From Rhodobacteraceae bacterium HLUCCA08 (lineage in GTDB: Bacteria; Pseudomonadota; Alphaproteobacteria; Rhodobacterales; Rhodobacteraceae): DNA of 64,000 nt. The stretch lies in NCBI GenBank assembly GCA_001314655.1, contig LJSF01000043.1, forward strand, positions 124,001 to 188,000, written 5' to 3'. Shown here in pieces: positions 1-64,000 of this stretch. A program made the translations under genes and the position numbers. The notes beneath the pieces are model-generated. The model worked only from the letters and a program-made list of their open reading frames with translations. It was not told the origin of the DNA and searched no databases. Position 1 is the stretch's first letter; every line of letters starts with the position of its first letter.

Positions 1-1
1 C

Positions 2-307
2 CGCACCGGTCAGCGGCCGATGGCGCTGCGGCGGGGCGATCCGGTTCTGTATTTCATCCAGCGGCTGCGGGACGAGGCACACCGCTTCGCCATCGGCACC
101 CACCGGGCCAAGCGGGCCAAGGCGGTGGGGGCGACGCCGCTGGATGACATTCCCGGCGTCGGCGCGACGCGCAAGCGGGCGCTGCTGGCGCATTTCGGGT
201 CGGCCAAGGCGGTGAGCCGGGCGAACCTGGCCGATCTCAAGGCGGTGGAGGGGATTTCGGATGCCCTGGCCGAGACGATCTATGGCCATTTCCACGACGG
301 CGTATGA
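2..307 (+). CDS. uvrC: UvrABC excinuclease subunit C, C-terminal fragment (5' truncated by window)
   Basis: This is the last 101 residues of UvrC, the incision subunit of nucleotide excision repair; the reading frame is open to the window edge. The tail has the family sequence around [20 protein letters not shown], which closes the C-terminal nuclease domain. Two helix-hairpin-helix DNA-binding motifs follow: [16 protein letters not shown] (about residues 47-62 of the fragment) and [16 protein letters not shown] (about 79-94). The ORF ends in TGA at 305-307. It is followed by pgsA, moaD and moaE on the same strand, an order common in alphaproteobacteria. Identification is firm; the nuclease and UvrB-binding domains lie outside the window. 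Confidence 0.95.
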
Positions 308-361
308 CCCACCGGCGTGGCTGCGCCACAAGACGGTGATCGCGTTCGGGCCACGCAGGCC

Positions 362-380
362 CTGGGGGTTTCACCCCCAG
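362..380. repeat. Intergenic hairpin of a dispersed GGGG/CCCC palindrome type
   Basis: A perfect 7-bp inverted repeat (CTGGGGG, 362-368; CCCCCAG, 374-380) flanks a 5-base loop in the 168-base gap between uvrC and pgsA. It has no T-run on either side, so it is not a textbook terminator. Similar G-rich/C-rich hairpins with short loops occur at 5956-5976 and 18914-18932, which suggests a repeated intergenic element rather than a gene-specific site. Confidence 0.5.
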
Positions 381-475
381 ACCCCCGGACCCGCCCCGCC
401 GACGTGACGGAATGGCCGGCGTTCCGCGGATCTGCAAGGATGGAAGCCGCGCCGGATGCGCGCTATGGAGAGGCC

Positions 476-1060
476 ATGACCTGGACCATTCCGAACACGC
501 TGACCACCTTGCGCCTGCTGGCCGCGCCCGGCGTGGCGGTGATGTTCCTGTTCTTCAACCGGCCGCTGGCGGATTGGTGCGCGCTGGTCTTCTTCATCGG
601 GGCGGCGCTGACCGATTACTTCGACGGCTACCTGGCCCGGCTCTGGGGGCAGGAGACCAAGTTCGGCGCCATGCTGGACCCGATCGCCGACAAGGCGATG
701 GTGATCATCGCGCTGCTGGTGATCACCGGGTTTTCGGGGATGAATCCCTGGATCCTGTTGCCGGCGACGCTGATCATCTTTCGCGAGGCTTTCGTGTCGG
801 GTCTGCGGGAATACCTGGGGAACACGTCGCGGCATCTGAAGGTCACGATCCTGGCCAAGTGGAAGACGACGGTGCAGATGGGGGCCATCGCCTGGCTTTT
901 CCTGTCGGGCGCGCTGGAGCATTATTTCGGCGCCGAGGCGATCTCTACCCATATCGCCTGGTGGGTCGGGGTGATCGCGCTTTGGGTCGGGATGGCGCTG
1001 ACGCTGGTGACGGGCCTCGACTATTTCCTCAAGTCGCTGCCCTATCTGAAGGAGGAGTGA
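476..1060 (+). CDS. pgsA: CDP-diacylglycerol--glycerol-3-phosphate 3-phosphatidyltransferase
   Basis: A 194-residue integral membrane enzyme that makes phosphatidylglycerol phosphate from CDP-diacylglycerol and glycerol 3-phosphate. The CDP-alcohol phosphotransferase signature is complete: D47, D50-G51, A54-R55, G64, D68, D72. It is surrounded by about five hydrophobic segments, as usual for the family. The frame stays open upstream to 317, but that extension runs through a hairpin and has no PgsA-like sequence. The ATG at 476 gives the normal family N terminus (TIPNTLTTLRLLAAPGV). The stop shares one base with the moaD start (TGATG at 1058-1062), so the two are likely translationally coupled. 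Confidence 0.95.
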   Translation: MTWTIPNTLTTLRLLAAPGVAVMFLFFNRPLADWCALVFFIGAALTDYFDGYLARLWGQETKFGAMLDPIADKAMVIIALLVITGFSGMNPWILLPATLIIFREAFVSGLREYLGNTSRHLKVTILAKWKTTVQMGAIAWLFLSGALEHYFGAEAISTHIAWWVGVIALWVGMALTLVTGLDYFLKSLPYLKEE

Positions 1061-1305
1061 TGCAGGTTCTCTATTTCGCCTGGGTCCGGGAACGGATCGG
1101 TGTGCCCCGGGAAGAGGTGCAGACACAGGCCGCCACCGTGGCCGAGCTGGTCGAGGAGTTGAAGACCCGCGAGGAACGTTACGCGGCGGCCTTTGCCGAT
1201 ATCTCGGCCCTGCGGGTGGCGCTGGACCAGGACCTGTCCGAGTTCACCGACAGCCTGGAGGGCGTGCGGGAGGTGGCCTTTTTCCCGCCGATGACCGGTG
1301 GCTGA
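1060..1305 (+). CDS. moaD: Molybdopterin synthase sulfur-carrier subunit MoaD
   Basis: An 81-residue ubiquitin-fold protein ending in Gly-Gly. The terminal glycine is activated to a thiocarboxylate that donates sulfur to precursor Z in molybdopterin synthesis. The diglycine end (PMTGG) and the FAWVRERIG start are typical of the family. It begins inside the pgsA stop (TGATG), with GGAGG a few bases upstream. moaE begins 10 bases after its stop, so both subunits of the heterotetrameric synthase come from one transcript. Confidence 0.95.
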   Translation: MQVLYFAWVRERIGVPREEVQTQAATVAELVEELKTREERYAAAFADISALRVALDQDLSEFTDSLEGVREVAFFPPMTGG

Positions 1306-1315
1306 GGGCGGACGG

Positions 1316-1753
1316 ATGATTCGCGTCCAGCAGGATCCCTTCGACCCGGGGGCCGAGCTGAACGCCTTTTCCGCCGCCGTGGCCGGGGCCGGCGCCGTGG
1401 TCAGCTTTTCCGGGCTGGTGCGCGACGTGGCCGGCGGGCTGCGGGCGATGGAGATCGAACATTACCCGGGCATGACCGAAAAGGCGCTGGCCGAGATCCG
1501 AGACCAGGCCGTGGCGCGTTGGGCGCTGGCGGAGGCGCTGGTGATCCATCGCCATGGCCGGCTGGAGCCGGGCGAGGTGATCATGATGGTCGCCACCGCA
1601 GCGCGGCACCGCGCCGATGCCTTTGCCGCGGCCGAATTCCTGATGGATTACCTCAAATCCCGCGCCCCGTTCTGGAAAAAGGAAGAAACCGGCGACGGGT
1701 CGGATTGGGTCGCCGCGCGGGACGCGGACGAGGATGCGCTCAAGCGCTGGTGA
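1316..1753 (+). CDS. moaE: Molybdopterin synthase catalytic subunit MoaE
   Basis: A 145-residue large subunit of molybdopterin synthase, which inserts two sulfurs carried by MoaD. Recognisable blocks are SFSGLVRDVAGG, IEHYPGMTEKAL, HRHGRLEPGE and LKSRAPFWKKE; the last holds the lysines that contact the MoaD tail. A GTG at 1298 is in frame, but the ATG at 1316 gives the normal N terminus. The stop at 1751-1753 abuts the stop of the opposite-strand gene with no bases between, so any terminator must lie inside coding sequence. Confidence 0.95.
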   Translation: MIRVQQDPFDPGAELNAFSAAVAGAGAVVSFSGLVRDVAGGLRAMEIEHYPGMTEKALAEIRDQAVARWALAEALVIHRHGRLEPGEVIMMVATAARHRADAFAAAEFLMDYLKSRAPFWKKEETGDGSDWVAARDADEDALKRW

Positions 1754-3076
1754 TCAGTCCAGCCAAGGCGCCAGCAGCGCCCGCAGCTTGACCCGCGCGC
1801 CCAGCCGGGCCGCCAGCAGGTAAAGCCCGCCGATCTTGCGTTGAACGAAGAGCACATCCGCCGGCGGCGGGGGCGGGGCAAAGCCATCCTCGGCCAGGGC
1901 CAGCCCCTGCTCCTGCATCCGCCGGGCCAGGGACCGGTCGGTGAAATCGACCGTCTCGGCGCGCAGCAGGGTGAAGGCGTCCTGCATCATCGCCAGCAGC
2001 CGGGTCCGGTGATCGGGCCACAGGCTGTCATCGAGCAGCCCCAGCGCCCGGGCCGCGGCCTCCATGCTGAGGGGATCGCCCGTCAGCCCGGCGCGCAGCA
2101 GGTCGCGGTAACAGGCGGCGATGCTCGGGTCGATCCGTCGCGTGGCCCCGAAATCCAGCAGGCCGATCCGGTCGTTGTCGGGCAGATAGAGGTAATTGGC
2201 GAAGTTCGGATCGCTCTGGACCAGGCCGAAGCGGAACAGCTCGGCCAGGAACAGGTCAATCAGATCTTTGGCGATGCGGTCGCGCAGGGTCTGCGGCGCG
2301 GTCTGCAACGTCTCGATCCGGGGCCCGTCCAGCCAGGTCATGCACAGCACGCCGGCGGTGGTCAGCGCGTCCACCGGTTGCGGCAGGGCAAAGCGCGGGT
2401 CATCGGCCAGCAGGGTGCGGAACTGTTCCAGATGCGCGGCTTCGGCCCGGTAATCGGTTTCCTCGTGTAGCTGCAGGCGGGCCTCGTCCAGCAGCGGGGC
2501 AAGGTCGAGGCCCTTCGGCACCAGCCCCGACATCCGGATCAGGGCGCCGACATTGGCCACATCGCTGTCGATCGAGCGGGCGATGCCGGGATATTGCACC
2601 TTGATCGCGACATCGCGGCCGTCGGTCAGCACCGCCCGGTGGACCTGGCCGATCGAGGCGGCGGCGACCGGGCGCGGGTCGAACCGGGCAAAGCCGGACA
2701 GCCAGCCCGGGCCCCAGGCGGCCTCCAGCACGGATTTCAGCTGTCTGGGGGGCATGATGTCGGCCTCGGCGCGCAGCCGGGCCATGATCCGGGCCAGCTC
2801 GGGCGGCAGCACATCGCCCGCATCCATCGAGATCATCTGCCCCACCTTCATCGCCGCGCCCCGCATCCGCGCGAGCTCGTCGGTGATGCGCCCGATATTG
2901 CCCGGGGTCAGCAGCAGGTCGCGGCCCGAAGGGCGCTGCCCGCGCAGCAACTGCCCGGCGCCGCCCAGGGCCATGGCCCCCGCGACGCCCAGGCCAAGAG
3001 AGCCGAGCCGCGCCAGGCGGCCCAGCCGATGGGCGGGCACGGCGCGGGGGGCGGGGCGTTCGGGCGTGTCGGACAT
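1754..3076 (-). CDS. ABC1/UbiB-family (AarF/COQ8-like) atypical kinase or ATPase
   Basis: A 440-residue member of the ABC1/UbiB atypical kinase family, whose COQ8/UbiB members support ubiquinone synthesis. Visible features are a hydrophobic N-terminal stretch (about 22-43), the KxGQ motif (K77-V-G-Q80) in MKVGQMISMD, the Ala-rich nucleotide loop (AAASIGQVHRA), the lysine of DVAIKVQYPG, and the metal-binding DFG in IGLLDFGATRR. It lacks the long C-terminal membrane tail of canonical UbiB, and it does not sit with ubiE/ubiJ. It may therefore be the shorter ABC1 paralogue common in alphaproteobacteria. Its substrate cannot be read from the sequence. Confidence 0.85.
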   Translation of the reverse strand: MSDTPERPAPRAVPAHRLGRLARLGSLGLGVAGAMALGGAGQLLRGQRPSGRDLLLTPGNIGRITDELARMRGAAMKVGQMISMDAGDVLPPELARIMARLRAEADIMPPRQLKSVLEAAWGPGWLSGFARFDPRPVAAASIGQVHRAVLTDGRDVAIKVQYPGIARSIDSDVANVGALIRMSGLVPKGLDLAPLLDEARLQLHEETDYRAEAAHLEQFRTLLADDPRFALPQPVDALTTAGVLCMTWLDGPRIETLQTAPQTLRDRIAKDLIDLFLAELFRFGLVQSDPNFANYLYLPDNDRIGLLDFGATRRIDPSIAACYRDLLRAGLTGDPLSMEAAARALGLLDDSLWPDHRTRLLAMMQDAFTLLRAETVDFTDRSLARRMQEQGLALAEDGFAPPPPPADVLFVQRKIGGLYLLAARLGARVKLRALLAPWLD

Positions 3077-3117
3077 GCCCCCTAGCTAGCCGGGTCGGCG
3101 CGGTCGGCAAGCGCGGG

Positions 3118-3675
3118 TCAGGCCAGGGCGGCGCAATCGGCGTGCCGCGGGCAGGTGACCAGATGGTCGTTGACCAGCCCGCAGGCCTGCATCCAGGCAT
3201 AGGTGATGGTCGGGCCGCAGAACTTGAACCCCGCCTGTTTGAGCTCTTTGGACAGCCGTTCCGAGACCGCGGTTTTCGCCGGCACCTCGGCCAGGTTTCG
3301 CCATCGGTTCCGGACCGGACTGCCCTCGACATGGCGCCAGCAGAACTCCGCGAAATCGGGGATCGCCAGATAGGCGCGGGCATTGCCGAGCGTCGCCTCG
3401 ATCTTGGCCCGGGACCGGACGATGCCGGGGTCGGCCAGCAGGCGGGCGACGTCGGCGTCGCCCCAGCGGGCGATACGTTCGGGGTCGAACCCGGCGAAGG
3501 CGGCGCGGAAATTGTCGCGCTTTTTCAGGATCGTGATCCAGCTGAGGCCGGCCTGGAACCCGTCCAGGATCAGCTTTTCCCACAGGGCGCGGCCGTCGTG
3601 TTCGGGCACGCCCCATTCGGTGTCGTGATAGTCGAGGTAGATCGGGTCCGGTCCGACCCAGCCGCAGCGTTCCAT
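3118..3675 (-). CDS. tag: DNA-3-methyladenine glycosylase I
   Basis: A 185-residue base-excision repair enzyme that removes 3-methyladenine from DNA. The zinc site of this family is present: C4 and H17 near the N terminus, and the H-x3-C pair H171 and C175 near the C terminus. The substrate-pocket block (FQAGLSWITILKKRDNFR) and the GPTITYAWMQACGLVNDH block are also conserved. The reverse strand has GGAGG ten bases before the ATG at 3675. It is divergent from the EAL-domain gene at 3770 across a 94-base gap that contains an AATTC direct repeat. Confidence 0.94.
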   Translation of the reverse strand: MERCGWVGPDPIYLDYHDTEWGVPEHDGRALWEKLILDGFQAGLSWITILKKRDNFRAAFAGFDPERIARWGDADVARLLADPGIVRSRAKIEATLGNARAYLAIPDFAEFCWRHVEGSPVRNRWRNLAEVPAKTAVSERLSKELKQAGFKFCGPTITYAWMQACGLVNDHLVTCPRHADCAALA

Positions 3676-3769
3676 CGGCGCCTCCTGTTTGCGGACAATT
3701 CAATTCAATCGGGGGAACCTTTACCAGCGGGAAAGGTCGATCGGGCCAGGATAAGGCCAAGTTGCAGGC

Positions 3770-4585
3770 ATGGATGACATGAGCCAGTTCGACCTTTCGC
3801 CCACCGCCCTGGACGACCGGACCCCGCAGGACCCGCTGGAATACGCGGTCCAGGCGCGGGATCGCGACGTGTTGTCGATGGTGCGCGCGGCGCTGGGCCG
3901 CAACCGCGCGGCGCTGGCCTTTCAGCCGGTGGTGCAGGCGCATCCCAGCGACAGCATCGCCTTTTACGAATGCCTGATCCGGGTGCTGGACGAAACCGGG
4001 CGGATCATTCCCGCCGGCCAGTTCATGGCGGCGATCGAGGAAACGCCGCTGGGCCGCGATATCGACGTGGCCTCGCTCCGCCTGGCGCTGGGGCTGCTGC
4101 GCGACGCGCCGGGTCGGCGCCTGTCGGTCAATGTCTCGGCCCGGTCGCTGGGCGACAGCGCCTGGCGCCGCACGCTCGACGGCGCGCTGGAGCGCGACGA
4201 CACCGTGGGGGAACGGCTGATCCTGGAAATCTCCGAGGACAGCGCCATGCGCCTGCCCGAAGTCGTGATGCGCTTCATGGAGGAAATGCAGCCGTTCGGC
4301 ATCGCCTTCGCGCTGGACGATTTCGGCGCCGGCATGACCGCCTTCAAGCACCTCAAGGATTTCTTCTTCGACCTGGTCAAGGTCGATGGCTGCTTCACCC
4401 GCAATATCGACCGCAATCCCGACAACCAGGTGATCGCCGAGGCGCTGATCACCGTCGCCCATCAGTTCGAGATGTTCGCGGTGGCCGAAGGCGTCGAATC
4501 CGAAGCCGAAGCGGCATTCCTGCGCAGTTGCGGGGCCGATTGCCTGCAGGGCTACCTGTTCGGGGTGCCGCGATTTTCGTTCTGA
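3770..4585 (+). CDS. Stand-alone EAL-domain cyclic-di-GMP phosphodiesterase
   Basis: A 271-residue protein that is almost entirely an EAL domain, with only a short N-terminal lead (about 45 residues) and no GGDEF, PAS or membrane segment. The metal and catalytic positions appear intact: E67 of the signature (ECL instead of EAL), N121, E153, D183-D184 of DDFGAG, K204 of VKVDG, E240 of AEGVES and Q260 of QGYLFG. That predicts an active cytoplasmic enzyme hydrolysing c-di-GMP. With no sensor domain, regulation must come from expression or a partner. A second in-frame ATG at 3779 is an alternative start. A possible promoter and hairpin follow, so it is probably monocistronic. Confidence 0.9.
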   Translation: MDDMSQFDLSPTALDDRTPQDPLEYAVQARDRDVLSMVRAALGRNRAALAFQPVVQAHPSDSIAFYECLIRVLDETGRIIPAGQFMAAIEETPLGRDIDVASLRLALGLLRDAPGRRLSVNVSARSLGDSAWRRTLDGALERDDTVGERLILEISEDSAMRLPEVVMRFMEEMQPFGIAFALDDFGAGMTAFKHLKDFFFDLVKVDGCFTRNIDRNPDNQVIAEALITVAHQFEMFAVAEGVESEAEAAFLRSCGADCLQGYLFGVPRFSF

Positions 4586-4642
4586 AATGCTGCGCTGCGG
4601 CGAAAAATCGCCGGTGACGGGGGCTGTTTGCGCTACCCCACG

Positions 4643-4671
4643 TTGCCCTGTCGTCATCTTGTCCCTATAGG
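4643..4671 (+). promoter_or_regulatory. Candidate sigma-70 promoter for phaA
   Basis: TTGCCC (4643-4648) and TATAGG (4666-4671) are spaced by 17 bases, 78 bases upstream of the phaA start. This is a reasonable housekeeping promoter match in an otherwise GC-rich gap. It is a prediction by eye only. Confidence 0.35.
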
Positions 4672-4710
4672 AGGGCCGAACCGGTGGGTGGGGGCCCCGG
4701 TTCGGGCCCT
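4672..4710. promoter_or_regulatory. Long inverted repeat in the phaA leader
   Basis: AGGGCCGAACCGG (4672-4684) is mirrored by CCGGTTCGGGCCCT (4697-4710), giving a 13-bp stem with one extra G. It starts at or beside the predicted transcription start of phaA and ends 38 bases before its ATG. It lacks a T-run. It could be a terminator for the EAL gene, a 5' stabilising structure in the pha mRNA, or a protein-binding site. Confidence 0.45.
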
Positions 4711-4748
4711 CTGTCGCCGATAGCTCGGACCAAGAGAGGACTCGCCCC

Positions 4749-5921
4749 ATGACCAATGTCGTTATCGCTTCTGCCGCACGCACCGCCGTCGGCAGTTTTT
4801 CCGGATCCTTCGCCAATACGCCCGCCCATGACCTGGGCGCGGCCGTTCTCGAGGCGCTGGTGGAGCGCGCCGGGATCGACAAGGGCGAGGTGAGCGAGAC
4901 CATCCTTGGCCAGGTGCTGACCGCCGCCCAGGGCCAGAACCCGGCCCGCCAGGCCCATATCAATGCCGGCCTGCCCAAGGAAAGCGCCGCCTGGTCGATC
5001 AACCAGGTCTGCGGCTCGGGCCTGCGCACCGTGGCGCTGGGGGCGCAGCACATCCAGCTGGGCGATGCCGATATCATCTGCGCCGGCGGGCAGGAGAACA
5101 TGACCATGAGCCCCCACGCCCAGGCCCTGCGCGCCGGGCAGAAGATGGGCGACCTGCAATTGATCGACACGATGATCAAGGACGGGCTGTGGGATGCCTT
5201 CAACGGCTACCACATGGGCCAGACCGCCGAAAACGTCGCCGACCAGTGGCAGATCACCCGCGAGATGCAGGACGAATTCGCCCTTGCCAGCCAGAACAAG
5301 GCCGAAGCCGCGCAAAAGGCCGGCAAGTTCGACGACGAGGTGATCGCCTTCACCGTCAAGACCCGCAAGGGCGACATCGTGGTCGACAAGGACGAATACA
5401 TCCGCCACGGCGCCACGCTGGAAAGCATGCAGAAACTGCGCCCGGCCTTTACCCGCGACGGGTCGGTCACCGCCGCCAATGCCAGCGGCATCAATGACGG
5501 CGCCGCCGGCGTGCTGCTGATGAGCGCCGAAAACGCCGAAAAGCGCGGGATCGAGCCGCTGGCCCGCATCGCCAGCTACGCCACCGCGGGCCTCGATCCG
5601 TCGATCATGGGCGTCGGGCCGATCCATGCCAGCCGCAAGGCGCTGGAAAAGGCCGGCTGGAAGGCCGAGGACCTGGACCTGGTGGAAGCCAACGAGGCCT
5701 TCGCCGCCCAGGCCTGTGCCGTGAACAAGGACATGGGCTGGGATCCGGCGATCGTGAACGTGAATGGCGGCGCCATCGCCATCGGTCACCCGATCGGCGC
5801 CAGCGGCGCGCGGATCCTCAATACGCTGCTGTTCGAGATGCAGCGCCGGGATGCCAGAAAGGGCCTCGCGACGCTGTGCATCGGCGGCGGCATGGGTGTC
5901 GCGCTCTGCGTGGAGCGGTAA
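4749..5921 (+). CDS. phaA: Acetyl-CoA C-acetyltransferase (beta-ketothiolase)
   Basis: A 390-residue biosynthetic thiolase that condenses two acetyl-CoA to acetoacetyl-CoA. The nucleophilic cysteine is C88 in [10 protein letters not shown]. The catalytic histidine lies in [15 protein letters not shown] and the second cysteine in [11 protein letters not shown] near the C terminus. The start follows AGAGAGGA. phaB follows 123 bases downstream on the same strand, so the pair supplies 3-hydroxybutyryl-CoA for polyhydroxybutyrate or the ethylmalonyl-CoA pathway; mcl1 at 61788 fits the latter. Two hairpins separate the two genes. Family assignment is very secure. Confidence 0.96.
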
Positions 5922-5932
5922 GCGAAAGGTTT

Positions 5933-5976
5933 CGCCGCCCAGGGGCGGCGACCGGGTGGGGGGCGCTGCCCCCCAC
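5933..5976. repeat. Two consecutive hairpins between phaA and phaB
   Basis: The first is CGCCGCCC (5933-5940) with GGGCGGCG (5943-5950). The second is GTGGGGGGC (5956-5964) with GCCCCCCAC (5968-5976), a 9-bp perfect stem with a 3-base loop. Neither has a T-run. Sitting between co-directional pathway genes, they could trim or protect the mRNA and set the phaA:phaB ratio. The second resembles the hairpins at 362 and 18914. Confidence 0.5.
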
Positions 5977-6044
5977 ACCCCCCGGGACATGTCCGACCCA
6001 AAGAGGCGGCGGGCCCGGCAGATTTTTCAAACGGAGGAACGACA

Positions 6045-6767
6045 ATGGGACGTGTAGCCCTCGTGACCGGCGGCAGCCGCGGTATCGGCGAAGCCATCTC
6101 GAAGAAACTCAAGGCCGACGGTTATGACGTCGCCGCCACCTATGCCGGCAATGACGAAAAGGCCGCGGCCTTTACCGAAGCCACCGGCATCAAGACCTAC
6201 AAGTGGAACGTGGCCGATTACGAGGCCTCCAAGGCCGGTATCGCCCAGGTCGAGGCCGATCTGGGCCCGATCGACGTGGTCGTCGCCAATGCGGGCATCA
6301 CCCGCGACGCGCCGTTCCACCGGATGACGCCGGAGCAGTGGAAAGAGGTGATCGACACCAACCTGACCGGTGTCTTCAACACCGTGCACCCCATCTGGCC
6401 CGGCATGCGCGAACGCAAGTTCGGCCGGGTGATCGTGATTTCCTCGATCAACGGGCAGAAGGGCCAGTTCGGCCAGGTCAATTACGCCGCCACCAAGGCC
6501 GGCGATCTGGGCATCGTCAAGAGCCTGGCCCAGGAAGGCGCCCGCGCCGGGATCACCGCCAATGCGATCTGCCCGGGCTATATCGCCACCGAAATGGTCA
6601 TGGCGATCGACGAATCGGTGCGTGACAAGATCATCGCCGGCATCCCCGCCGGCCGCCTGGGCGAACCCGAGGAAATCGCCCGCTGCGTGGCCTTCCTGGC
6701 CTCGGACGATGCCGGGTTCATCAACGGCTCCACCATCTCGGCCAACGGCGCGCAGTTCTTCGTCTGA
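6045..6767 (+). CDS. phaB: Acetoacetyl-CoA reductase (NADPH-dependent, SDR family)
   Basis: A 240-residue short-chain dehydrogenase that reduces acetoacetyl-CoA to (R)-3-hydroxybutyryl-CoA. It has the glycine-rich nucleotide site TGGSRGIG at the N terminus, NAGITRDAPFHRM with the structural Asn-Ala-Gly, the catalytic serine in ISSINGQKGQFGQ, and the YxxxK pair in NYAATKAGD. The C terminus (TISANGAQFFV) resembles that of PhaB. The start has GGAGG 10 bases upstream. A good intrinsic terminator follows the stop. Confidence 0.95.
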   Translation: MGRVALVTGGSRGIGEAISKKLKADGYDVAATYAGNDEKAAAFTEATGIKTYKWNVADYEASKAGIAQVEADLGPIDVVVANAGITRDAPFHRMTPEQWKEVIDTNLTGVFNTVHPIWPGMRERKFGRVIVISSINGQKGQFGQVNYAATKAGDLGIVKSLAQEGARAGITANAICPGYIATEMVMAIDESVRDKIIAGIPAGRLGEPEEIARCVAFLASDDAGFINGSTISANGAQFFV

Positions 6768-6790
6768 GGCGCGACCGATCGGATCAGGGC

Positions 6791-6822
6791 GGGCCGTCCC
6801 CATGCCGGGGGCGGCCCGTTTC
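6791..6822 (+). terminator. Predicted intrinsic terminator after phaB
   Basis: An 11-bp stem (GGGCCGTCCCC, 6791-6801; GGGGGCGGCCC, 6807-6817, one G-U pair) with a 5-base loop is followed by GTTTCGCGTT. It lies 24 bases after the phaB stop, in the right place to end the pha transcript. Confidence 0.65.
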
Positions 6823-6946
6823 GCGTTGACGTTAGGGAAACCCAGCCTTTCCGATATCGGCCCGGCGCGATTAAACTTTGGGTTGAGCCGTGCGTTCCGG
6901 CTCGCGCCAAGGTTTTCAAATCCTTGATCCGATTGGAGGAATTTCC

Positions 6947-8359
6947 ATGTCGTCTGCACACGGACAAAACGCCCTGCAGGGGCTCGAGGCCTATTGTCAC
7001 CACGACCACCATTACCATGACGGCGACCGATTCGGCCGCCTGTTCCCCGACCTCGCGCCGTTGTTCACCGATCCCCGCGCGCTTGAACGGCTCGGCGCGC
7101 ACGGCGGGCCGATGGATGACGGCAATGCCAATACGCGGTCCCAGACCGTCGCCGTCGGCCATGTCTTTTTCGGGCAGTTCGTCGATCACGATGTCACGCT
7201 GGACGTGTCGTCCAGCCTCGATGCCGTCAACGACCCGACCGAAACCCGCAATGTCCGCACCCCGACCCTGGACCTTGATTGCATCTATGGCCCGGGCCCC
7301 GAGGCGGCGCCGTACCTGTATCACCAGGGCGGCGATTTCCAGGGCGCCAAGCTGATCACCGGGGCCGATTTCGGCATCGGGCCCCATGCCGCCGATGACC
7401 TGATGCGGATCGGTCAGCTGGCGGTGATCGGCGATGCGCGCAACGACGAAAACCGGGTGATCAGCCAGATCCAGCTGGCGATGATCCGGTTTCACAACAA
7501 GATGTGCGACCAGGTGCGTGCCGATCAGGGCACATCCGGCCATGACCTGTTCGAAGAGGCCCGCCGTCTGACCATGTGGCATTACCAATGGTGCGTGGTG
7601 CACGATTTCCTGGCCCAGATCTGCGGCGAAGGGGCGATCACCCGCATCCTGACCGAGGGGCGCCGTTACTACCGGCCCAAGACGCCGTTCATCCCGGTGG
7701 AATTCTCGGTCGCCGGCTATCGCTTCGGCCATTCCATGGTGCCGATGAAGATCCAGGTCCAGCAGGGCGATCCGGCCTTCGAACTGTTCGGCGCCGTCCT
7801 GGGCCGCGGCTTCGATCCGGTCACCGATCCGCGCGCCGTGGTCGACATGCACGAGCTGTTCGACACCTATGAAGGCCGCAACGTGGCCCGGTCGGGGCGC
7901 GTGGACGGGCTGATGGCCTCGGACCTGTTGCGCCTGCCGGTGCGGGTCGATGCCAACCGGATGTCGCTGGCCACCCGCAACATGGTGCGCGGGCAAAGCT
8001 TCCTGTTGCCCGCGGGGGAAACCGTCGCCCGCAGCATGGGCCGCCCCGAGGCCGAGATCGAGCAGATCTCGGACGCCGCCCGCCTGGCCGAAGCCGGTCT
8101 GGCCGGGGGCACGCCGCTGTGGTTCTACCTGCTGAAAGAGGCCGAACTGATCGGGCGCGAGAACCTGGACGGCACCCGGATGCCGGGCGAGGGGCTGGGC
8201 CCGGTCGGTGCCACCATCGTCGGCGAAACCATCATCGGGTTGATCGAGCTGGACCCGCGGTCCTGGCTCGGCGCCAACCGCAACTGGCGTCCGATGCAGC
8301 GCGACGACCAGCCCGGGGTGGAAATATCGACCGTCGGCCATATGGTCACCTACGGCTGA
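6947..8359 (+). CDS. Animal-type haem peroxidase family protein with His-rich N terminus
   Basis: A 470-residue protein of the peroxidase-cyclooxygenase (animal haem peroxidase) superfamily. The distal block GQFVDHDVT carries the haem-pocket histidine and aspartate. GDARNDENRVISQIQLAMIR and FHNKM match the helix with the catalytic arginine, and YRFGHSMV carries the proximal haem histidine. No signal peptide is visible, so it is probably cytoplasmic or exported without one. The first 25 residues include CHHDHHYHDGD, an unusual histidine-rich patch that could bind metal. The ATG at 6947 is chosen because GGAGGA (6935-6940) precedes it by six bases; an upstream in-frame start at 6890 has no such site. 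Substrate unknown. Confidence 0.85.
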   Translation: MSSAHGQNALQGLEAYCHHDHHYHDGDRFGRLFPDLAPLFTDPRALERLGAHGGPMDDGNANTRSQTVAVGHVFFGQFVDHDVTLDVSSSLDAVNDPTETRNVRTPTLDLDCIYGPGPEAAPYLYHQGGDFQGAKLITGADFGIGPHAADDLMRIGQLAVIGDARNDENRVISQIQLAMIRFHNKMCDQVRADQGTSGHDLFEEARRLTMWHYQWCVVHDFLAQICGEGAITRILTEGRRYYRPKTPFIPVEFSVAGYRFGHSMVPMKIQVQQGDPAFELFGAVLGRGFDPVTDPRAVVDMHELFDTYEGRNVARSGRVDGLMASDLLRLPVRVDANRMSLATRNMVRGQSFLLPAGETVARSMGRPEAEIEQISDAARLAEAGLAGGTPLWFYLLKEAELIGRENLDGTRMPGEGLGPVGATIVGETIIGLIELDPRSWLGANRNWRPMQRDDQPGVEISTVGHMVTYG

Positions 8360-8373
8360 GCGCGCAGCGTTAA

Positions 8374-8389
8374 CCGGGTTGCAACCCGG
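8374..8389. terminator. Perfect palindrome after the peroxidase gene, possible terminator
   Basis: CCGGGTTGCAACCCGG is a 16-base perfect palindrome 15 bases after the stop of the peroxidase gene. It is directly followed by the larger hairpin at 8393-8425. No T-run follows, so termination is uncertain. Confidence 0.35.
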
Positions 8390-8392
8390 CCC

Positions 8393-8425
8393 GGGCGAGG
8401 CTTGCCCGATCAAGGAGCCTCGCCC
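8393..8425 (+). promoter_or_regulatory. Perfect 10-bp hairpin over the ribosome-binding site of the 53-codon gene
   Basis: GGGCGAGGCT (8393-8402) is the exact reverse complement of AGCCTCGCCC (8416-8425), and the start codon begins at 8426. The Shine-Dalgarno AAGGAG (8412-8417) lies at the loop/stem border, its last two bases paired. As RNA this would block ribosome access until opened, by heat, a ligand, a protein or an upstream ribosome. It could alternatively be a terminator that happens to abut the gene. Confidence 0.55.
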
Positions 8426-8587
8426 ATGCACGGAACCGCCACACAAGCCCTGCCCATCGCCGACCCGGTCCAGGCGCGCATCGCCAGGCTCAGCCGGGAA
8501 TTCCTGTCGGCGGATGCCGTGCGGCGCGACGCCATCGGGGCCGAGATTGCGGCGCTGATCGAAGGGCGGGTGACACCGCTGCGCTAA
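8426..8587 (+). CDS. Small hypothetical protein, 53 residues
   Basis: A short, mostly helical protein (MHGTATQALPIADPVQARIA at the start, LIEGRVTPLR at the end) with no signal peptide, cysteines or membrane segment. A good ribosome site (AAGGAG, 8412-8417) sits 8 bases before the ATG at 8426. It follows the peroxidase gene by 66 bases and precedes the exporter gene by 41, all on the plus strand. I do not recognise the family. Coding potential is supported by the ribosome site and alphaproteobacterial-style codon use. Its start is buried in the hairpin at 8393-8425. Confidence 0.6.
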   Translation: MHGTATQALPIADPVQARIARLSREFLSADAVRRDAIGAEIAALIEGRVTPLR

Positions 8588-8628
8588 GCCGCTTTGCCGG
8601 CGGTCGCAAACGTGCCAAAGGGCGGGGC

Positions 8629-9489
8629 ATGCGCCGCTCTGCCGCCACCGCCATCGGATTCACCGCCGTCCTGATGTGGGCGCTTCTGGCGCTGTTCACC
8701 GTGGCCACGGCGCCGGTGCCGCCGTTCCAGTTGAACGCCATGACCTTTGCCCTGGGGGGCGCGCTGGGCCTGGTCTGGGTCGCGGCCAGCGGCAAGATCG
8801 GGCACTTGCGCGGTGTCGGCTGGCGGGTCTATGCCTTCGGCACGGCGGGCCTGTTCGGCTATCACGCCATCTACTTTTCCGCCCTGCGCCTGGCCGCCCC
8901 GGCCGAAGCCAGCCTGATCGCCTATCTCTGGCCGCTGCTGATCGTGCTGTTTTCGGGCCTGTTGCCCGGCGAACGGCTGCGCGCGGGCCATGTGGCGGGG
9001 GCGGTGATCGGCTTTTGCGGGGCCGCGCTGATCGTTCTGGGCGGGGCGCGCGGGGTCGGGTCGAACCCGGCGCTGGGCCTGGCGCTGGCCGGGATCTGCG
9101 CGCTGTTCTGGTCGGGCTATTCGGTGCTGTCGCGCCGCCTCGGCGCGGTGCCCACGGCCAGCGTCGCGGTGTTCTGCATCGTCACCGCGATTCTGTCGAC
9201 CATCGTCCATGGCCTGGTCGAGGACACCGCCTGGCCGCGCGACGGGCTGGGCTGGGCGGCGGTGCTGGGCCTTGGCCTTGGCCCGGTCGGGGCGGCCTTC
9301 TATGCCTGGGATATCGGGGTCAAGCGGGGCGATATCCAGCTGTTGGGGACCGCGGCCTATGCGGCGCCGCTGCTGTCGACGCTGATCCTGGTCGGGTTCG
9401 GGATCGCCGCGCCCGGATGGGCGCTTCTGGGCGCGGCGCTGTTGATCACCGGGGGTGCGCTGGTCGCGGCCCGGGCGTCGCGCCGCTAG
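8629..9489 (+). CDS. EamA-type drug/metabolite exporter, YddG-like
   Basis: A 286-residue inner-membrane protein with about ten hydrophobic helices in two EamA repeats; the second begins near ALGLALAGICALFWSGYSVLS. The block PAEASLIAYLWPLLIVLFS and the overall length resemble the YddG branch, which exports aromatic amino acids, but substrate cannot be deduced. The start is the ATG at 8629. Its TAG stop (9487-9489) overlaps the stop of the opposite-strand microprotein on a shared CTAG, so the two are convergent with no spacer. Confidence 0.85.
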   Translation: MRRSAATAIGFTAVLMWALLALFTVATAPVPPFQLNAMTFALGGALGLVWVAASGKIGHLRGVGWRVYAFGTAGLFGYHAIYFSALRLAAPAEASLIAYLWPLLIVLFSGLLPGERLRAGHVAGAVIGFCGAALIVLGGARGVGSNPALGLALAGICALFWSGYSVLSRRLGAVPTASVAVFCIVTAILSTIVHGLVEDTAWPRDGLGWAAVLGLGLGPVGAAFYAWDIGVKRGDIQLLGTAAYAAPLLSTLILVGFGIAAPGWALLGAALLITGGALVAARASRR

Positions 9490-9584
9490 CGGCGGCGCAG
9501 GATCCGGCGCAGGATCTCGCCGCGGCTGGCATGGGCGGCACGGATCGCGTCACGGGTGCGGGTATCGGCGGTGGCTTCGAACAT
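9486..9584 (-). CDS. Divergent microprotein, 32 residues
   Basis: A very short basic protein: it starts MFEATADTRTRDAIRAAHAS and ends RGEILRRILRRR. It is predicted to be one amphipathic helix with an Arg-rich tail. The start at 9584 is chosen because the reverse strand reads GGAG, six bases, ATG; an in-frame ATG at 9596 has no ribosome site. It is divergent from a LysR gene across a comparatively AT-rich 109-base gap. LysR proteins often control a divergent neighbour, so this may be a regulated microprotein. Alternatively the ORF is chance. I do not recognise it firmly. Confidence 0.45.
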   Translation of the reverse strand: MFEATADTRTRDAIRAAHASRGEILRRILRRR

Positions 9585-9622
9585 CGGGGGCTCCATCGGG
9601 CAGGATTTACTTGACTGCCATC

Positions 9623-9651
9623 TATATGAGCCCTTGTGTTGACTGTGACAA
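9623..9651 (-). promoter_or_regulatory. Candidate promoter for the microprotein, within the LysR divergent gap
   Basis: On the minus strand, TTGTCA (9651-9646) and CATATA (9628-9623) are spaced by 17 bases, in the most AT-rich stretch nearby (9606-9690). The same interval reads TTGACT on the plus strand (9639-9644), a possible -35 for the LysR gene, without a clear -10. An autoregulatory LysR operator would be expected here. Confidence 0.3.
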
Positions 9652-9693
9652 ACGAGGTTATCTGGCTCTATAGACAAGCAAAACTTAACTGAA

Positions 9694-10617
9694 ATGCCTC
9701 ATCGCCTTCCCCCCCTGACCGCCCTGCGCGCCTTCGAGGCGGCCGCCCGGCACCTGTCCTTTGCCAAGGCGGCGGACGAGTTGAACGTGACCCCCGCCGC
9801 GCTGTCGTTCCAGATCCGCAACCTGGAGGATCACCTGGGCCAGCCCCTGTTCCGGCGCCGCAACCGCGCGGTCGATCTGACCGAGGCGGGACGCACCCTG
9901 GCGCCCGGCACCACCGAAGGCTTCGCCGCATTGCAATCGGCCTGGGCGGCGACGCGGCGGCTGGGTGACACGACGCGGCTGGTGGTCACCGCCGGCCCGG
10001 CCTTCACCGCAAAATGGCTGGCACCCCGGCTGTTCCAGTTCGTCGGCGCCAACCCGGATATCGAGCTGCGGTTTTCGGCCAGTCTGCGGATCATGGATTT
10101 CGCGCGCGACGAGATCGACGTGGCGATCCGGTTCGGCCAGGAGGTGGAGGCGGGGCTGTTCTCGCGCGTGCTGGTGGAGGAATGGGTGACGCCGATGGTC
10201 GCGCCGGATCTGGCGGCGGGTCTGGCGACACCGGCCGATCTGGCGCGGCTGCCGCTTCTGCATCAGGATGACCTGGATTTCCTGCGACCGCGGGCGAATT
10301 GGGCGGCGTGGTTCGCGGCGGCCGGATTGTCGCCACCGCCCGATACCGGTCCGCATTTCAGCCAGGCCGATCACGCGGTGACAGCCGCACTGGCCGGGGC
10401 CGGGGCGATCCTGGGGCGCCCGTCGCTGACCGAAGGGCATCTGCAGCAGGGGCAGCTGGTCATGCCGTTCGAACTGACGCTTGGCGTCAGCGCGGTCTAC
10501 CGGTTCGTATGCCCAATGGGGGCTGAAACCCGCCCGCAGGTGGCGCGGTTCCTGGCCTGGCTGGAGGCCGAACTGGATGGGCTGCGCGCGATCATCGCCG
10601 CGCGCCGCCCTGGGTAA
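9694..10617 (+). CDS. LysR-family transcriptional regulator, GcvA-like
   Basis: A 307-residue regulator. The N-terminal winged helix-turn-helix starts PPLTALRAFEAAARHLSFAK and continues AADELNVTPAALSFQIRNLE, the pattern of the GcvA/AmpR branch. The remainder is a periplasmic-binding-protein-like effector domain (from about residue 90, LVVTAGPAFTAKWLAPRL). It is divergent from the microprotein at 9584, and its stop is 3 bases from the convergent YdcH-like gene. The ligand cannot be predicted; likely targets are the divergent gene and its own promoter. Confidence 0.9.
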   Translation: MPHRLPPLTALRAFEAAARHLSFAKAADELNVTPAALSFQIRNLEDHLGQPLFRRRNRAVDLTEAGRTLAPGTTEGFAALQSAWAATRRLGDTTRLVVTAGPAFTAKWLAPRLFQFVGANPDIELRFSASLRIMDFARDEIDVAIRFGQEVEAGLFSRVLVEEWVTPMVAPDLAAGLATPADLARLPLLHQDDLDFLRPRANWAAWFAAAGLSPPPDTGPHFSQADHAVTAALAGAGAILGRPSLTEGHLQQGQLVMPFELTLGVSAVYRFVCPMGAETRPQVARFLAWLEAELDGLRAIIAARRPG

Positions 10618-10620
10618 GGA

Positions 10621-10788
10621 TCAAGAGGCCGAAAGCCGGGTGATCGCCTCTTTCAATTGCAGTTTCTCTTTCTTGAGACGCGCGATTTCCAGGTCGTCGG
10701 TGCCGGGGCTGCGTTGCGCCGATTCGACCGCGTCGGACAGAACCTGGTGCTTTTTCTTCAGTTCCTGAAGATGCGTGCTCAAGGCCAT
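10621..10788 (-). CDS. YdcH/DUF465-family small coiled-coil protein
   Basis: A 55-residue, highly charged helical protein (STHLQELKKKHQVLSDAVES, then DDLEIARLKKEKLQLKEAIT), typical of the YdcH/DUF465 family of unknown function that is widespread in alphaproteobacteria. The start at 10788 has a strong AAGGAGG site on the reverse strand. The frame extends 17 codons upstream, but that part has no family similarity. No obvious operon partner; the LysR stop is 3 bases away on the other strand. Confidence 0.85.
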   Translation of the reverse strand: MALSTHLQELKKKHQVLSDAVESAQRSPGTDDLEIARLKKEKLQLKEAITRLSAS

Positions 10789-10908
10789 GTTTTCCTCCTT
10801 TTTGGACAAGCCCCGCGAGTCCACCACAGATCGGCGCACCTGTCACGCTGCGCCTGCGAAGGGCGGGGGCGTGATACAAAGCTAAGTATGCAAAAGGTTG
10901 ATGCAAGG

Positions 10909-11673
10909 TTAATGATTGAGACCAAGTGCCGCGCCCGCGCGCAGCACGGCGCGAATTTCGGCGGTGTAATCCTCGGAATCGCGGCCATGCTCCGGGCCGT
11001 CATGCAGAATCAGCGGCGCGGCCAGAACGAATGGCGCCCGGCCACCCTTGATCGCGCTCAGCAGGATCCGGCCCGGCGGACGGCCGGCCCTCCCGGCGAC
11101 CGGCCAGACCGCGATGCTGCCCAGCCGCTGGTCGATCGCGCGCAGCAGTTCGGGCAGCCGCTCGATCCGCTGGATCACCGATAGCCGTCCCTTCGGCGCC
11201 AGCCGCCGGGTCGCCACCTCGATCCAGTCCGCCAAGGGCGTGTCGCCACCAAAGGCGGTGTCGCGATCCGCCGCGCGCGACCCGGTGCCCCGGGCGCGGT
11301 CGAAATAGGGCGGGTTCATCAGCACGTGGTCGTAGCTGTCGCGCAATTCACCCGGCAGGTCGCGCAGGTCGGCACAGGCGATGCGGGCCGCGATGCCGTT
11401 GTCGTCGGCGTTGCGCCGGGCCAGGTCGGCATAGGCGGGCTGCAGCTCGACCCCGGTCAGGGCCAGCCCCGGCACCCGTGCGCCAAGGCACAGCAAGGCG
11501 GCCCCGGTGCCGCAGCCCAGCTCCAGCACGCGTTGCCCCGCCCGCGCCGGCACGCTTGCGGCCAGCAGCACAGGGTCCACCCCGGCGCGATAGCCCTGCC
11601 TGGGCTGCCACAGGGTCAGCCGCCCGCCCAGAAAGGCGTCGCGGGTCAGATCAGGCGAGGGTTTCGATACCAT
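10909..11673 (-). CDS. trmN6: tRNA1(Val) (adenine(37)-N6)-methyltransferase-like protein
   Basis: A 254-residue Rossmann-fold methyltransferase. Motif I is VLELGCGTGAALLCLGA (about 49-65) and the N6-adenine catalytic motif is NPPY (in HVLMNPPYFDRARG), which identifies the TrmN6/YfiC group that modifies A37 of tRNA-Val. N-terminal FLGGRLTLWQPRQGYRAGVD is characteristic of the group. Its start overlaps the end of the DUF2007 gene by 23 bases (11651-11673), so the two are co-transcribed and probably coupled. Substrate is inferred from family. Confidence 0.85.
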   Translation of the reverse strand: MVSKPSPDLTRDAFLGGRLTLWQPRQGYRAGVDPVLLAASVPARAGQRVLELGCGTGAALLCLGARVPGLALTGVELQPAYADLARRNADDNGIAARIACADLRDLPGELRDSYDHVLMNPPYFDRARGTGSRAADRDTAFGGDTPLADWIEVATRRLAPKGRLSVIQRIERLPELLRAIDQRLGSIAVWPVAGRAGRPPGRILLSAIKGGRAPFVLAAPLILHDGPEHGRDSEDYTAEIRAVLRAGAALGLNH

Positions 11674-11866
11674 TGTCGCGCAGGATCGAAGAGGCCATGA
11701 AATGATCCTCGCGCCGCACCATCAGCCGGCGCGGCAATATGCCGATGGAGCCTTCGAGAACGCTCATGTTTACGTCCAGTTCGAAGACTTCTATACCCTC
11801 TCCACCAAGCAGGGCCTTGGCAAAGGCGATCACGGTCGGGTCGGTGCTGCGCAAGAGTTCCTTCAT
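11651..11866 (-). CDS. DUF2007-family small protein
   Basis: A 71-residue protein beginning MKELLRSTDPTVIAFAKALL with a GIEVFELDVNMSVLEGSIG core and a LPRRLMVRREDHFMASSILR end, as in DUF2007 (a ferredoxin-like fold sometimes called putative signal transducing protein). It is divergent from the prenyl synthase gene (start 11922) across 55 bases and overlaps trmN6 by 23 bases. Function unknown. Confidence 0.8.
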   Translation of the reverse strand: MKELLRSTDPTVIAFAKALLGGEGIEVFELDVNMSVLEGSIGILPRRLMVRREDHFMASSILRDNGIETLA

Positions 11867-11921
11867 GGGTCAGACCTAAGGCGATCCGGCCGCCGGAGTC
11901 GAGCAATTGCAGGAGAAGTCC

Positions 11922-12917
11922 ATGTCGCTGGATGCCGCGACCAAGCCCCATGACCGCCTGGCCGAGGCGCTCGCCCCCGACATGCAGGCGGTCAATGCCC
12001 TGATCCGCGCGCGCATGGCCAGCGAACATGCCCCCCGCATCCCCGAGGTCACCGCCCATCTGATCGAGGCCGGGGGCAAGCGGCTGCGGCCCATGCTGAC
12101 GCTCGCCGCGGCGCGGTTGTGCGGCTATGACGGGCCCTATCACATCCACCTGGCCGCGACGGTGGAATTCATCCATACCGCGACCCTGCTGCATGACGAT
12201 GTGGTCGACGAAAGCGCGCAACGGCGTGGCCGACCCACCGCCAACCTGCTGTGGGACAACCAGTCCTCGGTGCTGGTGGGGGATTACCTGTTCGCGCGCT
12301 CGTTCCAGCTGATGACCGAAACCGGCAGCATCCGGGTGCTGCGGATCCTGTCCGACGCGGCGGCGACCATCGCCGAGGGCGAGGTGCTGCAACTGACCGC
12401 CGCCCGCGACATCGCCACCACCGAGGCGACCTACATGAAGGTCATCCGGGGCAAGACCGCGGCGCTGTTTTCCGCGGCGACCGAGGTCGGCGGGGTGATC
12501 GCCGGCCAGGACGACACCGTGGTGCGGGCGCTGTTCGACTACGGCGACGCGCTGGGCATCGCCTTCCAGATCGTCGACGACCTGCTGGACTATGTCGGCA
12601 CCGATGCGACGGGCAAGAATATCGGCGACGATTTCCGCGAACGCAAACTGACCCTGCCGGTGATCAAGGCGATCGCCCATGCCGATGACACCGAGCGCGC
12701 CTTCTGGAGCCGCACCATCGGCAAGGGGCAGCAGGACGACGGCGACCTGGACGAGGCGCTGCGCCTGATGGCCCGCCACGGCACGATCGAGGCGACCCGG
12801 ATCGAGGCGCATGACTGGATCGGGCGGGCGCGTGCCGCGCTGGCCGCGCTGCCGGCGCATCCCTTGCGCGACATGCTGGACGACCTGGCCGATTACGTGG
12901 TGGCGCGGGCGGTCTGA
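11922..12917 (+). CDS. ddsA: Trans-polyprenyl diphosphate synthase (probably decaprenyl, quinone side chain)
   Basis: A 331-residue head-to-tail prenyltransferase that builds the ubiquinone side chain. The two Asp-rich metal sites are DDVVD (in TATLLHDDVVDES) and DDLLD (in FQIVDDLLDYVGTD). GGKRLRPML near residue 55 binds isopentenyl diphosphate. Alphaproteobacteria mostly make Q10, hence the decaprenyl call; chain length cannot be read directly. The ATG at 11922 follows AGGAGA; a TTG 15 bases earlier is in frame but weaker. It ends 7 bases from the convergent ispE, itself an isoprenoid-pathway gene. Confidence 0.9.
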   Translation: MSLDAATKPHDRLAEALAPDMQAVNALIRARMASEHAPRIPEVTAHLIEAGGKRLRPMLTLAAARLCGYDGPYHIHLAATVEFIHTATLLHDDVVDESAQRRGRPTANLLWDNQSSVLVGDYLFARSFQLMTETGSIRVLRILSDAAATIAEGEVLQLTAARDIATTEATYMKVIRGKTAALFSAATEVGGVIAGQDDTVVRALFDYGDALGIAFQIVDDLLDYVGTDATGKNIGDDFRERKLTLPVIKAIAHADDTERAFWSRTIGKGQQDDGDLDEALRLMARHGTIEATRIEAHDWIGRARAALAALPAHPLRDMLDDLADYVVARAV

Positions 12918-12924
12918 GGGCGGC

Positions 12925-13773
12925 TCAGACCGGGGCTTCGTCGGTCTCGGCCACCCACCAGCCCGGGTATTGCGCGCGCAGGGCGGCGCCCGCCGCGTCG
13001 CGGGCGGCATCATCGGCGAAGAGCGCGAAACAGGTGGCGCCCGATCCCGACATCCGCGCCAGCAGACAGCCGTCCTGCGCCCGCAGCGCCGCCAGCACCG
13101 TGCCGATTTCGGGCGCCAGTTTCAGGGCCGGGGCTTCCAGGTCATTGCGCTGTTCGGCCAGCCAGCCGATCCAGGCGGCGGTGTCGAACGGGTCGGGCAT
13201 GTCCGGCCCGAGCGGCGCATTGTCCCGCCGCGCGAGCCCGGCAAAGACCCGCGGCGTCGCCAGCGTCACGCCCGGATTGACCAGCAGCATGTCCAGCATC
13301 GGTGCCGGGCCCAGCGGCGTCAGCACCTCGCCCACGCCTTGCATCCGCTGCAATTCGGGCGACAGGCAGACCGGGACGTCGGCGCCCAGCGACAGCACGT
13401 CGTCGGGCCGCGGCAGGCCCCAAAGGCGCGACAGCGCGCGCAAGGTCGCCGCCGCATCCGCCGAGCCGCCGCCGATGCCCGAGGCGACCGGAAGCACCTT
13501 GTCCAGCGTGATCGCGGCCCCCCGGTCGCTGCCGAACAACCGCGCGGCGCGCAGAACCAGGTTGTCCTCGGCCGACAAGCCGGCGGCGAACGGGCCGGTG
13601 ATCCGAAGGCTCAGGCCCTTGGCCGGCCGCACGGTGACGCGATCGCCCAGCCCGGTGAAACAGACCAGCGAGTCGAGCCGGTGATAGCCGTCGGCGCGCT
13701 GCCCGGTGACATGCAGACACAGGTTGATCTTGGCCGGCGCGGTTTCCGTCACCGGGGCGGTGTCAGCCGTCAT
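12925..13773 (-). CDS. ispE: 4-diphosphocytidyl-2-C-methyl-D-erythritol kinase
   Basis: A 282-residue GHMP kinase of the non-mevalonate isoprenoid pathway. It shows [19 protein letters not shown] near the N terminus, the ATP loop [18 protein letters not shown], and [14 protein letters not shown] near the C terminus. It lies downstream of the TPR-protein gene, and the two overlap by 11 bases (13763-13773). That gives translational coupling in one operon. Confidence 0.95.
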
Positions 13774-15442
13774 GCTCCACCATGTGGATCGGCTCGGCGC
13801 CTTCCTCGATCAGCACCTGGTCCAACCCGACCTCCAGCTTGCGGCGGATGCGGTCGGCCAGGTCGTCCTCGGGGTCGAAGGACAGCGCCCGGTGCCATTG
13901 GAACCGCGCCTCGCGCATCCGGCCCACGGCCCAGTAGACATCGCCCAGGTGGTCGGTGATGATCGGGTCCAGCGGCTCCAGCTCGACCGCGCGTTCCATG
14001 TGGCCGACCGCCTCGTCATAGCGGCCCAGCCGATACAGCACCCAGCCCAGGCTGTCGGTGATCGCACCGCTTTGCGGCCGGGCGCGGGCGGCGGTCTCGA
14101 TCATGTCCAGCGCCTCGTCCAGCTTTTCCTGCCGTTCGACCAGGGAATAGCCCAGATAGTTCAGCACCGAGGGCTGATCGGGGCTGAGCCCGAGCGCGGC
14201 GCGGAAATCGGCCTCGGCCGGGTCCCAGTCGCCCAGCCGTTCATGGCTGATGCCGCGCACATAGAGCAGCCACCAGCGCAGGTCGTGATCCTGCGGCAGA
14301 AGGGTCAGGGCGCGGTCATAGGCGTCGCGGGCGCCTGCGTGGTCGTCGTCCCGGCGCAGCGCGTCGCCCAGTTCCGAATGCACCGCCGGCAGGTCGGGAT
14401 GCGACCGGGCCAGGCCGCGCAGGATCTCGATCCCGGCCTCCAGGCTGCCGCCGGCGATCCGCGCCTGGGCGCGGCCCAGTTCGGCCGTCGGGAACATCGG
14501 ATCGGTCGGGTCGACCCGGGCAAAGGCCTCGGCGGCCAGGTCGTATTGCGTCATCCTTTCCAGCACCCGGCCGGCGGTGATCACCGCGTTGGCTTCGGCC
14601 GGATGCAGGTAATCGGCCAGGCGCGCATAGGTCAGCAGGAACGTGTCATCGGCCTCGCCGTCCAGCGCCTGGGCGACGGCAAGGAACCCGGTGGCCAGCC
14701 CTTCGACCGGGTCGCGCACCGCGTCGAAGGGCAGGGCGCGCCGGTCGGCGATCGCGGCGCGCAGCGGATCGACCGTCGGGTCGCCGGCAAAGCCGCGCTC
14801 CAGCAGGTCTTCGGCGCGGTCGAATTCGCCCAGCCGGGTCAGGATCGTCACATGCACCAGCACAGAGCCGCGGGTCGGCATCACGCCGCTGGGCCCGGGG
14901 CGCGACAGGATCTCGTCGGCGCCTTCGTCGTCGCCCACCAGCGCCAGCGCCAGGGCCTTGTGATACAGGCCGATGCTGCGCAGGCCGGATTGTTCGGCGA
15001 CCTCGTCGAAGGCGGTCAGTGCGCGGTCCATCTGGCCCTTTCCGGCAAAGGCCCAGGCCTGGGACAGCCCGTCGATCAGCGGCCCGGCGCTGTGGCCCTC
15101 TTCGAGCGTGGCAAAGACCTCGTCCCAATCGCCCGACCGGATCGCATGGGCGATCAGCACGAGGCTGGCCAATTCGCTGTCATGGCCGCTGTCGAACAGC
15201 GCCTCGGCCACCGGCACGGCGCGGGCGACCTGGCCCTGGCCGACATGGGCGGCGATCACCCGTTCCATCAGCGCGATATTGCCCGGATCGGCCGCCAGGG
15301 CGCGGGTGAAGAACCGGGTCGCGGCGGCGTAATCGTTCGCCAGCCCGGCGGTTCGGGCGGCCAGATAGGCCCCCGGATCGGGGTCCGCACCGGCGCCAAG
15401 GGGCGTCAGGGCGGTGGCGAGGGCAAGGGCCAGTCGGCGCAT
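13763..15442 (-). CDS. Secreted tetratricopeptide-repeat protein
   Basis: A 559-residue protein with an N-terminal signal peptide ([20 protein letters not shown]) followed by TPR helices across its length, for example [20 protein letters not shown] and [20 protein letters not shown]. It is probably a periplasmic or outer-membrane-associated scaffold. The frame is open 36 codons further upstream, but the signal peptide fixes the start at 15442. It overlaps ispE by 11 bases, an arrangement I recognise as common in Rhodobacterales. Specific partner unknown. Confidence 0.85.
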
Positions 15443-15554
15443 CACGCGGGGTCTCCTGATCTGCTCGTGGCAACAACCTAGGCTGTGTGCCCCGCGGCGG
15501 CAAACGGCTTTGGGCCAGAACGGCCGCCCATCGGCGCGACCGGCGCGCAATCGC

Positions 15555-17204
<1,650 letters not shown>

Positions 17205-17397
17205 CTTCTGGCTCTCCCGGCTGTCCATGCGTCAGGTATCGCCGCTCCAGATAGCCTGTCGGGCGGTCCGGGGCAATTGCGACACGGCGTTACAACAGGC
17301 GGGGATTTCCGCGCTTTTGCATGCGCGCCTCTTGACCTTTTACCCCATGGCCCTGTTATGAACGCTGACTTGGAGACCGCGACCGATGGAGCGCCCG

Positions 17398-17868
17398 ATG
17401 GAAAAGATCCCGCTGACACGCGCCGGCTATGACAAGCTGGGGGCCGAGCTCAAGCAGCTCAAGTCGGTCGAGCGGCCCGCGATCATCCGTGCCATTTCCG
17501 AGGCGCGCGAACACGGCGATCTGTCCGAAAACGCCGAATACCATTCCGCCAAGGAAAAGCAGGGCTTCATCGAGGGGCGCATCAAGGAGCTCGAGGGGCT
17601 GATGGGCCGCGCCGAGGTGATCGACCCGGCGAAACTGTCCGGTTCGGTCAAGTTCGGTGCCACGATCCAGCTGGTGGACGAGGATACCGACGAGGAAAAG
17701 ACCTACCAGATCGTCGGCGAATACGAGGCCGATATCGAGGCCGGCAAGCTCAACATCAAATCGCCCCTGGCCCGCGCCCTGATCGGCAAGGAGCAGGGCG
17801 ACAGCGTCGAGGTGCGCACGCCGGGGGGCGAAAAGTCCTACGAAATCCTCGATATCCGTTACGTCTGA
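17398..17868 (+). CDS. greA: Transcription elongation factor GreA
   Basis: A 156-residue factor that rescues backtracked RNA polymerase by stimulating transcript cleavage. The N-terminal coiled coil carries the tip acidic residues in [18 protein letters not shown], and the C-terminal FKBP-like domain has the [18 protein letters not shown] block. The ATG at 17398 matches the usual MEKIPLT start and has GGAG six bases before it; another ATG at 17386 would add four residues. Confidence 0.96.
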
Positions 17869-17880
17869 CGGGGCGCGGGG

Positions 17881-18909
17881 GTGACCGGTCAGGGTGACAG
17901 CAAGGCCGACGCGGCGCTTTCGGCGGCGTCGCGGCCCCGCGACGGCGGGCTGACCGCGGCCGAATTGATCGCCATCGCCTTGTCGGGTCTGTGGCTGCTG
18001 ATTTCGGGCTTCTTCTTCCTGCGGCTGCCGGCGGATGCGCTGGGCGCCGCCGATGGCGCGCGCACGCTGCGCTTCATCATGGCGCTGATGGGGATCTTCC
18101 TGCCGATCGCGATGATCTGGGTGGCGGCGCTGGCCGCGCGCTCGTCGCGGGTCGTGCGCGAGGAAAGCCGCCGTCTGCAGGCCGCGATCGACGCCATGCG
18201 CCAGACCTATGTCGCCGACCGCCAGGCCCGCGGCACCGGGATCGACCACACGGTCGAACGCCGCCTGAACGAAATCGCCCGGGCCGCGCAAAAGGCCGAA
18301 ACCGCGCTGGCCACCTTTCACACCAGCCGCCAGGCCGCCGCCGCCGCCGCGCCCGGCGCCGCCGCGCCGGCCAGCGCCGCGCCCGCCGACGATCAGCCGA
18401 CCCTGGCGCTGGGCACCTCGGCCGAGGACATGGCCCCACCGCTTCCCCGCGCCGACCTGATCCGGGCGCTGAACTTTCCCGACACCGAGGATGACGAGGT
18501 CGGCTTCGCCGCCCTGCGCCGCGCCCTGAAGGACCGCAAGGCCAAGGAGCTGATCCAGGCCAGCCAGGACATCCTGACCCTGCTGTCCCAGGACGGCATC
18601 TACATGGACGACCTGCGCCCCGACCGTGCCCGGCCGGAATTCTGGCGCCGCTTCGCGCAAGGCGAACGCGGCCGCGCCGTCGCCGCCCTGGGCGGGGTGC
18701 GCGACCGGTCCTGCCTGGCGCTGGCCGCCGGGCGGATGCGCGAAGACACGATCTTTCGCGACGCGGTCCATCATTTCCTGCGCAAATACGACGTGATGCT
18801 GCAGGGCTTCGAGCGCGACGCCAATGACGAGGAACTGGCCCAGCTGGCCGAGACCCGCACCAGCCGGGCCTTCATGCTGCTGGGCCGCGTCACCGGGTCC
18901 TTCGACTAG
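17881..18909 (+). CDS. Conserved hypothetical membrane protein
   Basis: A 342-residue protein starting with GTG, 12 bases after greA. Two N-terminal membrane segments (about 24-48 and 64-86) are followed by a charged helix (SRVVREESRRLQAAIDAMRQ), an Ala/Pro-rich linker (about 152-175) and a soluble C-terminal domain with PEFWRRFAQGERGRAVAALG and HHFLRKYDVMLQGFERDAND. I recognise no named domain. The layout suggests a membrane-anchored cytoplasmic protein; its position behind greA suggests co-transcription. Confidence 0.75.
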   Translation: MTGQGDSKADAALSAASRPRDGGLTAAELIAIALSGLWLLISGFFFLRLPADALGAADGARTLRFIMALMGIFLPIAMIWVAALAARSSRVVREESRRLQAAIDAMRQTYVADRQARGTGIDHTVERRLNEIARAAQKAETALATFHTSRQAAAAAAPGAAAPASAAPADDQPTLALGTSAEDMAPPLPRADLIRALNFPDTEDDEVGFAALRRALKDRKAKELIQASQDILTLLSQDGIYMDDLRPDRARPEFWRRFAQGERGRAVAALGGVRDRSCLALAAGRMREDTIFRDAVHHFLRKYDVMLQGFERDANDEELAQLAETRTSRAFMLLGRVTGSFD

Positions 18910-18913
18910 GGCC

Positions 18914-18966
18914 GGTGGGGTGAAACCCCACCCTGCATCGCCGCCGGTCGGGTGGGGTTCCACCCC
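18914..18966. repeat. Pair of GGTGGGG-type hairpins between convergent genes
   Basis: GGTGGGG (18914-18920) pairs with CCCCACC (18926-18932) across a TGAAA loop. A second hairpin, GGGGT (18954-18958) with ACCCC (18962-18966), follows at once. They lie between two genes that converge, so they may act as a bidirectional terminator, and they resemble the hairpins at 362 and 5956. Confidence 0.5.
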
Positions 18967-18978
18967 GCCACATCACGC

Positions 18979-19560
18979 CTAGCGCAGGGTCCAGACCATC
19001 GTCGTTGCGCCGTCGAAGCCGAACAGGTGCCGCAGCGGTCCGGTTCGCGCCCGTGCGACCGGTTCGAAGCCGCGCCGCTCATATAGCCGCCGGGCGCGGT
19101 CATTGCCGTCGATCACGTCCAGCCGCACCGCCGAATAGCCCCGGGCCAGCGCCTCGCGGCCCAGCGCCCCGATCAGGTCCGACCCGACACCGCGGCCCCG
19201 CGCCTCGGGGGCGACGAAGATCCCGTCGACCAGGAACCGGGCATTGTCCAGGTCGCGTTCCAGCAGGCTCAGCGCCGTGGCCCGCCACAGCCCGCCGAAC
19301 AGGCCATAGCTGCCGACCAGATCCGCGATCCCGAAATCGAGCAGCGCGCCGGACCGGGTCTTGAACCCGGCGACCCCGGTCAGATGGCCCAGCCCATCCC
19401 GGGCCACCAGGGCGTGATCCGGGTCCAGTCGCGGCGCGATGAAGGCGCGGGCGCGATCCCCGGGCCCCAGGGTCCGGCCCAGCTTGGCGCCGAACGCCTC
19501 CCAATAGAGGGCGGCGATACGGCCCCGTTCGGCCTCGGAGAACCCCCGGCTCACGGCCAT
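18979..19560 (-). CDS. GNAT-family N-acetyltransferase
   Basis: A 193-residue acetyl-CoA-dependent acetyltransferase. The acetyl-CoA loop is VDGIFVAPEARGRGVGSDLI (about 112-131), followed by ALARGYSAVRLDVIDGNDRA and RRLYERRGFEPVARART of the last strands. The substrate is unknown. It is the last gene of a minus-strand operon with the DUF429-like gene and mobA, overlapping its upstream neighbour by 10 bases. Confidence 0.85.
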   Translation of the reverse strand: MAVSRGFSEAERGRIAALYWEAFGAKLGRTLGPGDRARAFIAPRLDPDHALVARDGLGHLTGVAGFKTRSGALLDFGIADLVGSYGLFGGLWRATALSLLERDLDNARFLVDGIFVAPEARGRGVGSDLIGALGREALARGYSAVRLDVIDGNDRARRLYERRGFEPVARARTGPLRHLFGFDGATTMVWTLR

Positions 19561-20408
19561 GTGGCGACTTGTGTCAGCGCGGCCTCATGGCCCAGTCCCA
19601 GGATCCAGCCCTCGGCCCCGGTGTCGGGCACCTCCAGCAGCGGCGCCAGCGCCGGCCCCAGTCGCGCCAGCGCCCGCGCCATCACCATGACCTGCACCGC
19701 GTCCTTGACCGGATGCAGAGGCGATGCCGCCGCCACCGCCGGCGCGATCAGCGACGGCCAGATCTCGACCATGGCGATGGGCCGGTCCAGCGGCTCGAAC
19801 GGCCAGATGGCGACCTGCCCGGCAAAGCGGCGCCTGAGGCGGGCCAGCACCGGCAGGCCCATCAGGACCTGGCTGCCCACCGCCCCGGCGCCCGACAATT
19901 GCCAGCAGGTAAAGGCCCCCTTGGCGCGCTGTTCGCAGACCCGCCGCTCGGGGAAGGGGTTCGGCGTGCGCACCCGCCCCTTGCGCGGCAGGTGATCCAC
20001 GTCGCGTTTCAGCCCGTTGCCCCAGAACGGCCCGACCCCGGGCAGGCTCGAATTGATCTGTCCCGCGATCTCGAACCTGTTGTTGGCGTTGGGTGCATCT
20101 TCGATCCGGGCCTCCAGCCAGTCCCACAAGGCCAGGGCGTCCTCCGTCCCGGTGATCGCCTCGGAGAACCCGGCGGGATAGCCGAAGGGAAAGTCGAACC
20201 CCGCCAGAACCCGCCGCCCGGCCGCGCGCTCGGCCTCGAACCGGTCCGTTAGCCAGGCTTCGGCCAGTTGCCGGTTGCGGCAATAGACGGGATTTTCAGG
20301 GCCGTCCGGGGTTTCGGCCCCGATCCAGATCGCATCGGCCTTTGGGCGCGGGCCGCGATCGTTGCCGCCGGACCAGTCGACCATCAGGATCGTGTCCCAG
20401 CCGGTCAC
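19551..20408 (-). CDS. Uncharacterised protein of the mobA operon (DUF429/RNase H-like fold suspected)
   Basis: A 285-residue protein starting at a GTG that overlaps the mobA stop by 4 bases (GTGA, 20405-20408), a sign of coupling. The N terminus ILMVDWSGGNDRGPRPKADA and the later VLAGFDFPFGYPAG recall the strand-Asp patterns of DUF429-type RNase H-like folds; VEIWPSLIAP is also conserved-looking. In Rhodobacterales genomes this neighbour of mobA has been labelled molybdopterin guanine dinucleotide synthesis, by position as far as I know. No catalytic role can be assigned from sequence. Confidence 0.7.
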   Translation of the reverse strand: MTGWDTILMVDWSGGNDRGPRPKADAIWIGAETPDGPENPVYCRNRQLAEAWLTDRFEAERAAGRRVLAGFDFPFGYPAGFSEAITGTEDALALWDWLEARIEDAPNANNRFEIAGQINSSLPGVGPFWGNGLKRDVDHLPRKGRVRTPNPFPERRVCEQRAKGAFTCWQLSGAGAVGSQVLMGLPVLARLRRRFAGQVAIWPFEPLDRPIAMVEIWPSLIAPAVAAASPLHPVKDAVQVMVMARALARLGPALAPLLEVPDTGAEGWILGLGHEAALTQVATWP

Positions 20409-20983
20409 GCCCAGCCCTCTGCCCGGGCCAGATCCTCGGGCGTGTTGATGTTGAAGAAGGGGGGCGGGTCGGTGTCCTCGAACCGCACCGGCGTGGCACC
20501 GATCGCCTCGGCCCAGTCGCCGACCTTGCGGGTGCCGGCATCGAGCGCCGCGCGCAGCCCCGGTGCCGCCGCGACGGGCCATAGCCCGAAGACCGGGTGG
20601 GGACCGTCCGCGGTGGCGGCGATGGCCGGGGCGCCCGCGGCCGCCAGCCGGTCCACCAGGTCGGCCGGAAAGACCGGGGTGTCGGCGGCAACGGTGACGA
20701 CACTTTGCGCGCCCTGCGCCAAGGCCCAGTCCAGCGCGGCCAGGATCCCCGCCAGCGGCCCGGCAAAGCCCGCGACCGGATCGGGCAGGACCGGCAGGCC
20801 GAAGGTTGCGAACCGCGCCGGGTCACCATTGGCGTTGATCGCAAGCGCGCCCGCCTGCGGCGCCAGCCGGTCGATCACATGGGACAGCATCGGCCGCCCG
20901 CCCAGCCACATCAGCGCCTTGTCGGTGCCGCCCATCCGGCGCCCGCGGCCCCCGGCCAGGATGACCGCCGGCGGCCTAGCCAC
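20405..20983 (-). CDS. mobA: Molybdenum cofactor guanylyltransferase
   Basis: A 192-residue enzyme that attaches GMP to molybdopterin to form the guanine dinucleotide cofactor used by DMSO-reductase-family enzymes. The GTP site is ILAGGRGRRMGGTDKAL at the N terminus, the metal-binding block is VAADTPVFP, and NINTPEDL is near the C terminus. It overlaps the upstream membrane-protein gene by 8 bases and the downstream DUF429-like gene by 4. Together with moaD, moaE and moaB it shows the organism makes Mo-bis-MGD cofactor. Confidence 0.94.
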   Translation of the reverse strand: MARPPAVILAGGRGRRMGGTDKALMWLGGRPMLSHVIDRLAPQAGALAINANGDPARFATFGLPVLPDPVAGFAGPLAGILAALDWALAQGAQSVVTVAADTPVFPADLVDRLAAAGAPAIAATADGPHPVFGLWPVAAAPGLRAALDAGTRKVGDWAEAIGATPVRFEDTDPPPFFNINTPEDLARAEGWA

Positions 20984-21506
20984 GCCCGATCCGCGCCCGC
21001 GCCTCGGCCACCAGGGCCTTCACCGCCGCCGCGTCGCCGATCGCGGTCCTGGGCAGGCCGAACCCGACCCCGCCGCTGGTCAGCACCACGACCTCGCGCC
21101 CCTCGACCACATCGTCGATATGGGTCCAGGCGGTGACCCACTGGGTCGCGCCAGAGCGATAGACCAGGCCGGTCTCGGTCAGGCTGATTTCTTCCGGGCC
21201 GGCCAGGCGCGGCGTGCCGACGATCCCGCGGGCCAGGCGGTGAAGGGGCAGGGTGATCCCGGCGAACCAGATCGCACCGCCGGCCAGGGCGCCGAACGGC
21301 AGCGCGACCGCGGGGGGCAACCCGATGCGGGGCGCCAGCAGCGTCATCACGCCCAGCCCGCCGATCGCCGCCAGGGCCAGGCTGGCCGTGCCCAGAACGG
21401 CTTCGCGAAACCGCATCGCCCGGGTGCCCAGCGTCTGCCCGGCCAGCACCATCGCCTCCAGCATCTGGGCCTTGCTGGTCCGGAACGCGAACCGATCCTG
21501 TGGCAT
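20976..21506 (-). CDS. Small membrane protein, YcxB/PH-like C-terminal domain suspected
   Basis: A 176-residue protein with two membrane helices (about 45-63 and 68-88) and a C-terminal segment PEEISLTETGLVYRSGATQW then HIDDVVEGREVVVLTSGG. This resembles the strands of YcxB-like or bacterial PH-like domains. The start at 21506 (MPQDRFAFRTSK) has GAGGGG seven bases upstream; an ATG 15 bases earlier is also in frame. It is first in the mobA operon, overlapping mobA by 8 bases. Function unknown. Confidence 0.65.
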   Translation of the reverse strand: MPQDRFAFRTSKAQMLEAMVLAGQTLGTRAMRFREAVLGTASLALAAIGGLGVMTLLAPRIGLPPAVALPFGALAGGAIWFAGITLPLHRLARGIVGTPRLAGPEEISLTETGLVYRSGATQWVTAWTHIDDVVEGREVVVLTSGGVGFGLPRTAIGDAAAVKALVAEARARIGRG

Positions 21507-21564
21507 GTCGTATCCCCTCACGGCACCGCTTTACCCTTCTGGCCGCGCAGCATAAGGCAGTCCA

Positions 21565-22275
21565 ATGACAGCCTCCAGCCCGACCTCGCCCTTCCTGCTC
21601 GGCCTGCGCGACGGCTTGCCGTTCATCGTCGTGGTCGGCCCCTTCGCGCTGCTGTTCGGGGTGGTCGCGACCGAGGCGGGCTTGCAACTGTCCCAGACCA
21701 TGGCCTTTTCGACCGTGGTGATCGCCGGTGCGTCGCAATTCGCGGCGTTGCAGCAGATCCAGATCGGCGCGCCGACCCTGATGGTGGTGGCCACCGCGCT
21801 GGCGGTGAACCTGCGCATGGCGATGTATTCGGCCGCGCTGACCCCCTGGCTTGGCCCGGCGCCGTTCTGGCAGCGGGCGTTGATCGCCTATGCCATCGTC
21901 GACCAGACCTATGCCCTGTCCGTCGCCCGGTTCGAACAGAACCCGGCCTGGTCGATCCCCCAGCGGGTGCGCTATTTCTTCGGCACGGTCACCCCGATCC
22001 TGCCGCTCTGGGTGCTGCTGACGGCGGTGGGGATGCTGGTCGGCGCGGCGATCCCGGGCTGGCTGGCGCTGGATTTCGCGGTGCCGATCTGTTTCCTGGC
22101 GATCATCGGCCCGATGCTGCGCACCCCGGCGCATATGGCCGCGGCGCTGACCTCGATCCTGCTGGCGCTGGTGTTTTCCGGGCTGCCCTACGGTTCGGGC
22201 CTGCTGCTGGCCGCGGTCTGCGCCATGATCGTCGGCGCCCGGGTCGAGATCTGGGCCGAGGCGCGCCGGACATGA
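21565..22275 (+). CDS. azlC: AzlC-type branched-chain amino acid exporter, large subunit
   Basis: A 236-residue membrane protein with about seven helices. AFSTVVIAGASQFAALQQIQ and TALAVNLRMAMYSAAL are hallmark AzlC blocks. AzlC works with the small subunit AzlD to export branched-chain amino acids; the exact substrate here is inferred from family. Its stop overlaps the azlD start (ATGA, 22272-22275). It is divergent from the YcxB-like gene across 58 bases. Confidence 0.93.
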   Translation: MTASSPTSPFLLGLRDGLPFIVVVGPFALLFGVVATEAGLQLSQTMAFSTVVIAGASQFAALQQIQIGAPTLMVVATALAVNLRMAMYSAALTPWLGPAPFWQRALIAYAIVDQTYALSVARFEQNPAWSIPQRVRYFFGTVTPILPLWVLLTAVGMLVGAAIPGWLALDFAVPICFLAIIGPMLRTPAHMAAALTSILLALVFSGLPYGSGLLLAAVCAMIVGARVEIWAEARRT

Positions 22276-22601
22276 CCCAGGTCTGGACCATCATCCTGGT
22301 GCTGGGGGCCGCGACCTATCTGGTGCGGCTGTCGTTTCTGGGGCTGGTCGGTGACCGGCCGCTGCCGGCCTGGCTGATCCGGCATCTGCGCTATACCGCC
22401 GTCGCCGTGCTGCCCGGGCTGGTCGCGCCGCTGGTGCTGTGGCCCGAGGCGACCGGTGGTGCGCCCGACCCCGCCCGGCTGGCCGCGGCGGCGGTGACGC
22501 TGGGCGTGGGGCTGTGGCGCAAATCGGTGCTTTGGGCGATGGGGGCGGGGGCGGCGACGCTTTACGCCGGGCTGGCGCTTACGGGCTGGGCGACAGGCTG
22601 A
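22272..22601 (+). CDS. azlD: AzlD-type branched-chain amino acid exporter, small subunit
   Basis: A 109-residue protein with four predicted membrane helices. It starts MTQVWTIILVLGAATYLVRL and contains HLRYTAVAVLPGLVAPLVL, typical of AzlD. It starts inside the azlC stop codon. Its last 23 bases (22579-22601) overlap the 3' end of the convergent lipoprotein gene on the opposite strand. Confidence 0.92.
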   Translation: MTQVWTIILVLGAATYLVRLSFLGLVGDRPLPAWLIRHLRYTAVAVLPGLVAPLVLWPEATGGAPDPARLAAAAVTLGVGLWRKSVLWAMGAGAATLYAGLALTGWATG

Positions 22602-23202
22602 CGAAACTGTCGAATTCGGCCAAGGCCTCGGACTTGTCGTCGGAATCGGTTTCCCGGTGTTCGCGCTGGCGCACCCCGGGCAGGGCGGCGAACTGGCGCA
22701 TCAGGTTGTCGGGAAACCAGGTCGTGCGCAGCGATTCGAGCCCCGGCAGCCGCCGCAAAACGGCCGAGGTATCGGTGGTGCAGCGCGCCTTGGCCACCGG
22801 CCCGGCGGCCTCGACCCCGCGCAGGGCCATCTCGGCCGCCTCGGCCGAAACCTCCAGGTGCTGGATCACCGTGTAATAGGTGATCCGGCTGTGATAGCTG
22901 ACATAGAAATCGGCGATCCGCGGCGTGATCCCGTAATGCACGTCGTTGCGTTCGGGGATGCTGGGATGGCCGAAAGTGCCGGCAGGGTCGAAGATCACCC
23001 GCTGGCTGGCATTGATCATCAGGCCGGTATGGGCGCCGTTATCGGTGCCGGTGTTCTTCATCGTGAACAGGGTCAGGGCCGGCGGCCCCGGATGGACATA
23101 GGCCGCGCGCTGCACGACATCATCGGGCGCCCAGGCATATTCGCCGCTGCCGCAGGCGGCCAACGCCAGCGGCGCGCCGATCAGGAACCCGCGTCGGTCC
23201 AT
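22579..23202 (-). CDS. Tat-type lipoprotein, conserved hypothetical
   Basis: A 207-residue protein with a twin-arginine-like start (DRRGFLIGAPLALAACGSG) and a lipobox LAAC with C17, so it is predicted to be exported folded and lipid-anchored. The body has ALTLFTMKNTGTDNGAHTGL, MINASQRVIFDPAGTFGHP and FYVSYHSRITYYTVIQHLEV, which looks well conserved, but I cannot name the domain. Its 3' end overlaps azlD by 23 bases. The aa3 subunit IV gene lies just upstream on the same strand (5 bases), so the two may be co-transcribed. Confidence 0.75.
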   Translation of the reverse strand: MDRRGFLIGAPLALAACGSGEYAWAPDDVVQRAAYVHPGPPALTLFTMKNTGTDNGAHTGLMINASQRVIFDPAGTFGHPSIPERNDVHYGITPRIADFYVSYHSRITYYTVIQHLEVSAEAAEMALRGVEAAGPVAKARCTTDTSAVLRRLPGLESLRTTWFPDNLMRQFAALPGVRQREHRETDSDDKSEALAEFDSFVSLSPSP

Positions 23203-23207
23203 TCCGG

Positions 23208-23342
23208 TCAGGCGTTGATCAGGGCCAGCAGGATCAGCGCGACGATGATGACGATCGAGGCCCGGACGGTCAGGGCCATGAACCCGGCAAAGGTCTGTTC
23301 CTGGGTGCGGATATCCATCTCGCCGTGCTTGTGGTCAGCCAT
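23208..23342 (-). CDS. aa3-type cytochrome c oxidase subunit IV, 44 residues
   Basis: A 44-residue peptide, reading MADHKHGEMDIRTQEQTF then a single hydrophobic helix (ASIVIIVALILLALINA). This matches the tiny bacterial aa3 oxidase subunit IV of Rhodobacterales/Paracoccus, one transmembrane helix that sits beside subunits I and III. The start is the ATG at 23342 and the stop TGA at 23208-23210. It is far from any other oxidase gene in the window, as is usual for this subunit. It ends 5 bases before the lipoprotein start. The match is from memory of the family, without a search. Confidence 0.85.
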   Translation of the reverse strand: MADHKHGEMDIRTQEQTFAGFMALTVRASIVIIVALILLALINA

Positions 23343-23419
23343 GTCTTGGTCCTTGCAGCGTGGTCGTTTCGTCGCTCAATAGTCGATTCATCCGGCCCTG
23401 TCAGCCCCGGCCGTGACCG

Positions 23420-23884
23420 TCACTCGGCCGCGTCCTCAAGGTCGCTGGCCAGGCGGAACCCGATGCGCACCGGCTCGGCCTTGTCCCGGGGCCGGGGCAG
23501 GGCGCGCAGCATCACCGACAACTGGGTCACGTGCTGGATCAGCTGGGTGCGGGTGCCGGTGGCGTCACTGCCGTAGAAGGTGATGAGGTCGGGATCGAAA
23601 TAGCCCAGCCCCTCGATCCGCAGGACACCGGTGGTGTCGCCGGCAAAGCCCATCGCGACCTCGTGATCCGCATCCAGCCGGTCCTCGAAATTCTTGATGT
23701 AGAGGATCAGCCGCTCATAGGCCCAGCGCGCCGGGCTCTTGCCCTCGGCGGGGGATTGAAGCGCCCGGGGCAGGCCTTCGGTATCCTGCGGCTTGCGGGT
23801 CGGGTCGGCATGGACCTCGTGCACCTGCGGCAGGGCGGTGGCCTCGTGGGCCTCGGCGGTGGTGGCGATGGGGGGGTCGGTCAT
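23420..23884 (-). CDS. Conserved hypothetical protein (DUF6173-like)
   Basis: A 154-residue soluble protein. The first 45 residues are low-complexity; the rest carries ARWAYERLILYIKNFEDRLD, HEVAMGFAGDTTGVLRIEGL, GYFDPDLITFYGSDATGTRT and QLIQHVTQLSVMLRALPRP. I associate this with the DUF6173 family, moderately surely. Function unknown. The start at 23884 is the ATG giving MTDPPIATT; the frame opens 16 codons earlier. Confidence 0.65.
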   Translation of the reverse strand: MTDPPIATTAEAHEATALPQVHEVHADPTRKPQDTEGLPRALQSPAEGKSPARWAYERLILYIKNFEDRLDADHEVAMGFAGDTTGVLRIEGLGYFDPDLITFYGSDATGTRTQLIQHVTQLSVMLRALPRPRDKAEPVRIGFRLASDLEDAAE

Positions 23885-23950
23885 TGCGGGAGTATCGGCG
23901 CAACAATGGGCCGCGTGCAACCTTTGAGCCATACCGGCGCGGCGTTCGGC

Positions 23951-24985
23951 CTACACCGCCTGGAACCAATACGCGCCGTCGTCGCCCAGCCGGCGCCGGG
24001 CCCGGCCGGCCTGGTGCAGGTGGTTGAGATGCGCCACCGCCTCGACCAGCGCGAGGCCATATGCGCCCTCGTCGATCTCGCGCTTGAAGAGCGGGGCGAA
24101 ACAATCGCGGGCCCGGCGCGGTTCGGCCAGGTGGTCGACCAGCCGGGCCAGGGCGCCGTGGTGGTTTTCGGCCAGCTGGTCCAGCCGGGTCGGCAGCCCG
24201 CGATAGGGCAGCTTGTGACCGGGCAGGACCAGCTGCGCCTCGGTCGCGTGCGGGGCGAGCCGGGCGCAGGCGGCCAGCCAGTCGGCCAGCGGGTCGGCCT
24301 CGGGCTCGGTCGGGTAGACGCCGATATTGGGGCTGATCGACGGCAACAACTGATCGCCGCCCAGCACCAGCTCGCCATCCACCGACCAGAAGGTCGCGTG
24401 TTCGGGGGCGTGGCCATCGCCCATGCGCACGATCCAGTCGCGCCCGCCGATGGTGATCGTCTGGCCCTCGGTCAGCCGGGTATAGCCCAGCGGCAACGTG
24501 TGGACGCAATCGGCGAAGTTGAACGGGCGCTCGTCCATCCGCTGGGCAAGGATGTCCGCGCGCATGCCGGCGCGGGTGTAGAATTGCACGGTCTCGGGCG
24601 GATAGCTGGCCTGTTCGTCCAGCACCAGCATCCGCGCCATCAGCCAGCCGGTGCGCGGCATCGCCAGCGCGGCCCCCCGCGCCACGAACCAGCCCGCGAG
24701 GCCGACATGGTCGGGGTGGTGATGGGTGCAGATCACCCGCGTCACCGGCCTGCCCGCCAGAGGCCCGTCCAGCAGCTCCTGCCACAGCGCCCGGCCCTTG
24801 CGGCTGTCGACCCCGGTATCGATCAGGGTCCAGCCGTCGCCGTCATCCAGGGCGAAGACGTTGACATGGTCCAGCGCCATCGGCAGCGGCAGGCGCATCC
24901 ACAGCACGCCCGTCGCCACCTCGATCGCGGTGCCGCGCTCGGGCGGGGCGTCCCACGGATAGCGTATCCCGGCCCGATCCTTCAT
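23951..24985 (-). CDS. Metallo-beta-lactamase-fold hydrolase
   Basis: A 344-residue MBL-fold protein. The zinc motif is THHHPDH (in RVICTHHHPDHVGLAGWFV), with the later metal residues in MGDGHAPEHATFW, LVLGGDQLLPSISPNI and VLPGHKLPY. The length and C-terminal helical domain (DQLAENHHGALARLVDHLAE) fit a glyoxalase II/RNase Z-like hydrolase sometimes found beside acyl-CoA dehydrogenases. Substrate unknown. The ATG at 24985 (MKDRAGIRYP) is the likely start. It lies 65 bases downstream of the acyl-CoA dehydrogenase gene on the same strand. Confidence 0.85.
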   Translation of the reverse strand: MKDRAGIRYPWDAPPERGTAIEVATGVLWMRLPLPMALDHVNVFALDDGDGWTLIDTGVDSRKGRALWQELLDGPLAGRPVTRVICTHHHPDHVGLAGWFVARGAALAMPRTGWLMARMLVLDEQASYPPETVQFYTRAGMRADILAQRMDERPFNFADCVHTLPLGYTRLTEGQTITIGGRDWIVRMGDGHAPEHATFWSVDGELVLGGDQLLPSISPNIGVYPTEPEADPLADWLAACARLAPHATEAQLVLPGHKLPYRGLPTRLDQLAENHHGALARLVDHLAEPRRARDCFAPLFKREIDEGAYGLALVEAVAHLNHLHQAGRARRRLGDDGAYWFQAV

Positions 24986-25050
24986 GCGTTGTCTTGTCCC
25001 TTCATCCCGGCAGAAACCCATCGGCCCGGCGTTGCCCACGGAGCGCCGGC

Positions 25051-26742
25051 TCAGGCCTCCAGGTCGTTCGCTGTCACCGCCATGACCGGCGCGGCGCCGT
25101 CACGCAATTGCGCCAGCAGCCCCTGATGTTCGGGCAGCATCCGCCCGATATAGAACCGCGCCAGCCGGGCGCGCCCGCTGCCCGGTGCGGCCTGGGCCGC
25201 GGCCAGGTGATAATGCGCCCCCAGCACCCGGGCGAAGGCCCGCAGATAGGGCACCGCGCCGGCATCGCGATCCTCGGCCGGCTGGCCCAGCAGCCATTCG
25301 GTCGCCTCGCGCAGGGTCTCGGCGGCCTGCCACAGCGGTTCGGCCAGGTCCGGGGCGCGGCCGCGGGCAGCCTCGGCGGCGGCCTCGACCTCGTCCAGCA
25401 GGCGGAACGCGGCCTCTCCGCCATCGGCCATCTTGCGGCCGACCAGATCCATCGCCTGGATCCCGTTGGTGCCTTCGTAGATCGTCGACACGCGGATATC
25501 GCGGGCGAATTGCGCGGCGCCGGTTTCCTCGATCACGCCCATGCCGCCCCAGACCTGGATGCCCGTCTGGGCGACCTCGTTGCCGATATCGGTGCCGAAG
25601 GCCTTGGCGATCGGCGTCAGCAGCGCGGCGCGGGCGGCCCAGTCGGCCTCGCCGGTGGCGTGCTGCATGTCGATCGCCGCGGCGCAGGCCATGCAGATCG
25701 ACCGGGCGGCAAAGATCTCGGCCTTCATCGTGGCCAGCATCCGCCGGACATCCGGGTAGTCGATGATCACCGACCGGCCCTGGCGGCGCTCCTGCGCATG
25801 GGCCAGGGCGTGCTGATAGGCGGCCTCGGCCACGCCCACCCCTTGCGTGCCGACGCCAAGCCGGGCGTTGTTCATCATCGTGAACATCGCCGCCAGCCCG
25901 CCATTCGGCTGCCCCACCATCCAGCCGGTCGCGCCGGAATAGTCCATCACGCAGGTGGGCGAGGCATGCAGGCCCAGCTTGTGCTCCAGGCTGACGACCC
26001 GCAGATCGTTGCGCGCGCCGGGCGTGCCGTCCGGGTTCGGCAGGAATTTCGGCACCAGGAACAGCGAAATCCCCTTCGATCCCGCCGGCGCATCGGGCAG
26101 CCGGGCCAGCACCAGGTGGCTGATGTTCTCCGTCAGATCGTGATCGCCCCAGGAAATGTAGATCTTTTGCCCGGTGATCGCATGGCTGCCGTCGCCATTG
26201 GGGTCGGCCCGGGTGCGCAGCGCGCCCAGATCGGTGCCGGCCTGCGGCTCGGTCAGGTTCATCGTCGCGCCCCATTCGCCGCTGGTCAGGCGCGGCAGAT
26301 AGAGCGCCTTCAATTCGTCGCTGGCATGGGCCTCGAGCGCCTCGATCTGGCCCTGGGTCATCAGCGGCTTGAGCCCGAAGGACAGGCAGGCCCCGTTCAT
26401 GAACTCGTTGACCGCGTTGGTCAGCGACAGGGGCAGGCCCATCCCGCCATGTTCGGGGTCGGCCGAGGCGCCCATCCAGCCGCCCGCCGCCATTTCGGCA
26501 TAGGCGTCGCGAAACCCGTCGGGGGTGCGCACCACGCCGTTCTCCAGCACCGATCCCTGCTGATCGCCGATCCGCTGCAACGGGGCCAGGACCTGGTCCA
26601 TGAACCGTCCCGCCTCGGTCAGGATCGCCTCGGCCATGTCGGGGGTCGCCTCGGCGAATTTCCCGGTCCCCGCGACCGCGTCGAAGCCGACCACGTGATC
26701 GAGGACAAAGCGGATTTCATCGACCGGCGAACGATAGGGCAT
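25051..26742 (-). CDS. Acyl-CoA dehydrogenase, large (FadE/DmdC-like) type
   Basis: A 563-residue flavoprotein of the long acyl-CoA dehydrogenase class that carries an extra C-terminal domain. Family blocks are MTQGQIEALEAHASDELKAL, WGATMNLTEPQAGTDLGALR, YSGATGWMVG, and the FAD/adenine block STIYEGTNGIQAMDLVGRKM. Roseobacters use this class for fatty acids and for methylmercaptopropionyl-CoA (DmdC); the sequence does not decide between them. Electrons would go to ETF and then the oxidoreductase at 15555. The ATG at 26742 (MPYRSPVDE) is the standard start. Confidence 0.88.
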   Translation of the reverse strand: MPYRSPVDEIRFVLDHVVGFDAVAGTGKFAEATPDMAEAILTEAGRFMDQVLAPLQRIGDQQGSVLENGVVRTPDGFRDAYAEMAAGGWMGASADPEHGGMGLPLSLTNAVNEFMNGACLSFGLKPLMTQGQIEALEAHASDELKALYLPRLTSGEWGATMNLTEPQAGTDLGALRTRADPNGDGSHAITGQKIYISWGDHDLTENISHLVLARLPDAPAGSKGISLFLVPKFLPNPDGTPGARNDLRVVSLEHKLGLHASPTCVMDYSGATGWMVGQPNGGLAAMFTMMNNARLGVGTQGVGVAEAAYQHALAHAQERRQGRSVIIDYPDVRRMLATMKAEIFAARSICMACAAAIDMQHATGEADWAARAALLTPIAKAFGTDIGNEVAQTGIQVWGGMGVIEETGAAQFARDIRVSTIYEGTNGIQAMDLVGRKMADGGEAAFRLLDEVEAAAEAARGRAPDLAEPLWQAAETLREATEWLLGQPAEDRDAGAVPYLRAFARVLGAHYHLAAAQAAPGSGRARLARFYIGRMLPEHQGLLAQLRDGAAPVMAVTANDLEA

Positions 26743-26855
26743 TGCAACCTCCCTCTGGCGCGGCGCTTGGCACCGGGCGGGCACCGGATTAAGAGCCTCT
26801 GAATGGGTCGAAACCTGACCGCCCCGCGGGGCAAGAGCAACGAAAACGCCACGTC

Positions 26856-27794
26856 ATGAGCAATACGGAAACCCTTGCCCCGGATCGCGCCGGGATCGCC
26901 CGCGCCGCGGCGCTGCTGGGGCAGGGCGGGCTGGTCGGTTTTCCGACCGAGACCGTCTATGGCCTGGGCGTGGATGCGCGTGATGATGACGCGGTGGCCC
27001 GGCTGTTCGCGGCCAAGGGGCGGCCCGCCTTCAACCCGCTGATCGTGCATCTGCCCGACATGGCGCATGTGGCGGCCTATGCGCGGATACCGCCCGAGGC
27101 CGCCCGGCTGGCCGCGGCGTTCTGGCCCGGCGCCCTGACCCTGGTCCTGCCGCTGCGCGACGACGCCGGCCTGTCGCCGCTGGTCACGGCGGGGCTGTCG
27201 ACGGTGGGCCTGCGGGTGCCCGACGCGCCGGTGGCGCAGGCGCTGTTGCGGGCCTTCGGCGGGCCGGTCGCGGCGCCGTCCGCCAATCCGTCCGGCCAGG
27301 TCAGCCCGACGACGGCGGCGCATGTGCTTGACGGTCTGGCGGGCCGGATCGACGCATTGGTCGATGGCGGGCCCTGCGGCGTGGGGGTCGAAAGCACCAT
27401 CGTCGGCTTCGATCCCGCCCCGGTGCTGCTGCGGGCCGGCGGGTTGCCGGCCGAGGCGATCGAGGCCTGTCTGGGCCGCCCCCTGGGCCGGGCCGGCGAC
27501 GCAATCACCGCGCCCGGGCAACTGGCCTCGCATTATGCGCCGCGCGGCCGGGTTCGGCTGAACGTGACCGACCCGCAACTGGGCGAGGTCGTGCTGGGCT
27601 TCGGCCCGGTGCCCTGCGATCTGAACCTGTCGCCGGCGGGCGATCTGACGCAGGCCGCGGCGCGGCTCTTCGACTGCCTGCACCGGCTGAACGCCATGGC
27701 GGCCGAACGGATCGCGGTGACGCCGATCCCCGATCACGGGCTTGGCCGGGCGATCAACGACCGGCTGGCCCGGGCCGCGGCGCCGCGCGGATAG
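26856..27794 (+). CDS. tsaC: L-threonylcarbamoyladenylate synthase (Sua5/YrdC/YwlC type)
   Basis: A 312-residue enzyme making threonylcarbamoyl-AMP for the t6A37 modification of tRNA. The YrdC domain (about 10-200) has GLVGFPTETVYGLGVDARDD, KGRPAFNPLIVH, APSANPSGQVSPTTAAHVLD and GVGVESTIVGF. A C-terminal Sua5 domain follows (GQLASHYAPRGRV linker onwards), so this is the long Sua5 form rather than short TsaC. Divergent from the acyl-CoA dehydrogenase gene across 113 bases. Confidence 0.93.
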   Translation: MSNTETLAPDRAGIARAAALLGQGGLVGFPTETVYGLGVDARDDDAVARLFAAKGRPAFNPLIVHLPDMAHVAAYARIPPEAARLAAAFWPGALTLVLPLRDDAGLSPLVTAGLSTVGLRVPDAPVAQALLRAFGGPVAAPSANPSGQVSPTTAAHVLDGLAGRIDALVDGGPCGVGVESTIVGFDPAPVLLRAGGLPAEAIEACLGRPLGRAGDAITAPGQLASHYAPRGRVRLNVTDPQLGEVVLGFGPVPCDLNLSPAGDLTQAAARLFDCLHRLNAMAAERIAVTPIPDHGLGRAINDRLARAAAPRG

Positions 27795-27847
27795 GAGTGT
27801 TGCGCGGCACGCGGGGCGTTAACCCCCCCTTCGGACCGATCCACGCA

Positions 27848-27869
27848 CCGACGTAATGCCGACGTGATG
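27848..27869. repeat. 11-bp tandem direct repeat between tsaC and the yqgE-type gene
   Basis: CCGACGTAATG (27848-27858) is followed at once by CCGACGTGATG (27859-27869), differing at one base. It lies in the 178-base gap between two convergent genes, so it is not an obvious operator; role unknown. The rest of the gap holds no ORF with a ribosome site. Confidence 0.45.
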
Positions 27870-27972
27870 CCGCGGGCCGAAATTCCCGGATTTCCAGGCT
27901 GTTAACCGCGATTCGACGATTTCGGCCGGAACGCCGCGCGCGCTGCATCGAGTTTGCATTGACCGGAGACGC

Positions 27973-28542
27973 TCAGGCCCGGCCGCCCTCGGCCGACAGC
28001 AGCAGCGGGTCGATGCCCAGAACCTTGAGCGCGGCGGTCCATTTGTGTTCGTTCGCGCGGCCGAACAGGATGTCGTCGCGCGCGTCACAGGTCAGCCAGC
28101 CATTGCGCTGGAACTCGTCCTCCAACTGGCCCGGGCCCCAGCCGGAATAGCCCAGCGCCAGCAGCGACCGTTCCGGCCCGTCACCCTGGGCGAGGTCCTC
28201 GAGCACATCGAGCGTGGCGGTCAGCGCGACCCGGTCGGTGACCCGCATCGTGCCGTTGCCGGATTCGTAATCGCCTGAATGCAGAACGAAACCGCGCCCC
28301 GATTCCACCGGCCCGCCGTAATGGACGCGGATATCGCGCGCGTCGTCGCCGATCGGGATCGACAGCTGCTCCAGCAGGTCGGCAAAGCGCACATCGGGGG
28401 TGGGCTTGTTCACGATCAGGCCCATCGCGCCCTCGTCGGAATGGGCGCACAGATAGACCACGGAATGGTCGAACCTGGGGTCGCCCATGCCGGGCATGGC
28501 GATCAGAAGCTGGCCGGTCAGGTCGGTCGCATGCGCTGTCAT
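27973..28542 (-). CDS. YqgE/AlgH (DUF179) family protein
   Basis: A 189-residue protein of the UPF0301/YqgE/AlgH family, found in most proteobacteria and of unknown biochemical role. Hallmarks are GQLLIAMPGMGDPRFDHSVV at the N terminus, GAMGLIVNKP, VHYGGPVESGRGFVLHS, and LALGYSGWGPGQLEDEFQRN with NGWL. It is divergent from the DsbD-domain gene across 104 bases. Confidence 0.93.
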   Translation of the reverse strand: MTAHATDLTGQLLIAMPGMGDPRFDHSVVYLCAHSDEGAMGLIVNKPTPDVRFADLLEQLSIPIGDDARDIRVHYGGPVESGRGFVLHSGDYESGNGTMRVTDRVALTATLDVLEDLAQGDGPERSLLALGYSGWGPGQLEDEFQRNGWLTCDARDDILFGRANEHKWTAALKVLGIDPLLLSAEGGRA

Positions 28543-28646
28543 GGCCCGATGATGTGGTGCCCGGGGGCCACGTGCAAGGGGCGTCTGGGGCGGTGATCTC
28601 CGGATCGTGACTTTTTCTTTCAGGTCCGCGCGCTTAATTGCACCTC

Positions 28647-29441
28647 ATGCGCCGTATCGCCCCCCTTGCCCTGCTGCTTGCCAGCGCCCTGCCGGTTCGT
28701 GCCGAACCGGTGTCGGATCACGTCACCGTCAGCATCCTGCCCGGCTGGCGGACCGAGGCCGGCACCCATATGGCGGGCTTTCGGATCCGGATGGCGCCGG
28801 GCTGGCACACCTATTGGCGCGCGCCGGGCGATGCCGGTATCCCGCCCAGTTTCGACTGGACCGGATCCGACAATATCGCCGGGGCGGGCTTTCACTGGCC
28901 GGTGCCCGAGGTCATTGTCCAGAACGACATGCGGTCGATCGGCTACAAGGGCGACGTGGTGATCCCGATCGAACTGGCGCTGGACGATCCCGCGGCGCCG
29001 GCACGGATGGCCGGCCTGGTGCAGATGGGTGTCTGCCGGGACATCTGCATGCCGGTGCAGCTGAGTTTCGCCGCCGATCTGCCGGTCGGCGGGGATCGGC
29101 CGGCCGCCCTGGTCGCGGCGCTGGTGGATCAGCCGCTGGCCGCGGACCAGGCCGGTGTCGATGCCGTATCCTGTTCCGTCGCACCGATCGCCGATGGGCT
29201 GAGCGTGACCGCGACGGTCGACATGGCGCCGCTCGGCCCCGACGAGGCGGTGGTGATCGAGGCCGGCGATCCCACGATCTGGGTGAGCGAACCCGCCAGC
29301 CAGCGCGACGGTGCCCGCCTGACCGCGCAGGCCGACATGGTCCACGTGACCGGAGAACCCTTTGCCCTCGATCGGTCGCAAGTGCGGATCACGGTGATCG
29401 CGGCGGGCCGGGCGGTCGATATCCGCGGCTGCGGCGGTTAA
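28647..29441 (+). CDS. Secreted DsbD N-terminal-domain-like protein
   Basis: A 264-residue protein with a signal peptide (MRRIAPLALLLASALPVRAE) and a periplasmic domain resembling the DsbD alpha/DUF (PF11412-type) domain: GWHTYWRAPGDAGIPPSFDW and VIPIELAL are typical. Two cysteines (VCRDICMP) sit in the usual position. It lacks the membrane and thioredoxin domains of DsbD, so it may interact with a separate thiol reductant or have another role. The ATG at 28647 is chosen over a TTG at 28638. Its stop overlaps the end of the RND gene by 4 bases (convergent). Confidence 0.8.
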   Translation: MRRIAPLALLLASALPVRAEPVSDHVTVSILPGWRTEAGTHMAGFRIRMAPGWHTYWRAPGDAGIPPSFDWTGSDNIAGAGFHWPVPEVIVQNDMRSIGYKGDVVIPIELALDDPAAPARMAGLVQMGVCRDICMPVQLSFAADLPVGGDRPAALVAALVDQPLAADQAGVDAVSCSVAPIADGLSVTATVDMAPLGPDEAVVIEAGDPTIWVSEPASQRDGARLTAQADMVHVTGEPFALDRSQVRITVIAAGRAVDIRGCGG

Positions 29442-32400
29442 GGGGCGGCGCCGGCCGTCCGGGTTCCCCGCGACACCACCACCGCGCTGACCAGATAGAC
29501 CGCGACCAGCCACAGCGCCGTCGCGGCGGTGAATTGCGCCAGGGCCCCCGCCATGCCGATGCCGGACATCGGCAGGCCGGACAGCGCCGGCAGCGCGCTG
29601 CCGTTGACCAGGACCGGGGCGACCAGCACCGCGAACAGGCCGATCACGCCGGTCACGGCGATGCCGCCGGGCCAGGCCAGGCCGCGCCGGCCGCTGGTCA
29701 GGCCGCGCCGCGCGGCGCGGGTATAGCGCGCCACGTCGTCCTGCATGGCGATCAGCGCCGGGACCAGGAACAGCACCAGCACCACGCCGAAGCCCAGGCC
29801 ATAGACCAGGGTGATCACCGTGGGCTTGAGGAATTCGGCCTGGCTGGAACCTTCGTACAACAGCGGGGCGAGGCCCAGAACGGTCGTCGCCGTGGTCAGG
29901 AACACCGCGCGCAACCGGTCCGCCGCCCCGTCGATGATCGCCGGCCTGATCCCGCGGGTTTCGGCATATTCGTCGATCGTCGTCACCAGCACGATGGAAT
30001 CGTTGATGATGATCCCGACCATGCCCAGCAGGCCCACGATGGTGAACATCGACATCGGAATGCCCCATTGCTGATGCCCCCAGATCGTGCCGACCAGCCC
30101 GAACGGGATGATCGCCATGATGACCAGAGGCCGGGTCCAGCTGGAGAAAATCCAGGCCAGCGTCAGGTAGATCCCGGTCAGCACGAAGATCAGACCGATC
30201 CGCGCATCGTCGAGAAAGGCGTTTTCCTGCTCGGCCAGGCCGGAATAGGCCGACCGGACACCGAAAGCGGTCTCGACCCGGGGCAGGATGTCGTCCTGGA
30301 TGATCTGCATCACCTCGGTTGCGCGCTGGGCGTCGTCGTCGCTCAGATCCCCGGTGACGGAAATCAGCAGCACGCCGTTTTCGCGCACGATCCGGGAAAA
30401 GCCGGTGCGGCTCTCGACGGTGACGATATCGGCCAGCGGAACATAGGCGCCGGCAGCGGTGCGCATCAGGGTGCGGTCCAGGAAATCGGCGGTCAGTTCA
30501 TCCGCGGGCAATTGCACCGTGACCGTCGCGCTGCGGGTGCCGACCGGATAGCTGGCCGCCTCGACCCCGCCCAGGCGGTTGCGCAGAATCCGACCCAGGT
30601 CGTCGATGGTAAAGCCCAGCGCCTGGCCCTGGGGCGTGAGTTCTAGGATCAGCTCTTCCTTGTCATAGGCCAGGCTGTCCTCGAGCCCCGACACCTCGGG
30701 ATAGGCCGCAAGGTCGGCCTTGAGCGCCTCGGCCGCCTGTTTCAGCGTCTCGGGCTCGGCCCCGAACAGCTGGATGTCGATATCGTCGCCGCCGGGCCCC
30801 GACCCCCAGCTGCGGAAGCTGACGGTTTCGGCCATCGGGTGGTTCACCACTTCCTCGGCGATGGCTCCGAAGAACGCGCTGCTGGAAAACGGCCGCATAT
30901 CGGCATCGACGATCTCGATCGAGATCGCGCCCAGCTGGTCGGGCTCCTTGGTGTCGGCGCCGGCGATTCCGGGGCCGGCATTGCCGCCGATCTCGGCGAC
31001 CACATAGGTCAGCGGGTTGATGCCGTGCTCGGCCTCGAAGCGGGCGGCGACGGTGTTGGTGGCGCGCTGCAATTCGCGCAGCATCTCCATCGAATCGTCG
31101 CGGGACGCGCCGGGCAACATGGCGAAATTCGCGGTGATCGAGCCCTGTTCGGGCGAATTGAAGAACCGCCATTGCACATCGCCGCGGATCACGCTGGCGG
31201 CCTGAAGCGCCAGCAGGCCGATGGCGCCGGCGATCACCGGATAGCGGGCCCGGATGACCCCGGCCATGAAGGGGCGGAACAGGCTGTGCCGCACCCAGGC
31301 GAAGCCCTGGTTGACCAGCTGCGAGGCGGCGTCGATCCCGGCATCCGACAGCATGTGCAGGATCGCCCGCTTGCGCGGCATCGGCGCCAGCAGAAAGCCC
31401 AGGACAACCGCCAGAACCCCGGCCAGGGCCGCCGCGATCCCGGCCTTGATCCAGGGCAGCTCGGCCAAGGGTGCGAGCCAGGACAGCCAGCCGATCGCCG
31501 CCAGCAGCCCCGCGCCCCAGACCCCGAAGGCCAGCAGCGTCACCGACAGCACCGCGCCCAGGAACATCACCGCCAGCGCGCCCAGCCCCATGCGCAAGGT
31601 GCTGAAGCCCTGGCGCGGACGCTCTTTCAGCGCCTTGGACATGTGATGCGGCAGGATCAGGAAACATTCGACCAGCGACGCGGCCAGCACCACGATCACG
31701 GTAAACGGGATATCGGCGATCATCGACCCGAAGCGGCCGCTGATCGCGGTCAGGCCGAAAAAGGCGATGACCGTGGTCAGGGTCGCGGAAAACACCGGCG
31801 TGAACATGCGTTTGGCCGCGTTTTCGGCCGCGGTTTCGGGGTCTTCGCGATAACGGCGATAGCGCGCATCGGCGTGTTCGCCCACCACGATCGCATCATC
31901 GACCACGATCCCCAGGGTCAGCAGCAACGCAAACAGCGAGATCATGTTGATCGTCAGCCCCGAGAAATACATCAGCGCTATGGCGGCGGTCATCGCCACG
32001 GGGATACCGGCGGCGACCCAGAAGGCGGTGCGGGTGTTCAGGAACAGGAACAGCAGCAGCACCACAAGCCCCAGGCCCATCAATCCGTTCTTGTAAAGGA
32101 TATCGAGCCGCCCGGTGATATATTCGGCCCGGCCCCGGATCAGGTCGATCGAGGTGCCGTCGGGCAGGGTCGCCTCCAGCTGTTCGGCGACCTCGCGCAC
32201 CGTGGCCTCCATCCGGATCGCGTCGCCGGTGGCGTTGCGGTCGACCCGGACCGAAATCGCGGGATTGTCGCCGACGAAATAGGCCCGTTCGCGGTCCACC
32301 CCTTCGCGCAGCACCGTCGCCACGTCGCCCACGGTCAGCGACGATCCGTCCGGGTTCAGGCGCAGCACGATGGCGGCGATGTCTTCGGGGCTGCGTTTCT

Positions 32401-33082
32401 CGACCCCGGTGCGCACCCGGGTCTGGCCCGAAACGTCGCCCGCCGGGTCGGCGGTGACCTGCTGGGCGATGGCATCGGCGATCTGCGACATCGAGATGTC
32501 GTGCTGGACCAGGGCGATCGACGGCACCTCGATCACGGTCGACGGCGCGGCGACGCCGCGGATCGTGGTCTGGGTCACGCCTTGGGCATAAAGCTGGATG
32601 ACGAATTCGTCGGCGAACCGGCCCAGCTGGTCGGGCGCGACAGGCCCGGTGATGACCACGTCGGTGACCCGGTCGAACCAGCCGCCGCGGCGGATTTCCG
32701 GGTCTTCGGCCTCGTCCGGCAGGTTTCCCGCGGCGCTGTCGACGGCGGTCTGCACGTCCTCGGCGGCCTTGGTCATGTCGTGGTCGGGTTCGAATTCCAG
32801 CCGGATATTCGCGCGCCCCTCGGTGGCGGTCGAACTGGCCTCATCAACGCCGTCGACGGCCAGCAGGGCAGGGGTCAGAACCTCGACGATGGCATTGTCG
32901 ACATCCTCGGCCCCGGCCCCGGACCAGGCGACCGAGACGGTGATGTCATCGACCACGATGTCGGGAAAGAACTGCGCCCGCATCCGCGGATAGGAGGCCA
33001 GCCCGATCGCCAGCAGCACCACCAGAAGCAGGTTCGCCGCGGTGGCGTGGCGGGTGAAATAGGACAGGATCCCGCGCGACAT
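29438..33082 (-). CDS. RND-family efflux transporter with extra membrane segments
   Basis: A 1214-residue resistance-nodulation-division pump; typical members are about 1030-1050. TM1 is near 15-32, the porter domain follows, and TM4 carries the proton-relay aspartates in GIVVDDAIVV (D395, D396). TM10 has VGIIINDSIVL (N1027, D1028) without the lysine of AcrB, as in some other RND branches. Two regions are extra: residues about 496-568, where hydrophobic segments lie between TM6 and TM7, and a C-terminal stretch about 1138-1203 with two hydrophobic segments. The gene follows its adaptor with a 3-base gap, so they form one operon; no outer-membrane channel is nearby. Substrate unknown. Confidence 0.9.
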   Translation of the reverse strand: MSRGILSYFTRHATAANLLLVVLLAIGLASYPRMRAQFFPDIVVDDITVSVAWSGAGAEDVDNAIVEVLTPALLAVDGVDEASSTATEGRANIRLEFEPDHDMTKAAEDVQTAVDSAAGNLPDEAEDPEIRRGGWFDRVTDVVITGPVAPDQLGRFADEFVIQLYAQGVTQTTIRGVAAPSTVIEVPSIALVQHDISMSQIADAIAQQVTADPAGDVSGQTRVRTGVEKRSPEDIAAIVLRLNPDGSSLTVGDVATVLREGVDRERAYFVGDNPAISVRVDRNATGDAIRMEATVREVAEQLEATLPDGTSIDLIRGRAEYITGRLDILYKNGLMGLGLVVLLLFLFLNTRTAFWVAAGIPVAMTAAIALMYFSGLTINMISLFALLLTLGIVVDDAIVVGEHADARYRRYREDPETAAENAAKRMFTPVFSATLTTVIAFFGLTAISGRFGSMIADIPFTVIVVLAASLVECFLILPHHMSKALKERPRQGFSTLRMGLGALAVMFLGAVLSVTLLAFGVWGAGLLAAIGWLSWLAPLAELPWIKAGIAAALAGVLAVVLGFLLAPMPRKRAILHMLSDAGIDAASQLVNQGFAWVRHSLFRPFMAGVIRARYPVIAGAIGLLALQAASVIRGDVQWRFFNSPEQGSITANFAMLPGASRDDSMEMLRELQRATNTVAARFEAEHGINPLTYVVAEIGGNAGPGIAGADTKEPDQLGAISIEIVDADMRPFSSSAFFGAIAEEVVNHPMAETVSFRSWGSGPGGDDIDIQLFGAEPETLKQAAEALKADLAAYPEVSGLEDSLAYDKEELILELTPQGQALGFTIDDLGRILRNRLGGVEAASYPVGTRSATVTVQLPADELTADFLDRTLMRTAAGAYVPLADIVTVESRTGFSRIVRENGVLLISVTGDLSDDDAQRATEVMQIIQDDILPRVETAFGVRSAYSGLAEQENAFLDDARIGLIFVLTGIYLTLAWIFSSWTRPLVIMAIIPFGLVGTIWGHQQWGIPMSMFTIVGLLGMVGIIINDSIVLVTTIDEYAETRGIRPAIIDGAADRLRAVFLTTATTVLGLAPLLYEGSSQAEFLKPTVITLVYGLGFGVVLVLFLVPALIAMQDDVARYTRAARRGLTSGRRGLAWPGGIAVTGVIGLFAVLVAPVLVNGSALPALSGLPMSGIGMAGALAQFTAATALWLVAVYLVSAVVVSRGTRTAGAAP

Positions 33083-33085
33083 GGC

Positions 33086-34543
33086 CTAGCTGCCCATCCG
33101 CGCTTCGATCCGCGATATGGTATCGGCGGGCACCTCGTCCTGCTGCAACTGGTCGGCCAGGTTGGCCTTGACCGCGTCGGGCATCTGGCTGCCCTCGACG
33201 AAGGCCAGCAGCCGGGCCCGGCGTTCGGGGTCCAGGGCGACCATTTCCGGCACCGGCGCCGAGGATTGTGCCGCGTCTGGGTCGATCGGCGCGACCAACA
33301 GCCCCTCGCCCAGCAGGGGCGAGCGTTCGGCGACGATGAAGGCCCCGGTCAGCGCCGGGGCGCGGATCAGGACGTCATCGCCCTGGCGCCGGACCAGCGT
33401 CACGTCGTGACTGACCAGGCGGTTTTCACCGTCGAGCCCCAGCACGGTCATGTCCGACCCCAGCGCCGTCGCCGGAACCCGGGCGACGCCGTCGACCGCG
33501 GGTTCCTGCACCCGCAGGGTGACGAAATCGCCCGGTCGGAATCCGACGGCGCTGTCGAGCGTGGCGAACAGGAGCCGCCCGGTCAGCCCTTCGCCCACTT
33601 CGGCGCCTTCGCGGGTGATTCGGCCGGTCGCGGTGATCTCGATCCCCTGCACGGCAAGGCTTGCGGTCAGGGGCGCGTCGATCAGGCGGCCGGTGTCGTC
33701 CAGAAGGCGCGCATATTGCGCGGCCGAGACACGGAACGCGACCTCGAGCCGGTCGGCCTCGAGCAGCGTGGCGACCTGTTCGTTGGCCGAGACCAGACTG
33801 CCCTCGGCCGCGGTCACCGCCGTCAGGGTGCCCGAAAAGCCGGCGGTGATCCGGGTATCGGCCAGCATCCGTTCGGCCTCGGCCAGGCTGATCCGGGTCC
33901 GGGCCAGCGCGGTGGCGGACTGGTCGACGCGGGCGGCGGAATTGTCCACCGCCTGACGCGCCGACAGGATCGACTGGGCCGCCGCAGAGGCCGCCAGTTC
34001 CGCCGCCTCCAGATCGGCCGCGGTCGACACGCCCCGGCTGCGCAAATCCTGCTGGCGGGCCAGGGCCTGGTCGCGCAGGGCCTTCTGAGCCTCGGCGGCG
34101 GCCAGTTCGTCACGGTCCAGCGCCAGGGCGCGTTCGGCTTCGCGGACCTCGGCCTCGGCATCGGCCAGGTCGGTGCGGGTCCGGTCCAGCGCGCCCTGTG
34201 CGTCGGTCGGGTCGATCCGCAGCAGAACCTGTCCGGCCGCCACATGCCCGCCCTCGACGAAAGCGTCGGCGACTTCGACGACCGTGCCGCCGACCCGGGC
34301 GCGCAGCGCCAGGCTGCGCGCACTTTGCAACTGGCCGAAGGTTTCCAGGACCGGCGTGACATTCTGCGGGTCGACCTTTACCACGTTGACCGACAGGACC
34401 TGTTCACGCCGCGGAAACGACCGCGGTTCGGCATTCATCCGTTCTTCGACGGCCAGGCGCACGGTATTGCCGGCCCAGGCGAACAGGGCCAGCGTGACCG
34501 CCAGCAGGAAGATGCCGATGAAGCTGCGCGCCAGGAAACGCAT
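33086..34543 (-). CDS. RND efflux periplasmic adaptor (membrane fusion protein)
   Basis: A 485-residue adaptor. An N-terminal membrane anchor (LARSFIGIFLLAVTLALFAW) is followed by a lipoyl half (GGTVVEVADAFVEGGHVAAG), a long coiled-coil hairpin (about 135-245, rich in Ala/Glu/Arg), a second lipoyl half (AGFSGTLTAVTAAEGSLVSA) and beta-barrel segments. It would link the RND pump to an outer-membrane channel. The C terminus has a short extra helical tail (about 435-485) with ALDPERRARLLAFVEGSQMP, uncommon in the family. The start at 34543 has GGAG seven bases upstream. Operon with the pump. Confidence 0.9.
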   Translation of the reverse strand: MRFLARSFIGIFLLAVTLALFAWAGNTVRLAVEERMNAEPRSFPRREQVLSVNVVKVDPQNVTPVLETFGQLQSARSLALRARVGGTVVEVADAFVEGGHVAAGQVLLRIDPTDAQGALDRTRTDLADAEAEVREAERALALDRDELAAAEAQKALRDQALARQQDLRSRGVSTAADLEAAELAASAAAQSILSARQAVDNSAARVDQSATALARTRISLAEAERMLADTRITAGFSGTLTAVTAAEGSLVSANEQVATLLEADRLEVAFRVSAAQYARLLDDTGRLIDAPLTASLAVQGIEITATGRITREGAEVGEGLTGRLLFATLDSAVGFRPGDFVTLRVQEPAVDGVARVPATALGSDMTVLGLDGENRLVSHDVTLVRRQGDDVLIRAPALTGAFIVAERSPLLGEGLLVAPIDPDAAQSSAPVPEMVALDPERRARLLAFVEGSQMPDAVKANLADQLQQDEVPADTISRIEARMGS

Positions 34544-34624
34544 GGGCGGACTCCGAATGGTTCCAGACAAAGATAGGCTGTCCGGGACATATGCCAAACA
34601 CTAAAGGTATAACGCGGGGTGCGA

Positions 34625-35155
34625 CTATTTCCGTCGCTTGTGTTCCTCCAGACGCGGCAGGATCTCGACGAAGTTGCAGGGCGCGTGCCGGTAGTCGAGC
34701 TGATGGACCAGGATTTCGTCCCAGGCATCCTTGCAGGCCCCGGTGGAGCCGGGCAGGGCGAACAGGTAGGTGCCGCCCGCCACGCCGCCGGTGGCGCGGG
34801 ACTGGATCGCGCTGGTGCCGATCTTGTTCATCGACACGATGGTAAAGAGGGTGCCGAAGGCGTCGATCTCCTTTTCGTAGACATCGCGATGCGCCTCGAC
34901 GGTCACGTCGCGCCCGGTCAGGCCGGTGCCGCCGGTCGAAATCACCACGTCCACATCGGGGCTGTCGATCCATTCGCGCAGCTGCGCTCGAATCGCGTCG
35001 CGTTCGTCGCGCAGGATCATCCGGTCGGCCAGGATGTGCCCCGCTCGCTCCAGCCGGTCGACCAGGGTCTGGCCCGACCGGTCCTCCTCGGGGCCGCGCG
35101 TGTCGCTGACGGTCAACACGGCGATGCGGACGGGGATGAAGTCCTTTTCGGTCAC
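34625..35155 (-). CDS. moaB: Molybdenum cofactor biosynthesis protein MoaB
   Basis: A 176-residue MoaB/MogA-fold protein that adenylylates molybdopterin before molybdate insertion. It has VLTVSDTRGPEEDRSGQTLV, ISTGGTGLTGRDVT, and NKIGTSAIQSRATGG with ALPGSTGACKDAWDEIL. It starts at GTG 35155, overlapping the glycosylase stop (GTGA, 35152-35155). The two genes are therefore co-translated although functionally unrelated. Confidence 0.92.
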   Translation of the reverse strand: MTEKDFIPVRIAVLTVSDTRGPEEDRSGQTLVDRLERAGHILADRMILRDERDAIRAQLREWIDSPDVDVVISTGGTGLTGRDVTVEAHRDVYEKEIDAFGTLFTIVSMNKIGTSAIQSRATGGVAGGTYLFALPGSTGACKDAWDEILVHQLDYRHAPCNFVEILPRLEEHKRRK

Positions 35156-35925
35156 GTCAACTCCTTCAGCCTGGCGTTCAGGTCCAGCAGGTCGGCCCAG
35201 GCCTCGCGCTTGGCGGCCGGGTTGCGCAGCAGGTAGGCGGGGTGGAACATCGGCAGGACCGGCAGGGCCAGCGCCTCGGCCCATTGGCCGCGCATCCGGG
35301 TGATGCCGGCGCGACCCAGCAGCGCCTGGCAGGGGGTGTTGCCCATCAGCACCAGCAGCCGCGGTTTCGCCAAGGCGATGTGACGTTCCAGAAATGGCAG
35401 CATCATCGCGATTTCGCCCGGCTCCGGCGTGCGGTTCTGCGGCGGGCGCCAGGGCAGGACATTGGTAATGTAGACCGGGCGGTCGGGGCGGTCGCGGCCC
35501 ATATCTATGGCCGCCAGCATCCGGTCCAGCAATTGCCCGGCGCGGCCGACGAAGGGCTTGCCCTGCAGGTCCTCGTCGCGGCCCGGCGCCTCGCCCAGGA
35601 TCATCACCGGCGCCCCGGCGATCCCGTCGGCGAAGACGGTCTGACGGGCGCCGGCCTTGAGGTCGCAATGCGGATAGGCGTCCAGGGCCGCTTTCAGGCC
35701 GGCGAGGTCACGCGCCGCATGGGCGGCGGCGCGGGCTTCGGCCACCGGGTCGGGGTCCTTCGACCTGGCGGCTGGCGCGGCGGTGGTGCGCGGGGCGGTG
35801 CGCGGGGCGGCCTGTTCCAGCGCATAGCGATCCACGGGCACATCCCCGATCGCCTCGTCCGCGCCCAGTTCGATCTGCCAGTCCAGCAGCGCCCGGGCGG
35901 TGTGAAAGTCCAGCGCCTGATCCAT
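35152..35925 (-). CDS. Uracil-DNA glycosylase, family 4-like, apparently without the Fe-S cluster
   Basis: A 257-residue glycosylase that removes uracil from DNA. Motif A is GEAPGRDEDLQGKPFVGRAG (about 110-129) and motif B is HPAYLLRNP near the C terminus. Family-4 enzymes hold a 4Fe-4S cluster with four cysteines. Here only the first (C87) remains at the usual place. The expected CxxC partner is lysine (K90 in CDLK), the cysteine before RPP is W158, and the next is M174. The N-terminal 85 residues form an Ala/Pro-rich extension. A Fe-S-free branch of this family exists in alphaproteobacteria as I recall it, so this may be normal. Divergent from pyrB. Confidence 0.85.
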   Translation of the reverse strand: MDQALDFHTARALLDWQIELGADEAIGDVPVDRYALEQAAPRTAPRTTAAPAARSKDPDPVAEARAAAHAARDLAGLKAALDAYPHCDLKAGARQTVFADGIAGAPVMILGEAPGRDEDLQGKPFVGRAGQLLDRMLAAIDMGRDRPDRPVYITNVLPWRPPQNRTPEPGEIAMMLPFLERHIALAKPRLLVLMGNTPCQALLGRAGITRMRGQWAEALALPVLPMFHPAYLLRNPAAKREAWADLLDLNARLKELT

Positions 35926-36043
35926 GCGCCCGACCCTACTGCGCTTCGCGCCCGGGCGAAAGATCGACCGGCGCGGCCCGCTGTCGCCTTGCCGCGCCGC
36001 GGCGCAGTTTCTATAAGCGGACAAATCCGGCCGAGGGGAGCCC

Positions 36044-37006
36044 ATGACCTTCCGCGCACAGCACCTGCTGGGGATCGAGAAACTCGCCCCGGACGAGATC
36101 ACCACCTGTCTCGACCTGGCCGACCGCTATGCCGAGGACAACCGCAAGGGCCGCGCCCATCGCGATGTCCTCGAGGGGCTGACCCAGATCAACATGTTCT
36201 TCGAGGCCTCGACCCGCACCCAGGCGTCGTTCGAGATCGCCGGCAAGCGGCTGGGCGCCGACGTGATGAACATGGCGATGCAAAGCAGTTCGGTGAAGAA
36301 GGGCGAAACCCTGATCGACACCGCGCTGACGCTGAACGCGATGCGGCCCGACCTGCTGGTGGTGCGGCATCCCAATTCCGGCGCGGTCGACCTGCTGGCG
36401 CAAAAGGTGACCTGCGCGGTGCTGAATGCCGGGGACGGGCGGCACGAACACCCCACCCAGGCGCTGCTCGACGCGCTGACGATCCGCCGCGAAAAGGGCC
36501 GGTTGCACCGGCTGTCGATCGCCATTTGCGGCGATATCGCCCATAGCCGCGTCGCGCGCTCCAACATCCTGCTGCTGGGCAAGATGGAGAACCGGGTGCG
36601 CCTGGTCGGCCCGCCGACGCTGCTGCCCTCGGGGGTGCAGGATTTCGGCGTCGAGGTGTTCCACGACATGCGCGAGGGGCTGCGCGATGTCGACGTGGTG
36701 ATGATGCTGCGGCTGCAGCGCGAACGCATGGATGGGGGGTTCATCCCGTCGGAGCGGGAGTATTTCCACCGCTACGGGCTGGATGCGGAAAAGCTGGCCT
36801 GCGCCAGGGACGACGCCATCGTCATGCATCCCGGCCCGATGAATCGCGGGGTCGAGATCGACGGGACCATCGCCGACGACATCAACCGCTCGGTGATCCA
36901 GGAACAGGTGGAAATGGGCGTCGCCGTGCGCATGGCGGCGATGGACCTGCTGGCCCGCAACCTGCGCGCCCGGCGCGGCGCCGAAGCCGCGGGGGTGATG
37001 GTGTGA
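36044..37006 (+). CDS. pyrB: Aspartate carbamoyltransferase catalytic chain
   Basis: A 320-residue enzyme joining carbamoyl phosphate and aspartate, the first committed step of pyrimidine synthesis. The carbamoyl-phosphate site is [30 protein letters not shown] follows, and the aspartate-binding region has MLRLQRERM. No pyrI is present. The stop overlaps the next GTG start by 4 bases (37003-37006). The operon continues through two membrane proteins to a dihydroorotase-like gene at 38036, which may form a complex with PyrB. Confidence 0.96.
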
Positions 37007-37575
37007 GCGACGCGCTGGGCATTCCCGCGGGCGCCATCCGGGCGGTCTGGGTCTTTGCCATCGACCTGCCCGAGGGCGAACTGGACGCGTTTCGCCAGGA
37101 AAGCCATACCGAAGGCGGCGACGTGCTCTGGCCCTTGCGCGACGCGCTGGGCGTGACGCGGCTGGACCACGGCCAGGTGGAGGTCTTCGACATCGCCACG
37201 ATCCGCGACTATGGCCTGGCCCGCTATCTGACCGAGGCGAACGGGATGGATGCGGCCTCGGTCGCGCCGGATGCGGCGCGGCTCGATGCGCTGACGGGCG
37301 CGGTCGCGCTGGTGTTCAGCGCAGCATTGCCCGAGGATGTCGCGCGGCTGGACCCGCGCCCGCCGCTGCGGCTGATCGGGCGCTATGCCGAACGCCTCGA
37401 TTTCACGCCGCGGACGGCGCCGGCCAGCGCCACCGCGCGATCGGGGCAGGCCCTGCCGGCCGACCCGCCCGAACCCAAGCGCCCGTCGGACGGGGCGATG
37501 ATGGGCCGGGTCGCCCTGGGGGCGCTGCTGGTGCTGTTCGCCCTTGTGGCCCTGATGATCTGGATCGCCGGATGA
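37003..37575 (+). CDS. Hypothetical membrane-anchored protein of the pyrB operon
   Basis: A 190-residue protein: a soluble N-terminal domain ([20 protein letters not shown], later [20 protein letters not shown]), a Pro-rich linker, and a C-terminal membrane anchor (about 166-188, [19 protein letters not shown]). It starts at GTG within the pyrB stop, and its own stop overlaps the next gene by 4 bases. Cytoplasmic orientation of the soluble part is likely. No family recognised. Similar pyrB-hyp-hyp-pyrC order occurs in Rhodobacterales, as I recall it. Confidence 0.7.
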
Positions 37576-38006
37576 CCTACGAACTGACCCCGACGGCCGA
37601 GCTGGAGCCGGGCGAGAAGCTGCTGGCCTCGTTCCGGGCCGACCGGGCCACCTATTGGCGCAACATGGCGACGCTGGCGGCGATCGCCATGGCCGCCGGG
37701 ATGGCGATCCTCTGGGCGATCGGCAACCCCCATGTCTGGACCGGCGGGATCGGCGGGCTGGCGGCCATCGCCCTGCGCGGCTGGTACGTGGCCAGTGACG
37801 AAATGGGCGTGCGCTGGGACCTGACCGACCGGCGCCTGATGGGCCCCGGCGGCCGGGTGACGGGGCTGTCCGACATCGCCAAGGTCCGGTCGCTGGGCAG
37901 CGCGGTGCAGGTGGTGACAGTGTCGGGCGACAAGCACCTGATCAAGTACATGGCCGATCCCGCCGCGATCATCGCGCAGATCAACGGCGCCCGGGGCCGG
38001 GCATGA
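37572..38006 (+). CDS. Small membrane protein with PH-like domain (bPH2/DUF304-like)
   Basis: A 144-residue protein with two hydrophobic segments (about 32-48 and 55-71) and a C-terminal strand-rich part, DEMGVRWDLTDRRLMGPGGR then VTGLSDIAKVRSLGSAVQVV. This matches the pattern of bacterial PH-like (DUF304) domains. It starts in the stop of the previous gene (ATGA, 37572-37575). Function unknown; membrane-associated. Confidence 0.65.
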   Translation: MTYELTPTAELEPGEKLLASFRADRATYWRNMATLAAIAMAAGMAILWAIGNPHVWTGGIGGLAAIALRGWYVASDEMGVRWDLTDRRLMGPGGRVTGLSDIAKVRSLGSAVQVVTVSGDKHLIKYMADPAAIIAQINGARGRA

Positions 38007-38035
38007 GCGTCGGTGCCGCCCCGTCAGGAGGATTC

Positions 38036-39313
38036 ATGAAGACCCTGTTCGAGAATGCCCGCCTGATCGACCCCGAGGCCGGGACCGAGGCGCCCGGGCA
38101 CCTGCTGGTGCAGGACGGCCGCATCCTCGACCGGCTGGAGCCGGGGGCCGAGACCGGCGGGATCGAGGCGCGCCGGATCGCCTGCGGCGGCGCCTGCCTG
38201 GCGCCCGGCATCGTCGATATCGGCGTCAAGGTCAGCGAACCGGGCGAGCGGCACAAGGAAAGTTTCGCCAGCGCCGGGCGCGCCGCCCTGGCCGGCGGGG
38301 TCACCACCATCGTCACCCGCCCCGACACCCTGCCCGCGATCGACACGCCCGAGACGCTGGAATTCGTCGCACGCCGGGCCAGCGCCGATGCCGCGGTCAA
38401 CGTGCTGCCCATGGCCGCCCTGACCAAGGGCCGCGACGGCCGCGAGATGACCGAGATCGGGTTCCTGCTGGATGCCGGGGCGGTGGCGTTTTCCGATGCC
38501 GACCGGGTGGTGACGGATACGCGCGTCTTTTCGCGGGCGCTGACCTATGCGAAATCGCTCGGCGCGCTGGTCATCGCCCATGTGCAGGAGCCGGGCCTGT
38601 CCGCCGGCGCCGCCGTGACCAGCGGCAAGTTCGCCTCGTTACGCGGGCTGCCGGGCGTGTCGCCGATGGCGGAACGCATGGCGCTGGACCGTGACATCGC
38701 GCTGCTGGAAATGACCGGCGCGGCCTATCACGCCGACCAGATCACCACCGCCCGCGCCCTGCCGGCGCTGGAGCGGGCCAAGGCCAACGGGCTGGACATC
38801 ACCGCCGGGGTGGGCATCCACCACCTGACGCTGAACGAACTCGACGTGGCCGATTACCGGACCTTCTTCAAGCTCAAGCCGCCCCTGCGGGCCGAAGAGG
38901 ACCGGATGGCGGCGGTCGAGGCGGTCGGATCCGGGCTGATCGACATTATCTGTTCGATGCACACGCCGCAGGACGAGGAAAGCAAGCGGCTGCCCTACGA
39001 AGAGGCGGCCAGCGGCGCGGTGGCCCTGGAAACCCTGCTTCCGGCCGCCCTGCGGCTGGTCCATGCCGGGCAGTTGACCCTGCCGCAGCTGTTTCGCGCC
39101 CTGTCGCTGAACCCCGCCCGGCGCCTGGGGCTGGCCTGCGGGCGGCTGGCCCCGGGGGCGCCGGCCGACCTGGTGCTGTTCGACCCGGAGGCGAGTTTCC
39201 GGCTGGACCGGTTCACGCTGCGATCGAAATCCCGCAACACGCCCTTCGACGGCGCGATCCTGCAAGGCAGCGTGCTGGGCACCTGGGTGGCGGGGGTGCG
39301 GCCCGATGCCTGA
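38036..39313 (+). CDS. pyrC: Dihydroorotase-like protein lacking the metal ligands (PyrC' type)
   Basis: A 425-residue amidohydrolase-fold protein in the pyrB operon. The usual metal motif DxHxH is replaced by DIGVK (D61, G63, K65); another metal histidine is Q235 in YHADQITT; and the catalytic aspartate of the TDHAPH block is M308 in CSMHTPQ. So three of the metal sites are gone, and it is probably catalytically dead. In Pseudomonas a similar inactive PyrC' is needed to assemble PyrB, and that is the likely role here. The ATG at 38036 follows CAGGAGG. A true dihydroorotase must be encoded elsewhere. plsY overlaps the end by 8 bases. Confidence 0.85.
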   Translation: MKTLFENARLIDPEAGTEAPGHLLVQDGRILDRLEPGAETGGIEARRIACGGACLAPGIVDIGVKVSEPGERHKESFASAGRAALAGGVTTIVTRPDTLPAIDTPETLEFVARRASADAAVNVLPMAALTKGRDGREMTEIGFLLDAGAVAFSDADRVVTDTRVFSRALTYAKSLGALVIAHVQEPGLSAGAAVTSGKFASLRGLPGVSPMAERMALDRDIALLEMTGAAYHADQITTARALPALERAKANGLDITAGVGIHHLTLNELDVADYRTFFKLKPPLRAEEDRMAAVEAVGSGLIDIICSMHTPQDEESKRLPYEEAASGAVALETLLPAALRLVHAGQLTLPQLFRALSLNPARRLGLACGRLAPGAPADLVLFDPEASFRLDRFTLRSKSRNTPFDGAILQGSVLGTWVAGVRPDA

Positions 39314-39917
39314 ACTGGGGTCTTCGGGGGCGGTGCTGGGGCTGTGGGCGGTGCTGGGCTACCTGCTGGGTTCGGTGCCGTTCGGGATCGTGATGGCCAA
39401 GGCGTTCGGGCTGGGGGATCTGCGCAGGATCGGATCGGGCAATATCGGCGCCACCAACGTGCTGCGCACCGGCAACAAGCCGGCGGCCTTTCTGACCCTG
39501 CTGCTGGACAGCGGCAAGGGGGCGATCGCGGTGCTGGTGGCGCGGGCGCTGGCGCCCGAGGACGCGGTGCAGGTCGCGGCGCTGGCGGCGTTCCTGGGCC
39601 ATTGCTTTCCGGTCTGGCTGGGGTTTCGGGGCGGCAAGGGGGTGGCGACCTTCCTGGGCACGCTGATCGCGCTGGCCTGGCCGGTCGGGCTCGCGGCCTG
39701 CGCGACCTGGCTGATCGTGGCGGCGGTGTCGCGCTATTCGTCGCTGTCGGCGATGCTGGCGGCGGGGATGAGCCCGGTCTGGGCGGTGCTGCTGGGGCGC
39801 GGCGAGGTGGTGTTCCTGTGCATGGCGCTGGCGGTGCTGATCTATCTGCGCCACTGGGGCAACATCCAGCGCCTGCGCGCCGGCACCGAAAGCCGGATCG
39901 GCGCGCGCAAGGGCTAG
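39306..39917 (+). CDS. plsY: Acyl-phosphate glycerol-3-phosphate acyltransferase
   Basis: A 203-residue polytopic membrane enzyme that acylates glycerol 3-phosphate using acyl-phosphate, the first step of phospholipid synthesis. It shows GYLLGSVPFGIVMAKAFG, RRIGSGNIGATNVLRTGNK, FPVWLGFRGGKGVATFLGT and HWGNIQRLRAGTES. It begins inside the end of the dihydroorotase-like gene (8-base overlap), so it belongs to the pyr operon. A strong hairpin follows at 39936. Confidence 0.95.
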   Translation: MPELGSSGAVLGLWAVLGYLLGSVPFGIVMAKAFGLGDLRRIGSGNIGATNVLRTGNKPAAFLTLLLDSGKGAIAVLVARALAPEDAVQVAALAAFLGHCFPVWLGFRGGKGVATFLGTLIALAWPVGLAACATWLIVAAVSRYSSLSAMLAAGMSPVWAVLLGRGEVVFLCMALAVLIYLRHWGNIQRLRAGTESRIGARKG

Positions 39918-39935
39918 GCCGGCGGGACGCCGCTC

Positions 39936-39957
39936 GCCCCGGGCCGCGGCCCGGGGC
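39936..39957. terminator. Strong palindrome between plsY and the convergent split gene
   Basis: A 10-bp perfect stem, GCCCCGGGCC (39936-39945) with GGCCCGGGGC (39948-39957), and a 2-base spacer. It lies 18 bases after plsY and 22 bases beyond the 3' end of the opposite-strand split gene, well placed as a bidirectional terminator, although without a clear T-run. Confidence 0.5.
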
Positions 39958-39979
39958 ATCGCCCCGCCCGCCGTCCCGG

Positions 39980-40354
39980 TCAGGCGGTGGATGCCTCTTT
40001 CCGTGCGCCGACCCAGATCAGGCCCGCCGCGGCGATCATCAGCAGGCCGATCACCAGGAGCAGGGTCAGCAGCGGATCGCTGGTCAGCGAAAAGACCACC
40101 AGGATCAGCCCAGGGCCCGCGATCATGCCCGCTGCCGCCTCGACGTTGCTGTGGGTCAAGGCGCCGCCGACGATTCAGACGATCGGCAGGCCGAGCGAGA
40201 CCACGATCAGCAGGGCCGATTTCGCCGTCGCGCCGGTATCGCCCGGTTCCGGGGCGACAGCGCCTGCGCCGGCCCCGATGATCGAGACGAAGAACCCGAT
40301 GTTGAGCGCCAGGACCCCCGCGACGATGGCAAGAACCATATCGGTGATATTCAT
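39980..40354 (-). pseudogene. Small membrane protein gene interrupted by an in-frame TGA
   Basis: The frame from the ATG at 40354 encodes MNITDMVLAIVAGVLALNIG and other hydrophobic stretches, then stops at TGA (40177-40175) after 59 residues. If that codon is read through, the same frame continues 64 residues (IVGGALTHSN..., a hydrophobic run LLTLLLVIGLLMIAAAGLIW, end RKEASTA) to TGA at 39982-39980. The continuation is membrane-like and ends naturally, so one 124-residue, three- to four-helix protein was probably intact. A single base change at 40175 (C instead of T) would give Trp. It may be a recent pseudogene, a sequencing error, or two short proteins. Function unknown. Confidence 0.7.
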
Positions 40355-40452
40355 GTGCCTGCTCCAATCCTGCATGTGCAATGCGCTCAAGACTGTCGAG
40401 CCGGGCCAGGGTGGCCAAGCCGTCACGGTCGCCGCGGCCGTCGGGCGCGGTG

Positions 40453-41823
40453 TCAGTAGCTGAACTCGTCGTAGATCCGGCTCAGGTCGCCATTCCAGTC
40501 GCCGTGATAGGCGTCGAGCAATTCGTCCGCCGGGGCCTTGCCGGTGTCCACGCTGTCCTCCAGCGCGTGCAGGAAATGGCGTTCATCCGCGACCATGCCG
40601 CCCAGGCCGGGCCGGGCCCGGGCCTTGAGACCGGCGCGGGCGATGTTCAGCACCTCGCGCGCCAGGTCCTGCATCGACCGGTCGCCGACCACCGCCTGCA
40701 ACCCGTCGACCGAGGCGGCGACGCGCCAGGCGTCGCGGGTTTCGGCATCCCAGCCCCGGACCAGGTCCCAGGCCGCATCCAGCGCACCCTGGTCATAGGT
40801 CAGCCCGGTCCACAGCGCGGGCAGCGCGCAAAGCCGCCGCCACGGGCCGCCGTCGGCGCCGCGCATCTCGATGAATTTCTTGACCCGCGCCTCGGGAAAG
40901 ATCGTGGTCAGGTGGTCGGCCCAGTCCGACAGGGTCGGGGTTTCGCCGGGCAGGGCGGGCAGTTTGCCGTTCAGGAAATCGCGGAACGACTGGCCCAGCG
41001 CGTTGATATAGGTGCCGTCGCGATAGACGAAATACATCGGCACATCGAGCGCGTAGTCGACCCAGGCCTCGAAGCCGAACCCGTCGTCGAAGACAAAGGG
41101 CAGCATGCCGGTGCGGGCCGGGTCCAGGTCGCGCCAGATGCGCGCGCGCCAGGATTTGTGGCCGTTCAGCCCGCCGTCGAAGAAAGGCGAATTGGCGAAC
41201 AGCGCCGTGGCCACCGGCTGCAGCGCCAGGGCCACGCGCATCTTCTGCACCATGTCCGCCTCGGAGCCGAAATCGAGGTTCACCTGCACCGTGCAGGTCC
41301 GGCGCATCATCGCCGTGCCCAGGGTGCCGACGGTCGCCATGTAGCCGTCCATCAGCGCATAGCGGCCCTTGGGCATCAGTGGCATCTGCTCATGGGACCA
41401 GATCGGCGCCGCGCCCAGGCCGATGAAGCCGACGCCGATCTCGTCGGCGATGTCCTTCACCTCGCGCAGGTGTTCGTTCACTTCGTTGCAGGTCTGGTGG
41501 ATGGTTTCCAGCGGCGCGCCGGACAATTCCAGCTGGCCGCCCGGTTCGAGGCTGATATTGGCGCCGTCCTTTTCCAGGCCGATGATGTGCTCGCCCTCGA
41601 ACAGCGGTGTCCAGCCATAGCGAAAGCGCAACCCCTCGAGCACCGCCTTGACCGAGCGTTCGCCGTCATAGGGCAGTGGCAGCAGCGTATCCTTGCAATA
41701 GCCGAACTTCTCGTGCTCGGTGCCGATGCGCCACTCCTGCTTGGGTTTGCAGCCGCCTTCCAGGTATTCGGCCAGTTGTTCGTGCCGCTCGATCGGGCCG
41801 CCGCCGGATTGGGGAATGGACAT
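40453..41823 (-). CDS. gshA: Glutamate--cysteine ligase
   Basis: A 456-residue ligase that makes gamma-glutamylcysteine, the first step to glutathione. It belongs to the plant/alphaproteobacterial type: EWRIGTEHEKFGYCKDTLLP, GANISLEPGGQLELSGAPLE, MMRRTCTVQVNLDFGSEAD and VKKFIEMRGADGGPWRRLCA are conserved. The start is the ATG at 41823; the next gene upstream is 248 bases away. I saw nothing convincing in 41824-42071 beyond ordinary GC-rich sequence. Confidence 0.93.
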   Translation of the reverse strand: MSIPQSGGGPIERHEQLAEYLEGGCKPKQEWRIGTEHEKFGYCKDTLLPLPYDGERSVKAVLEGLRFRYGWTPLFEGEHIIGLEKDGANISLEPGGQLELSGAPLETIHQTCNEVNEHLREVKDIADEIGVGFIGLGAAPIWSHEQMPLMPKGRYALMDGYMATVGTLGTAMMRRTCTVQVNLDFGSEADMVQKMRVALALQPVATALFANSPFFDGGLNGHKSWRARIWRDLDPARTGMLPFVFDDGFGFEAWVDYALDVPMYFVYRDGTYINALGQSFRDFLNGKLPALPGETPTLSDWADHLTTIFPEARVKKFIEMRGADGGPWRRLCALPALWTGLTYDQGALDAAWDLVRGWDAETRDAWRVAASVDGLQAVVGDRSMQDLAREVLNIARAGLKARARPGLGGMVADERHFLHALEDSVDTGKAPADELLDAYHGDWNGDLSRIYDEFSY

Positions 41824-42071
41824 CGGTTGGGCCTTTTCGCCTGACTGCAGAGGCCCCAGAGGTGTCGCGACCGGGCGCCGGTGTCAATGCACGGTGTTCG
41901 TGCGCCAAAGGATCGCGGGCAATGTGACGTCATGGGGTCGAGTAACCCCCATGCGACGACGGTTTGCGATGCCTGTCCGGGTCCAGTTCGCCGCCGGTTT
42001 CGTCGCATGGACCCAAGGCTGCGCAGGCGCGTCGATGGCACCGGGCCCCGCCCCGATCGCGGAGGCCCGGC

Positions 42072-42584
42072 CTAGCGCAATCGCGGGCGCGGCACCTGGT
42101 CGGGCCGGCGCCACAGCAGCGTCGATGTGTCGCCCGGGGCGTTCAGGGCCGACAGCAGCCGTTCGATCCGCAGCCCCGGCAGGGCGGCAAAGACATCGAG
42201 CAGCCGCTCGGCCCCGCGCGCATCGGTGGGGATGTCGAGCATCTCGCCGTTTTCGGCGGTCAGCCGCCAGGCCGGACCATCGGGCAGCAGTTCCAGCCGG
42301 GCCAGCAGATCGAGGTCGGCCACCCCACCCGACAGCGGGCCGAAATAGGCCACCCGGCGTTCGTCGATGGTCACGACGCCCGGCCCCTCGCCGGAGCCGC
42401 GAAACCGCCCCATCTGCAGGCCGGCCAGCGCCAGGGCGCCGCCCAGCAGGATCACGACCCCGCCCAGCCAGACAACCAGGCCGTGGCCGCGCAGCACCAG
42501 CCACAGCCCGAGCCCGGAAATGCCGATGCCGATCAGCGCCTCGCGCCAGCGGTGCAGCTGGGTCCTGAGTTCGGGTCGGATCAT
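42072..42584 (-). CDS. Membrane protein with possible PH-like domain
   Basis: A 170-residue protein with two membrane segments (about 17-30 and 35-55, GIGISGLGLWLVLRGHGLVV) followed by a strand-rich soluble part (GVVTIDERRVAYFGPLSGGV, LTAENGEMLDIPTDARG, ALPGLRIERLLSAL). It starts in the stop of the GNAT gene (ATGA, 42581-42584) and is the last of the rsmE operon. Function unknown; the layout resembles the small PH-like membrane proteins elsewhere in the window. Confidence 0.65.
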   Translation of the reverse strand: MIRPELRTQLHRWREALIGIGISGLGLWLVLRGHGLVVWLGGVVILLGGALALAGLQMGRFRGSGEGPGVVTIDERRVAYFGPLSGGVADLDLLARLELLPDGPAWRLTAENGEMLDIPTDARGAERLLDVFAALPGLRIERLLSALNAPGDTSTLLWRRPDQVPRPRLR

Positions 42585-43408
42585 CGGACGGACTCCGGCA
42601 TGGCGAACAGCACCAGGGCGAAACGGCCGGTTTCCCGGAACCCCAGCGCGCGGTAGGCGCGGATCGCCTGGTCCGACTTGGCGAACAGGATTGCCCGGGG
42701 ATGCTGTCGCGCCGCCTCGGCCAGGTGCAGGCCCAAGGCGGTCCGGGCCAGGTGCCGGCCGCGCAGTTCGGGCGGGGTATAGACGCCGCCAACCTGCACC
42801 GCCTCGGGCAGCATCATGTTGAAGCCCGTCATCGCCACCGGCCGGCCGTCCTGCAACAGGATGCGGTGACTGTCGGTTTCGAGACAGCTTTCGATATCGG
42901 CGCGGGCGGTCGGGGCGATCCGGTCGGCGGGGGTGCCCAGAACCTCGGCGTGATAGGCCATGCGCCAGGCCAGCGCGGTGTCGCGCCAAGCGGCCAGGGG
43001 CGCCAGCGTCATGCCCGGTGCCGCATCATGGCCGAACCCGCGCAGGGGCCGCGCGAACAGCCGCTCTTGCGCATCCAGATTGGTCGGGGCCGCGATCAGC
43101 CCGCAGGCCCGCCGGGCGGCCTCGACCTGGTCACCGGCGCCGATGAAACCGCGCAGCTTTGCCCCGCGCAGGATGCGGGCAAGGTCGGGTCCCGCGCCGT
43201 CGGGCAGCTGCGGCATCACGATGCCCTCGGTGGACAGCGCCACGACGCCTGCCATGTCTCCGGCGATCCAGAACCGCATGGCGCGGGGCGCGGTCCCGCC
43301 ACAGGGCCCGTAACGGCGCAGGTTGCCGAGCAGGAACATGGAACTGTCGAGGCGGTCGCGCAGGAACCTGTCGATATCCGGCTGGTCGGCAGGACGGGCC
43401 GGGCGCAT
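42581..43408 (-). CDS. GNAT-family N-acetyltransferase
   Basis: A 275-residue protein with an N-terminal half (MRPARPADQPDIDRFLRDRL onwards) of GNAT-like character and a C-terminal GNAT domain with the acetyl-CoA loop VGGVYTPPELRGRHLARTAL and ILFAKSDQAIRAYRALGF. Substrate unknown. The start at 43408 overlaps the rsmE stop by one base (TGATG); GTG at 43411 is an alternative. It is the middle gene of the rsmE operon. Confidence 0.8.
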   Translation of the reverse strand: MRPARPADQPDIDRFLRDRLDSSMFLLGNLRRYGPCGGTAPRAMRFWIAGDMAGVVALSTEGIVMPQLPDGAGPDLARILRGAKLRGFIGAGDQVEAARRACGLIAAPTNLDAQERLFARPLRGFGHDAAPGMTLAPLAAWRDTALAWRMAYHAEVLGTPADRIAPTARADIESCLETDSHRILLQDGRPVAMTGFNMMLPEAVQVGGVYTPPELRGRHLARTALGLHLAEAARQHPRAILFAKSDQAIRAYRALGFRETGRFALVLFAMPESVR

Positions 43409-44127
43409 CACCAATCCCCCAGGGCGGATTGCCACAGCGTCAGCGCGGCGATCGCGGCGGTTTCGGCGCGCAGGATCCGCGGGCCCAGGCTGACCGGATG
43501 GGCGACAGGCAGGGCGCGCAACCTTTCGCGCTCGGCATCCGAAAACCCGCCCTCGGGCCCGATCAGAACCGCCCAGGGTCCGCGTGGCAGCCCGGCCAGC
43601 GACGAGGCAGCGCCGAGGAGGCTTTCGTCGCAGAACAGGATCCGCCGGTCCGCGTCCCAATTGTCCAGCAGCGCGGACAGCCGCGCGCTGTCGTCCACCT
43701 GCGGCACCCAGGTGATGCCGCATTGTTCGGCCGCCTCGATCGCATGGGCGCGCTGCTTGTCGGCGCGCCAGCGCTCGGCGCGGGTGAACTCGGTCAGCAC
43801 CGGCCGGATCCGGGCGACGCCCAGTTCGACCGCCTTTTCGACGATGATGTCGGTGCGCTGCTTGCGGATCGGCGCGAACATGAGCCACAGGTCCGGCGGC
43901 GCGCCCTGGTCGCGGGTCCGTGCGACACAGCCCAGCGCGCCGCCGCGCTTGCCGGCCTCGATCACCTCGGCCCGCCATTCGCCGTCGCGGCCGTTGAACA
44001 GCATGACCGGATCGCCGACCCCCATCCGCAATACGCCGAACAGGTAATGCGCCTGGCCCCGGTCCAGTGGAACCGGTTGTCCCGGACCCAGCGGGTGCTC
44101 TACATGAAGGCGCTGAAGCTGCGACAT
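43408..44127 (-). CDS. rsmE: 16S rRNA (uracil(1498)-N3)-methyltransferase
   Basis: A 239-residue SPOUT-fold methyltransferase acting on U1498 of 16S rRNA. Conserved blocks are PIRKQRTDIIVEKAVELGV, IRPVLTEFTRAERW, AIEAAEQCGITWVP, and the knot region AVLIGPEGGFSDAERERL with SLGPRILRAETAAIAAL. The ATG at 44127 gives the usual N terminus; another lies at 44139. ubiA starts on the other strand only 12 bases away. Confidence 0.93.
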   Translation of the reverse strand: MSQLQRLHVEHPLGPGQPVPLDRGQAHYLFGVLRMGVGDPVMLFNGRDGEWRAEVIEAGKRGGALGCVARTRDQGAPPDLWLMFAPIRKQRTDIIVEKAVELGVARIRPVLTEFTRAERWRADKQRAHAIEAAEQCGITWVPQVDDSARLSALLDNWDADRRILFCDESLLGAASSLAGLPRGPWAVLIGPEGGFSDAERERLRALPVAHPVSLGPRILRAETAAIAALTLWQSALGDW

Positions 44128-44139
44128 GAGGCGGACCAT

Positions 44140-45105
44140 ATGACCGGGACAACCGAAGGGCCAGAGCCGGCGGGGCAGGTCGCCGACGCGGTGCCGGACA
44201 ATTGGGTCGACCGGCGCGCGCCGGCGCCCTGGAGGCCCTATCTGCGGCTGTCCCGGATCGACCGGCCGATCGGCACCTGGCTGCTGCTTCTGCCCTGCTG
44301 GTGGGGCCTGGCGCTGGCGATATTGTGGACCGGGCAGCCGCGCTGGTTCGACCTGTGGATCGCCGCCGGCTGTGGCATCGGCGCGGTGCTGATGCGCGGC
44401 GCCGGTTGCACCTGGAACGACATCACCGATCGCGACATCGACGGCGCGGTCGCGCGCACCCGGTCGCGGCCGATCCCCTCGGGCGCCGTCGGCGTGGTCC
44501 AGGCGCTGGCCTGGATGGGCGCGCAATGCCTGTTGGCGCTGGCGATCCTGCTGAGCTTCAACGGGCCGGCCATCGCGCTGGGATTCGCCGCGATGATCCC
44601 GGTCGCGATCTATCCTTTCGCCAAGCGGTTCACCTGGTGGCCGCAGGTGTTCCTGGGGCTTGCCTTCAACTGGGGCGCGCTGCTGGCCTGGACGGCGCAT
44701 ACCGGCACGCTGGGCTGGCCGGCGGTGGCGCTGTATCTGGCCGGGATCGCCTGGACGCTGTTCTACGACACGATCTATGCCCACCAGGATGCCGAAGACG
44801 ATGCGCTGATCGGGGTGAAATCCACCGCCCGGCTGTTCGGTGCCCAAAGCCCGGCCTGGCTGCGCCGGTTCCTGGTGGCTTGCGTGGTGCTGTTCGCCCT
44901 GGCGGTGATCGGTGCGGCAATCGGGCGCAACGTGCTGTCGCTGGTGATCGCGCTGGGCGGCCCCTGGGCGATGGGCTGGCACCTGGCCTGGCAGCTTGGC
45001 CGCTTTGACCCGCAGGACAATGACCGATTGCTGACGCTGTTCCGCTCCAATCGCGATGCCGGATTGATCGCCTTGCCGTTTTTCGCCGTCGCGCTGCTGG
45101 TCTGA
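44140..45105 (+). CDS. ubiA: 4-hydroxybenzoate polyprenyltransferase
   Basis: A 321-residue intramembrane prenyltransferase that attaches the side chain to 4-hydroxybenzoate in ubiquinone synthesis. The two Asp-rich sites are present: NDITDRDIDGAVARTRSRP and YDTIYAHQDAEDD. Eight to nine hydrophobic helices. The ATG at 44140 has GAGG upstream; an in-frame ATG at 44104 would overlap rsmE. It uses the side chain made by the synthase at 11922. Confidence 0.95.
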   Translation: MTGTTEGPEPAGQVADAVPDNWVDRRAPAPWRPYLRLSRIDRPIGTWLLLLPCWWGLALAILWTGQPRWFDLWIAAGCGIGAVLMRGAGCTWNDITDRDIDGAVARTRSRPIPSGAVGVVQALAWMGAQCLLALAILLSFNGPAIALGFAAMIPVAIYPFAKRFTWWPQVFLGLAFNWGALLAWTAHTGTLGWPAVALYLAGIAWTLFYDTIYAHQDAEDDALIGVKSTARLFGAQSPAWLRRFLVACVVLFALAVIGAAIGRNVLSLVIALGGPWAMGWHLAWQLGRFDPQDNDRLLTLFRSNRDAGLIALPFFAVALLV

Positions 45106-45154
45106 TTGAACCCCCCGGCGCATCCGCCTAAGGAAGGACCAGGCAACCAACGGG

Positions 45155-47056
45155 ATGTTCATGCGCCTGTCGAAAACCGCAATCCCCTTCGGGGCTTTCC
45201 TGGTCGCTGCGCTGCTGTGCTGGCAAGGCGCACGCTACGCCGTTCATGCGCTCGAGACCGCGTCGGTCGGGGCGGTGGACCTGGCGCTGGAAGAAGCCGG
45301 GCAGGGCGGACTGGAGGTTCTGGGCGACGGGTTGCTGATCGTGCTGGAAGGCGAGGTGCAAAGCGAAGCCGCCCGCTTGCGGGCGATGAACGCCGCCGGA
45401 ACCGTCGTCGATGCCAGCCGTGTGATCGACAACATGTCGGTGGCCGAGAACGCGCCGATCGCGCCGCCGGACTTTTCGGTCGAAATCCTGCGCAACGACA
45501 GCGGCGTGTCGCTGATCGGGCTGATCCCCAGCAATTCGGACCGCGACGGCATGTCCGCCGATATCGCCGACCTGGCCGGGGGCGCCGACCGCGTCGCCGA
45601 TTTTCTGGAAGCCGCCGATTACCCGGTTCCGCCCGATTGGCCCGATGCGATGGGCTATGCGTTGCGGGCGCTGGAACAATTGCCGCGCTCCAAGATCTCG
45701 GTCCGGGCCGGGCATGTCTCGATCGAGGCGATCGCCGACAGTGACGAGGAACGCGCCCGGCTGGAAACCAGCCTGCGCCGAACCATTCCCGACCAGGTCG
45801 AGGTGGCGCTGGCGATCTCGTCGCCGCGACCGGTGGTGACGCCGTTCACGGTGCGGTTCATCCATGACGGCGAAGGCGGGCGCTTCGACGCCTGCGTCGC
45901 CGACACTGACGCAGGCGAGGCGTTGATCGTCGCCGCCGCCGAGGCCGCCGGGCTGCAGGGCCAGGCCGGCTGCACCATCGCGCTGGGCGCCCCGTCGCGC
46001 CGCTGGGGCGAGGCGGTCGCCCTCGCGATCGAGGCGGTGGCGGACCTGGGCGGCGGGACCGTCACCATATCGGATGCCGATGTCACCCTGGTCGCCCTGC
46101 CCGGCGCGGTCCAGGGCAACTTCGAACGCGTCGCCGGAGAGCTGGAGAACGACCTGCCCGAAATCTTCGCGCTCGAGGCGGTCTTGCCCGCCGCCCCCGG
46201 CGCCGCCGATCAGGGGCCGCCGCAATTCATCGCCACGCTCAGCCCCGAAGGGCTGGTCCAGCTGCGCGGCCGGGTCTCGGACGAGCTTCTGAACGCCACG
46301 GCCGAGAATTACGCCCGCGCCAGGTTCGGAACGACCGAGATCGCCATGGGCACCCGCATGGTCGATGGCTTGCCGCAAGGCTGGTCGATCCGCGTGCTGG
46401 CCGGGATCGAGGCGCTGTCGAAACTGTCCAACGGCTCTGTCGTGGTCGAACCGGACCGGCTGATCGTGCGCGGCAATACCGGCAACGCGCGTGCCGGTGC
46501 CGAGATTTCGCGATTGCTGATCGACAAGCTGGGCAGCGCCGCCGAATTCGAGATCGAGGTGACCTATGTCGAACAGCTTGACCCGATCTCGGCCCTGCCG
46601 ACGCCCGAGGAATGCGTCGACCAGATCATCATCGCGACCGATGCGCGCAAGATCACCTTCGATCCCGGCTCGGCCAATATTTCGGGTGCGGCGATCCAGG
46701 TGGTCGACGACATCGCCGAGATCCTGCGCCGCTGCGCCGATCTGCGGCTGGAAATCGCCGGCTATACCGACAGCCAGGGCAGCGAAGAGGGCAACCAACG
46801 GCTGAGCCAGCAGCGGGCCGAGGCCGTTCTGACGGCGCTGCGGGCGCGCCGCGTGCCGACCTCGAGCTTCGAACCCCGGGGCTATGGCGAGGCCGATCCG
46901 ATCGCCGACAACGAGACCGAGGAAGGCCGCGAGGCGAACCGCCGGATCGAGTTCCGCCTGATCGTGCCGGAACCGATCGCCGAAGAACCCACCACGCTGG
47001 AAGAAATCGCGGCCGAAGAGGCCGCCGCAGAGGACCAAGGGACCGACGAGGAATGA
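45155..47056 (+). CDS. OmpA-family protein with BON-like repeats
   Basis: A 633-residue envelope protein. An N-terminal hydrophobic segment (TAIPFGAFLVAALLCWQGAR) anchors or exports it. The middle shows BON-like domains (for example GGLEVLGDGLLIVLEGEVQS and FIATLSPEGLVQLRGRVSDE). The C terminus has an OmpA peptidoglycan-binding domain with IEIAGYTDSQ-type sequence (AGYTDSQGSEEGNQRLSQQR), then a Glu/Ala-rich acidic tail. It probably ties the membrane to the cell wall. The start could be 45155 or 45161 (both ATG). The next gene overlaps by 4 bases. Confidence 0.85.
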   Translation: MFMRLSKTAIPFGAFLVAALLCWQGARYAVHALETASVGAVDLALEEAGQGGLEVLGDGLLIVLEGEVQSEAARLRAMNAAGTVVDASRVIDNMSVAENAPIAPPDFSVEILRNDSGVSLIGLIPSNSDRDGMSADIADLAGGADRVADFLEAADYPVPPDWPDAMGYALRALEQLPRSKISVRAGHVSIEAIADSDEERARLETSLRRTIPDQVEVALAISSPRPVVTPFTVRFIHDGEGGRFDACVADTDAGEALIVAAAEAAGLQGQAGCTIALGAPSRRWGEAVALAIEAVADLGGGTVTISDADVTLVALPGAVQGNFERVAGELENDLPEIFALEAVLPAAPGAADQGPPQFIATLSPEGLVQLRGRVSDELLNATAENYARARFGTTEIAMGTRMVDGLPQGWSIRVLAGIEALSKLSNGSVVVEPDRLIVRGNTGNARAGAEISRLLIDKLGSAAEFEIEVTYVEQLDPISALPTPEECVDQIIIATDARKITFDPGSANISGAAIQVVDDIAEILRRCADLRLEIAGYTDSQGSEEGNQRLSQQRAEAVLTALRARRVPTSSFEPRGYGEADPIADNETEEGREANRRIEFRLIVPEPIAEEPTTLEEIAAEEAAAEDQGTDEE

Positions 47057-47379
47057 ACAAGGCCGAAACCATCTTCTGGACCGCGATCCTGCTGTTCGTC
47101 GCCTTTTCGCTGGGCTGGTTCGCCAATTGGCTGATCAACCGCTTCACCCGCGTCACCCGGGCCGAGATCGGCGAGCTGGACCGCATGGCCCAGGCCCTGC
47201 ACGAGGCCGAGGAAACCCGCGACCAGGCGATCACCTATCTGCAGCAGCGCGAGGCCGAGATCTCCAACCAGCTGGCCCAGACCGAGGCCGAGCTGCGCGC
47301 CGCCATGGACGGGTTGCGCGACGCCCGCACCGAGGCCGAGGAACTGCGCGCGCAACTGGAACGCCGCGGGGCGATGTAG
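47053..47379 (+). CDS. Membrane-anchored coiled-coil protein
   Basis: A 108-residue protein: one N-terminal membrane helix (TIFWTAILLFVAFSLGWFAN) followed by a long helical coiled coil (EIGELDRMAQALHEAEETRD, QQREAEISNQLAQTEAELRA). It starts in the stop of the OmpA-like gene (ATGA), so it is likely made with it. No named family seen; a structural partner of the OmpA/BON protein is a plausible guess. Confidence 0.7.
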   Translation: MNKAETIFWTAILLFVAFSLGWFANWLINRFTRVTRAEIGELDRMAQALHEAEETRDQAITYLQQREAEISNQLAQTEAELRAAMDGLRDARTEAEELRAQLERRGAM

Positions 47380-47420
47380 GACGAAAACGGCGGGTTTGCG
47401 GGACTTGACGGACAACGCCC

Positions 47421-47478
47421 GGCCCGACCAGCACCGAAGGTGCCGGGCCATCGCCGACCCGCCCCCCGGGGCGGCGAT
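47421..47478. other. Two adjacent complex hairpins in a 263-base gap between convergent genes
   Basis: Hairpin one: GGCCCG (47421-47426) with CGGGCC (47444-47449), enclosing GCACC (47431-47435) and GGTGC (47439-47443) with a GAA loop. Hairpin two: ATCGCCG (47450-47456) with CGGCGAT (47472-47478), enclosing GCCCC and GGGGC. A third hairpin, CGGGC/GCCCG with a 4-base loop, lies at 47613-47626. These may be terminators for both flanking genes or a structured RNA. The rest of 47380-47642 shows no gene I can support. Confidence 0.4.
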
Positions 47479-47642
47479 CTGGTGACGTTTGGCGCTGCGC
47501 ACAGGCGTTTTGCGGCTTGGCCAGGATAAAGCACAACGCTCAAAGGGGTCGGGTCGCCACCCCGCTGCTCGGCGATCGCCCGGCACTGCGAACGTCCGCC
47601 AAGGGCTCGACGCGGGCTTTCGCCCGACCGATCCCTGTCGGC

Positions 47643-48227
47643 CTACCCGTCGATCAAGGCCCGCACGATCGCCTTGGCGCTGTCGCTGGCCCAGTCGGCC
47701 TCGCCCTGCATCCGGGCGATCTCGTTGCCGTCCCGGTCCAGGATCAGCGTCGCCGGCAGCAGCATGATGCCCATGTCGCGGCCCAGGGCCTGGCGCGGAT
47801 CGGTGTGCAGCGGCAGGTTGTCGACGCCGATCTCGGCCAGGAAGCGCTCCATCGCCGGGCGCGCGTTCTGGCCCATGGCGACGGTCACGACCTGGAAGTC
47901 ATCGCCGCCCAATTCGGCCTGCAACTCCGACAGATGCGGCATCTCGACCCGGCAGGGCGCGCACCAGGTGGCCCAGAAATTCAGCACCACGACCTGGCCG
48001 TCATAGGCGGCCAGGGTCATCGGGTCGCCCTCGGCCGAGGTGAATTCCACCTCCGAGCCGCGCGCGGCGCCAAAGGACAGTTTCGCCATGCTGTCGTCGC
48101 GCAGCGCCTCGAGCGCGGCAATATCCACCGCGGTCGCGGGGGCACTGGCATCGCGGCCAAGGGCCAAGTATAGCCCCCCGGCAAGGCCCAGGATTGCGGC
48201 GGCGATCAGGATCAGGGTCTTGCGCAT
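47643..48227 (-). CDS. TlpA-type periplasmic thioredoxin-like protein
   Basis: A 194-residue membrane-anchored or secreted thioredoxin-fold protein. The N-terminal hydrophobic segment ([20 protein letters not shown]) lies before the fold, and the redox site is WCAPC in [19 protein letters not shown]. The cis-proline loop follows ([10 protein letters not shown]). Likely a disulfide reductase for cytochrome c or outer-membrane substrates. It is divergent from argH across 30 bases. Confidence 0.9.
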
Positions 48228-48257
48228 CGGTCACTTCCGGATTTGGGGGCAAAGGTC

Positions 48258-49652
48258 ATGTCGGACAAAAGCGCGTCGAATGCAATGTGGGGCGGGCGTT
48301 TCGCCGCGGGGCCGGACGCGATCATGGAGGCGATCAACGCCTCGATCGGGTTCGACAGGCGGCTGGCACGACAGGACATCGACGGCTCCCGGGCTCATGC
48401 GGCGATGTTGGCCGCGCAGGGTATCATCAGCGATAAGGATGCCGCGGCGATCCGGGAAGGGCTGCTCACGGTCTTGTCAGAGATCGAGGCGGGAACCTTC
48501 GACTTCTCGACCGCGCTCGAGGACATCCACATGAACGTGGAGGCCCGGCTGCGCGATCTGATCGGCGAGGCGGCGGGGCGGCTGCACACGGCGCGCTCCC
48601 GCAATGACCAGGTTGCCGTCGATTTCCGGCTCTGGGTCCGCGACCAATGCGATGCCGCCGAGGCGGGTCTTGTCGCGCTGCAAAAGGCGCTGCTCGGCCA
48701 GGCCGAACAGGGGGCCGACTGGGTGATGCCCGGCTTCACCCATCTGCAGACCGCGCAGCCGGTGACCTGGGGCCACCACATGATGGCCTATGTCGAGATG
48801 TTCGGCCGCGACCGGTCGCGCTTCGCCGATGCCCGGGCGCGGATGAACGAAAGCCCGCTGGGCGCCGCCGCCCTGGCCGGCACGCCCTTCCCGATCGACC
48901 GGGAGGCAACGGCCCGGGCGCTGGGCTTCGACCGCCCGATGGCCAATTCGCTGGATGCGGTTTCGGCGCGGGATTTCGCGCTCGAATTCCTGTCCGCCGC
49001 GTCGATCTGCGCCATGCACCTGAGCCGCCTGGCCGAAGAGCTGGTGATCTGGTCCTCGGCCCAGTTCCGCTTCGTCGCCATGTCCGACCGCTGGTCGACC
49101 GGATCGTCGATCATGCCGCAGAAACGCAACCCTGACGCGGCCGAGCTGCTGCGCGCCAAGATCGGCCGCATCTTCGGCGCCAATGTCGCGCTGATGACGG
49201 TGATGAAGGGGCTGCCGCTGGCCTATTCCAAGGACATGCAGGAGGACAAGGAACAGGTCTTCGACGCCGCCGATACGCTGATGCTGGCGCTGGCGGCGAT
49301 GACCGGGATGGTGGGCGACATGGCCGCCCAGCCCGACAATCTGCGCGCCGCGGCCTCTGCCGGCTTCTCCACCGCGACCGACCTGGCCGACTGGCTGGTG
49401 CGCGAGGCCGGGCTGCCGTTCCGCGATGCCCACCACGCCACCGGCGCCCTGGTGGCCGAGGCCGAGCGGCGCGGCTGCGACCTGCCCGATCTGCCGCTGG
49501 AGGCGATGCAGGCGGTCAACCCGGCGATCACCGGGGATGTCTATTCGGTGCTCGGCGTCGACAATTCCGTGGCCTCGCGCCTTTCCTATGGCGGCACGGC
49601 GCCCGACCAGGTCCGGGCCCAGATCGCCCGCTGGCGGGCCGACCTGGGCTGA
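48258..49652 (+). CDS. argH: Argininosuccinate lyase
   Basis: A 464-residue tetrameric lyase that splits argininosuccinate to arginine and fumarate. The family signature is [12 protein letters not shown], with [18 protein letters not shown] and [13 protein letters not shown]. The ATG at 48258 ([15 protein letters not shown]) is the standard start; a TTG at 48243 is in frame. An 8-bp hairpin (49661) follows the stop. Confidence 0.95.
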
Positions 49653-49660
49653 AAACGCCC

Positions 49661-49686
49661 CCGGGGTCGGGAAAGCCTGACCCCGG
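49661..49686 (+). terminator. Hairpin after argH, probable terminator
   Basis: CCGGGGTC (49661-49668) pairs with GACCCCGG (49679-49686) across a 10-base loop, 8 bases after the argH stop. No long T-run follows. Confidence 0.5.
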
Positions 49687-49782
49687 ATCCCCCGCCCGGT
49701 CGGGAAAACCAGACGCGCGGCCCGGCGCCGGTGCGGCTAGGATTACTTCAATCGGACCAACGTCTTGATCGGAGTGACCTTG

Positions 49783-49944
49783 ATGAGCCGCCTTGCCCTT
49801 GCGCCTGCCCCCATCGGCCCGCTGTCCGCGACCGTTGCCCCGGCCTCGCGCATTCCGCTGCTCACCGTCGATGAACAACACGGCCGCCAAGGCCACGTCG
49901 CGATTTTCCCCGACACCATTTCCAAAAGGAGACCTTCACAATGA
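49783..49944 (+). CDS. Possible small protein coupled to the lipoprotein gene, 53 residues
   Basis: An ORF from ATG 49783, with GGAG eight bases upstream, reads MSRLALAPAPIGPLSATVAP and ends in TGA overlapping the lipoprotein start (ATGA, 49941-49944). The sequence has no recognisable domain. The overlap and ribosome site suggest a translated leader or small protein; it could equally be a chance ORF in GC-rich sequence. Confidence 0.35.
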   Translation: MSRLALAPAPIGPLSATVAPASRIPLLTVDEQHGRQGHVAIFPDTISKRRPSQ

Positions 49945-50210
49945 AACGCCTTGTCATCACGCTTCCCGCGATCGCCCTTCTGGCCGGCTGCATCAGCGGC
50001 GGCCCGGCCCCCGCGCCGACCCCGACCCCGACGCCGACCCCCGGCGGGTCCGGGTCGGTGGCGGCCCCCGGGGTCGTCCAGATCGACCCGGCCCTGGTGC
50101 AGCCCCTGACCCCGATCCCGACCCCGCCGGTCCCGCAACCGATGCCGGTCCCGCAACCCATGCCGGTGCCGCAACCGATGCCGGTGCCGCAGCCGATGCC
50201 GGGCCTGTGA
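49941..50210 (+). CDS. Proline-rich small lipoprotein with PVPQPM repeats
   Basis: An 89-residue lipoprotein: signal MKRLVITLPAIALLAGCISG with lipobox LAGC. A Pro/Thr stretch (PAPAPTPTPTPTP) follows, then a short middle, then four perfect PVPQPM hexapeptides before PGL. No cysteine other than the lipidated one. It is preceded by AAGGAGACC. The extended proline-rich form suggests a spacer or cell-wall-spanning anchor. I cannot assign a function. Confidence 0.7.
   Translation: MKRLVITLPAIALLAGCISGGPAPAPTPTPTPTPGGSGSVAAPGVVQIDPALVQPLTPIPTPPVPQPMPVPQPMPVPQPMPVPQPMPGL
50127..50198. repeat. Four 18-bp tandem repeats coding PVPQPM
   Basis: The unit CCG-GTS-CCG-CAR-CCS-ATG (18 bases) occurs four times in a row inside the lipoprotein gene (50127, 50145, 50163, 50181), with only synonymous changes. 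Copy number may vary between strains. Confidence 0.8.
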
Positions 50211-50304
50211 GTCCGATCCCGCCGCGCATTGGGCACCCCCCCTGTGCGCGGCACCTGAACGCGATATACTGCTGCCAAACGCCCTCCCGAAAGGAGACCT
50301 GACC

Positions 50305-50484
50305 ATGAAACGTCTTGCCCTTGTCCTTGCCAGCCTCGGCTTCCTGACCGCCTGCGGCGCCGATGGCGACCCGTTCCGCACCACCGGCGGTGTCGGCGTC
50401 AATGTCGATTCCAGCGGCAACGTGACGCCCTCGGCCCGGGTCGGCGCCACCAACGGGACCTTCTCGGTCGGCGTCGGCCTGTGA
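50305..50484 (+). CDS. Small lipoprotein, 59 residues
   Basis: A 59-residue protein with the signal peptide MKRLALVLASLGFLTACGAD and lipobox TAC. The rest is glycine-rich and polar (FRTTGGVGVNVDSSGNVTPS, VGATNGTFSVGVGL). The ribosome site is AAAGGAGACC, the same as for the upstream lipoprotein gene, so the two leaders are related. Its stop overlaps the start of the next gene (GTGA, 50481-50484). Confidence 0.75.
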   Translation: MKRLALVLASLGFLTACGADGDPFRTTGGVGVNVDSSGNVTPSARVGATNGTFSVGVGL

Positions 50485-50804
50485 TCCGCTGGGCCTTTCT
50501 GGGCCTGGCGATCTGGGGCGCCGTCCACCCCATGGCCTGGTTCGTGGCCTGGTTCCGCGACAACGGCCTGTCGCTGCCCGGCATGATCGAGGCCTGGCAC
50601 GCCAATGCCGCCACCTCGGGCCTGGTCTGGGACCTGACCATCGCGGCGATCGCCCTGACGCTCTGGGTGATCGCCGAAAGCCTCCGGCACCGGCACTGGG
50701 CCGGGCTGATCGCGATCCCCGCGACCTTCTGCATCGGGGTCAGCTGCGGTCTGCCGCTTTACCTGTTCCTGCGCCTGTCGAGATCCGGGCTTTCCCAATC
50801 CTGA
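50481..50804 (+). CDS. DUF2834-type membrane protein
   Basis: A 107-residue protein with three hydrophobic helices; FLGLAIWGAVHPMAWFVAWF, TSGLVWDLTIAAIALTLWVI and GLIAIPATFCIGVSCGLPLY fit the DUF2834 family. It starts with GTG inside the stop of the small lipoprotein gene and ends just before lysA. Function unknown. Confidence 0.75.
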   Translation: MIRWAFLGLAIWGAVHPMAWFVAWFRDNGLSLPGMIEAWHANAATSGLVWDLTIAAIALTLWVIAESLRHRHWAGLIAIPATFCIGVSCGLPLYLFLRLSRSGLSQS

Positions 50805-50825
50805 GTGTCTGCTAAGACGCGGCAC

Positions 50826-52106
50826 ATGGACCATTTCAACTATCAGGCCGGCGTCCTGCATGCCGAGGATGTGCCCCTGACCGATATCGCGGCCAGCGTG
50901 GGCACCCCATTCTACGTCTATTCCAGCGCCACGTTGCTGCGCCATCTGCGCCTGTTCGACGAGGCGCTGGAGGGCACCGATCACCTGGTCTGCTTTGCGA
51001 TGAAGGCGCTGTCGAACCTGGCCGTTGTCCGGCTGATCGCCGCGACCGGGGCCGGGGTCGACGTGGTGTCGGGCGGCGAATACGCGCGGGCGAAGGCGGC
51101 CGGCGTGCCGGGCGAGCGGATCGTGTTTTCCGGCGTCGGCAAGACGCGCGCGGAAATGCGCCAGGCGCTGGAGGGCGGCATCCGCCAGTTCAACCTGGAA
51201 AGCGAGCCCGAGATGGAGGCGCTGAACGAGGTCGCCCTGTCCATGGGCCTGGTCGCGCCGGTCACCGTGCGGGTCAATCCGGACGTGGATGCCAAGACCC
51301 ACGCAAAGATCGCCACCGGCAAATCCGAAAACAAGTTCGGCATCCCGATCGCCCGCGCCCGCGAGGTCTATGCAAGGATCGCCGGCATGCCCGGCCTGCG
51401 CATCGTCGGCATCGACGTCCATATCGGCAGCCAGCTGACCGACCTGGAGCCCTACCGGCTGGCCTATCGCAAGGTGGCCGAACTGACCGAAACGCTGCGC
51501 GCCGAGGGCCATGACATCCGCCGCCTGGACCTGGGCGGGGGCCTCGGCATCCCTTACGAGCGGTCCAATTCCGCGCCGCCGCTGCCGCTGGATTACGGCG
51601 CCATGGTCAAGCAGGAACTCGCCCATCTGGGCTGCGAGATCGAGATCGAGCCGGGCCGCCTGATCGCCGGCAATGCCGGGCTGCTGGTGTCGGGCGTGAT
51701 CTATGTCAAAGAGGGCGAGGGGCGGCAATTCCTGATCCTGGATGCGGCGATGAACGACCTGCTGCGCCCGGCGATGTACGACGCCTGGCACGAAATCGTG
51801 CCGGTCCGGCAGGCCGCGCCCGGCGCCGTGCTGACCCCCTATGACGTGGTCGGCCCGGTCTGCGAATCCGGCGATACCTTCGCCAGGGGCAGGATGTTGC
51901 CCAGCGTCGCTGCTGGCGATCTGGTCGCCTTCCGCTCGGCCGGGGCCTATGGCGCGGTGATGGCCAGCGAATACAATTCCCGGCCGCTGGTGCCCGAGGT
52001 TCTGGTCGATCGGGATCAATTCGCGGTTATCCGCCGACGTCCGACCTTTGACGAAATGATCGAACGCGATACCATTCCCCCGTGGCTTCAGGACGCAGAG
52101 GCCTGA
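50826..52106 (+). CDS. lysA: Diaminopimelate decarboxylase
   Basis: A 426-residue PLP enzyme converting meso-diaminopimelate to lysine. The PLP lysine is in CFAMKALSNLAVVRLIAATG, the phosphate-binding loop is LDLGGGLGIPY, and HIGSQLTDLEPYRLA and CESGDTFARGRMLP are conserved. The start is the ATG at 50826, with only a weak ribosome site. It is 21 bases after the DUF2834 gene. Confidence 0.95.
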   Translation: MDHFNYQAGVLHAEDVPLTDIAASVGTPFYVYSSATLLRHLRLFDEALEGTDHLVCFAMKALSNLAVVRLIAATGAGVDVVSGGEYARAKAAGVPGERIVFSGVGKTRAEMRQALEGGIRQFNLESEPEMEALNEVALSMGLVAPVTVRVNPDVDAKTHAKIATGKSENKFGIPIARAREVYARIAGMPGLRIVGIDVHIGSQLTDLEPYRLAYRKVAELTETLRAEGHDIRRLDLGGGLGIPYERSNSAPPLPLDYGAMVKQELAHLGCEIEIEPGRLIAGNAGLLVSGVIYVKEGEGRQFLILDAAMNDLLRPAMYDAWHEIVPVRQAAPGAVLTPYDVVGPVCESGDTFARGRMLPSVAAGDLVAFRSAGAYGAVMASEYNSRPLVPEVLVDRDQFAVIRRRPTFDEMIERDTIPPWLQDAEA

Positions 52107-52129
52107 ACCGAACCGACAGGAGAGGGCAT

Positions 52130-54790
52130 CTGACCCTGCCGATCGACATCCCGCGGCACCTGCGCATGCCGGTCTTCTGGACCCGCACCGGCCTTTTGGC
52201 CGAACGGGTGACGCAGGCCTTCTGGCCATTCTGGACCGTGCTTCTGGTTGCATTGGCGCCGCTGGTGATGGGCTGGCACGACATCCTGCCGCTCGAGGTG
52301 GTCTGGGGCTGGGCCGTGCTGTCGGTGCTGGGCCTGGGCATCGCGCTGGTCTCCGGGCTGCGCCGGTTCCGCTTTCCGACCCTGACCGAGGCTCTGGAAC
52401 GGGTCGATGCACGGCTGCCCGGCCGGCCCATCGCGGCGCTGTTCGACGATCAGGCGATCGGCACCGGCGATCCCGCCTCCGAGGCGGTCTGGGCCGCGCA
52501 TATCCGCCGGATGGAGCAGCGCACCCATGACGCCCGCGCCGTCGAACCGGACCTGCGGGTGTCGCGCCGCGACCCGTTCGGCCTGCGCTACATCGCGCTT
52601 CTGGCCTTCGTCGTGGCGCTGCTTTTCGGGTCGCTGTTCCGCATCGGCACGGTCGCCGATATCACCGCCGGCCCGACCGGTCAGCTGGCCACCGGCCCGG
52701 TCTGGGAAGGCTGGATCGACCCGCCCGCCCATACCGGCAAGCCCACGCTCTACCTGGCCGATATACCGGGCGGCCGGGTCGAGGTGCCGGAGGGCGCGCT
52801 CGTCACCCTGCGGCTTTATGGCGAGGTCGGCAGGCTGAGCGTCGAGGAGACCGTGTCGGGCCGCACCGGCGATTTGCCCGCCGCGACCGAGGCCCAGCAG
52901 AGCTTCGAGGTGACGCAGGACGGAACCCTGGCGATCCGTGGCGACGGCGGCGCCGAATGGCGCGTCGTGGTGCAGGCCGACCAGCCGCCGCAGGTCGAAC
53001 TCTCCGGCCCGCTGGACACCGACGCGATGGGCGAGATGTCCCAGCCGTTCCGCGCCTCGGACGATTACGGCGTGGTTTTCGGCACCGCCACCTTCACGCT
53101 CGATCTGCCCCGGGTCGATCGCCGGTACGGCCTGACCATCGACCCCGATCCGCGCGATGCGCTGGTGATCGACCTGCCGATGCCCTTCACCGGCGACCGG
53201 GCGGAGTTCGAGGAATTGCTGATCGACGACCTGTCGCAGCACCCCTGGGCCAATCTGCCGGTGACCATGGTGCTGCAGGTCGAGGACGTCGCCGCCCAGA
53301 CCGGCGCGACCGAGCCCGAACAGATGACCCTGCCCGGCCGGCGCTTTTTCCAGCCGATCGCCCGGGCGGTGATCGAACAGCGCCGCGACCTGCTGTGGTC
53401 CAAGGCCAATGGCCGGCGGGTGCTGCAGGTGCTGCGCGCCGTGTCCCATGAACCGGACGGGTTCTTTCCGAACGAAACCACCTATCTGCGCCTGCGCTTC
53501 ACCCTGCGCCGGCTGGACACCATGGTGGCCGAGGGGATGACCGATGACGATCAGGCCGAAATCGCCGAGGCGCTGTGGGATCTTGCGATCCTGCTGGAAG
53601 AGGGCACGCTGGCCGATGCCCGTGCCCGGCTGGAGCGCGCCCAGGACAGGTTGGCCGAGGCGATGCGCAACGGTGCCTCGGACGAGGAAATCCAGGAGCT
53701 GATGGACGAACTGCGCGAGGCGATGGACGACTACATGTCGATGCTCGCCCAGCAGGCCGAACCGGGCGACAACGGCACCGACCAGCCCGACCGAAACGGC
53801 GAATCGATGGAGATCACCCAGTCGGAAATCGACGCCCTGATGGATCGCATCCAGGAGTTGATGGAAGAAGGCCGCATGGCCGAGGCGCAGGAGCTGATGG
53901 AACAGCTCAACGAGATGATGCAGAACCTGCAGGTGACCCAGGGCGAGGGTTCGGGCGATGGCCCGCAGACCCCGGGCGAACAATCCCTGCAGGACCTGGC
54001 CGAAACCCTGCGGGACCAGCAGGACCTGTCCGATGACGCCTTCCGCGAATTGCAGGAGCAGTTCAACCAGGGCCAGCAAGGGCAGCAGGGTCAGCAGGGC
54101 CAACAGGGCCAGCAGCCCGGCCAGCAACAGGGCCAGCAGCCCGGCCAGCAACAGGGCCAGCAGCCTGGCGAACAGGGCCAGCAGGGCCAGCAGCAAGGCC
54201 AGCAGCAAGGCCAGGGCCCGGGTCAGGGCGGCGAGGGCGAGCAGGGCCAGTTGAACGACCAGGGCGCCGGCGGTGAAGGCGACATGGACCTGGCCGATCG
54301 ACAAGAGGCCCTGCGCCGCGGCCTTCAGACCCTGCGCGACAACCTGCCCGGCCTGACCGGCGATGCCGCGGACCTGGCCGAGGATGCGATCGACCGGGCC
54401 GAGGGCGCGATGGAAGGCGCCGAAGACGCCCTGCGCGACGGTGACATGGCCGAGGCGCTGGACCGTCAATCCGAAGCCATGGAAGCCCTGCGCGAAGGCA
54501 TGCGGAACCTGGGCGAGGCGCTGGCCGAGAACAACCAGGATCCCGACCAGGACCAGGGGTCCGAGGGCGATCAGCAGGCCGAGGGCGCCCCGGCCCCGAT
54601 GCAGCGCGACCCGCTGGGCCGCCAGATGGGCAATGCCGGCCAGTTCGGCAGCGACGAGAACATGCTCCAGGACGAGGATGTCTATCGCCGGGCCGAGGAA
54701 TTGCTGCGCGAATTGCGCGACCGGTCGGCCGACCAGGAACGTCCGCAGCAGGAGCTGGAATATCTCAAGCGCCTGCTCGAACGGTTCTAG
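52130..54790 (+). CDS. TIGR02302-family membrane protein with Gln-rich repeat, apparent CTG start
   Basis: An 886-residue protein of the TIGR02302 (DUF4175) family, typical of Rhodobacterales. Two or three N-terminal membrane helices (about 24-80, and near 160) precede a large soluble part. A Glu-rich helical region (about 470-640) is followed by a Gln/Gly/Pro-rich repeat (about 645-705), then an Ala/Glu-rich C-terminal helix. No ATG or GTG lies near the expected N terminus. The family-like start LTLPIDIPRHLRMPVFW begins at a CTG (52130) with AGGAG seven bases before it. The alternatives are the GTG at 52082, inside lysA, or the ATG at 52166, which would remove part of the conserved start. 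Function unknown. Confidence 0.85.
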   Translation: MTLPIDIPRHLRMPVFWTRTGLLAERVTQAFWPFWTVLLVALAPLVMGWHDILPLEVVWGWAVLSVLGLGIALVSGLRRFRFPTLTEALERVDARLPGRPIAALFDDQAIGTGDPASEAVWAAHIRRMEQRTHDARAVEPDLRVSRRDPFGLRYIALLAFVVALLFGSLFRIGTVADITAGPTGQLATGPVWEGWIDPPAHTGKPTLYLADIPGGRVEVPEGALVTLRLYGEVGRLSVEETVSGRTGDLPAATEAQQSFEVTQDGTLAIRGDGGAEWRVVVQADQPPQVELSGPLDTDAMGEMSQPFRASDDYGVVFGTATFTLDLPRVDRRYGLTIDPDPRDALVIDLPMPFTGDRAEFEELLIDDLSQHPWANLPVTMVLQVEDVAAQTGATEPEQMTLPGRRFFQPIARAVIEQRRDLLWSKANGRRVLQVLRAVSHEPDGFFPNETTYLRLRFTLRRLDTMVAEGMTDDDQAEIAEALWDLAILLEEGTLADARARLERAQDRLAEAMRNGASDEEIQELMDELREAMDDYMSMLAQQAEPGDNGTDQPDRNGESMEITQSEIDALMDRIQELMEEGRMAEAQELMEQLNEMMQNLQVTQGEGSGDGPQTPGEQSLQDLAETLRDQQDLSDDAFRELQEQFNQGQQGQQGQQGQQGQQPGQQQGQQPGQQQGQQPGEQGQQGQQQGQQQGQGPGQGGEGEQGQLNDQGAGGEGDMDLADRQEALRRGLQTLRDNLPGLTGDAADLAEDAIDRAEGAMEGAEDALRDGDMAEALDRQSEAMEALREGMRNLGEALAENNQDPDQDQGSEGDQQAEGAPAPMQRDPLGRQMGNAGQFGSDENMLQDEDVYRRAEELLRELRDRSADQERPQQELEYLKRLLERF
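54068..54240. repeat. Gln/Gly-coding low-complexity repeat
   Basis: About 170 bases of near-repeats built from GGCCAGCAG/GGCCAGCAA units, encoding GQQGQQ and PGQQQGQQ runs inside the TIGR02302-family gene. An in-frame expansion and contraction site by appearance. Confidence 0.75.
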
Positions 54791-54811
54791 GTCGATCGGG
54801 TGCGGCGGCGA

Positions 54812-55741
54812 TCAGTCCGCCGTGGCCGCATCGCCGGACATCAGCCCCTGCAGCTTCAGGTCCAGCCAAAGACGGATGCCGTCGACCCAGTCGGTATAGG
54901 CCGCCAGCGGCGGCGCCAGGGTCGGAAAACGCTCGGCCAGCATCGGCGCCAGCAGATACAGCACCGCCGCCAGGACCGCGATCACCACGACCGTGATGAA
55001 GCCGCGCCGGAATCCGCCGCGGCGCGCGGCCTCGGCGCCGGCAACGGTGGCCGCGGCAGCAGCACCGGCCGCGGCGGTTTCGCCGCGCAGGGTGTCGTTG
55101 ATCTCGTCGATATCGGGCAGCAAACGGTGCCGGGCCGCGCTGTCCGGCTCGGGTTCGGGGGTGTCGACCGGGTCTGCCTCCCCGCGCAGTCGGGCCATGC
55201 GGGCCTGCGCCTCGCGCGCGCGCTGTTCCTCGGCAGACAGATGTCCGTCCAGGCCCAGGTCGGTCTGGGTCTCGATCCGCTCGGCCTGGCGCGCGCTGCG
55301 GGCCAGTTCGGCCTCTTCGCGCAGCATGTCCGCCAGGTCGGGATCTAGCGCCCGACGCGGCGACGGCGGTGGGGCGTCGGCCCGGTCGTCAGCCGTATCC
55401 GCGGCACCGTCGTCGTCCGCCGCTTCGTCGCCCTCGATCGGCGCGTCCATGTCCGCGCCCCGGTCCGGGGCCGCGCCGCCGTCAGCTTCGGCTGGGTCCG
55501 GCCAGGTGTCGGACACCGCTTCGGGCTCTGGCGGGGTTTCGTCCAATTCCGCCTCGGGGGTCGCGTCCTCGTCCCAGGCGGGATCCGGCGACGGATCGGT
55601 ATCCGCCATGCCGGGCTCTTCGCCGGGGCGCTGGAACCAGGTGTTACCGCATGCCGAACATTGCACATCCCGCCCCGAAAGCGGGATCACGTCGTCGGCG
55701 ACCTCGTATTGCGCGCCGCAATTCGGGCATGTCAGCCGCAT
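54812..55741 (-). CDS. Zinc-ribbon (MJ0042-type) membrane protein
   Basis: A 309-residue protein beginning with the zinc-ribbon MRLTCPNCGAQYEVADDVIP and CSACGNTWFQ (four cysteines), as in the MJ0042 family. A long acidic, Pro-rich middle follows (about 40-150), then a helical part (DPDLADMLREEAELARSARQ) and one membrane segment (about 250-270, ITVVVIAVLAAVLYLLAPML). It likely links a cytoplasmic zinc-ribbon to the membrane. Its 3' end is 21 bases from the convergent TIGR02302-family gene. It is divergent from ftsE. Function unknown. Confidence 0.8.
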   Translation of the reverse strand: MRLTCPNCGAQYEVADDVIPLSGRDVQCSACGNTWFQRPGEEPGMADTDPSPDPAWDEDATPEAELDETPPEPEAVSDTWPDPAEADGGAAPDRGADMDAPIEGDEAADDDGAADTADDRADAPPPSPRRALDPDLADMLREEAELARSARQAERIETQTDLGLDGHLSAEEQRAREAQARMARLRGEADPVDTPEPEPDSAARHRLLPDIDEINDTLRGETAAAGAAAAATVAGAEAARRGGFRRGFITVVVIAVLAAVLYLLAPMLAERFPTLAPPLAAYTDWVDGIRLWLDLKLQGLMSGDAATAD

Positions 55742-55905
55742 CGCCTCATCACCCCTTCAGGGTGCCCCTTGCCTGTATTCTTGCCCGCATTGTGGCCGAT
55801 AACGCCGCGCACCGCAAAGGATTTGCGTGGATGCCGCTGACGGGCGCGATTGCATCGCCCGCGCCTTTCGGCCAGAACGGAGCAAAGCGCAACAGGGGGC
55901 GGCCC

Positions 55906-56577
55906 GTGATCGAGCTGGACAACGTCGCCTACAGCTATGGCGGAGCGGAATTGTTCGCCGGCGTCTCTCTGGCGCTGGCGCCGGGATCGTTCCACTTCCT
56001 GACCGGCCCGTCCGGGGCGGGCAAGACCACGCTGCTCAAGCTGTGCTACGGAGAACTGACCGCAACCGCGGGTCAGGTGCGCCTGTTCGACCAGGATGCC
56101 CGCGGCATGGCGCGTGACGGTATCGCCATGGTGCGCCGCCGGATCGGGGTGGTGCACCAGGATTGCCAGTTCCTCGACCATCTCAGCGTGGCCGAGAACG
56201 TCGCCCTGCCGCTGACCGTGTCGGGCCGATCCGCGGACGACCGGGATTTCCGCGACCTCATGGGCTGGGTCGGGCTCAGCGCCCAGGCCGCCCAATTGCC
56301 CCCCGAATTGTCCGGTGGCGAACGCCAGCGCGCGGCGCTGGCCCGCGCCGTGATCATGTCGCCCGAGGTGATCCTGGCCGACGAACCCACCGGCAATATC
56401 GACCAGGAGATGTCGCAGAAACTGCTGACCCTGCTGGTCGAGCTGAACAGGATGGGCAAGTCGGTGCTGATCGCCACCCATGACCTGACCCTGATCCGTG
56501 CCGCCAAGGCCCAGGTCCAGGCCCGGGTGCTGCGGCTGCGCGACCGACGGCTGCAACTGGCCGGGGCGGATCTGTGA
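55906..56577 (+). CDS. ftsE: Cell-division ABC transporter ATP-binding protein FtsE
   Basis: A 223-residue ATPase that, with FtsX, controls peptidoglycan hydrolases at the septum. Walker A is GPSGAGKTT, the signature is LSGGERQRAALARA, and Walker B is VILADEPTGNID. It starts at GTG 55906 (VIELDNVAYSYGG) with AGGGGG upstream; the frame is open further upstream but without FtsE similarity. FtsX begins at its stop. Confidence 0.94.
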   Translation: MIELDNVAYSYGGAELFAGVSLALAPGSFHFLTGPSGAGKTTLLKLCYGELTATAGQVRLFDQDARGMARDGIAMVRRRIGVVHQDCQFLDHLSVAENVALPLTVSGRSADDRDFRDLMGWVGLSAQAAQLPPELSGGERQRAALARAVIMSPEVILADEPTGNIDQEMSQKLLTLLVELNRMGKSVLIATHDLTLIRAAKAQVQARVLRLRDRRLQLAGADL

Positions 56578-57479
56578 TGCAGCGACTGGCGCGCCTGTTC
56601 GACCTTCTGGCCGGCGACCCGCAGGCCGAACGGGCGGTTCCGCCGACCGGCTTCACCGCGCGGCTGACCACCTTCACCGCCGCCGCGATGGCGTTCCTGG
56701 CGGTCTTTGCCATGGCCCTGTCGCTGGCCACCGGGCGGCTGGCCGATCGCTGGGCCTCGGAACTGGCGCGGACCTCGACCCTGCGGATCTCGGCCCCCGA
56801 GGGGCAGATGGAGGCGCAGACCCGCGCCGCGCTGGAGGTTCTGCGCACCACGCCCGGCGTGGCCGAGGCGCGGCCGCTGTCGGCCGACGAACAGCGCGCC
56901 CTGCTGGAGCCCTGGTTCGGCCCCGACCTGCCGGTCGAGGCGCTGCCGATCCCGCAACTGATCGAGATCGTCGAGGATCGCGCGGGCTACGATCCGTCCG
57001 GGCTGCGCGCCCGGCTGCAGGCCGAGGTGCCGGGCGCGGTGCTGGATGACCATACCCGCTGGCGCGAACCGCTGGTCGAGGCGGCGGGGCGATTGCGGCT
57101 GCTTGGGATGGTGTCGATGGCTCTGATCGCGGCGGCGACGGCGGCGATGATCACCCTGGCCGCCCAGGCGGCGCTGGCCGCCAATGCCCAGGTGATCCGG
57201 GTGCTGCGGCTGGTCGGCGCGCGCGACACCTATATCGCCCGCGCCTTTGTCCGCCGCTTCACCCTGCGCGCGGTGATCGGGGCGGCGCTTGGCACGTTGG
57301 CCGGGATCGTCGCGGTCCTGCTGCTGCCGCGCACGGATGCGGCCGGCGGGTTCCTGACCGGGCTCGGCTTTCGCGGCTGGCACTGGCTGTGGCCGCTGGT
57401 CATCCCGCCGCTGGCCGGCGCCGTGGCCTATGCCGCGACCCGGGCGGCCGCCCTGCGCAGCCTGAGGGCGCAGTCATGA
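56577..57479 (+). CDS. ftsX: Cell-division protein FtsX
   Basis: A 300-residue membrane partner of FtsE. Four helices: one after the cytoplasmic N terminus (about 35-55), then an extracytoplasmic domain (about 60-165), then three (about 175-200, 225-248, 262-282). The ATG at 56577 shares a base with the ftsE stop (TGATG); GTG at 56574 is an alternative. LRLVGARDTYIARAFVRRFT is the conserved cytoplasmic loop. plsC follows with a 4-base overlap. Confidence 0.92.
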   Translation: MQRLARLFDLLAGDPQAERAVPPTGFTARLTTFTAAAMAFLAVFAMALSLATGRLADRWASELARTSTLRISAPEGQMEAQTRAALEVLRTTPGVAEARPLSADEQRALLEPWFGPDLPVEALPIPQLIEIVEDRAGYDPSGLRARLQAEVPGAVLDDHTRWREPLVEAAGRLRLLGMVSMALIAAATAAMITLAAQAALAANAQVIRVLRLVGARDTYIARAFVRRFTLRAVIGAALGTLAGIVAVLLLPRTDAAGGFLTGLGFRGWHWLWPLVIPPLAGAVAYAATRAAALRSLRAQS

Positions 57480-58222
57480 GCGGCGCGGTGCAATGGCTGC
57501 GCAGCCTGGCCTTTGTCGGGCTGATCTATTTCATGATGCTTCCGGTCGGGCTGATCTACCTGCCCGCCGCCTTGCGCAGCCGCGACGGCGCCGTGGCCGC
57601 CTGCCATGCCTGGTGCCGGGTGGTGAAGGCCCTGATGCCCCCGATGGTCGGGCTGCGCTACCAGGTGCGCGGCACGCCGCCGACCGGCGAGGTCATGATC
57701 GCCGCCAAGCATCAGTCGTTCCTCGACATCATCCTGATCTATTCCGCGGTGCCTCGTGGCAAGTTCATCATGAAGAAGGAATTGCTCAGGGCGCCGATCC
57801 TGGGCTGGTATGCGAAACGGATCGGCTGCGTGCCGGTGGATCGCGGCAAGCGGGCCGAAGCGATCCGGCAGATGGTCCGCGACGTGCGCGACGGTCGGGC
57901 CGATCCCGGCCAGTTGATCATCTACCCCCAGGGCACGCGCATCGCACCCGGGGTCAAGGCCCCCTACAAGGCCGGCTCGGGCGCGCTTTATGCCGAGATC
58001 GACCAGCCTTGCGTGCCGGTGGCCTGCAATGTCGGCCTGTTCTGGCCGCGCAAGGGCATCCTGCGCAAGCCGGGCCTGGCGGTGGTCGATTTTCTCGACC
58101 CGATCCCGTCCGGTCTGGCGGTCGAACCGTTCATGGCGCAACTGGAACAGGCGATCGAGGCGCGGTCGGACGCGCTGATGGCCGAGGCCGGATTCAACCT
58201 GCCGGGACAGGACGAGAGATGA
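57476..58222 (+). CDS. plsC: 1-acyl-sn-glycerol-3-phosphate acyltransferase
   Basis: A 248-residue acyltransferase adding the second acyl chain to make phosphatidic acid. Motif I is KHQSFLD (HxxxxD), and motif III is YPQGTR, where most family members have EGTR. An N-terminal membrane helix is present. It starts in the ftsX stop (ATGA), and the next gene starts in its stop (ATGA). With plsY at 39306 and pgsA at 476, the window holds several phospholipid steps. Confidence 0.92.
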   Translation: MSGAVQWLRSLAFVGLIYFMMLPVGLIYLPAALRSRDGAVAACHAWCRVVKALMPPMVGLRYQVRGTPPTGEVMIAAKHQSFLDIILIYSAVPRGKFIMKKELLRAPILGWYAKRIGCVPVDRGKRAEAIRQMVRDVRDGRADPGQLIIYPQGTRIAPGVKAPYKAGSGALYAEIDQPCVPVACNVGLFWPRKGILRKPGLAVVDFLDPIPSGLAVEPFMAQLEQAIEARSDALMAEAGFNLPGQDER

Positions 58223-58818
58223 CCCCGATCACCACCATCGCCGCGCTGGAGGCACGTTACGAGGCCGCCCACCCGGTTGCCCTGACCAAGGTGACGGACC
58301 GGATCACACCGGCCTACCGGAGCTGGATCGAGGCGTCGCGGTTCTGCATCCTGTCGACCGTCGGCCCCGAGGGCACGGACGGCACGCCGCGCGGCGACGA
58401 CGGGCCGGTGGTGCAGGTGGCGGATGCCACCACGTTGCTGATGCCGGACTGGCAGGGCAACAACCGGCTCGACAGCCTGCGCAACATCGTGCGGGACGGG
58501 CGGTTCAGCCTGATGTTCCTGGTTCCGGGAAAGACCGATGTGGTGCGGATCAACGGCACCGCGCAGGTCACCGCCGACGACGCCTTCGTCGCCCGGTTCG
58601 AACGCAAGGGGATGCAGCCGGCAACCGTCGTCGTCTTCACCGTGGCCGAGGTCTATTTCCAGTGCGGCAAGGCCTTGCTGCGCTCGGACATCTGGAACCG
58701 GAACGATGCCGCGGACCTGCCCTCGGCGGGCGCGCTGGTCGCCGATGCCGTCCGCGGCTTCGACGCCGAAGCCCTGGACGCGGTCTATGACCAGTCGCTG
58801 AAATCGACCATGTGGTGA
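58219..58818 (+). CDS. Pyridoxamine 5'-phosphate oxidase-family (FMN-binding split barrel) protein, copy 1
   Basis: A 199-residue flavin-type split-barrel protein. RFCILSTVGPEGTDGTPRGD, DGPVVQVAD, WQGNNRLDSLRNIVRDGRFS and EVYFQCGKALLRSDIWN match the family of PPOX-like proteins with a conserved C-terminal FQC-K-A block. Substrate unknown; possibly a nitroreductase-like or haem/flavin detoxifier. It begins inside the plsC stop (ATGA). A second copy of the same length follows 5 bases later. Confidence 0.85.
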   Translation: MTPITTIAALEARYEAAHPVALTKVTDRITPAYRSWIEASRFCILSTVGPEGTDGTPRGDDGPVVQVADATTLLMPDWQGNNRLDSLRNIVRDGRFSLMFLVPGKTDVVRINGTAQVTADDAFVARFERKGMQPATVVVFTVAEVYFQCGKALLRSDIWNRNDAADLPSAGALVADAVRGFDAEALDAVYDQSLKSTMW

Positions 58819-58823
58819 GGGAG

Positions 58824-59423
58824 ATGACCATGATCACCAGCATCGCGGCGCTGACCGCGCTTTATGGCGAAGCCAACCCCCGGTCGCTGAACAAGGTCGC
58901 GCATCGGATCACGCCGCTGTATCGGCAATGGATCGGCGCGGCGCGGTTCTGCGTGCTGTCCACGGTCGGGCCAGAAGGCACCGATGCCAGTCCGCGCGGC
59001 GATGACGGCCCGGTGGTGCGGGTCGTCGATGACCGCACGCTCTGGCTGCCCGACTGGCGCGGCAACAACCGGCTGGATTGCCTGCGCAACATCGTCCGCG
59101 ACGGGCGCATCAGCCTGATGTTCATGGTGCCGGGATCGAACAACGTGGTGCGGGTCAACGGCACCGCGCGGCTGACGGCCGATCCCGGCGTGACCGGCAC
59201 CTTCGACCGGCGCGGCAGCCGGCCCGCGACGGTGATCATGATCACGTTGTCCGAGGTCTATTTTCAATGCGCCAAGGCGCTGATGCGCGCCGGGCTCTGG
59301 AGCCGCGACGATGGCGACACGGTGCCGACGGCCGGCCAGCTGCTGCACGAGGCGGGGGACGATGTCGACCCGGCCAGCTATGACGCGACCTACCCGGACT
59401 ATGCCGCCAGCCGGATGTGGTAG
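58824..59423 (+). CDS. Pyridoxamine 5'-phosphate oxidase-family protein, copy 2 (tandem paralogue)
   Basis: A 199-residue protein of the same family and exactly the same length as copy 1. Aligned without gaps, a hand count gives about 117 of 199 identical residues (59 percent). Shared blocks include LSTVGPEGTD, RGDDGPVV, GNNRLD-LRNIVRDGR and EVYFQC-KAL. The start at 58824 has GGGAG upstream; the next gene (59487) is on the opposite strand. The pair arose by tandem duplication within the ftsEX-plsC operon. Confidence 0.85.
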   Translation: MTMITSIAALTALYGEANPRSLNKVAHRITPLYRQWIGAARFCVLSTVGPEGTDASPRGDDGPVVRVVDDRTLWLPDWRGNNRLDCLRNIVRDGRISLMFMVPGSNNVVRVNGTARLTADPGVTGTFDRRGSRPATVIMITLSEVYFQCAKALMRAGLWSRDDGDTVPTAGQLLHEAGDDVDPASYDATYPDYAASRMW

Positions 59424-59486
59424 GCCCGCGTCACCGACGCAGGACCGACGTTGCACCGTCGCGGGGTCTTGCCTGCCCGGACCGGG

Positions 59487-59981
59487 TCAGCTCAGCGGGC
59501 AGGGGGCGACGTCCAGGTCGATGGTCAGAAAGGTCTGCGGCCCGTATTCCACCCCGCTGACGTCGATGAACAATTGCGAGCCTTCGGTGAAGATCCCGTC
59601 TTCGGGCAGCGGTTCGGTGCTGAGCTCCAGGTTCTGCCAGGCGCCGTTGAACAAGACACATTCTGTCAGGAAATCAAGGACATATCCGTTGAATTCCAGC
59701 ACCGGAAAGGTATCGACCGGGACATCGGGATAGGTGATGACGATGCGCTGGTCGCGGATGTCGATGATCGCCGGGATGATGTCCCAGCCGTTCTGCGCGC
59801 CTTCGGGATGAAGCCCGTATTCGACCGCGCCGTTGACCCGCGCGGGATGGCGCTGCCCGACAAAGATCGGCGCCGCGCGATCGTCATAGGCCAAAGAGCC
59901 GAAGCTCACGTCGCGCCCCATCAGACCGTCCGCGGCGCCGGCCGTCGCGGTCAGGGTCAGAAGCACGGCCAGGCGGATCAT
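59487..59981 (-). CDS. Secreted hypothetical protein
   Basis: A 164-residue protein with a signal peptide ([20 protein letters not shown]) and a small domain ([51 protein letters not shown]) containing two cysteines (ECVLF and APCPLS) that might pair. No named family recognised. It starts in the stop of accA (ATGA, 59978-59981). Confidence 0.65.
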
Positions 59982-60940
59982 GCGGCCAGGCCCTTGTTGC
60001 CCAGGTCGAGGTATTTCTGCCGTCGCTTGTCGCGCAGGGCCTGGGGCGACAGGTCGTCCAGTTCGGCCAGCATCGCCCGGATCGCCTGGCCCACGGCCCG
60101 GACCGTGGCCGTCCGGTCGCGATGGGCGCCGCCGACCGGTTCGGGGATGATCCGGTCGCAGACCCCCAGCTTGAGAAGGTCCTGCGCGGTCAGGCGCAGC
60201 GCCTCGGCCGCCTCGCGCATCTTTTCGGCATCCTTCCACAGGATCGAGGCGCAACCCTCGGGCGAGATCACCGAGTAGATCGAATGTTCCAGCATCGCCA
60301 CCCGGTTCGCCGTGGCAAAGGCGACGGCCCCGCCCGAGCCGCCCTCGCCGATGATCACGCTGACCAGCGGCACCTGCAGCGCCAGGCATTTCTCGGTCGA
60401 TCGGGCGATCGCCTCGGACTGGCCGCGTTCCTCGGCGCCCTTGCCGGGATAGGCGCCCGGCGTGTCGACCAGGGTCACCACCGGCAGGCCGAACCGATCG
60501 GCCAGGTCCATCAGCCGGATCGCCTTGCGATAGCCTTCGGGCCTTGCCATGCCGAAATTGCGTTCGATCCGGGATTGGGTGTCATTGCCCTTTTCATGGC
60601 CGATCACCATCACCGGCCGTCCGTCCAGCCGTGCCAGCCCACCCATCACCGCGTGATCGTCGGCAAAGTTCCGGTCGCCGGCCAGCGGCGTGTATTCGGT
60701 GAACAATGCGTCGATATAGTCGCGGCAATGCGGCCGGTCGGGATGGCGCGCGACCTGGCATTTGCGCCAGGGCGTCAGGTCGGCATAGAGGCTTTTCAGC
60801 AGGTCCGCGGCTTTCCTGTCGAGCGCGGTGGCCTCGTCATCGACATTCGCCCCCTCGTTGGCGCGGGCCATGGCGCGCAGTTCGGCCGCCTTGCCTTCGA
60901 TCTCGGCGAGCGGTTTTTCGAAGTCGAGGTAATTGGTCAT
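59978..60940 (-). CDS. accA: Acetyl-CoA carboxylase carboxyltransferase subunit alpha
   Basis: A 320-residue carboxyltransferase alpha subunit, part of the enzyme that makes malonyl-CoA for fatty acid synthesis. Conserved blocks are [53 protein letters not shown] and [13 protein letters not shown]. The N terminus is [14 protein letters not shown]. It is followed by a secreted protein gene (4-base overlap). Confidence 0.96.
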
Positions 60941-61009
60941 CCTGGCCCCTTCCGCATGGACGCGCCCTATATGGAACGGGGCCGGTGCGGATGCAACATC
61001 GCGCCTCGG

Positions 61010-61023
61010 GGGGCCTTGGCCCC
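61010..61023 (-). terminator. Hairpin after the secreted protein gene at 61028
   Basis: GGGGCC (61010-61015) and GGCCCC (61018-61023) form a 6-bp perfect stem with a TT loop, 4 bases beyond the stop of the minus-strand gene that ends at 61028. A short terminator candidate; weak because no T-run follows. Confidence 0.35.
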
Positions 61024-61027
61024 GGCG

Positions 61028-61684
61028 CTAGTCGCTCGGGTCCGCGTCGCGCCGATAGCGGTGCTCTGTCATGAATTCGTCTGCGAACCGCGTGTCCGGG
61101 AACCGGTAGAGCCGGTAATCGACCGCCCCGATCGGCGGCGGCAGGTCGACGGTGAACGTCCAGGTATCCCCGGTGCAGGCATAGCTGATGCCGGGGGTGA
61201 AACTGCCGAAGCCGACAGTGAAATCGGTGTCGCCCGAGGCGCCGTCCGGCGCGACCAGGCCCATCCGCACCTCGGGCGCGATGATGCCCATGTCGCAGAA
61301 TTCCAGCCGGCCGCCGGCGCCCCAGACATGGCCGATCTGCGTCGGCATCGACAGGTCGATCGACAATTCGGCCGTGCCGTCGCGGTCGCTGATGTAATTC
61401 AGCGCATCCGCGTGGATCGGCAAGGTTTCATAGAACCCGTCCTCGTAGATCGTCATGCCCAGGACCGGCGGCGGGCCGGGAATCGTTTCCACGCTCACGC
61501 CCGCGGCGGCCATCGCGGGCATTGCCAGCGTGAAGGCCTGCAGGGCCGTATTCTCGCCGACCCAGTTGCCGACCAGGCAGGGGTCGGGCGGGGGGGGATC
61601 CGCCGGGCAGGCCGCCTGGGCCAGGGCGGCGGCGGGCAGGGCCAGGGCCGACAATGTCACAAGCGGCAGGAGGGTTTTCCGCAT
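61028..61684 (-). CDS. Secreted hypothetical protein
   Basis: A 218-residue protein with a signal peptide (MRKTLLPLVTLSALALPAAA) and a mature part starting CPADPPPPDPCLVGNW. Several cysteines suggest disulfides. Later blocks are ETIPGPPPVLGMTIYEDGFY, CDMGIIAPEVRMGLVA and YACTGDTWTFTVDLPP. Strand-rich by appearance, possibly a lipocalin-like or immunity-type fold, but no family is recognised. The start at 61684 is the ATG beginning the signal peptide. Confidence 0.7.
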   Translation of the reverse strand: MRKTLLPLVTLSALALPAAALAQAACPADPPPPDPCLVGNWVGENTALQAFTLAMPAMAAAGVSVETIPGPPPVLGMTIYEDGFYETLPIHADALNYISDRDGTAELSIDLSMPTQIGHVWGAGGRLEFCDMGIIAPEVRMGLVAPDGASGDTDFTVGFGSFTPGISYACTGDTWTFTVDLPPPIGAVDYRLYRFPDTRFADEFMTEHRYRRDADPSD

Positions 61685-61787
61685 GGTCTTGCCTTTCGAG
61701 CCTTTCTCGTCCGGCCCAGTCTGACACATCCCGGCGTGGCTTGCAGGTCCGGCGATCCTGACCCGGCACGATACCGGTGCGGGCGCC

Positions 61788-62747
61788 TCAACCCTTGCCG
61801 ATCAGTTCGGCCATGTCGACGATCACCTGCGCCTGTTTCATCGAGGCGATGTCGATCAGCTTGCCCTTGTGGGTCGTTGCACCCAGGCCGTTCTTCTGGG
61901 CCTCTTCCATGGCCGCCAGGATCTCGCGCGCCTCGGCCACGGCGGTATCCGAAGGGCTGAAGACCTCGTTGGCCAGCGCCACCTGCCTGGGGTGGATCGC
62001 CCATTTGCCGACCATGCCCAGCGTCGCGGCGCGGAACGCCTGGGCGCGGAACGCGTCGTCGTCGGAAAAGTTGCCGAAGGGCCCGTCGACCGGCAGCACG
62101 CCGTTGCTCCGGCAGGCGGCGACGATGGCCGAGATCGCCCAATGCCAGGGGTCGGGGTAATGGGTCCGGCCCGCGTGGACCATGTAGTAGTTTTCCTGGG
62201 TGCCGCCGATCCCGGTGGTGGCCATGCCCATAGAGGCGGCGAAATCGGCATAGCCCAGGCTGACCGCCTGCAGGCGCGGACTGGCGGCGCAAATCTCGTT
62301 GATATTGGCGATGCCGGCGGCGGTTTCGATGATGATCTCCAGGCTGACCGGCTTCTTGCGGCCCTGCGCGGCCTCGACCGAGGCGACGACGGCCTCGACC
62401 GCATAGATATCGGCGGCGCGGCCGACCATCGGGATCATGATCTGGTCCAGTCGGTCCGAGGCGTTTTCCAGCAGCTCGACCACGTCCTTGACCCAATGGG
62501 GCGTGTCCAGCCCGTTGATTCGCACGCTCAGATACTTGCCGCCCCAATCGACGTCATGGGTCGCTTCGATGATGTTCTTGCGGGCCTTGTCCTTGTCGGC
62601 AGGCGCGACGCTGTCCTCGAGGTCGAGGTTGATCACGTCGGCGGCGCTTTTGGCCATCTTCTCGAACAATTCGGTGCGCGAGCCGGGGCCGAACAGCTGG
62701 CAGCGGTTCGGACGGGCCGGGGCGGGGGGCTGTTTGCGCAGCGACAT
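61788..62747 (-). CDS. mcl1: L-malyl-CoA/beta-methylmalyl-CoA lyase
   Basis: A 319-residue HpcH/HpaI-CitE family lyase of the ethylmalonyl-CoA pathway, splitting beta-methylmalyl-CoA and malyl-CoA to glyoxylate and acyl-CoA. It closely resembles Rhodobacter sphaeroides Mcl1: PNRCQLFGPGSRTELFEKMA, INLDLEDSVAPADKDKARKN, TGIGGTQENYYMVHAGRTHY and GMVGKWAIHPRQVALANEVF. The conserved metal/acid residues E and D of LDLEDS are present. The start at 62747 (MSLRKQPPAP) follows GGAGG on the reverse strand. With phaA and phaB it supports acetate assimilation. Confidence 0.93.
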   Translation of the reverse strand: MSLRKQPPAPARPNRCQLFGPGSRTELFEKMAKSAADVINLDLEDSVAPADKDKARKNIIEATHDVDWGGKYLSVRINGLDTPHWVKDVVELLENASDRLDQIMIPMVGRAADIYAVEAVVASVEAAQGRKKPVSLEIIIETAAGIANINEICAASPRLQAVSLGYADFAASMGMATTGIGGTQENYYMVHAGRTHYPDPWHWAISAIVAACRSNGVLPVDGPFGNFSDDDAFRAQAFRAATLGMVGKWAIHPRQVALANEVFSPSDTAVAEAREILAAMEEAQKNGLGATTHKGKLIDIASMKQAQVIVDMAELIGKG

Positions 62748-63061
62748 GGGCGGGCCTCCTGGCAAGGAAATGTCGTGAGTTGCGCTGTTCGAGATATGAT
62801 GTTGCGCGCAGGGCTTCAAGCGCTATTTCGCAGTTGCAGAAAGCGGGGCGAGCGCGGCCTCCTGTCGCCCGGTCTGTGCGACGCCGACCTGGATGTTTCA
62901 TGTTCTGTTCGCGGCGCATTCATCGGCAGGGCCAGGTCACTTTTGCAGAAAACCGCGGCACGACGCGAAAATTTCCCGAATCCCGTCCGGCCGGGCCGTG
63001 TTTTGCGAACCAATTTCAGCGGCCGGATGGCAAGGTGACGGGCAAACACCGGAGGCCTGTC
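62748..63061. other. 314-base divergent gap upstream of mcl1 and the DUF1611 gene
   Basis: No gene is supported here. The 9-mer TTGCAGAAA occurs twice on the plus strand (62834-62842 and 62943-62951); the first lies about 87 bases upstream of the mcl1 start. The segment around 62940-63010 is less GC-rich than its surroundings. Short GC-rich palindromes around CCGGCCGG (near 62990) may be part of regulatory sites. Promoters for both divergent genes must be here; none is clear by eye. Confidence 0.35.
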
Positions 63062-64000
63062 ATGATTCCCACCCCCTACCTGCTGTTCCTGGGCGATGCG
63101 CCCGACCCGCTGGCCGCCAAGGTGGCGCAGGGGATCAAGGATTGGCGGCCCGACAATGCCGTGGGGCAGCTGCGGCTGGAGGGGTGCAAGGCCGATCTGG
63201 GCCTGCCCGACATGACCCTGGCCGAGGCACGGGCGGCCGGGGCGCAGACCCTGGTGATCGGCGTGGCCAATCGCGGCGGGGTGATTTCGCAGACCTGGAA
63301 GAAGGTGCTGGTGACGGCGCTGGAGGAAGGCTTCGACCTGGCCTCGGGCCTGCACAACCTGCTGCGCGACGAAGAGGATCTGGCCGCGGTGGCCCAGGCC
63401 ACGGGGCGGCGGCTGCATGACGTGCGGGTGCCATCGGTGAAATACCCGATCGCCAACGGCGAAAAGCGCACCGGCAAGCGGGTTCTGGCCGTGGGCACCG
63501 ATTGTTCGGTCGGCAAGATGTATACCTCGCTGGCCATGGACCTGGAGATGAAGAAGCGCGGGCTGAACTCCAGCTTCCGCGCCACCGGCCAGACCGGCAT
63601 CCTGATCACCGGCAACGGCGTGCCGCTGGATGCGGTGGTCGCCGATTTCATGGCCGGCGCCGTCGAATGGCTGACACCGGACAACGTTGCCGATCACTGG
63701 GACCATATCGAGGGCCAGGGCAGCCTGTTCCACGTCTCCTATTCCGGGGTCACCATGGCGCTGATCCATGGCGGCCAGCCCGATGCGCTGATCCTGTCGC
63801 ATGAACCGACCCGGGCCCATATGCGGGGCTTGCCGGGCTATGCCCTGCCCAGCCTGGAGGCCTTGCGCGATACCGCCTTGCCGCTGGCGCGGGTCGCCAA
63901 TCCGGCCTGCGAAATCGTCGGAATTTCGGTCAATACCGCCGCCATGGGCGAGGACGAGGCGCTGAGCTATCTGGCGCAGGTCGAGGCGCGGATGGGCCTG
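63062..64000 (+). CDS. dgcN: DUF1611-family protein, DgcN-type N-acetyltransferase (3' truncated by window)
   Basis: At least 313 residues, open to the window end. TYLLFLGDAPDPLAAKV-like start (PTPYLLFLGDAPDPLAAKVA), the P-loop-like VLAVGTDCSVGKMYTSLAMD (about 141-160), SSFRATGQTGILITGNGV, and ALILSHEPTRAHMRGLPGY fit the DUF1611 family, whose DgcN members take part in D-amino acid (D-glutamate) catabolism with DgcA. A dgcA would be expected just beyond the window. The start at 63062 follows CGGAGG. Confidence 0.85.
   Translation, partial: MIPTPYLLFLGDAPDPLAAKVAQGIKDWRPDNAVGQLRLEGCKADLGLPDMTLAEARAAGAQTLVIGVANRGGVISQTWKKVLVTALEEGFDLASGLHNLLRDEEDLAAVAQATGRRLHDVRVPSVKYPIANGEKRTGKRVLAVGTDCSVGKMYTSLAMDLEMKKRGLNSSFRATGQTGILITGNGVPLDAVVADFMAGAVEWLTPDNVADHWDHIEGQGSLFHVSYSGVTMALIHGGQPDALILSHEPTRAHMRGLPGYALPSLEALRDTALPLARVANPACEIVGISVNTAAMGEDEALSYLAQVEARMGL

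Follow-up and report, generated by a model that had tools for sequence, protein, structure and literature searches.

The window, a stretch of 64,000 nucleotides from Rhodobacteraceae bacterium HLUCCA08, carries in succession a thiolase gene, a phbB-like reductase gene, an animal-type haem peroxidase gene (6947–8359, plus strand; Pfam An_peroxidase, E = 1.2e-22), directly behind it a small gene for 53 amino acids, hereafter orf53 (8426–8587, plus strand), and then yddG, a small ORF on the minus strand and lysR. A hairpin covers the start of orf53. Its 5' arm GGGCGAGGCT (8393–8402, plus strand) and 3' arm AGCCTCGCCC (8416–8425, plus strand) form an exact inverted repeat around a loop of 13 nt, and the 5' arm is part of the MFE structure. 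The 3' arm holds the last two bases of the Shine-Dalgarno (SD) sequence AAGGAG (8412–8417, plus strand), which is mostly paired in the model, and abuts the ATG at 8426. Between the peroxidase gene and the hairpin lies a perfect 16-nt palindrome, CCGGGTTGCAACCCGG (8374–8389, plus strand). The arms, the SD, the ATG, the palindrome and the upstream peroxidase were all confirmed as given in the initial annotation, and its proposal that the structure hides the ribosome site agrees with a predicted fold covering the SD-to-ATG zone. The palindrome is probably incidental; the window contains 11 palindromes of at least 14 nt, this one included, and no counterpart was seen by eye in relatives. Farther downstream, yddG (8629–9489; aromatic amino acid exporter YddG, NCBIfam 6e-123) stands between orf53 and lysR, and the small minus-strand ORF (9486–9677), with the core TRTRDAIRAAHASRGE, between yddG and lysR.

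The small gene and its neighbourhood

Judged by its homologues, this ORF of 53 codons is a genuine gene. Eight homologous loci were found, the window counted among them. A single-sequence tblastn search with the window protein recovered L020, L021, L025, L027, L041 and L057 at E values of 9e-8 to 2e-14; the copy in L026 was missed at 1e-3 and was recognised by eye behind its peroxidase. A profile built from six sequences matched L041 (1.3e-9) and L057 (2.8e-20), both of them outside the profile. Family-wide, this approach found orf53 in 5/394 genomes at E ≤ 1.3e-9, four of which are rows of the profile itself, the exception being G384. At E ≤ 0.01 matches were obtained in 20/394 genomes, and the 15 weaker ones (8e-5 to 0.0095) were set aside; three of these, L042–L044, had translations judged unrelated by eye. 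A second family search gave 5/393, apparently the same genomes again since the places on the contigs were the same, and added nothing. In the genus of L020, orf53 occurred in 2 of 84 genomes, both already-found Roseovarius loci. The counts by genus were 2/2 for G176, 1/3 for G406, 1/1 for G188 and 1/1 for G384, and a search with the single orf53 sequence found nothing in the remaining three genomes of the window's genus. Six of the eight loci lie in the window's own genome or its family, and the other two are Roseovarius. At the DNA level, a search of 101 genomes returned, the window itself aside, nothing beyond short partial matches (22 to 56 bases).

An alignment of seven rows contains ten invariant residues, and AlphaFold predicts a two-helix hairpin for the window protein (helices 14–28 and 31–46, mean pLDDT 82.4). 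This protein had no match in Pfam, NCBIfam or PHROGs, and among seven homologues a single one gave a weak Pfam match (E = 0.15). A sequence search of the PDB returned one match at E = 0.58, and a fold search ten matches at E 4.2–9.5, none meaningful. Among the titles and abstract openings of the literature, no paper on orf53 or its hairpin stood out. The hairpin draws attention to a small protein family, as yet undescribed, in which a leader covering the start recurs.

In six of the eight loci orf53 lies directly behind the same haem peroxidase. The gene order of the window, minus yddG, is found in L020, L021 and L025, and the peroxidase-orf53 pair is present in L026 and L027. The two other loci, L041 and L057, display phbB, orf53, the opposite-strand small ORF and lysR, without a peroxidase match, and having no peroxidase between phbB and orf53 suggests that the peroxidase was gained or lost as a unit. 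Peroxidase matches at E ≤ 1e-50 were obtained in 14/394 genomes, G384 (the genome of L041) not among them; for L057 (genome G436) the absence refers to the locus itself. The small minus-strand ORF has matches in the equivalent position in L020, L021, L025, L041 and L057; L041 has the start of a yddG on the far side of lysR, truncated where the locus ends. Two further loci, L022 and L023, contain the peroxidase with no orf53 match in the locus DNA examined. More distant peroxidases (L028–L037) share 31.6–37.3% identity, and no orf53 was seen by eye downstream of those in L028–L031. On plasmids, relatives of the peroxidase with less than 60% identity appear in 18 records.

Recurrence of a hairpin at the start of orf53

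As a bare inverted repeat in a GC-rich window the hairpin is unremarkable. The window contains 6 such repeats (perfect arms of at least 10, loop of 3–20 nt) against an expected 4.35, the mean of 20 dinucleotide shuffles, and a 101-nt fold around the hairpin reached z = -1.50, with 19 of 200 shuffles equally good. The hairpin is notable because of its position at the start, not because of the repeat itself. In sets of 2000 shuffles, a stem ending at the orf53 ATG had p = 0.0035 and the MFE of -40..+3 had p = 0.009. Moreover, the window has 124 SD-ATG pairs with the frame open for 40 codons, and the start at 8426 is the only one that displays a stem longer than 7 bp.

The hairpin recurs, with different complementary arms, at the SD and ATG of all six peroxidase-linked leaders, clearly in five and marginally in L026, and is missing from the two unlinked copies, a contrast of 6 versus 2 loci that are partly related. 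Stem sequences vary (GGGCGAGGCT, TGGGCCTCTT, ATACCGGGGCC and GTGCCAC), with changes on both sides between lineages. In L020 and L021, TGGGCC(C)TCTT forms a helix with AAGGGGCCCA that extends to the ATG, and there is a small upper stem CCTG/CAGG. The stem of L025 is formed by ATACCGGGGCC with GGCCCCGGTAT, and that of L027 by GTGCCAC with GTGGCAC. In L026 a longer-range imperfect helix surrounds GCCTCTT/AAGAGGC, and the stem search found a best stem of 4 bp only. The shuffle p values for the MFE of -40..+3 were 0.001 (L020), 0.0135 (L021), 0.001 (L025), 0.068 (L026) and 0.0065 (L027), as against 0.40 in L041 and 0.49 in L057, which have no hairpin at the start of orf53. Combined by Fisher's method over seven lineages, the two without a hairpin included, the values gave 6.5e-7 when Roseovarius was represented by L020 and 5.0e-6 when it was represented by L021. 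None of 22 control gene starts from the same loci, one of them misplaced (the L027 peroxidase, codon CCG), had p below 0.02.

Each pair position from -1 to -9 has changed on both sides between lineages, in a table that leaves L026 outside. However, this table should be read with some caution, since the arms were picked as complementary; it is not an independent test of covariation, and shows that the stems differ. With that reservation, the comparison of orthologous gaps proposed in the initial annotation came out in favor of the hairpin, which recurs with arms that have changed and are still complementary. The same pairing written in different letters makes the hairpin probably a real brake on orf53 translation. 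The hairpins of different lineages may have arisen separately. Between the two Roseovarius loci the hairpin is the most conserved part (31/35 identical positions), compared with 30/48 in the gap before it, 124/168 in the ORF and 1098/1401 in the peroxidase.

Predicted burial of the ribosome site and signals in the leader

The fold models give a graded forecast of how strongly the start would be blocked. In the window, positions -14..-1 have a predicted unpaired fraction of 0.16, below all 21 control gene starts (0.20–0.81; the 22 above minus the misplaced one), and 3 of 77 SD-ATG pairs in the window are as low as 8426. The SD hexamer itself (AGGAGC, 8413–8418) is not exceptional at 0.21, with 4/21 controls equal or lower. 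The same region is 0.09 unpaired in L020 and 0.11 in L021, both below all 21 controls, and 0.29 in L025, lower than 20 of the 21, with the SD core of L025 at 0.66 in a bulge. L026 (0.50, 12/21 controls as low) and L027 (0.43, 5/21) fall within the controls.

The cost of opening the ribosome site was modelled for -16..+13, with the RNA 5' end at -60 unless stated. It is 22.7 kcal/mol in L020, 23.2 in L021 and 20.3 in L025, exceeding all 22 controls (4.1–16.9 kcal/mol, median 9.3). In the window it is 12.0 kcal/mol from -60 and 13.6 from -150, with 4/22 controls as high, and about equal to the costs in the hairpin-less L057 (12.7) and L041 (12.2). L026 requires 15.6 kcal/mol; L027 requires 8.5 from -60, yet 15.9 from -40. 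These opening costs predict a strong block in Roseovarius and L025, but make one doubtful in the window itself. Moving the 5' end to -28 brings the cost to 14.1 kcal/mol in L020, 15.0 in L021, 8.9 in L025 and 7.9 in the window. In L020 and L021 the cut RNA still costs more to open than 21 of the 22 controls, and RNA from a promoter of orf53's own would consequently not be clearly free there.

A TTAAC box resembling a CtrA half-site lies at 8370–8374 on the plus strand, -56 from the ATG, and is one of four TTAAC on the plus strand of the window. The box stands at -53 to -56 in five of the eight leaders (window, L020, L021, L025 and L057). By eye it is followed, in L020, L021, L025 and L057, by N9 and CTACAG, CTATGC, CTATAC or GTATGC, with an incomplete second half-site before it, similar to the CtrA consensus. 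That consensus is TTAA-N7-TTAAC (PMC4046655), and in activated promoters the CtrA site is described as close to the -35 region (PMC6180460). Since L057 keeps the box without a peroxidase, it points to a promoter belonging to orf53. In the window there is no -10-like hexamer at the expected place after TTAAC, and a consensus promoter scan of seven leaders (all but L041) returned no promoter. No terminator was found in window positions 8300–8450, and no T-run follows the stem. In L027 a terminator-like hairpin lies after the peroxidase, between its stop and the stem. A terminator-like hairpin with a T-rich tail was also observed within the orf53 leader of L026 (1394–1408, minus strand).

Read-through silencing and its alternatives

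It is likely that orf53 carries a conserved hairpin that hinders its translation. Burial of the region from the SD to the ATG would block or throttle translation in cis. The fuller reading that we favor, and hold tentatively, is that of an mRNA hairpin kept by selection, throttling orf53 in cis and most plausibly silencing read-through RNA from the peroxidase gene. Such RNA would contain both arms and fold shut, leaving orf53 silenced. Transcription from a promoter of orf53's own would begin within or close to the 5' arm, so that the RNA would be without all or part of that arm, more open and better translated. We infer the repression, the orf53 promoter with its start, and the read-through from the peroxidase. 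By eye, promoter-like signals seem to fit this model in Roseovarius and L025, and seem not to do so in the window. Taken alone, read-through silencing as the purpose of the hairpin is possible, and we would not put it higher than that. A still more specific version is unlikely as a whole: a chromosomal silencer resembling that of T4 lysozyme, its hairpin maintained with a different sequence in each lineage while linked to the peroxidase and missing when unlinked, with the CtrA-like box driving the gene's own promoter. Under the read-through model, whether a small gene requires an RNA guard should depend on transcription of the gene next to it; if this holds, upstream read-through would be a selective force shaping translation starts on bacterial chromosomes.

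A competing reading, also quite possible, places the whole hairpin in the main orf53 mRNA, where it would throttle translation constantly or serve as a switch that a protein, a small RNA or another trigger opens. The recurrence in relatives agrees with it, as does the high opening cost in L020 and L021 after the cut at -28, and in the window, where no -10 overlaps the 5' arm, a longer leader is equally likely. On the other hand, neither loop nor arms share a sequence between lineages by eye, no relevant Rfam family was matched, and the two homologues without the peroxidase are without the hairpin. The ligand- or protein-opened switch raised in the initial annotation found no positive support: Rfam returned for 8200–8800 four matches only, all far below gathering scores, and no loop sequence common to the lineages was seen by eye. 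A riboswitch was rejected for want of an Rfam match at gathering level and because the arms vary between lineages. Opening by upstream translation, also suggested there, looks unlikely, as 33 nt separate the peroxidase stop from the stem in the window, and in L027 the distance is about 150 nt, with the terminator-like hairpin in the interval.

Chance pairing in GC-rich DNA would explain why inverted repeats are common in the window, why the 101-nt fold is only modestly stable and why the opening cost in the window is ordinary. We consider it improbable, however, because four more lineages have a hairpin at this position (marginally so in L026) and the combined p is very low with both failures included. 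It is less probable still that the dyad acts as DNA, as an operator or terminator; palindromic DNA just 3' of the promoter-like TTAAC box and the terminator-like match in the L026 leader would fit such an element, but the arms vary between lineages, unlike a protein site, and in the window the stem is without a T-run or terminator match. RNA thermometers such as fourU and ROSE pair the SD beside the start codon, as this hairpin does, but a thermosensor, the first mechanism offered in the initial annotation, is the least credible reading of all, since in all six hairpin-bearing leaders the predicted unpaired fraction of the SD zone scarcely changes between 15 and 75 C (0.26 to 0.36 in the window), the stem is too stable in prediction, and no thermometer family was matched in Rfam over 8200–8800.

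Start-covering helices have precedents. In phage T4, leader helices bury the SD and/or ATG of gene e (lysozyme), soc, 49 and I-TevI (PMC3014915); longer upstream transcripts of gene e are silenced, and its late promoters, which lie close before the ribosome site, yield translated RNA that is missing the 5' portion of the helix. The read-through model for orf53 takes gene e as its pattern. The predicted helix of orf53 likewise buries the SD and ATG. Unlike gene e, orf53 is a bacterial small gene behind a peroxidase, known here from its sequence, and no promoter is visible in the window. The ISPpu9 transposase offers a second parallel, as its 5'-UTR secondary structure hides the ribosome binding site (RBS) and an antisense RNA is proposed as the opener (PMC8450116); the RBS of orf53 is similarly hidden by a predicted 5' structure, with no antisense RNA known at this locus. 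In conclusion, orf53, an undescribed small gene, probably bears a functional hairpin of a known, start-covering kind.
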